From positions 1-20,519 of the IMG/VR virus record IMGVR_UViG_3300032093_001037: DNA of 20,519 nt; one strand, given 5' to 3'. The DNA is from a virus. Position 1 is the stretch's first letter; each line of letters starts with the position of its first letter. Position numbers and translations under genes: made by a program. Under the pieces are notes generated by a model. It did no database searches. It had not been told where the DNA came from and saw nothing but the letters and a program-made list of their open reading frames with translations. Below are positions 1 to 20,519 of this stretch, piece by piece.

Positions 1-44
1 TGTACCTTAATGGTACCCAATGGAATGGTCAGTTAATTGCATGA
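1..44 (+). CDS. 3' end of a convergent relative of the 102-aa protein
   Basis: An open frame enters from the left edge and stops at TGA 42-44. Its last 13 complete codons read YLNGTQWNGQLIA. The same residues YLNGTQWNGQLI occur near the C-terminus of the minus-strand protein at 56-364. The two coding ends face each other tail to tail and share 36 identical bases. This can be read as the end of a convergent paralogue, or as an inverted copy created by recombination or by assembly at a contig edge. Function unknown. Only the last 44 bases are present, so the gene is not certain. Confidence 0.35.
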   Translation, partial: YLNGTQWNGQLIA

Positions 45-116
45 TTTTTTCTTGATTAATAAGGGGATTCAACAACATCGATTAACTGACCATTCCATTG
101 GGTACCATTAAGGTAC
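2..116. repeat. 36-bp perfect inverted repeat (arms 2-37 and 81-116)
   Basis: Bases 2-37 are the exact reverse complement of 81-116, separated by 43 bases. Base 1 no longer matches. The right arm codes for the C-terminal part of the minus-strand 102-aa protein; the left arm reads as the same peptide on the plus strand. The spacer contains a copy (49-60) of the leader motif found just upstream of the minus-strand starts at 364 and 505. Confidence 0.9.
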
Positions 117-364
117 CACAAGCCTCTACTTTGTCTGATAGATACCCTTGGTATGGCATTGAGACGTTCTTTGGTGGTATTGCTGAACCATCCAGCATTT
201 GTAATGCTAAGTGTACGATCGGGATCGTTGTACAGGTAAGCAATTTCATTGCCAAACAACTTGAGAATGGTGACGTTAGGTAGTATTACTACCTCGGTGT
301 TGTCTTGTTTGAATGGTTTTGCATTTAAAAATGCATTGATGGATTTTTCTGTGATTTTTTTCAT
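56..364 (-). CDS. Conserved-looking phage protein of unknown function (102 aa)
   Basis: The frame begins MKKITEKSINAFLNAKPF at ATG 364 and ends at TAA 56. The protein is small and polar, with a central stretch (about residues 20-60) resembling a compact beta-rich fold: hydrophobic strands around VVILPNVTILKL, then SITNAGWFSNTTKERLN and a C-terminal WYLNGTQWNG motif. From memory this resembles small uncharacterised proteins common in environmental phages, but I cannot name a family. Just upstream lies TAATCAAGAAAA, an A-rich leader also seen before the next small gene, which fits translation without a Shine-Dalgarno. The C-terminal coding sequence forms one arm of a perfect inverted repeat. 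Confidence 0.75.
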   Translation of the reverse strand: MKKITEKSINAFLNAKPFKQDNTEVVILPNVTILKLFGNEIAYLYNDPDRTLSITNAGWFSNTTKERLNAIPRVSIRQSRGLWYLNGTQWNGQLIDVVESPY

Positions 365-399
365 GATTTTCTTGATTATGTAAGGGTTTGGGGCCTCAG

Positions 400-416
400 A
401 TTACTTAAAGTAATCA
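400..416 (-). terminator. Hairpin overlapping the stop codon of the 34-aa gene
   Basis: GATTACTT and AAGTAATC pair perfectly around a single base, so the stem covers the TAA of the small membrane protein gene. No strong T-run follows on the minus strand, so this may be a weak terminator or an mRNA 3'-end stabiliser rather than a canonical terminator. Confidence 0.3.
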
Positions 417-505
417 CTTTTAGGGATTTCAAGCATCCAATAAATGCCAAAGGCAATAAGGGATAGTAACAAAACGGCAACTGAGAATTCTAAGAGAATT
501 TGCAT
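401..505 (-). CDS. Small single-pass membrane protein (34 aa)
   Basis: ATG 505 opens a 34-codon frame ending at TAA 401. It begins MQILLEFSVAVLLLSLIAFG and continues IYWMLEIPKSDYFK. Residues 3-25 are a continuous hydrophobic helix ending in aromatic residues, followed by a short charged tail, as in single-pass phage membrane peptides. The leader ATTAATCAAAGAAAA sits about 5 bases before the ATG and resembles the leader of the gene starting at 364. The stop codon lies inside a small palindrome (400-416). Possible roles include holin-like, spanin-like or superinfection functions, but nothing in the sequence decides between them. Confidence 0.55.
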   Translation of the reverse strand: MQILLEFSVAVLLLSLIAFGIYWMLEIPKSDYFK

Positions 506-534
506 GGGTTTTTTCTTTGATTAATTTGGTGAAA

Positions 535-556
535 ATGGAGGTTATTTAACCTCCAT
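535..556 (-). terminator. Perfect palindrome over the stop codon of the Lys/Pro-rich gene
   Basis: A 10-bp perfect stem (535-544 with 547-556) with only TT between the arms covers the last codons and TAA of the upstream minus-strand gene. On the minus strand it is followed by TTTTC, so it could act as a weak intrinsic terminator. Together with the hairpin at 400-416, two consecutive minus-strand genes end inside a palindrome. Confidence 0.45.
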
Positions 557-1402
557 AAGTGCTTTTTTACGTTTGCCACAATCAACATCAGAAGTATGGC
601 CAAAGGCCAACTTATGGTCAACTTTGTTGGTTTGTGAGAAGATTTGATCCCAAAGGGATTTTGTAGGTGTAGCCTTTGGCTTGATGTCCTTAGAAACAAC
701 CACTTTAGTGTTTGTTTTCTTGTCTCGAACAATCACTTTCTCATCGACAACCTTTGGTTTGGCAACAGCCTTTGGCTGAACAACCTTCGGTTGAGTAGAA
801 GCCTTGATTTCAGCAACTTCTTTAGAAGTTTGGGTAACTAACTCTGTTAGTTTGGCAACTTGGGTGGCAAGAAGGCAAACCGACTCAGTTAACTTCGTTA
901 ATTTGTCATCGGAAACCTTTGGTTTAGAAACCGTAGGTTTAGAAGCCTTTGGCTTTGAAGGAGCAACCTTTGGTTGGGATTGAGAAACCTTTGGTTTGGA
1001 AGCCTTTGGCTTACGTGCTGAAGCCTTTGGCTTTGGGGCCTCAGAAACTCCTTGACAAGAAGCCAACAAATCTACGATTTGCTCTTTAAAAGTCTTAGTC
1101 TCTCTACTAGAGAGAGGAGAAGAATCCACCAAGAACAAAATGTTCTTAGCATAAAGTTCAATGAACTTTAAGTACAAAGGCTGACCATAGAAATGCTTCC
1201 AACCTTTGGTTGTAAATGCATCCACCATAGATACAAAGTATCTCTGTCTGTCATTCAAATGGCTAATAAGCCATTGTTTCGCTTTAGCCTCAGATTTGAA
1301 GCCTTTAAGGGTTTCCATAAATTGAGTTTCACTCAATGGAGTCGCTACGTGGTTGAACTTTTCTTTCATCTCGGAGTAAGTTGGTTTGGTTTGTGTTGTC
1401 AT
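542..1402 (-). CDS. Lys/Pro-rich repeat protein with coiled coil (286 aa)
   Basis: I chose ATG 1402 (MTTQTKPTYSEMKEKF), not the in-frame start at 1462, because an A-rich leader precedes it and the extension overlaps a hairpin-bearing intergenic region. Residues 1-115 look globular and largely helical. Residues 115-170 are an imperfect KPKAS/KPKVS repeat. Residues about 175-210 (LTKLTESVCLLATQVAKLTE) have a heptad pattern typical of a coiled coil. A second Lys/Pro/Val stretch follows and the tail is basic. Such Lys/Pro-rich linkers suggest binding to nucleic acid or to acidic partners, but no family is recognised. The repeats show at DNA level as many copies of CCTTTGG, which could expand or contract by slippage. 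Confidence 0.8.
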   Translation of the reverse strand: MTTQTKPTYSEMKEKFNHVATPLSETQFMETLKGFKSEAKAKQWLISHLNDRQRYFVSMVDAFTTKGWKHFYGQPLYLKFIELYAKNILFLVDSSPLSSRETKTFKEQIVDLLASCQGVSEAPKPKASARKPKASKPKVSQSQPKVAPSKPKASKPTVSKPKVSDDKLTKLTESVCLLATQVAKLTELVTQTSKEVAEIKASTQPKVVQPKAVAKPKVVDEKVIVRDKKTNTKVVVSKDIKPKATPTKSLWDQIFSQTNKVDHKLAFGHTSDVDCGKRKKALMEVK

Positions 1403-1423
1403 AATTAGTCTATTTGTTTTTAT

Positions 1424-1446
1424 GTACGTCTCTTCACTATGTTCAG
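1424..1446. promoter_or_regulatory. Inverted repeat upstream of the Lys/Pro-rich gene
   Basis: AGTCTCT-type arms (GTCTCT and AGAGAC, about 11 bases between them) lie upstream of ATG 1402. The position suits an operator or a 5'-leader hairpin. No clear TAnnTTTG box was found close by for the minus strand, so the promoter of this gene is not located. Confidence 0.25.
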
Positions 1447-1515
1447 AGACTACTAAAAACAAATTGACTAAATGGTTTTGAGGCCGTTTCCTTTCGTTCT
1501 TTTACGCGTTTCCAT

Positions 1516-1635
1516 ATGAACCCTAAGGTCACGTCGAAATCGCGCAGGAGAATCGCTAAGAATCGGTTTTGGACCGAAGTTTGTAACTATGTTACTGACC
1601 ACGAAAACTTTGTGTTGATTAAAATAAGATTTTAA
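1516..1635 (+). CDS. Possible small basic protein (39 aa)
   Basis: ATG 1516 opens a 39-codon frame beginning MNPKVTSKSRRRIAKNRF and ending at TAA 1633-1635. The N-terminal half is strongly basic (KSRRRIAKNR) and the rest has a plausible amino-acid mix (WTEVCNYVTDHENFVLIKIRF). There is no promoter or clear leader. Four perfect hairpins run through its second half, which argues that the stretch is selected for structure instead of, or as well as, coding. The last hairpin covers the stop codon. It may be a chance frame. Confidence 0.25.
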   Translation: MNPKVTSKSRRRIAKNRFWTEVCNYVTDHENFVLIKIRF

Positions 1636-1927
1636 TCGTTTCGACTTTTTGAAAATTGAGGTCGAAATTGAGTGGTTTGAGAGTGTTTGATTTCATCAAG
1701 TGAACGAACATCAATTCGCTGAAACCCAATGGTAGCCTACATCTTCGATGTGTTTCCTATTGGACAAATGACCCATCCGACACAAACATTTGTTTGTTAC
1801 AGCCAAAACCTCCTGTAGATGCCCACGCGAAACCCCGAATTTCCTTGCGTGCCGTTTGGCATACGCACCACGATTACCGCGCTTTAAACGTGCGGGGTAA
1901 CCCGCGCAAGTAGGGGGAGGCTTTTTT
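1563..1927 (+). other. Hairpin array in noncoding DNA: candidate structured RNA or origin
   Basis: The 637-bp divergent gap between 1402 and 2040 carries at least eleven short stems in 343 bases: 1563-1577, 1583-1595, 1600-1614, 1617-1637 (9 bp, loop AAG), 1639-1667, 1687-1699, 1700-1719, 1726-1763 (with an inner stem at 1739-1751), 1782-1797, 1846-1867 and 1892-1905 (GCGGG, loop GTAA, CCCGC). Two stems (1600-1614 and 1700-1719) need a G-T wobble that pairs only if the plus strand is transcribed. A T-run at 1922-1927 follows the last GC-rich hairpin. It could be a noncoding RNA, a replication or packaging site folding as single strand, or a long leader. No known RNA family is recognised. Confidence 0.45.
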
Positions 1928-2027
1928 ATCGTAAATTTTGTGAAATTTTTGTAGCGTATACCTTCACCCCCCGCGCGAATACTGGATTTACTAACCCCCG
2001 GGGGGGGTCAATTACCAGGGGGGGTAT

Positions 2028-2035
2028 TATATTTG
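2028..2035 (+). promoter_or_regulatory. -7 box TATATTTG of the nuclease gene, behind G-tracts
   Basis: TATATTTG matches the Bacteroidetes -7 consensus TAnnTTTG and ends 4 bases before ATG 2040. No -33 TTG is visible at the expected spacing. Immediately upstream are homopolymers: C5 at 1995-1999, G8 at 2000-2007 and G7 at 2018-2024. These can form a C5/G hairpin or change length by slippage and so alter promoter spacing. Confidence 0.55.
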
Positions 2036-2039
2036 CGGG

Positions 2040-2624
2040 ATGAAGAAGTTAATATATATGGCGTTATGTATGGTAGGTACAAGCGTTAGTGGCCAGGTTT
2101 TACGGGATTCTGTAATGGTACGGGGGTCTATTTTCAGTGCGGTGTATTCGGAGGTATTACAGCAGCCGAAGCGGGTATGGTATGTGGTGCAGTGTCCAAC
2201 GGGGAGTTATCCTAGGGCGGGGATGGATTTTTACGGGTGTGATAGTATTAAGGCGAGTGATGGCAAGGATTACGAGGCGAATGTGTGGGACAAGGGTCAT
2301 TGTGCTCCTGCTGCTGACTTTAATTGTGACAGGGCGAGGTTGTGGGCTACGTTTAGTTATTTGAATTGTGTATTGCAGCACGAGAGGCTAAACAGGGGGG
2401 CATGGCGGTTGTTGGAGGTACGTGAGCGTGAGTTGGCAAAGACTGTACGGGTGGAGGTAGAGATCAGGATGGTGTACAGTAAGGGGAGTTTAAGGTTGCC
2501 TACGGGGGCTACTGTTCCAGATGGGTTTTGGAAGGAGATTAAGTATTCTGGGAACAGTGAGTTGTATTATTTTAGGAATGAGGATCCAAAGACTACGGAT
2601 TTTCGTAAGTTTTTGGTCCAGTAG
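2040..2624 (+). CDS. Secreted DNA/RNA non-specific endonuclease (NUC1-type, beta-beta-alpha-metal)
   Basis: A sugar-non-specific nuclease predicted to cut DNA and RNA in the periplasm or outside the cell. Residues 1-19 form a signal peptide (MKKLIYMALCMVGTSVSGQ, likely cut after VSG). The family signature DRGHxxPAADF is present as D84-K-G-H87 and P90-AADF94; H87 would be the general base. N109, Q113 and N118-RGAW fit the metal-binding Asn region. VPDGFWKEI (159-167) matches the family's conserved C-terminal strand. At 194 aa it is shorter than typical members (about 240) but the core looks complete. The R-to-K change in the DRGH motif is conservative. It stands alone on the plus strand after a hairpin-rich gap, in a block with unusually G-rich plus strand, which suggests acquisition from elsewhere. 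Possible roles are degrading extracellular or competitor DNA, or nucleotide scavenging; these are inferences. Confidence 0.85.
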   Translation: MKKLIYMALCMVGTSVSGQVLRDSVMVRGSIFSAVYSEVLQQPKRVWYVVQCPTGSYPRAGMDFYGCDSIKASDGKDYEANVWDKGHCAPAADFNCDRARLWATFSYLNCVLQHERLNRGAWRLLEVRERELAKTVRVEVEIRMVYSKGSLRLPTGATVPDGFWKEIKYSGNSELYYFRNEDPKTTDFRKFLVQ

Positions 2625-2635
2625 GGGGATATTCT

Positions 2636-2746
2636 GTTTAACTTCTAGGGGTCATTTCTTAAACAAAGTGGCCCTAAAAGTTAAACAAAAGTGTCATTGT
2701 CTCAAAAATCCCCGGGGTGAGACAAAAAAAAGTTAAACAAAAGTGT
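2636..2746. repeat. Repeat cluster between convergent genes (AAGTTAAAC motif)
   Basis: The 19-mer AAAAGTTAAACAAAAGTGT occurs exactly at 2676-2694 and 2728-2746, with a degenerate copy TTAAACAAAGTG at 2659-2670. An inverted copy of AAGTTAAAC at 2636-2644 makes a 15-position stem, 2636-2650 with 2672-2686, with one mismatch. Between the direct copies lies a second inverted repeat, TGTCTCA/TGAGACA, around a CCCCGGGG core (2698-2724). The cluster sits where two genes converge, so it may be a bidirectional terminator region, but no proper T-run follows either hairpin. A protein-binding or origin-like role is equally possible. Confidence 0.7.
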
Positions 2747-2748
2747 AA

Positions 2749-3006
2749 TTACTCAAATACGTCAATTTGATCTACGAAGATTGGGGTTTGTTCGCCCACG
2801 TAGGTATTCCAGGTATTGTATTCTAGGAATTCTATGGCATCTTCTGGTGTCATATCTTCGTCGATGAGGATTTGGATCATTTGTTGTTTGGAGTAGACGA
2901 CTCTTAATGAGAGGGTATCTAATCCTAGGATGGCGTCATCGAATCCATCAGCGAATAGAAGGGAGTCATCGGGGACGAATAGTAGCAGTTGTTCTCGTTT
3001 GGTCAT
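2749..3006 (-). CDS. Small acidic phage protein of unknown function (85 aa)
   Basis: I chose ATG 3006 (MTKREQLLLFVPDDSLLF) over the longer frame from 3117, whose extension runs through 9-bp tandem repeats and overlaps the upstream gene. The protein is acidic and carries DGFDDAILGLDTLSLRVVYS, a helix MIQILIDEDMTPEDAIEFLEYNTWNTYVGEQTPIFV, and an acidic end. The pattern 'GFD-A-LG ... Y ... M-EDA-EF-E-N ... YVGE-TPIF' is familiar from small uncharacterised proteins in many phages, often next to replication genes. No function is known to me. It is the last gene of the minus-strand operon. Confidence 0.8.
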   Translation of the reverse strand: MTKREQLLLFVPDDSLLFADGFDDAILGLDTLSLRVVYSKQQMIQILIDEDMTPEDAIEFLEYNTWNTYVGEQTPIFVDQIDVFE

Positions 3007-3019
3007 AAAATTAAAGCAG

Positions 3020-3046
3020 GTAACGTAAGTAACGTAGTTAACGCAG
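3020..3046. repeat. Three tandem 9-bp repeats
   Basis: GTAACGTAA, GTAACGTAG and TTAACGCAG follow each other without gaps in the 40-bp space between two minus-strand genes. Such short iterated sites can be iteron-like binding sites for an initiator or regulator, or a slippage product. With only three degenerate units the function is open. Confidence 0.6.
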
Positions 3047-3559
3047 TTATAAAAGTTGTTCGGTTGATACAAGGTAAAAGTTAAAGTGAAAGAAACCTTC
3101 TTTGTATAGGGTTTCAAAGCATTGGTAGGCAGATTTGTCTATTTTTATGGATGCGGGTGAGTGATCTGAAAGGGGGTTAGAGGTTTTAAGTAGGGAGTGA
3201 ATGGGGTGAGCGATGAGGTTAATCCCGTAGAGTTTGGGAGAGTCTCTATCCGAGTAGACGTTATAATCACCGGGGGCGGGGTATGAACGTACTGGCTCCA
3301 TTTGTTGACCGTATACGAAGTTGTATTTTTTAAGCAGACGGTATTTATAGCATCCGGGGGTCATTAGTCTGGTGGGGTGTGCAGAGGTAGCACATTGGAA
3401 TTGGTGGTAGACTCTTTCGGTTCCGTTGATAGTTGGGATTAATATGGTGTCGTTCATCCCAGGTAAGGTACTATTGCGGATGGCTATAATGTCCGTAAAC
3501 TGTGGCAGGGTCTGATACGTAGTGTAGATGAAGTCAGAGAGTTTCTGGTATAGTGACAT
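3047..3559 (-). CDS. Unknown 170-aa protein, faintly like phage L,D-transpeptidase-type proteins
   Basis: Starts at ATG 3559 (MSLYQKLSDFIYTTYQTL) inside the end of the HTH gene (26-nt overlap). The order of motifs is: NDTILIPTINGTERVYHQFQC (about 37-57), a 'TPGCYKYRLLKK' turn (67-78), QQMEPVRSYPAPGDYNVYSDRD (85-106), LYGINLIAHP (110-119) and DHSPASIKID (132-141). This recalls small phage proteins of the kind 'G-Y ... QM-PV-VYRD-N-D ... GINIHR ... SAGCQV'. Here the usual His-Arg and Cys positions appear replaced (LIAHP; SPAS). If the comparison holds, the protein would be catalytically dead or altered. I treat this as a weak suggestion only; function remains unknown. Confidence 0.7.
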   Translation of the reverse strand: MSLYQKLSDFIYTTYQTLPQFTDIIAIRNSTLPGMNDTILIPTINGTERVYHQFQCATSAHPTRLMTPGCYKYRLLKKYNFVYGQQMEPVRSYPAPGDYNVYSDRDSPKLYGINLIAHPIHSLLKTSNPLSDHSPASIKIDKSAYQCFETLYKEGFFHFNFYLVSTEQLL

Positions 3560-3749
3560 AATGAGTTCGATAGAGTTTTTGTTTGGTTCGTTTGTAAAGG
3601 GAGCAAAAAGCAGTTCCGTTTAGTCCGAGTCTTCTTCCTGCTCTTGCGTAGGAATAGCCAAGTTCGTCTTTTAGGATGAGGCTGGCATACTGCCTAGGAC
3701 TGAGACCCCCCAAATCCAGAATTAGATCAAGGGTAAGTTCATTCTCCAT
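3534..3749 (-). CDS. Small HTH protein resembling sigma factor region 4 (71 aa)
   Basis: ATG 3749 (MENELTLDLILDLGGLS) is preferred because it lies in ATGGAGAATGA, overlapping the stop of the exonuclease gene: classic translational coupling. Residues 16-58 (LSPRQYASLILKDELGYSYARAGRRLGLNGTAFCSLYKRTKQKL) follow the sigma region 4 / LuxR-type pattern: a first helix ending in Leu, a turn, then 'SYARAGRRLGLN-TAF-SLYKR' as the recognition helix-turn-helix. There is no region 2, so it is not a complete sigma factor. It probably acts as a DNA-binding regulator, or as an anti-sigma or sigma-appropriating factor for early-to-late switching; this is inferred. Confidence 0.7.
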   Translation of the reverse strand: MENELTLDLILDLGGLSPRQYASLILKDELGYSYARAGRRLGLNGTAFCSLYKRTKQKLYRTHYVTIPETL

Positions 3750-4743
3750 AGATGACGTTATTGCGAAGAGCGCGCGTGCCACGGGCATCAGTCTTCCAAA
3801 GAATCTTTCCTTTGGTTCCGAAATCCAAGGCTTCGTGTTCCTTCATGTAGTTTTTAATCTGATTGGAATACTCGCGGGCAATAGTCTCTTGAGTTTTTAT
3901 TTCTTCTTGAGCCTTCTTATGATTAATGGCTAACTCCAGTAACTCTGGTGTTCCCTGCAAAGTTTTCATTTCTGAATCCGCATAACGCTTATTCAAAAAC
4001 GATTCAAAGGCTTGGGTGCCATCAGGTTCGGGTTCATACAAGTGAACATTCTCAATGTCGGCACGCGCCGCTTCTACCCTGTCAGTAAAGTCCTGAACAG
4101 CCGATAAGATTTCAGTGACAATGGCTTCGTTGCGTTCCACAGGAAGCACCGTCAGTTTTCTGCCGTCTTCTAATAGCACGATCTCCCCGTAAGAAGTTTC
4201 GAGCCCTATCATATAGGTGGTTAACTGAATAATGTAAGAAGGCGGAATCCCACCCTCCCACTGCTTCGATGAAAAGCCACTGATTGTTTTGATTTCCAAA
4301 ACCCCGTGGATATTCTTGGTCACTAGGTTTCCGTTGTAGATGATACGCTCAGTATCGCTCTTGGTGATTATGCGGTCTGGTGAAAAGAATAAGTTAGGGT
4401 AGTCCGCGTTTAATATGTAACCGGGGACAGCCTTGCAAAACCTTTTCTTTGAGTCAAAGTTAAAGTTGTCAATGACTGACTCGGCACTATCGTCGTAATA
4501 CTGCCACATGTTGGCTACGAAATCCTCTAAGCGCGATCCGTAAAACATCGCTAAGTTCTCGTCTTGCTTCAATGGTATGAAACCTAACTTCTGGTAGAAG
4601 AGTTCTATCTTGCTTTTGTAAGGATTTAATCCTAGCAAAGTTCCTACTTCTGAGGCCCCAACCCCGCGAAGGCGAAAGTTCAACCAACCCTCGTAGTCGG
4701 TTTCTTTCTCTATGTTGACTATTTTGAATTTTTCGTTGGACAT
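3739..4743 (-). CDS. YqaJ-family viral recombinase exonuclease (334 aa)
   Basis: A PD-(D/E)XK-fold exonuclease of the lambda Exo/YqaJ type, which resects double-stranded ends for single-strand annealing. ATG 4743 (MSNEKFKIVNIEKETDYEGW) is chosen over the upstream TTG at 4752. Motifs in order: R24 and GASE (29-32) with LLGLNPYKSKIELF; the G69-S-R-L-E73 motif; D123 in FFSPDRII; catalytic E150-I-K152 in VLEIKT; and Q173-LTTY177. All catalytic positions are present. Residues from about 255 form a charged helical tail (ELAINHKKAQEEIKTQETIA) seen in several phage homologues. It lies downstream of the SSB gene in one operon, which fits a recombination pair; a RecT-type annealase is not visible in the window, so the SSB may serve. 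Confidence 0.9.
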   Translation of the reverse strand: MSNEKFKIVNIEKETDYEGWLNFRLRGVGASEVGTLLGLNPYKSKIELFYQKLGFIPLKQDENLAMFYGSRLEDFVANMWQYYDDSAESVIDNFNFDSKKRFCKAVPGYILNADYPNLFFSPDRIITKSDTERIIYNGNLVTKNIHGVLEIKTISGFSSKQWEGGIPPSYIIQLTTYMIGLETSYGEIVLLEDGRKLTVLPVERNEAIVTEILSAVQDFTDRVEAARADIENVHLYEPEPDGTQAFESFLNKRYADSEMKTLQGTPELLELAINHKKAQEEIKTQETIAREYSNQIKNYMKEHEALDFGTKGKILWKTDARGTRALRNNVIYGE

Positions 4744-4985
4744 ACTACCCAAGTATATAAGTGTTCCGCAATTTCTATGATTTTTTTGGCTGTGGCCTCA
4801 GCACTTTCTCCCGATTTACCAACATAGGCCGATGCCGCCGCCTTCAAACAAGATTGCTTAATGATTTTAGCATCCTTGTCATACGCATGCTGCATATGCT
4901 CAAATACAGGGGCAGACTTTTCTTTGTCTGGCCCCGTAATTTGTTTTGCAATAGTGTTGGCTAATTTTTTATTAGCGATGTCCAT
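4719..4985 (-). CDS. Small helical protein of unknown function (88 aa)
   Basis: Starts at ATG 4985, one base after the SSB stop (TAAGATG), and overlaps the start of the exonuclease gene, so the three genes are translationally linked. The sequence is almost all helical and Lys/Ala-rich (MDIANKKLANTIAKQITG, later AEATAKKIIEIAEHLYTW). It has two Cys residues and no recognisable motif. Its position between SSB and exonuclease suggests an accessory role in replication or recombination, which is guilt by association only. Confidence 0.75.
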   Translation of the reverse strand: MDIANKKLANTIAKQITGPDKEKSAPVFEHMQHAYDKDAKIIKQSCLKAAASAYVGKSGESAEATAKKIIEIAEHLYTWVVCPTKNSK

Positions 4986-4986
4986 C

Positions 4987-5658
4987 TTACCAAGGTAAAT
5001 CGTTTTCTTCTTCCTCTACTTCCTCAGATGCTACTTCAGTAACAGCAGGGGTAGAATACATAGAAGCCGTTGGTTTTGGTTGAGAATCCTGCGCTACAGC
5101 AGGATGTGGCAAACGCTTTTTGGTCTGAGTCAACAAATTCATAAAGAATTCTAACTCCTCATCGCGATCGATGTCCACGATGTCACCCTTCTTATTCTTT
5201 GAAATAATAATGTCGGGCTTTCCGTTTGGATTGTCCTTGGTGAAAAAGAATTTACAAGGCGCATTGTTGTTTACAACGATCAACGAAGATTTCTTTACTC
5301 CGTTTTCCTCTTTGATACGAGGGATAAAACGTACTGGGTAATTGAAATCAATGTTCGGCAATACACTACAGAACATTCTAAAGTAAGATGAATTGGTGTC
5401 GATCTTCAAAACGTAACTCTCACCTTGATCCACTAAGTGAATCTGAAGAATCAATTTGGTTTTGCCGACTACCTCTTCCTCACGAGTAGAAAAGTTCGTT
5501 ACAGTGCCTTCAATAAAATCATAAATAAAGTAGTACTTGGTGTCTCCGTTCTTGTTCTGAATCGGGGTAGTACCCATTTCGTTTGTTTTCGAATAGCGGT
5601 AAATCTTACCGTTTCGCATGTCAACATAAGTTGCCGTAGTGTTGTTTCCTAATCCCAT
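4987..5658 (-). CDS. Phage single-stranded DNA-binding protein with acidic C-terminal tail (223 aa)
   Basis: The N-terminal two thirds (1-150) are beta-rich, consistent with an OB fold (KYYFIYDFIEGTVTNFS, KLILQIHLVDQGESYVLKI, SSYFRMFCSVLPNIDF). A Pro/Ser/Thr-rich linker follows, and the chain ends in an acidic tail, EEVEEEENDLPW. Acidic tails ending in a hydrophobic or aromatic residue are the protein-interaction signature of SSBs (bacterial SSB DDIPF, T7 gp2.5). It would coat single-stranded DNA during replication and recruit partners such as the exonuclease. It is the first gene of the minus-strand operon, behind its own -7 box about 40 bases upstream and an A/T-rich leader. The family assignment is by architecture, not by a decisive motif. 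Confidence 0.82.
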   Translation of the reverse strand: MGLGNNTTATYVDMRNGKIYRYSKTNEMGTTPIQNKNGDTKYYFIYDFIEGTVTNFSTREEEVVGKTKLILQIHLVDQGESYVLKIDTNSSYFRMFCSVLPNIDFNYPVRFIPRIKEENGVKKSSLIVVNNNAPCKFFFTKDNPNGKPDIIISKNKKGDIVDIDRDEELEFFMNLLTQTKKRLPHPAVAQDSQPKPTASMYSTPAVTEVASEEVEEEENDLPW

Positions 5659-5695
5659 TATATAAAATTTTAAATGTTTCTAATTTTAACGTATA

Positions 5696-5703
5696 CAAAT
5701 ATA
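5696..5703 (-). promoter_or_regulatory. -7 box TATATTTG of the SSB-exonuclease operon
   Basis: On the minus strand TATATTTG matches TAnnTTTG and ends 37 bases before the SSB ATG, giving a leader of about 30 nt. No -33 TTG is evident. It lies just after the terminator of the tRNA-like gene, so the operon can start independently of it. Confidence 0.6.
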
Positions 5704-5720
5704 ACTAATAGAAGGCTAAT

Positions 5721-5761
5721 AAAAAAGCCCCAAAGTCAGTTCTTACGGTATGAAATTGGGG
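5721..5761 (-). terminator. Intrinsic terminator downstream of the tRNA-like gene
   Basis: On the minus strand CCCCAA (5761-5756) pairs with TTGGGG (5733-5728) across a 22-base loop, followed by G/C and TTTTTT (5726-5721). It lies 8 bases beyond the end of the tRNA-like gene, in its orientation. Confidence 0.7.
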
Positions 5762-5769
5762 ACATTTTG

Positions 5770-5894
5770 AAGTCAGGACAGGATTCGAACCTGTAATTAA
5801 TCTGTTTCGTTAGTGCTTTGCAGAATAACTATTCTGATTAATCCCCACCTTTCGGCTGTTATCTGGGTAGCGTCTACCATTCCGCCACCTGACT
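5770..5894 (-). tRNA. Atypical class II (Leu-like) tRNA or tRNA-like element, about 125 nt
   Basis: On the minus strand a perfect 7-bp acceptor stem (AGTCAGG/CCTGACT), TG at positions 8-9, a D arm GCG-GAATGGTAGA-CGC, and a T arm ACAGG-TTCGAAT-CCTGT are all intact. The D-arm sequence is that of bacterial tRNA-Leu. A 7-bp stem (5836-5842 with 5796-5802) sits where a class II variable arm should be, but it encloses 33 extra bases including the 16-base palindrome at 5821-5836. The anticodon arm (27 nt, 5843-5869) forms at best a 4-bp stem with a loop of about 16, and no normal anticodon loop can be placed. CCA is not encoded. It may be an inactive or decoy tRNA mimic, or one carrying an insertion. 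Confidence 0.6.
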
Positions 5895-5898
5895 AAAT

Positions 5899-5925
5899 AA
5901 AAAGCCCCCAACAGTCACTGGGGGC
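5899..5925 (-). terminator. Intrinsic terminator just upstream of the tRNA-like gene
   Basis: On the minus strand GCCCCCA and TGGGGGC pair (5925-5919 with 5910-5904) around an 8-base loop, followed by TTTTT. It stands between the minus-strand promoter near 5970 and the tRNA-like gene, only 5 bases before the acceptor stem, so transcription of the tRNA would need readthrough or processing. Confidence 0.75.
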
Positions 5926-5965
5926 ATTTCCGTTTTGCATCCTTGGACATTTAACGACTGCTCAG

Positions 5966-5995
5966 CAAAGATAAAAAATAGTTTCGATTTGGCAA
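5966..5995 (-). promoter_or_regulatory. Complete Bacteroidetes-type promoter reading toward the tRNA-like gene
   Basis: On the minus strand TTG (5995-5993), a 19-base spacer and TATCTTTG (5973-5966) match the TTG-N19-TAnnTTTG consensus. The transcript would start near 5960 and meet a terminator by 5899. The short leader between them contains an 11-codon frame (MSKDAKRKCPQ, ATG about 5949) whose stop lies in the terminator stem. Confidence 0.65.
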
Positions 5996-6005
5996 TGCGT
6001 TTCAT

Positions 6006-6013
6006 TATTTTTG
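6006..6013 (+). promoter_or_regulatory. Possible -7 box of the XRE-like gene
   Basis: TATTTTTG fits TAnnTTTG and ends 8 bases before ATG 6022. There is no TTG at suitable spacing. It is divergent from, and close to, the minus-strand promoter at 5966-5995, an arrangement that suits autoregulation. Confidence 0.4.
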
Positions 6014-6021
6014 TCTAAAGT

Positions 6022-6450
6022 ATGATTGCCACGTATAGAAAAAAGCTAACTCCCGAAGTACTTGAAAAAGTTGTTAACGACATCGAAAGCAAGGGATACC
6101 CCAAGCCAATCGAAGACATCAAAATCCGAGATATCACTTTTTCTTATTATAGTGATACCGCTGATAAGTATCGTCTTGGCCCTGCTATTAGATTTACTCG
6201 CAACTTGGAATATCTAATGAATCAAAGAGACTTCAAATTTGTGGACCTAGGTAAAGAAGTGGAAAAGAAAACAGGTATTCCCTATGTGTTGTTTTTTTCT
6301 AGCGAATGTCTGAACCCCGACCGATACGCACTCAACACCCTATTTCAGTACACAGTCATCATTGGCTTCACTTTTAATATCTGCCCCTGGGATCTTCTTC
6401 AACACGATATCGAATATCTCAAGCAAAAAAATATGCTTAGTGTGTTTTGA
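6022..6450 (+). CDS. XRE/Cro-C1-like DNA-binding protein (142 aa)
   Basis: Residues 1-60 are a polar helical region (MIATYRKKLTPEVLEKVVND). From about residue 62, NLEYLMNQRDFKFVDLGKEVEKKTGIPYVLFFSSECLNPDRYALNTLFQYTVIIGFTFNICPWDLL follows the Cro/C1 helix-turn-helix layout: 'N-xx-LM', a helix with LGKEV in the recognition position, then NPDRYALNTLFQYTVIIGF before the typical P-W-D-LL end. The match is to the pattern, not to a named family. It stands at the divergent junction of early and late transcription, between the tRNA-like gene and the candidate RNA, so a switch or repressor role is plausible. Its stop codon overlaps the -33 box of the next promoter. Confidence 0.65.
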   Translation: MIATYRKKLTPEVLEKVVNDIESKGYPKPIEDIKIRDITFSYYSDTADKYRLGPAIRFTRNLEYLMNQRDFKFVDLGKEVEKKTGIPYVLFFSSECLNPDRYALNTLFQYTVIIGFTFNICPWDLLQHDIEYLKQKNMLSVF

Positions 6451-6475
6451 TATTTCAAATTTTACTTTAGATTTG
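6446..6475 (+). promoter_or_regulatory. Complete Bacteroidetes-type promoter for the candidate RNA
   Basis: TTTG (6446-6449), an 18-base spacer and TAGATTTG (6468-6475) match the -33/-7 consensus. The predicted start, near 6480-6482, coincides with the first base of the first stem of the structured region, which supports a dedicated transcript. Confidence 0.65.
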
Positions 6476-6480
6476 TAACC

Positions 6481-6780
6481 CCCTAACTGGACGGGATGAT
6501 CTACAGTGGCGGTTAGGGTAGTAGTGTTACCACGGGATTTCGGCAAAGCACAGCGATGGCACTAAGGAATGAGTCGCAGGACCGAACAGGGGGTGCAACC
6601 CTTGACAGTTGATTCCAAGTTGATGAACTTGCATGTTTTCATCAACCACGGAAGAGGGTGTACGAGAAAGTGTACAACTTCAGTGGGTGATCTCTGACGA
6701 CAAGTCAGGATAACTCACTGCACTCTAGGGTACCAAGAAAATGATGTAATCGTAGTATTAGATTACCTTAACTAGTAATA
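6481..6780 (+). ncRNA. Candidate structured noncoding RNA of about 300 nt
   Basis: No convincing frame occupies the 417 bases between the XRE-like gene and the portal gene. Paired elements in order: CCCTAAC 6481-6487 with GTTAGGG 6512-6518; TTCGG 6539-6543 with CCGAA 6582-6586 enclosing GCGA/TCGC (6553-6556, 6574-6577); GGGT/ACCC 6591-6601; GTTGATGA 6619-6626 with TCATCAAC 6639-6646; GAAG 6651-6654 with CTTC 6678-6681 enclosing TGTAC/GTACA (6659-6663, 6672-6676); CAGTGGGT 6681-6688 with ACTCACTG 6713-6720 enclosing CTGAC/GTCAG (6694-6698, 6704-6708); GTAATC/GATTAC 6746-6766. The 8-bp stem at 6681-6720 includes a G-U pair, supporting the plus strand. It has its own promoter and a terminator. 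I do not recognise the family. The phage RNAs GOLLD and ROOL also lie near tRNA genes but are much longer. Confidence 0.6.
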
Positions 6781-6816
6781 GGATAAAAGTATTCTTTTAT
6801 CCTTAAACTCATTTTT
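6781..6816 (+). terminator. Hairpin and T-run ending the candidate RNA
   Basis: GGATAAAAG (6781-6789) and CTTTTATCC (6794-6802) pair perfectly over 9 bp with loop TATT, followed by TTAAACTCATTTTT. The stem is A/T-rich, so it may be moderately efficient. It separates the candidate RNA from the portal promoter. Confidence 0.6.
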
Positions 6817-6854
6817 AAAAAATTATTCTCCTTATACAATCTAGTTTATTTTAC

Positions 6855-6862
6855 TATATTTG
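6855..6862 (+). promoter_or_regulatory. -7 box TATATTTG before the portal gene
   Basis: TATATTTG ends 5 bases before ATG 6868, so transcription would start at or next to the start codon. No -33 TTG is visible. The same arrangement recurs before 2040, 9139, 13935 and 20350. Confidence 0.6.
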
Positions 6863-6867
6863 TATAA

Positions 6868-9099
6868 ATGTTGGCTCTAAGAGAACAACCCAATCAGTTT
6901 ATTCCCGAAAACCAGAAAGATCAAAAATGGTTTTTAGGCAATTTGCGTTATATCGCAGAGAAGTACAATACACAACAAAATCAATTAGGGTATCGTCACG
7001 TCAACACTCTTCAAAAACCAATCGAAGAGATGATTCGTATGTTTACTTACTACCTAGGTAAACAAGAAAACAAAGATTACTACTACACCAACCAAGACGA
7101 AAACAACTGCGACTTACCAACTGTTTGGATTAATGGACAGAAGTTGACTTCTATGATTGACTTCATGATTGGTAACGCAATCAAAATGATTGAGAACATT
7201 GAACCTTCAGTTCGTGGCACCTCTCAAGCGATTGTTTCTCGTAAGTCCAAAAAGTTGGAATACGCTTTGATGAAGTTGGAACTCCAGGAACTTGTAGAAA
7301 TCATGAGTGCCAAAGGAGTTGAATTCAACCCTGTTGGCATGGAGACGTTTCAAAACAAAGAAGAATTGTTTCGTCACATGAAATACGACTACAAAGAACA
7401 GGCTGAAGTAGTTGCTCAAAGATTGGCTGAAGATATCCTTCACCGTAACCACTACATTGAAAAGTACAAACAGTCTTTTCTTTATTTGTTGCTTGGTGGA
7501 GTTTGCGGTATTGAAAATACAATCCAGAATGGAAAGCAAAAGAAAGACGTTATCCTACCTTACAATTTGATTTGGGATAACTCAGTAGATGATGATTTCA
7601 ATACCAAGGCTCATTTTGTAGGAAAGATTGAATGGAAAACCCCTGGTGAAATCCTTTCGAATCCTACTTATATGGAGACTCTGACCCCCGAGGAGGTAGA
7701 TGAGATTCGCCAAATGACGCACCAAAACATCGATAAGATGTTGGGCGAAGAATACATCACCAGCACTAAGTTGAGATGGTGGTATAATTATTCGGGCGTG
7801 CCAAAGATCGCGTGTATCACCGGGTATTGGATTGGATATAAAGAATTACGTTACGAAAAAACCAAAGACCAGTTCGGAAACGAGCACTTTGCAAAAATTC
7901 GTACCAAACACAATTCTAAATATTGGACCAAAACAGTTTACAAAGGCACCATTATCGCCAACAAATACGTGGTTGAATACGGTGAACAAACCAATATTGT
8001 AAGAAAATCAGATGAAATGGCTGAAGTTCAACTTCCCATTTCTGTGTTTCTTCCCAATATGGTGATGGGTGAGACTCGTTCTATCGCGTCTCGTCTTCAC
8101 AAACACCAGGATCGTATTGATTTCTTGAATAACGAGATCACCAAAATGATCACCCGTGCCAAGGGTAAAGTGTTTATCATGAACAAACACAAGTTGGGTA
8201 GTGCTACTTCGCAAGAAGTCCTTAACGATTTTACTCGTATGGGCATTCACATCACCGATGGCAACGCAACCGGGGAAGATTTTAACCAAAGCGACTACAA
8301 CAAAGTAGTAGAAATTGTTGATATGACACTCGATCCCAACGTACAAATGATTATGGCTCTTCGTCAAGAGGAAGAAAGAATCATGGAAGAGATTGTCAAC
8401 GTACCAAAAGTAGCCATGGGACAACAGCAAGGTTACTTAGGTGCCAAAACTCAAGCAGGTTCTATTGCCCAATCTAACTTGGGTACTGCTTATTTATACC
8501 AAGGCTTTATTCAGTTCATCGAAAAAGACTTACAGTTTGCCTTAAACCAATATAAAATTTCCCTTTTGACTAACAACGACCCCGAAATCGGTGTGTTGGG
8601 CGACAGAGAAATGGAATTTATCAAGGTAACCGACAATTTTAAGTTTGAAGATTTTGGCGTGTATATCAAAATCAAAGACTTTGTTGACGAACAGGCTCGC
8701 GAAAGATTGCTTGCCATTGCTCAAGCGGCCATGCAGAATCAGATGATTGACATGCGTGACTACATCAAAATCGAAACTTCCAAAACTTACACCGAACTTC
8801 TTAACGAGTTGGAATATGCTCTCGAGAAAAAAGATCGCGAAAAGAAAGAAGCAGAAGCAAAAGCACAAATTATGCAGGCGGCTATGCAAGAGGCACAAAT
8901 GGCTCAGCAGCAAAAAGCCGTTGAAACTGCACAACAAGGAAATAATTATCGCCAAGAATTAAAAACGGCTTCTGATTTAGTCAAGGCTAATCCTGATACT
9001 CAAGACGCGGCTGCTATGGAACCGACTGCGCCTCAACAAGGCGGTGAAGTACCTCCAGGTCAACCGATCGAAGAAACTGGGGCGGTGCCAGCATTATAA
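6868..9099 (+). CDS. Portal protein (743 aa)
   Basis: First gene of the virion module and the best candidate for the portal, the dodecameric ring at the capsid vertex through which DNA is packaged. Support comes from length (743 aa, typical of podovirus portals), position directly before scaffold-like and capsid genes, and layout: an N-terminal helical region, a long central alpha/beta body with LPYNLIWDNSVDDDFNTKAHF (about 230-250, the usual 'W-D' portal strand region), VFLPNMVMGETRSIASRLHKHQDRIDFLNNEITKM (about 395-430, stem-helix-like), and a long C-terminal coiled region rich in Gln and Ala (about 640-690, KKEAEAKAQIMQAAMQEAQMAQQQ) followed by a Pro/Gly-rich tail. The overall character resembles portals of crAss-like and related Bacteroidetes podoviruses. 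The terminase gene is not next to it, which is unusual. Confidence 0.8.
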   Translation: MLALREQPNQFIPENQKDQKWFLGNLRYIAEKYNTQQNQLGYRHVNTLQKPIEEMIRMFTYYLGKQENKDYYYTNQDENNCDLPTVWINGQKLTSMIDFMIGNAIKMIENIEPSVRGTSQAIVSRKSKKLEYALMKLELQELVEIMSAKGVEFNPVGMETFQNKEELFRHMKYDYKEQAEVVAQRLAEDILHRNHYIEKYKQSFLYLLLGGVCGIENTIQNGKQKKDVILPYNLIWDNSVDDDFNTKAHFVGKIEWKTPGEILSNPTYMETLTPEEVDEIRQMTHQNIDKMLGEEYITSTKLRWWYNYSGVPKIACITGYWIGYKELRYEKTKDQFGNEHFAKIRTKHNSKYWTKTVYKGTIIANKYVVEYGEQTNIVRKSDEMAEVQLPISVFLPNMVMGETRSIASRLHKHQDRIDFLNNEITKMITRAKGKVFIMNKHKLGSATSQEVLNDFTRMGIHITDGNATGEDFNQSDYNKVVEIVDMTLDPNVQMIMALRQEEERIMEEIVNVPKVAMGQQQGYLGAKTQAGSIAQSNLGTAYLYQGFIQFIEKDLQFALNQYKISLLTNNDPEIGVLGDREMEFIKVTDNFKFEDFGVYIKIKDFVDEQARERLLAIAQAAMQNQMIDMRDYIKIETSKTYTELLNELEYALEKKDREKKEAEAKAQIMQAAMQEAQMAQQQKAVETAQQGNNYRQELKTASDLVKANPDTQDAAAMEPTAPQQGGEVPPGQPIEETGAVPAL

Positions 9100-9124
9100 A
9101 CTAACAACTTACACAAATAAAAAT

Positions 9125-9132
9125 TAAATTTG
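9125..9132 (+). promoter_or_regulatory. -7 box TAAATTTG before the scaffold-like gene
   Basis: TAAATTTG ends 6 bases before ATG 9139, in the 39-base gap after the portal gene. It also explains the spurious in-frame TTG start at 9130, which lies inside this box. No -33 element seen. Confidence 0.5.
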
Positions 9133-9138
9133 CAAAAT

Positions 9139-10191
9139 ATGTCTCAATACGAAGAAATTGAAAAACAATTAAAAGAAGCAGAATTAAAAGAAACTGCTGA
9201 AGGAAATTTAAACTCAAAAGATAATGGAACAAAAGCCAATCAAAAAGAAACCGGCACCGAAGAAGGTTCAACCAAAGCCGGAGAAGAAAGTAACGCAGGT
9301 AACTCAGGAAACGCAGGAAACACCGCAGCCGCCTCAGCAGGAAACCCCGCAACTGGATCAGATCAACCAGAAGGTGGATCAAGCACAGGCAGTGATAGCG
9401 GATCAAGTGAAGCAGCTGAATCAGATGAAAAGCCTTGGTACGAGTCTGATGGACAAGATCAAAGCGTTCCTCAAGCAGCTACCGTTTTAACGCCTGCCGC
9501 AGAAGAGGAAGATGAAGAGATTCGTCTTTTCAAAGAATATAAAAAGAGCGGTAAGACTCTTAAAGAATTCGTAAAAGAATTTGATCTTACAGATTACAAC
9601 GCATTGAGCGATGCGGAGATTATTCAAAAAGGCTTAAAGGAATTGGAAAATTTCGAAGGCGATGAATATGAAGCCGCTGTCGAGGAAGTCGCTCAAATGA
9701 GTTTGTTTCAAAAGAAAAAATTGATTCAAGAGTATAGATCGGCGTTTGTTGCTCAAAATGAAGAGAAGTTGAAACAACTTTCTTCAGTACCAGAAAAACA
9801 ACAGGCCCAAACTACTGTAGTCGCGAATCGTTTTGAGACTGAAATTGAATCATTTGCTAAAGCAATTTCGGGAAAAGAATTGTATGGTTTGAAGGTGACG
9901 GACGAAATGTCCACTAAAATCAAAGATTACTTGACCAAGGAAATTAACTTTAATCGCAAAGATGGTTCTTTGGATGTTGAATTGCTCGCCGATTTTGCTA
10001 TGTGGCGTTTATACGGTAAAGATATCGTACGAACCAACGTAACAAAGGCGAAAAATGATGGGCGGAAAGAAATGTTGATCGCAACAACAAATCCGTCTAC
10101 AGGATCTGGACCATCTAACCTCAGTAACTCGTTTGCGAGTAACGGAGCGGCAGATGCGTTCGGTGACTACCTAAATGCGAAAAAACGATAA
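9139..10191 (+). CDS. Acidic scaffold-like protein (350 aa)
   Basis: Starts at ATG 9139 (MSQYEEIEKQLKEAELKETA). It lies between portal and major capsid genes, the usual place of a scaffolding protein, which directs capsid assembly and leaves. Residues 1-115 are a charged, disordered low-complexity region (AGNSGNAGNTAAASAGNP, SSTGSDSGSSEAAESDEK). Residues 120-300 are helical and acidic, with coiled-coil character (LKEFVKEF, AEIIQKGLKELENFEGDEYEA, MSLFQKKKLIQEYRSAF), and the end is basic (LNAKKR), as expected for binding to capsid protein. No protease is evident in the window. It could alternatively be an internal head protein. A 12-base gap separates it from the capsid gene. Confidence 0.65.
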   Translation: MSQYEEIEKQLKEAELKETAEGNLNSKDNGTKANQKETGTEEGSTKAGEESNAGNSGNAGNTAAASAGNPATGSDQPEGGSSTGSDSGSSEAAESDEKPWYESDGQDQSVPQAATVLTPAAEEEDEEIRLFKEYKKSGKTLKEFVKEFDLTDYNALSDAEIIQKGLKELENFEGDEYEAAVEEVAQMSLFQKKKLIQEYRSAFVAQNEEKLKQLSSVPEKQQAQTTVVANRFETEIESFAKAISGKELYGLKVTDEMSTKIKDYLTKEINFNRKDGSLDVELLADFAMWRLYGKDIVRTNVTKAKNDGRKEMLIATTNPSTGSGPSNLSNSFASNGAADAFGDYLNAKKR

Positions 10192-10203
10192 AAAAAGAAA
10201 ACA

Positions 10204-11562
10204 ATGGCAAGTCCAGTTACTAACCTCGATTTAAACCAAGCGCTCCTCCTTAGGGGGTTGAGCCTGCCAAACAAAATGGCCATGGTTTATGCCCAAGATT
10301 ATGGGTACAATGTTTTGACTCAGTTGACTTCTAAGTTGGCATCTTCAATTTCAAGCCCTCAGCCTAAAATTGAAATCAGTGCTCTTGGAAACCTTTCTGT
10401 TTATTCTCGTGTAAGTGCTGTTGCTAACGCAACTGGCTACGCTACTGGCGAAGCCTTGGCAGTTACTGTAGATGATGGTTCTAACTTCCGTATCGGTGAT
10501 ATCATCGCTGATGCCAACATGGTACAAGGTATCATAGTTGACAAAACTTCTGGAAGTGGAAACATCCTTGTAATCAAGCGTATCAGCGCAACTTTCAGTA
10601 CTTCTAGCCACTTCTTGGCAGGTACTATTGCAAAGGTATTGTTCGATTCTTCTGCAAACCGCTACAGCAACGGTAAGTCTCCTTTGAACTTCGTTCCTCA
10701 GACAGACTACACTTACACCGCTATCACTCGTGAGAGTTCTAGCCAAGCACGTCGTGACCGTACTGCTTCTTTCGTGAAGTGGCAAGGTGATTTCTGGTAC
10801 CGTTCATATGATGATTTGGCTCTCCGTAAATTCTCTAAGAGTTTGGAGTTCAAATATGCATTCTCTGAGCGTGCTATCGTGAATGGTGCTCAAGGTGAAT
10901 CTTACACCACTGCTGGTTTGCGTTGGTCTATCATCAACAATGGTGGTACTTACTTGCCTTTGACTGCTGAAATCACTCAGTCTCAGTTCAACGATTTCTT
11001 GGAAAACTTGGTTCGTAAAAGTGCTGAAAACGGTCGTAACCTTATCGCTTTGATGGGTACTGCTGCTATGGCTCGTTTGCAAACTTTGTTGGGTCAATAC
11101 ATTCAATACGCAGGTAGCAACAACACCTTGGGTGGCGTTTCTGTTGAAGGTTTGAATGTTATGACTTACAGCTATGCTGGTATCAAAGTTGATTTCGTTC
11201 GTTGGGCATTGTTGGATGACGACGCTTTCAAAGGTGACTTGTCTGCTGTTACTGGTAAGCCTCGTATGTCTCACTCAATCTATGTATTGGATACTACTAC
11301 TATCCCTGCTGCTGACGGTAGCGGAGTATTGTCTCCTTTGCAGAAGTACCACTTCAACAACGATGAGATGTTGGCTGCCTACGTACCAGGTATGATCGGT
11401 TTGCAAGATTCTAACCCTTCTACTATTAAGCAAGCCCTTGCTAATGGTTTGAGTGGTTCTATGGCTGCAAGCGATGTTGATGGTGTGGATTTCCACATTT
11501 TGTCTGATTGCGGACTTTATTGCGCTTCTGAGCGTATGGGTCTGATCGAATTGGTTGCTTAA
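10204..11562 (+). CDS. Major capsid protein, HK97-type fold likely (452 aa)
   Basis: Length, position after the scaffold-like gene and composition fit the main shell protein. The sequence is rich in Ala, Ser, Thr and Gly with few Cys. A likely E-loop/P-domain region spans about 140-230 (HFLAGTIAKVLFDSSANRY, TYTAITRESSSQARRDRTAS, RSYDDLALRKFSKSLEFKYAFSERA). A likely A-domain helix is at about 260-290 (SQFNDFLENLVRKSAENGRNLIALMGTAAM), and strands follow (GLNVMTYSYAGIKVDFVRWALLDDDAF). Codons are markedly uniform (CGT, TTG, GGT, ACT), as in highly expressed genes, and differ from the neighbouring portal. The A-rich leader AAAAAAGAAAACA precedes ATG 10204. Confidence 0.85.
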   Translation: MASPVTNLDLNQALLLRGLSLPNKMAMVYAQDYGYNVLTQLTSKLASSISSPQPKIEISALGNLSVYSRVSAVANATGYATGEALAVTVDDGSNFRIGDIIADANMVQGIIVDKTSGSGNILVIKRISATFSTSSHFLAGTIAKVLFDSSANRYSNGKSPLNFVPQTDYTYTAITRESSSQARRDRTASFVKWQGDFWYRSYDDLALRKFSKSLEFKYAFSERAIVNGAQGESYTTAGLRWSIINNGGTYLPLTAEITQSQFNDFLENLVRKSAENGRNLIALMGTAAMARLQTLLGQYIQYAGSNNTLGGVSVEGLNVMTYSYAGIKVDFVRWALLDDDAFKGDLSAVTGKPRMSHSIYVLDTTTIPAADGSGVLSPLQKYHFNNDEMLAAYVPGMIGLQDSNPSTIKQALANGLSGSMAASDVDGVDFHILSDCGLYCASERMGLIELVA

Positions 11563-11574
11563 TTTTTTACGAAC

Positions 11575-12315
11575 ATGCAAAATCAAACTTTATTAAATGG
11601 CGCAAGCACTCTTGCCGTTGATGGCGGTAAGTTGCTTATCACTCGTGTGGGCGTGGATATCAATAACGTAGATGCTTCTCGTTACATCCCTATGGATGTT
11701 GCTGGTATCTTTTCTATGGAAATCCAACCTGGTGTTGCTGGTACTTCTCGTAGCCAGACTTTGACTCCAACTGCTGCTAACAACACTGTATACACAGTAA
11801 CTATTAGTGTGTTCAAAGAGTCTGATTGGGGTTACTTCGGTCCTCAGTTGGTAACTTTCAGTGCTTCTTTCACTTCAGACGGAACTGCAACTGTAGCCGA
11901 AATCACTGCTGGTTTGACTGCCGCCATTAACTTGGTAGGTGCTGCCTACGGTGTAACTGCTACTGACGGTACCACCTTGGTAACTGTAACTTCTAACACT
12001 ACTGTTCCTCAGAACATCAACTGTGTTAGCGTAGGTGCAGGTACTTTGGCTGTTGCTCAAACAGTTGCTTTTGCTAAGCCTTACGGTTTGGCTGCTGAAT
12101 TGCAAGCACGTGGATTGGCAAGTGCAACTACTGGACAACTTTACACCAAATTTGTTTTCAGAGCAAAAAATGGTACTGTTTCTGGTCACGTAAACACTGG
12201 TGGCGAGTACTTGGAACAAACCATCTGGATCAATACTACACAAAGCACTTTGATTACCGCTTTGGGTACTACCTTCCGTGATGCTCCTTTCACTACTCCT
12301 GCTTACAACTTGTAA
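11575..12315 (+). CDS. Probable capsid-associated or decoration protein (246 aa)
   Basis: Follows the capsid gene after 12 bases and shares its highly expressed codon style, so it is very likely an abundant virion protein. It is mostly beta: repeated Thr/Val/Ala-rich strands such as TVYTVTISVFKESDWGYFGPQLVTFSASF (about 73-100) and TDGTTLVTVTSNTTVPQNINC (about 128-148). The last part, FVFRAKNGTVSGHVNTGGEYLEQTIWINTT, is more globular. This suits a head decoration protein or an outer capsid fibre. It has no hydrophobic segment and no enzymatic motif. A strong terminator follows, closing the portal-capsid transcription unit. Confidence 0.6.
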   Translation: MQNQTLLNGASTLAVDGGKLLITRVGVDINNVDASRYIPMDVAGIFSMEIQPGVAGTSRSQTLTPTAANNTVYTVTISVFKESDWGYFGPQLVTFSASFTSDGTATVAEITAGLTAAINLVGAAYGVTATDGTTLVTVTSNTTVPQNINCVSVGAGTLAVAQTVAFAKPYGLAAELQARGLASATTGQLYTKFVFRAKNGTVSGHVNTGGEYLEQTIWINTTQSTLITALGTTFRDAPFTTPAYNL

Positions 12316-12328
12316 TTTCATTTTTCCT

Positions 12329-12361
12329 AAAGGAGGGGTACTTCGGTACCCTTCCTTTTTT
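12329..12361 (+). terminator. Strong intrinsic terminator after the capsid genes
   Basis: A 13-bp stem (12329-12341 with 12346-12358, one G-T pair) is capped by a TTCG tetraloop and followed by TTT. It is the strongest hairpin in the late region and would cap the abundant capsid transcript. Confidence 0.9.
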
Positions 12362-12396
12362 ACTTTAAAAATCTTAACTTCGAAACTTAATAATAT

Positions 12397-13260
12397 ATGA
12401 TACGTAAACTCATTATTTCTGCAAAAGCCCCTAAAGGCACTCTTACCCTTCTGGGGAACTATTACGATAAAAAAAGTCGTAAAAATTTACACCTCGTTGA
12501 AAATGGCAAACGAGTAATTACTGAAATGGAATACGATGACTACACCAAGCAGTTTGATATTCTATTGACTGATGCCGCAACCTACACTTTGGAGTATGAT
12601 GATGCAAACAAAAACGAAAGTGCTGTTGTAGACTTCTACTTAAACCACCCTTTGTGCAGCAACGTAAACCACACCAACCCCAATTTGGTTAGCCCTTTGT
12701 TTACTGTTGTAATGCAACACATGATTGTAGAAAACGAGATTTCGTCTATGAATGAAAACTTGGATACTGCAATCAAATGCTTATCTCTTTCGTTTGATGA
12801 AAAACACGATCTTGCATTTGCTCTTGGAATTGATGCTCGTGGCTTAACTCACAAAGAATTGGTTAGTCGTTTGGTAGGTCCAAACCTAACCGGAGATGCA
12901 ATCAAGCAAAAACATGTATTCGATCATTACTACGATTCACTTGAAACCGATCGTAAAGTAAAAGTATATGTTACTAAAGCAATTACCACTGGAATCATCC
13001 AACAAGAAAACGGTTACTACCGAGTTGGTGGCAGAACTTTAGGTTCTCAAGAACGTGATGTAATTGACATGTGTAACAGCGACAAGGATTTCTTCTACGG
13101 CTTTATTGTACCAGAGGTAGATAAAGTTGTAAATGTTCCGAACGAAAAATTAAATGACTTGGCTGAAACTGATATCACAAATGTAGTGACAGAAAAGTTA
13201 GAAGGTGTTCGTAAGATCAGAGCAAAGAAGAATGCTATCATTGATAAATTAATTGTGTAA
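12397..13260 (+). CDS. Unknown protein in the virion module (287 aa)
   Basis: Starts at ATG 12397 (MIRKLIISAKAPKGTLTLLG), 36 bases after a terminator, and is closed by another terminator, so it is transcribed alone. Residues 1-100 are beta-rich (TLTLLGNYYDKKSR, VITEMEYDDYTKQFDILLTDAATYTLEYDD), resembling a small domain of the kind found in virion proteins. From 100 on it is helical with many charged residues (TAIKCLSLSFDEKHDLAFALGIDARGLTHKELVSRLVG). It ends in a long basic helix (TNVVTEKLEGVRKIRAKKNAIIDKLIV). The ALGIDARGLTHKELVSRLVG stretch has the look of a SAP-like or short helix-extension motif, but I do not assign one. Function not known. Confidence 0.7.
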   Translation: MIRKLIISAKAPKGTLTLLGNYYDKKSRKNLHLVENGKRVITEMEYDDYTKQFDILLTDAATYTLEYDDANKNESAVVDFYLNHPLCSNVNHTNPNLVSPLFTVVMQHMIVENEISSMNENLDTAIKCLSLSFDEKHDLAFALGIDARGLTHKELVSRLVGPNLTGDAIKQKHVFDHYYDSLETDRKVKVYVTKAITTGIIQQENGYYRVGGRTLGSQERDVIDMCNSDKDFFYGFIVPEVDKVVNVPNEKLNDLAETDITNVVTEKLEGVRKIRAKKNAIIDKLIV

Positions 13261-13281
13261 GTTTTAGTTTAATGTTTAGTG

Positions 13282-13302
13282 CCCCCCGCAAGGGGGGTTT
13301 TT
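13282..13302 (+). terminator. Intrinsic terminator abutting the NinG start
   Basis: C6 (13282-13287), loop GCAA and G6 (13292-13297) are followed by TTTTT. The next ATG lies 6 bases after the T-run, so the downstream gene begins almost inside the terminator. Confidence 0.9.
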
Positions 13303-13307
13303 GTTTT

Positions 13308-13910
13308 ATGCCAATTAGAAAAGTTGTAAAAAAAGAACCTGTAAAAGGAAAAGTAGAGAAACCTCTAAAGGAGGAAATCTGCTCAGAATGTGGAAAAAAA
13401 CGTCCGTATTCGAACAAAACCAAGAAATTATGTGCAGTTTGTGTGAAAAAATCACAAATAGCGAAGGTTAAAGAAAAGAAGGCAAAGGTCCGTCAAAAGA
13501 AAGCCATCTCTACAAGCGTACTGATTAAAAAACTAGACGCTTTGTATTCTGTGTATATAAGATTAAAAGCAATCGAAAAGGATGGTTATGTAAAATGCTT
13601 TACTTGTGATCGAGTAGAATACTGGCGTAAAATCCAGAATGGTCACTTTCAGTCAAGAAGATTTTTATCTACTCGTTTTTACGATTTTAATTGCGCCCCT
13701 CAATGCTATGCTTGTAATGTTGGGCTGAGCGGAATGCAGTATGAGTATGGCATCAGACTTGATAAAAAATATGGCGAGGGCACGGCACAACATGTTGTCG
13801 AATTATCGAAGGAGTTTTGCAAATTTAATTCCGATGAACTGCTGAAAATGATAGACGAAACTGAGCAAAAAATACAATTCTTAAGGAAGTTGAAAGACAT
13901 ATGGGATTAA
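13308..13910 (+). CDS. NinG/Rap-type recombination endonuclease (200 aa)
   Basis: NinG (Rap) of lambda-like phages cuts branched DNA such as Holliday junctions and D-loops. ATG 13308 is used; the upstream ATG at 13272 would put coding sequence through the terminator. An N-terminal Zn-ribbon-like pair is present (C25-SEC28 and C42-AVC45), followed by a very basic linker (KVKEKKAKVRQKKA, 53-66). The NinG core follows: C97-FTC100, N111-GHF-SR, then TRFYDFNCAPQCYACN (122-137), and GMQYEYGIRLDKKYG (142-156), matching 'AGHF ... R-D ... QC-CN ... N-EYR--L---YG'. It sits among virion genes, not with recombination genes, hinting at a role in resolving DNA before packaging, or at a recent insertion. 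No promoter is visible before it, so it may rely on readthrough of the terminator. Confidence 0.88.
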   Translation: MPIRKVVKKEPVKGKVEKPLKEEICSECGKKRPYSNKTKKLCAVCVKKSQIAKVKEKKAKVRQKKAISTSVLIKKLDALYSVYIRLKAIEKDGYVKCFTCDRVEYWRKIQNGHFQSRRFLSTRFYDFNCAPQCYACNVGLSGMQYEYGIRLDKKYGEGTAQHVVELSKEFCKFNSDELLKMIDETEQKIQFLRKLKDIWD

Positions 13911-13921
13911 ATTAATTTTTG

Positions 13922-13929
13922 TATATTTG
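13922..13929 (+). promoter_or_regulatory. -7 box TATATTTG before the neck genes
   Basis: TATATTTG ends 5 bases before ATG 13935, again predicting an mRNA that starts at or near the start codon. No -33 TTG at normal spacing. Confidence 0.55.
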
Positions 13930-13934
13930 TGTAA

Positions 13935-14756
13935 ATGACTGGTGCTCAATTCTACGATTTACTTCAGCAAAAAATTGACAAGGCTTACAGTGCTTACATT
14001 GACACAACGAAAGCCAATCGATTAATTGAAGAAACAATCTTAAGGTTGTGTGAAAAACTGTACACTACGTTAGACACACAGAAAGAATATGACGAGTTGT
14101 GGAGTTTATTGGTAAAAGATGAAGTACGTCCTGTTACAAATCAATACTTTGATTTATCTGGCTTGTCTAGAACTTATATGCACTTGTTTCGTTTGGGATT
14201 TACTTTTGATACTTTACTTGGTAACTTAAGTCGTACTTCAACAGGGGCAGGTCCTTACACAACAGTATTTACTTCCACTGGTCATAGTGCAAGAAAAGGC
14301 GATACTATTAAGGTTGGCGCAAATACTGGAACTGTAGTTTCATACACAAAAACCAAATTTACGGTAACTTCTGCTGCTAGTTTAGCATCTGGGGCGGTAT
14401 ATTTGGTTCGCTTCTTTGAAGGCAGCGAGTGGTTTTCAGATCGTAAATCAGATTCATACCACGCCCCCACAATTTTTAGCCCGAAATATCAGTTTCAAAA
14501 CCGACTCAGCGGCGTAACTAACGTAAAATCGTTGTATATTTACCCTCAGTGTTCTAGTTTGACAATTGATTATATGGCACTTCCTACTCTAGCAACAGGT
14601 CACATTTTTTTGTCAACAGATTCGACTGCGATTACTGCATACACAGAAAAGTTTTTATACCGATTGGCAGATGAATGTGTATTTACCTATGCTGAACAAG
14701 TTCGCGATGCTGAACTTCGTCAGAATTCTGCTCAAAGTATAATGATTAATCCATGA
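13935..14756 (+). CDS. Probable head-tail connector protein (273 aa)
   Basis: First gene of a compact cluster leading to the large tail protein. The N-terminus is helical (MTGAQFYDLLQQKIDKAYSAYIDTTKANRLIEETILRL), as in head-completion adaptors. An inserted beta domain at about 95-160 (GPYTTVFTSTGHSARKGDTIKVGANTGTVVSYTKTKFTVTS) looks like a small barrel inserted in a helical scaffold. The C-terminus returns to helices (EKFLYRLADECVFTYAEQVRDAELRQNSAQS). The helix-barrel-helix plan is common to adaptor or ring proteins beneath the portal. It overlaps the next gene by 4 bases (ATGA). A virion role is likely; the exact position is not resolved. Confidence 0.6.
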   Translation: MTGAQFYDLLQQKIDKAYSAYIDTTKANRLIEETILRLCEKLYTTLDTQKEYDELWSLLVKDEVRPVTNQYFDLSGLSRTYMHLFRLGFTFDTLLGNLSRTSTGAGPYTTVFTSTGHSARKGDTIKVGANTGTVVSYTKTKFTVTSAASLASGAVYLVRFFEGSEWFSDRKSDSYHAPTIFSPKYQFQNRLSGVTNVKSLYIYPQCSSLTIDYMALPTLATGHIFLSTDSTAITAYTEKFLYRLADECVFTYAEQVRDAELRQNSAQSIMINP

Positions 14757-15403
14757 GTACACTTGCTCAGATTGTAGATAGAATTAAATCGAACTTAACC
14801 GGGGGTATCACAACAGACGAAACTCGTTTTGAAGATGCCTTGATTGAGTCTAAGATTCATAACCACCGCGCTGCTTATTTGTCGGCAATCTCTCGCCAAC
14901 CAACCAGAGACAGAATTAATGACGCATTTCTCCAAGTCTACCATGTTGATTTATTGGAATACGATGTAGAATGTGACGTAGTAAAATTCGCTTGCCCGAC
15001 GGTAATTCAGTTAGATGAAAGGCATGATGGATTTTTTTACGTAGGACATATTAATGGGTTGAAACCATTTATTCGGTTGCGTACAAACTACCAGGCATTG
15101 AGCATGCACTCTTTGTTTAAGAAAGAGAAAGAGATTGTTTGGGATTACCGCGCGGATTATGATGGGCAATGGTATATCAATGTTTACAGAAATCCAAAGT
15201 TGACCAAGTTATTGGTTATGGCTGTCTTTAATGACCCAACTGTTGTTCCGAACTATCGTAAAGACGTAGATCAATACCCTTTGGATGGAGTAGCGGAGCA
15301 TGAGGTTGTTGATGCGGTAAGTAAAGATTTACTTGGTAAAAATATTGGGATTCCAGATATGGTATCTGATTCCGCAGAAGTTAACGCCCCTACTAGGAAA
15401 TGA
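14753..15403 (+). CDS. Ring/tail-tube-like connector protein (216 aa)
   Basis: Coupled to both neighbours by 4-base ATGA overlaps. Residues 1-60 are helical (MSTLAQIVDRIKSNLTGG, FEDALIESKIHNHRAAYLSAI), then a beta-rich body follows (VYHVDLLEYDVECDVVKFACPTVIQL, GFFYVGHINGLKPFIRLRT, GQWYINVYRNPKLTKLLVMAVFNDPTVV), and a helical end. This plan fits the ring proteins that stack below the portal in short-tailed phages of the crAss-like type. Identification rests on layout and neighbours only. Confidence 0.6.
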   Translation: MSTLAQIVDRIKSNLTGGITTDETRFEDALIESKIHNHRAAYLSAISRQPTRDRINDAFLQVYHVDLLEYDVECDVVKFACPTVIQLDERHDGFFYVGHINGLKPFIRLRTNYQALSMHSLFKKEKEIVWDYRADYDGQWYINVYRNPKLTKLLVMAVFNDPTVVPNYRKDVDQYPLDGVAEHEVVDAVSKDLLGKNIGIPDMVSDSAEVNAPTRK

Positions 15404-15891
15404 AAATTGAAGATGTGATAGCCGCTGCTTGCGAGGAACTTCAAATAAGTTACTCTGAAAATGCCTTATGGTTTAAGGTATTGATCAACCAAGTGATGAG
15501 AACTTTTCGTTCATCTCATGCTACGCACGTGTACGGTGTTATACTCACGGCTGAAGATTCTCGTCTTAAATTACCAGATGGCTACAATAGTCTAGTAAGC
15601 GTTCACTTGTGTCACGGAGGATTGTACTGCGAAGGGTATGATTTCGAAATTCAGAATGATTGTATCATTTTCAAATCTCACTTGGGAGTTGTAGATGGTT
15701 ACAAGTTTAATGTACAATATCGTGGCTTTCCTATTGACGAACATGGTGATTTGATTTTAAAGCCAGAATGGGAAAGAATGTTTGTGGCCTACATTGGATG
15801 GAAGTATTCACGTAGGCATTTTGAAAGGTACGCTCCTGTAATGGATAATTTCAAAAGAGAATATCAGTTACAGAGAGTTGCTAACGTATAA
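15400..15891 (+). CDS. Ring/tail-tube-like protein (163 aa)
   Basis: An N-terminal helix pair (MKIEDVIAAACEELQISYSENALWFKVLINQVMRTF) is followed by strands around LTAEDSRLKLPDGYNSLVSVHLCHG and by VQYRGFPIDEHGDLILKPEWERMFVAYIGWKYSRRHF. The 'LPDGY-SLVSV ... V-YRG-P-DE-G ... P' pattern is typical of neck or ring proteins of crAss-like and Cellulophaga podoviruses, as I recall it. With the previous two genes it would build the connector between portal and tail. It ends 3 bases before the large tail gene. Confidence 0.62.
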   Translation: MKIEDVIAAACEELQISYSENALWFKVLINQVMRTFRSSHATHVYGVILTAEDSRLKLPDGYNSLVSVHLCHGGLYCEGYDFEIQNDCIIFKSHLGVVDGYKFNVQYRGFPIDEHGDLILKPEWERMFVAYIGWKYSRRHFERYAPVMDNFKREYQLQRVANV

Positions 15892-15894
15892 GAC

Positions 15895-18800
15895 ATGTCA
15901 CAACTGGTAAAGTTAATTCAGTCGGGAGTAATGGATTCTGATGCCGATCTTCAACTGATTGGGCAAGGAAATTATGTGGAAGGCGTAAACATTCGCCACA
16001 GGGATTTAACAGGAGCCAATGTTGGAGGCATAAGTCCAGTAAAAGGAAACAGTTTTATGTCTCCGTGGGATGGAAATACCATTCCTATTCCTACTGATTT
16101 GACCAAAACCATTCAAGACAATGCCGCTTCCGTGGCGATATTTCGAATTTACATTACTGTATCGACGGATCCGAATGCTCTTTTTAATGGTAATATTTAC
16201 GTACAAAACTTAAGTAGTGTTTACACAATTTCTTTGAGTGGTTCGGCAAACGTGAGTTTGACAACCTGGAGAAACTCATTGGCATCTGCGCTTCAAGTAT
16301 CAATTACTGGGGTAACCAACCCATTTATTATAGGATCAGTTACAACAATTACAAGTACCTACGGCTATTTTGAATTGCGTAAGAACCCAGCGGCAACCCC
16401 ATCTCCTGCGTTAGTAGACGATGATTTTTTGTTGTTTGAGGATGGCAATTTAGCCGAAATCGTTCAAAAGTCCGAATTCGTTGATGGAGTAGGTTCTTTT
16501 AAAGTGATTGGAATGGAGAGCGTGGGCAATGATACGTTTATTTGGTCATGCACGCCCGAAATAACAACTGGCACTCCTTCTCGTACTGTGAGTGAAGTAG
16601 GAGTATTGGTATCCAACCCAACGAATGGAACAACGCAATACACGACGTTGATTCAATCTAAACTTTTAGGCTTTAGTCAAAATTATCAGATTCAAGCCCA
16701 AGTTGAAAAAAGAACCAATGAAGTAATTCTTTACTGGACTGACGATTATAACAAACCGCGCACATTAACAGTTCCGTATCCTTACGTGACCAATGGTGTA
16801 CTTATATCAAATGGCGGTAGTATCGACTTTGCCAAAGTAGATCAGCAGTTATCTTATTTTGTAGCCAACCCGAATGCTACAATTTCTGTAACTGGTATTA
16901 CAGAAGGAGGAGGTTCATTGACGTGTGGAAACAAAAGATACACTGGGCGTTTCCTAACTGATGATTTGGTTGGTACTGATTACTTGTACCCCACCAACCC
17001 AATTAATATTTATTCCGCGAAGAAAAGTATTCCTAGTAAAATTCTAGGGGATATCCCGGGGACTCAGACCAATAAAAGTGTTACTGTAAAAATCGACAAC
17101 ATCCCGGTAAATGAATATGCTTACTTTGAATTGGTAGCCATTGAGTATGAAGGAGAAACATTTAGTCTAAAAACAGTACAGCGAGTAGCAGTAGGTTCGA
17201 ATTCGACGATTGAAATTACTCATAGTAACAATGGGCAAGAAAACCTTCCTTTGGCCCCGTCTGAGTTGTTAGCAATTACTGCAAAGTTCACGCAAGTAAA
17301 AACCTTAAAGATACATTCAAACCGAATGTTCATGTCGAATGTAGTTGAGCAAACAGACATCGATTTGACTGCGTGGGCTCAGACTATCAAACATTCTATT
17401 GAACAAAAAACAATGGACTCTATATTCCGCAACAACAGAAGCGGGACTACAGATATGACGAAAGCCTATCCGTTGTTTAAATATGGAGAATACCTAGACC
17501 CATTCAACACCTATGCGAATACCTCTTACATGATCAACGATACATATCGTTTTGGTATTCAAGTTCAATGGAAAGAAACAGGTAAGTGGAGTGCCCCATA
17601 CTGGGTGGACGACATTCGTTTTGATACCTTGGCTTACAATGTAACTGATCCTGTGGCTACTCCTGGGTCTTGGAGAAGAACCGCCAATAACATCACCACA
17701 ACTAATTTGGGAGATATTGATAGTAAATTGGTTTACATTTACTACCCTAAGTTTCACAACATCAATTTGAATTATGTTGTTAATGGTGAATATTTGTACA
17801 AACAAATCAAAGCGTTTAGGTTTGTTCGTAGCAAACGTATTCCCGAAGTTTTGGCTACAGGAATTGCCGTTGCCGCAACGAGAGATGCATCAAGTGCCAC
17901 AACAGTAATTCCATTCCATAAAGATTTGGCTGCTGGGTATGCTGTGTTCAATAGTTACCCAAACAATTTTTGTCGAAGATACAGAACAGGAGCACCTGTA
18001 GAAAACATACAGGTAGGTAATTTGGATAAATCTGAATTTGCATATTTTCATTCGCCCGATTTATACTTCAACAATTTTAATTACACGTTTCTTGCTGGGG
18101 ATAAATTGAAGGTATTAAATGTACCATTTTCCTATGATGAATCTTTGTTGCAAGGCCAAGCGGTTGGGGATTTCGAATCAGTATATGAAGATTTTACTGG
18201 CTATTTTTCTTCGTCATTAATAAACTATACTGACTTTACTGTTTCGTACGGTCAGACATTGGATACAGGTGAATTAGTAACGAGTTTTAATGCTAGTGGC
18301 ACCGACGTAAAAAATGGAATTAACATACCTAGTTCAGGTACGGTAAATGCTTTTTATAGCAACATGCGTTCTTGTGTGGCATTTCAGTTGTCAGCAAAAC
18401 TCTCTACTATTGCAGCGGCGTATCAGCCATTTAGCAAAGAAGGTTTGGTATACGCTCAAATCTTCAGAGATAAAAAAGCCAACTTAAAATACCCAATCAA
18501 TAAAAACGAAAGTAACTACGAGTCAACAGGTCATATGACAGTTTTGACAGGTGTAGAAAGAGGGATATTGAATTCTATTTCTGTGTTCGGCGGCGATGTG
18601 TTCAACCAAAAGACTCATATGCAAGTCAGAATGAGTACTTCCAACCCAGAACCAAAGAACGGGTTTGGATTGGGTTACTCTTTCTACTCTCAGAATGTTT
18701 GTAATAGTCAGATGTTCTACGCAATCCCTCACAATTTAGAGGATGCTGGACCGGGGTATATTTTTCCTCAGTATCTTGACAAACAAACCACAGGGTTTGG

Positions 18801-20328
18801 TGTTACTTATGGACAAATGCGATATGCATTCTTGGGAGCAGGTTCTTATGAACGTGTATACCAAGGTAGTATCGGGGCAGGATTACTTTATTGGCTTGAG
18901 TTATGGCCCGAAGTAAGTAACCAAAATAACTACGATTCTCAATACAGTTATATTGATAACACCATTGTAGAATCTGGGTTTGACCCAGACGTTGCGTACA
19001 ATGGGGATAAGCCAGCGACTATAATTTGGTCTCAGACTAAAACTGTCAATTCGCGAAAAGACAACTACCGGGTATTTAAACCAATCGATACAGTTGACTT
19101 GAACTTGAATGAAGGTGAAATTATCAACCACGAAATTCTAAATGGTAATTTGTATACTTGGCAACCATATTCTGTAAGGCGGCAGTCAGTAAATGAGCCT
19201 ACCGCTTTACAAGGGGCTAGTAGTTCAAGTGTAATTGTGGGTAGTGGTGGAGTGATGTCGTACCCTGGTTTGCAGTTGTCTAGTTTAGGGGCAACAAAAA
19301 AGTGGGCTATGGTAAAAGGATCTACGATGAGCGGTGGCGATAGCATGTATTGGTACAATGACCAACTCAGAAAAATCATTCGTTTCGGAGAAAATGGTAT
19401 CCAAGTAATTTCGGATCGTGGCGTAGCATCATTCTTAAACACATCTGCTAATTGGGTCGGAGATAAAGAACAACCAATCACAGGGTATGGTGTAAACGCA
19501 GGCTGGAATGACCGATTTGCTGAAGTGTTATTTACATTTAAATCGGTGACTCCGACAATCGTGCAATACGCAATTTACGATAGTACCCCGGCTTTAATTA
19601 ACTATTCGGTTGGAAATTTAGTTGTCAATAATGATTTGGGGGGTGTGTCGTCTGTTTTAAGTAGCACTCCTGCCCCTCGACATATCTCAGGCATGAGTTA
19701 TGTATATCGTTGCAAATTAGCCCACGTAGCGAGTGCTACGCGAGTTCCTGGCACAGGAATATCGTGGACTACTTATTGGGATCAGTTAACTCCAGAAACA
19801 AACCCAAGTTACTATACAATGTTTACTTTGGTTTATGATGAAATCAAAAATGGTTTTATTTCTTTCTTGAGCATGTATCCAAATATTTATGCTGTTCGCA
19901 CCAATACTTTCTACACCACAATTCCAAATGCGCAGAATAAGTTATATGTTCAAAATCCAGGTAATTACAATACTTTTTATGGCACTGCATACGCTGGTAG
20001 TATTACTGGGGTTATTAATATTGATCCGAACATGTCAAAGACTTATGAGGCATTGCAGGTCGTTTCTCATACCACGCCAAAAAGATTAGATTTTACAACC
20101 CGAGACCACGTTTCGTTTTTGGTGGACTCAGAATTTGAAGAAAGAGAAGACTACTATTACGCTCCAGTAAAGAATGATTCAACAATCTCTGGGGTAAATA
20201 GTTCAGATACTAGTAGACTATGGGGCAGATATCTCAAAATTAAGTTTACATTTGAGGGAAATGTATTTCAGAAACTCATTGATTATGTGGTGAAGTTCCG
20301 CCCAAATCATAGGTTGTATAATAAGTAA
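15895..20328 (+). CDS. Very large tail/neck protein, 'muzzle' or stabilisation-type (1477 aa)
   Basis: The largest gene in the window. The N-terminus (GVMDSDADLQLIGQGNYVEGVNIRHRDLTGANVGGISPVKGN) is the 'D-D ... I-GNY-EG-N-R ... G-NVGGI-P-KGN' start found on large tail-nozzle or stabilisation proteins of short-tailed phages; these seal the portal channel and form the tail muzzle. The rest is almost wholly beta, rich in Asn, Tyr, Ser and Thr with no coiled coil and few Cys, suiting a propeller-like or barrel-like multi-domain virion protein. About residues 1030-1090 and 1100-1130 contain Gly/Ser-rich loops. Position after the ring genes fits the crAss-like order ring, muzzle, cargo. A receptor-binding or tailspike role is possible for the C-terminal part. 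No lysozyme motif seen. Confidence 0.68.
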   Translation: MSQLVKLIQSGVMDSDADLQLIGQGNYVEGVNIRHRDLTGANVGGISPVKGNSFMSPWDGNTIPIPTDLTKTIQDNAASVAIFRIYITVSTDPNALFNGNIYVQNLSSVYTISLSGSANVSLTTWRNSLASALQVSITGVTNPFIIGSVTTITSTYGYFELRKNPAATPSPALVDDDFLLFEDGNLAEIVQKSEFVDGVGSFKVIGMESVGNDTFIWSCTPEITTGTPSRTVSEVGVLVSNPTNGTTQYTTLIQSKLLGFSQNYQIQAQVEKRTNEVILYWTDDYNKPRTLTVPYPYVTNGVLISNGGSIDFAKVDQQLSYFVANPNATISVTGITEGGGSLTCGNKRYTGRFLTDDLVGTDYLYPTNPINIYSAKKSIPSKILGDIPGTQTNKSVTVKIDNIPVNEYAYFELVAIEYEGETFSLKTVQRVAVGSNSTIEITHSNNGQENLPLAPSELLAITAKFTQVKTLKIHSNRMFMSNVVEQTDIDLTAWAQTIKHSIEQKTMDSIFRNNRSGTTDMTKAYPLFKYGEYLDPFNTYANTSYMINDTYRFGIQVQWKETGKWSAPYWVDDIRFDTLAYNVTDPVATPGSWRRTANNITTTNLGDIDSKLVYIYYPKFHNINLNYVVNGEYLYKQIKAFRFVRSKRIPEVLATGIAVAATRDASSATTVIPFHKDLAAGYAVFNSYPNNFCRRYRTGAPVENIQVGNLDKSEFAYFHSPDLYFNNFNYTFLAGDKLKVLNVPFSYDESLLQGQAVGDFESVYEDFTGYFSSSLINYTDFTVSYGQTLDTGELVTSFNASGTDVKNGINIPSSGTVNAFYSNMRSCVAFQLSAKLSTIAAAYQPFSKEGLVYAQIFRDKKANLKYPINKNESNYESTGHMTVLTGVERGILNSISVFGGDVFNQKTHMQVRMSTSNPEPKNGFGLGYSFYSQNVCNSQMFYAIPHNLEDAGPGYIFPQYLDKQTTGFGVTYGQMRYAFLGAGSYERVYQGSIGAGLLYWLELWPEVSNQNNYDSQYSYIDNTIVESGFDPDVAYNGDKPATIIWSQTKTVNSRKDNYRVFKPIDTVDLNLNEGEIINHEILNGNLYTWQPYSVRRQSVNEPTALQGASSSSVIVGSGGVMSYPGLQLSSLGATKKWAMVKGSTMSGGDSMYWYNDQLRKIIRFGENGIQVISDRGVASFLNTSANWVGDKEQPITGYGVNAGWNDRFAEVLFTFKSVTPTIVQYAIYDSTPALINYSVGNLVVNNDLGGVSSVLSSTPAPRHISGMSYVYRCKLAHVASATRVPGTGISWTTYWDQLTPETNPSYYTMFTLVYDEIKNGFISFLSMYPNIYAVRTNTFYTTIPNAQNKLYVQNPGNYNTFYGTAYAGSITGVINIDPNMSKTYEALQVVSHTTPKRLDFTTRDHVSFLVDSEFEEREDYYYAPVKNDSTISGVNSSDTSRLWGRYLKIKFTFEGNVFQKLIDYVVKFRPNHRLYNK

Positions 20329-20344
20329 TTAAAACATAAATTTG
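20314..20344 (+). promoter_or_regulatory. Promoter (TTG-N20-TAAATTTG) before the last gene
   Basis: TTG (20314-20316) lies 20 bases before TAAATTTG (20337-20344), close to the Bacteroidetes consensus. The -7 box ends 5 bases before ATG 20350. The -33 element lies inside the end of the tail gene. Confidence 0.5.
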
Positions 20345-20349
20345 TAAAC

Positions 20350-20519
20350 ATGCCAAACCAAGAATCACCAGATCAAATTGCCGCGCGAATTGCTTCAATG
20401 AGTTTACCGACAGGAGGGGCAAGTGGAGAGACAACGTCGTTAGGTGGTGGCCCAATAGGAATGCTTGGGGGAATTGTTCAGATGGCAGTTGGACTAAACC
20501 AAGCCAAAAAAGCAAAAAA
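20350..20519 (+). CDS. Start of a virion-module protein, cut by the window end
   Basis: At least 56 codons from ATG 20350 (MPNQESPDQIAARIASMSLP). A Gly/Ser-rich stretch (TGGASGETTSLGGGP) leads into GMLGGIVQMAVGLNQAKKAK, a short Gly-rich amphipathic or membrane-interacting helix with a basic end. Such starts occur in internal virion (cargo or ejection) proteins that follow the large tail protein in podoviruses. Too little is present for a firm call. Confidence 0.6.
   Translation, partial: MPNQESPDQIAARIASMSLPTGGASGETTSLGGGPIGMLGGIVQMAVGLNQAKKAK

Follow-up and report, generated by a model that had tools for sequence, protein, structure and literature searches.

The intergenic stretch directly upstream of the portal gene in the window, that is, the whole stretch of 20,519 bases analysed here (IMG/VR virus contig IMGVR_UViG_3300032093_001037), almost certainly encodes a conserved structured RNA. 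Seven helices, of which two are pseudoknots, are kept in eleven aligned sequences, one of them the window (Table 1), and we treat the RNA as a divergent relative of the Rfam family RF02932 (Betaproteobacteria-1), of which it is not a member by the cut-off of that family. An earlier note, made from the sequence of this DNA, had proposed a complete RNA gene, from promoter to terminator-like end, between a regulator gene and the portal gene; this proposal is strongly supported by the covariation and by the absence of a reading frame shared by the whole family. That it is a stand-alone RNA which acts in trans, belongs to phages and mobile elements and offers two equivalent sites for binding has in our judgement, taken as a whole, an even chance of being right.

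Fold, strand and ends of the RNA

Table 1. Features of the RNA locus in the window. Pairs are called double-sided when both sides changed among the aligned sequences; cells are the base-pair cells of the alignment.
Feature	Position	Strand	Observations
tRNA-like gene	5770-5894	-	125 nt; Rfam tRNA, 36.6 bits; unusually long arms
Bacteroidota-type promoter	6446-6475	+	TTTG 6446-6449, 18-base spacer, TAGATTTG 6468-6475
Structured RNA	6481-6755	+	covariation in 11 sequences, model R1; 3' limit uncertain
P1	6481-6487 with 6512-6518	+	7/7 pairs double-sided; 2/77 cells non-canonical
P2	6524-6528 with 6547-6551	+	3/5 pairs double-sided; 0/55 cells non-canonical; GGGA in loop
Pseudoknot PK1	6539-6543 (P2 loop) with 6582-6586	+	5/5 pairs double-sided; 0/55 cells non-canonical
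P3	6553-6557 with 6573-6577	+	3/5 pairs double-sided; 0/55 cells non-canonical; loop GGCACTAAGGAATGA
Pseudoknot PK2	6566-6570 (P3 loop) with 6612-6616	+	2/5 pairs double-sided; 0/55 cells non-canonical
P4	6587-6592 with 6599-6604	+	4/6 pairs double-sided; 0/66 cells non-canonical
P5	6620-6626 with 6639-6645	+	7/7 pairs double-sided; 5/77 cells non-canonical
Direct repeat, copy 1	6656-6672, core CGAGAAAGTG 6663-6672	+	concerted change, 20 chosen RNAs
P7	6681-6688 with 6713-6720	+	outer 5 bp canonical in 43/45 cells, strands read by hand in 9 sequences
Direct repeat, copy 2	6727-6743, core CCAAGAAAATG 6733-6743	+	concerted change, 20 chosen RNAs
Terminal hairpin, terminator-like	6780-6803	+	z = -4.82
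T-run	6812-6816		starts nine bases after the terminal hairpin
Portal promoter box	6855-6862	+	TATATTTG, separate; five bases before portal ATG 6868
Portal gene	6868-9099		PHROG portal family

In the hand-made element alignment (window, L002, L003, L004, L008, L017, L035, L040, L044, L051 and L141, L002 being nearly identical to the window), every element is present, and in order, in each of the eleven sequences. Canonical pairing was found in 433 of 440 base-pair cells and compensatory changes in 31 of the 40 pairs, counts that lean towards structure because the elements were picked by eye. The best-supported helix is the pseudoknot PK1, and P1 encloses a two-strand motif that reads GGACGG / ACAGTGGCG in the window and, in RF02932 as in several relatives, GGUCGG / ACGGCAGCG. 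When nine sequences were aligned by a tool, 26 pairs in five helices were 98.3% paired, a value that fell to 33-49% when the partner strand was slid. Eleven of these pairs had changed on both sides against a shuffled mean of 7.4 (2 of 500 shuffles reached as many), and the further pair types numbered 19, below the shuffled mean of 22.6; since the nine sequences form two groups, many pair cells reflect few events. The covariation among homologous phages on which the earlier note had made its reading depend is thus present, and so is the 8-bp stem with one G-U pair that it had pointed out (P7).

The stretch 6478-6810 folds at -100.9 kcal/mol (z = -3.07, none of 100 shuffles being as good), and the minus strand of the region also folds well (z = -3.67), so that folding energy does not settle the strand. 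We assign the RNA to the plus strand because nine aligned homologues carry G-U pairs there, in 19 of 230 pair cells, which would be A-C on the minus strand.

The promoter of Bacteroidetes type that had been read in front of the first stem, named after the consensus of the Bacteroidota (TTTG-N18-TAnnTTTG), recurs in layout and position: TTTTG-N18-TAnnTTTG ends 4-6 bases before P1 in five of nine phage loci (window, L002, L003, L004 and L044). The box of L035 is about 23 bases away, and no exact box was found at the position before P1 in the remaining three of the nine (L008, L017, L040). We infer that the RNA starts at about 6480. At the other end, the hairpin of the proposed terminator stands, and hairpins of different sequence occupy its place in L003 and L004, but the T-run does not follow it directly, which makes the terminator imperfect.

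The hairpin stops 64 bases short of the portal ATG, a position that could suit a cis-acting leader or attenuator of portal transcription or translation. We consider such a leader very unlikely, as the relatives have differing downstream genes and a TAnnTTTG box is found directly in front of the portal ATG, in the 45 bases preceding it, in 19 of 19 loci checked (a count that leaves out L005, L006, L022 and L023). This box suggests that the portal mRNA would be leaderless, or nearly so, from the ATG at 6868.

A coding region was rejected as well. The frame from ATG 6569 (42-45 codons) is open only in the window and the three loci nearest to it, L002, L003 and L004; in 7 of the 12 loci compared a stop follows within 7-11 codons, and in L141 after 28. 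Over 24 codons its changes at positions 1/2/3 number 2/6/4, 4/3/2 and 4/5/4, with no third-position bias, and the nearest loci show 5-8 changed residues against 2 silent codons. These results bear out the earlier view that no convincing frame crosses the stems. The earlier note had also seen no tmRNA signature, and neither ARAGORN nor Rfam recognised a tRNA or tmRNA in 6446-6816. The tRNA-like gene mentioned there as a neighbour is placed by Rfam on the minus strand (Table 1); ARAGORN gave no call for it and none in 18 related loci, and an Rfam scan of L003, L004, L008, L010, L017 and L018 listed no tRNA.

A repeat pair around P7 and other elements before the portal gene

In the 3' domain, the two copies of a direct repeat sit on the 5' and 3' sides of P7. 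Over the six bases after the anchor, the copies match at 100 of 120 positions in 20 RNAs (8 phage RNAs, 7 stretches of the type B described below and 5 of 18 betaproteobacterial-type sequences), against a mean of 83.1 when partners were shuffled within groups (p at the floor of 5e-5, 20,000 shuffles). This test is generous because the RNAs were chosen for readable copies and those within a group share kinship. Anchors were set by hand, only where both copies could be read, and the count does not include L002, L051, L139, L141 and L358. By eye, the likeness between the copies is poor in L141 and L358, and no second copy is recognisable in some betaproteobacterial copies of the RNA, nor in L133, L152 and L158. 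The copies appear to evolve together, as would be expected of two sites read by one partner, or of gene conversion.

A guide or bridge-type RNA, whose repeats would recognise target nucleic acids by pairing and steer a nuclease or recombinase, could also have two short co-changing segments flanking one stem, and some copies of the RNA lie near integrase, TniQ, IS21 or IS66 genes (integrase and IS66 named by eye). Its chances are slim: the repeats vary little between lineages, no nuclease or recombinase recurs beside the RNA, and no complement rose above shuffles in four phage records (G001, G002, G009 and G005). In this search with the repeat copies and their complements, 15 of 16 longest matches stayed within the maximum of 30 shuffles, and the one above it was a same-strand match of 13 bases in G009 (shuffle maximum 12).

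The portal gene of the window has 22 related loci among viral contigs, two of them distant. In ten of the 22 (L007, L009, L011, L014, L015, L016, L018, L019, L020 and L021) another conserved stretch, which we call type B and which contains GGAAAGGGGGGAAAGGGGGGTATGG, takes the place of the RNA immediately ahead of the portal gene. Its repeat pair is of the same kind; the covariation term of its consensus fold is unfavourable (+1.42, from seven distinct sequences), with 7 of 49 pairs double-changed, and despite the shared repeats we do not call it a homologue of the RNA. In L008 and L017, a second hairpin RNA-like element occurs at about 3505-3600, a short way upstream of the RNA. It may form an 11-bp pseudoknot, and by eye its helix strands differ compensatorily between the two loci.

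Kinship with RF02932 and distribution of relatives

Nothing in the RNA region exceeds an Rfam gathering score, and to that extent the RNA is unrecognised, as the earlier note had called it; its core is nevertheless distantly related to RF02932, which scores 30.3 bits on the window, 34.4 on L003 and 33.1 on L004, all three below the gathering cut-off of 49.4 bits. Run on nine records, RF02932 matched four, none over the cut-off. A covariance model built from nine phage RNAs only, of Bacteroidota-type phages (R1), finds L051, which lies outside the model, at 83.9 bits (E 6e-22), although L051 had originally been found by a motif that R1 itself contains. R1 scores 52.0 bits on L141 and 48.1 on L358 and, with filters off on short loci, 38.7 on L150 and 31.4 on L253. 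On the betaproteobacterial L139 it scores 18.7 bits (E 4e-4 in 28 kb, filters off), and only 9.9 on L133 and 3.8 on L134. Since RF02932 also matches the intermediates L150 (35.2 bits) and L253 (36.9 bits), these two bridge the two sets and show common descent.

Both RNAs appear to have a P1 around a motif of the GGUCGG / ACGGCAGCG type, GGGA in the P2 loop (UGUGGGA in several phage relatives), a P3 starting with UGGC and PK1 at the matching place, as read by hand in L133, L139, L150 and L253. Over model positions 1-120, GGACGG / ACAGTGGCG and CACGGGA of the window align as near matches, and L035 and L044 are closer than the window to the GGUCGG / ACGGCAGCG and UGUGGGA of RF02932. The P3 loop differs, with GGCACUAAGGANUGA in the window and GGCGAAGUUAGC in RF02932, and the structure line of the 120-position Rfam model is drawn without pseudoknot or repeat pair. 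Rfam lists the family as an sRNA gene; in the literature searched, no paper came up under the names RF02932 and Betaproteobacteria-1 RNA motif.

Relatives were gathered through portal homology and through the motif GGCACTAAGGANTGAG, which occurs in 31 stretches, most of them unrelated by eye; a stretch was kept only if it also had the surrounding elements. R1 matched one of 395 Bacteroidota genomes and one of 196 genomes of its order, the identical genome. In the order to which Paracandidimonas belongs, the Burkholderiales, 6 of 349 genomes were matched by RF02932 (4 over the cut-off), in the phylum 4 of 398 (3 over) and in one Burkholderiales family 32 of 249 (30 over); the samples overlap. 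None of 14 control genomes matched in these three RF02932 searches. In the search of nine records, run at E up to 10, the control is uninformative, because 11 of the 14 matched below the cut-off. The below-cut-off matches L137 and L138 look like chance by eye. Seven contigs carry two or three RF02932 matches (G1329:C21, G1358:C28, G1277:C10, G1201:C2, G1315:C8, G1259:C82 and G1153:C17), about 3 to 100 kb apart and on one strand in all seven. L187 13622-13732 and L148 7545-7655 are partial copies in which P1 seems to be lost (42.2 and 46.1 bits, below the cut-off).

A genome search with the exact motif gave 66 stretches, of which four passed a loose filter and all four were judged chance by eye. 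In viral contigs, a strand-motif search gave at least 121 occurrences, and among the matches listed 14 passed a loose filter and L253 was accepted by eye; a pattern drawn from the RF02932 consensus had no matches. Among INPHARED phages, neither the window portal protein nor the RNAs of the window, L133, L044, L051 and L018 found a match, and the L358 RNA gave one chance-like match of 33 bases in two records. The L133 RNA had no match among plasmids.

Gene neighbourhoods and possible roles

In the group of the window, the RNA comes after the gene of a 142-aa protein and before the portal gene. In L008 it follows a RusA-like gene (PHROG), and similar proteins were seen by eye in L017, L035 and L018; unlike in these relatives, no RusA-like gene was seen before the RNA of the window, which carries a NinG/Rap-like nuclease gene at 13272-13910. 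Elsewhere, the RNA lies antisense between virion-type genes (L051), before an antirepressor-like gene (L358; both named by eye) or between AbiL genes and the gene of HamB, the Hachiman helicase (L141). The nearest genes of bacterial copies encode Hma (L144), PDC-S06 (L146), a PLD protein (L143) or AbiL and HamB (L147); L150 has integrase and AlpA-like genes nearby (by eye) and L145 an S24 repressor. Other bacterial copies lie near TniQ and IS21, and many among ordinary genes. Upstream on the strand of the RNA, an H-NS-like gene was seen by eye in L179 (10034-10978), L185 (9312-10160) and L191 (6999-7808).

No neighbouring gene recurs throughout the relatives, which is evidence against a portal leader and against a packaging RNA. 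The latter role, among those suggested in the earlier note, would place the RNA in the portal/terminase motor and would explain why it was kept beside the portal gene, and in the window and its close relatives the spot immediately in front of the portal gene is indeed taken by the RNA or by another conserved stretch. We regard it as highly improbable: besides the settings of L051 and L358, no portal gene was seen near the bacterial copies, in the related record G009 the terminase gene is not reached until about 41 kb downstream, and no packaging-RNA model of the phi29 type is among the three Rfam matches up to E 5. Since other phages and bacterial genomes carry relatives at a distance from portal genes, a portal-linked function is not favoured. 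The regulatory and anti-defence roles, also suggested in the earlier note, are possible.

G009, a nearly identical phage record of 68 kb, also carries an ORF of 4111 aa (L208 3736-16071) and an integrase gene (L210 3720-4463, phrog_95, serine type by eye), and may therefore be temperate.

The association of the RNA with defence genes is only suggestive. In a PADLOC test at E 1e-10, 17 loci were set against as many control segments of the same contigs, with ORFs defined by a simple rule; the 100 flank ORFs gave matches to 40 models and the 101 control ORFs to 3. The 17 loci come from 27 fetched bacterial neighbourhoods, second copies and short contigs being left out (L144 with Hma and L146 with PDC-S06 among them). 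The association is weak because 17 of the best 25 of the 40 models are HamB models, each matched by one ORF; counted as proteins, by our reading of the table, at most 7 of 100 flank ORFs (best 25 of 40 models) stand against at most 4 of 101 in the control. Defence genes, Abi among them, beside some of the bacterial copies, together with the purine-rich repeated sites, could suit an RNA decoy of antitoxin-like type, whose repeats would mimic the substrate of a host RNase or of an abortive-infection toxin. This is unlikely: no adjacent toxin recurs, and the repeats are only about ten bases long, unlike the known type III antitoxin repeats.

We thus come back to the stand-alone, trans-acting RNA. 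Sequence comparison shows the conserved fold of P1-P5, P7 and two pseudoknots, the promoter box at the first stem in the nearest relatives of the window, the distant homology with RF02932, the varied settings and the concerted repeats where these are readable. The host RNA polymerase would transcribe an RNA of about 270 nt, whose pseudoknotted core could serve as a scaffold, probably for a protein, while the repeats on the two sides of P7 would be equivalent sites for one partner, differing between lineages; the RNA would act in trans. A conflict of the phage or mobile element with its host or with rival elements, in which the RNA might for instance sequester a host or defence factor, is a possible role, and naming it the most likely use is little more than a guess. 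That the RNA belongs to a widely spread machine of phages and mobile elements, in which a conserved pseudoknotted scaffold, its specificity set by a pair of co-evolving recognition segments, would serve in conflict without an adjacent protein gene, seems to us rather doubtful.

These data connect phage-borne RNAs with a betaproteobacterial Rfam motif that is uncharacterised, and give this motif a fuller architecture than that of RF02932, with two pseudoknots and a repeat pair. Since the phage copy is compact, and seems to have its own promoter, the function of the RNA becomes testable.

Among known systems, the pRNA of phi29 joins the portal/terminase motor. Like the window RNA, which lies near the portal gene, it is modest in size, structured and encoded by a phage; the relatives of the window RNA differ in not being tied to packaging genes, and this location evidence speaks against a packaging function of the phi29 type. 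The window RNA is ornate, as are GOLLD, ROOL and OLE (PMC12286853). Some of these occur in phages; the window RNA is much shorter, and none of their models is among the same three Rfam matches up to E 5. The RNA anti-CRISPRs (Racrs) are, as here, small non-coding RNAs of phages, with a possible counter-defence use in common; Racrs are reported to mimic CRISPR repeats (PMC10651486), whereas the window RNA has a conserved pseudoknotted core.
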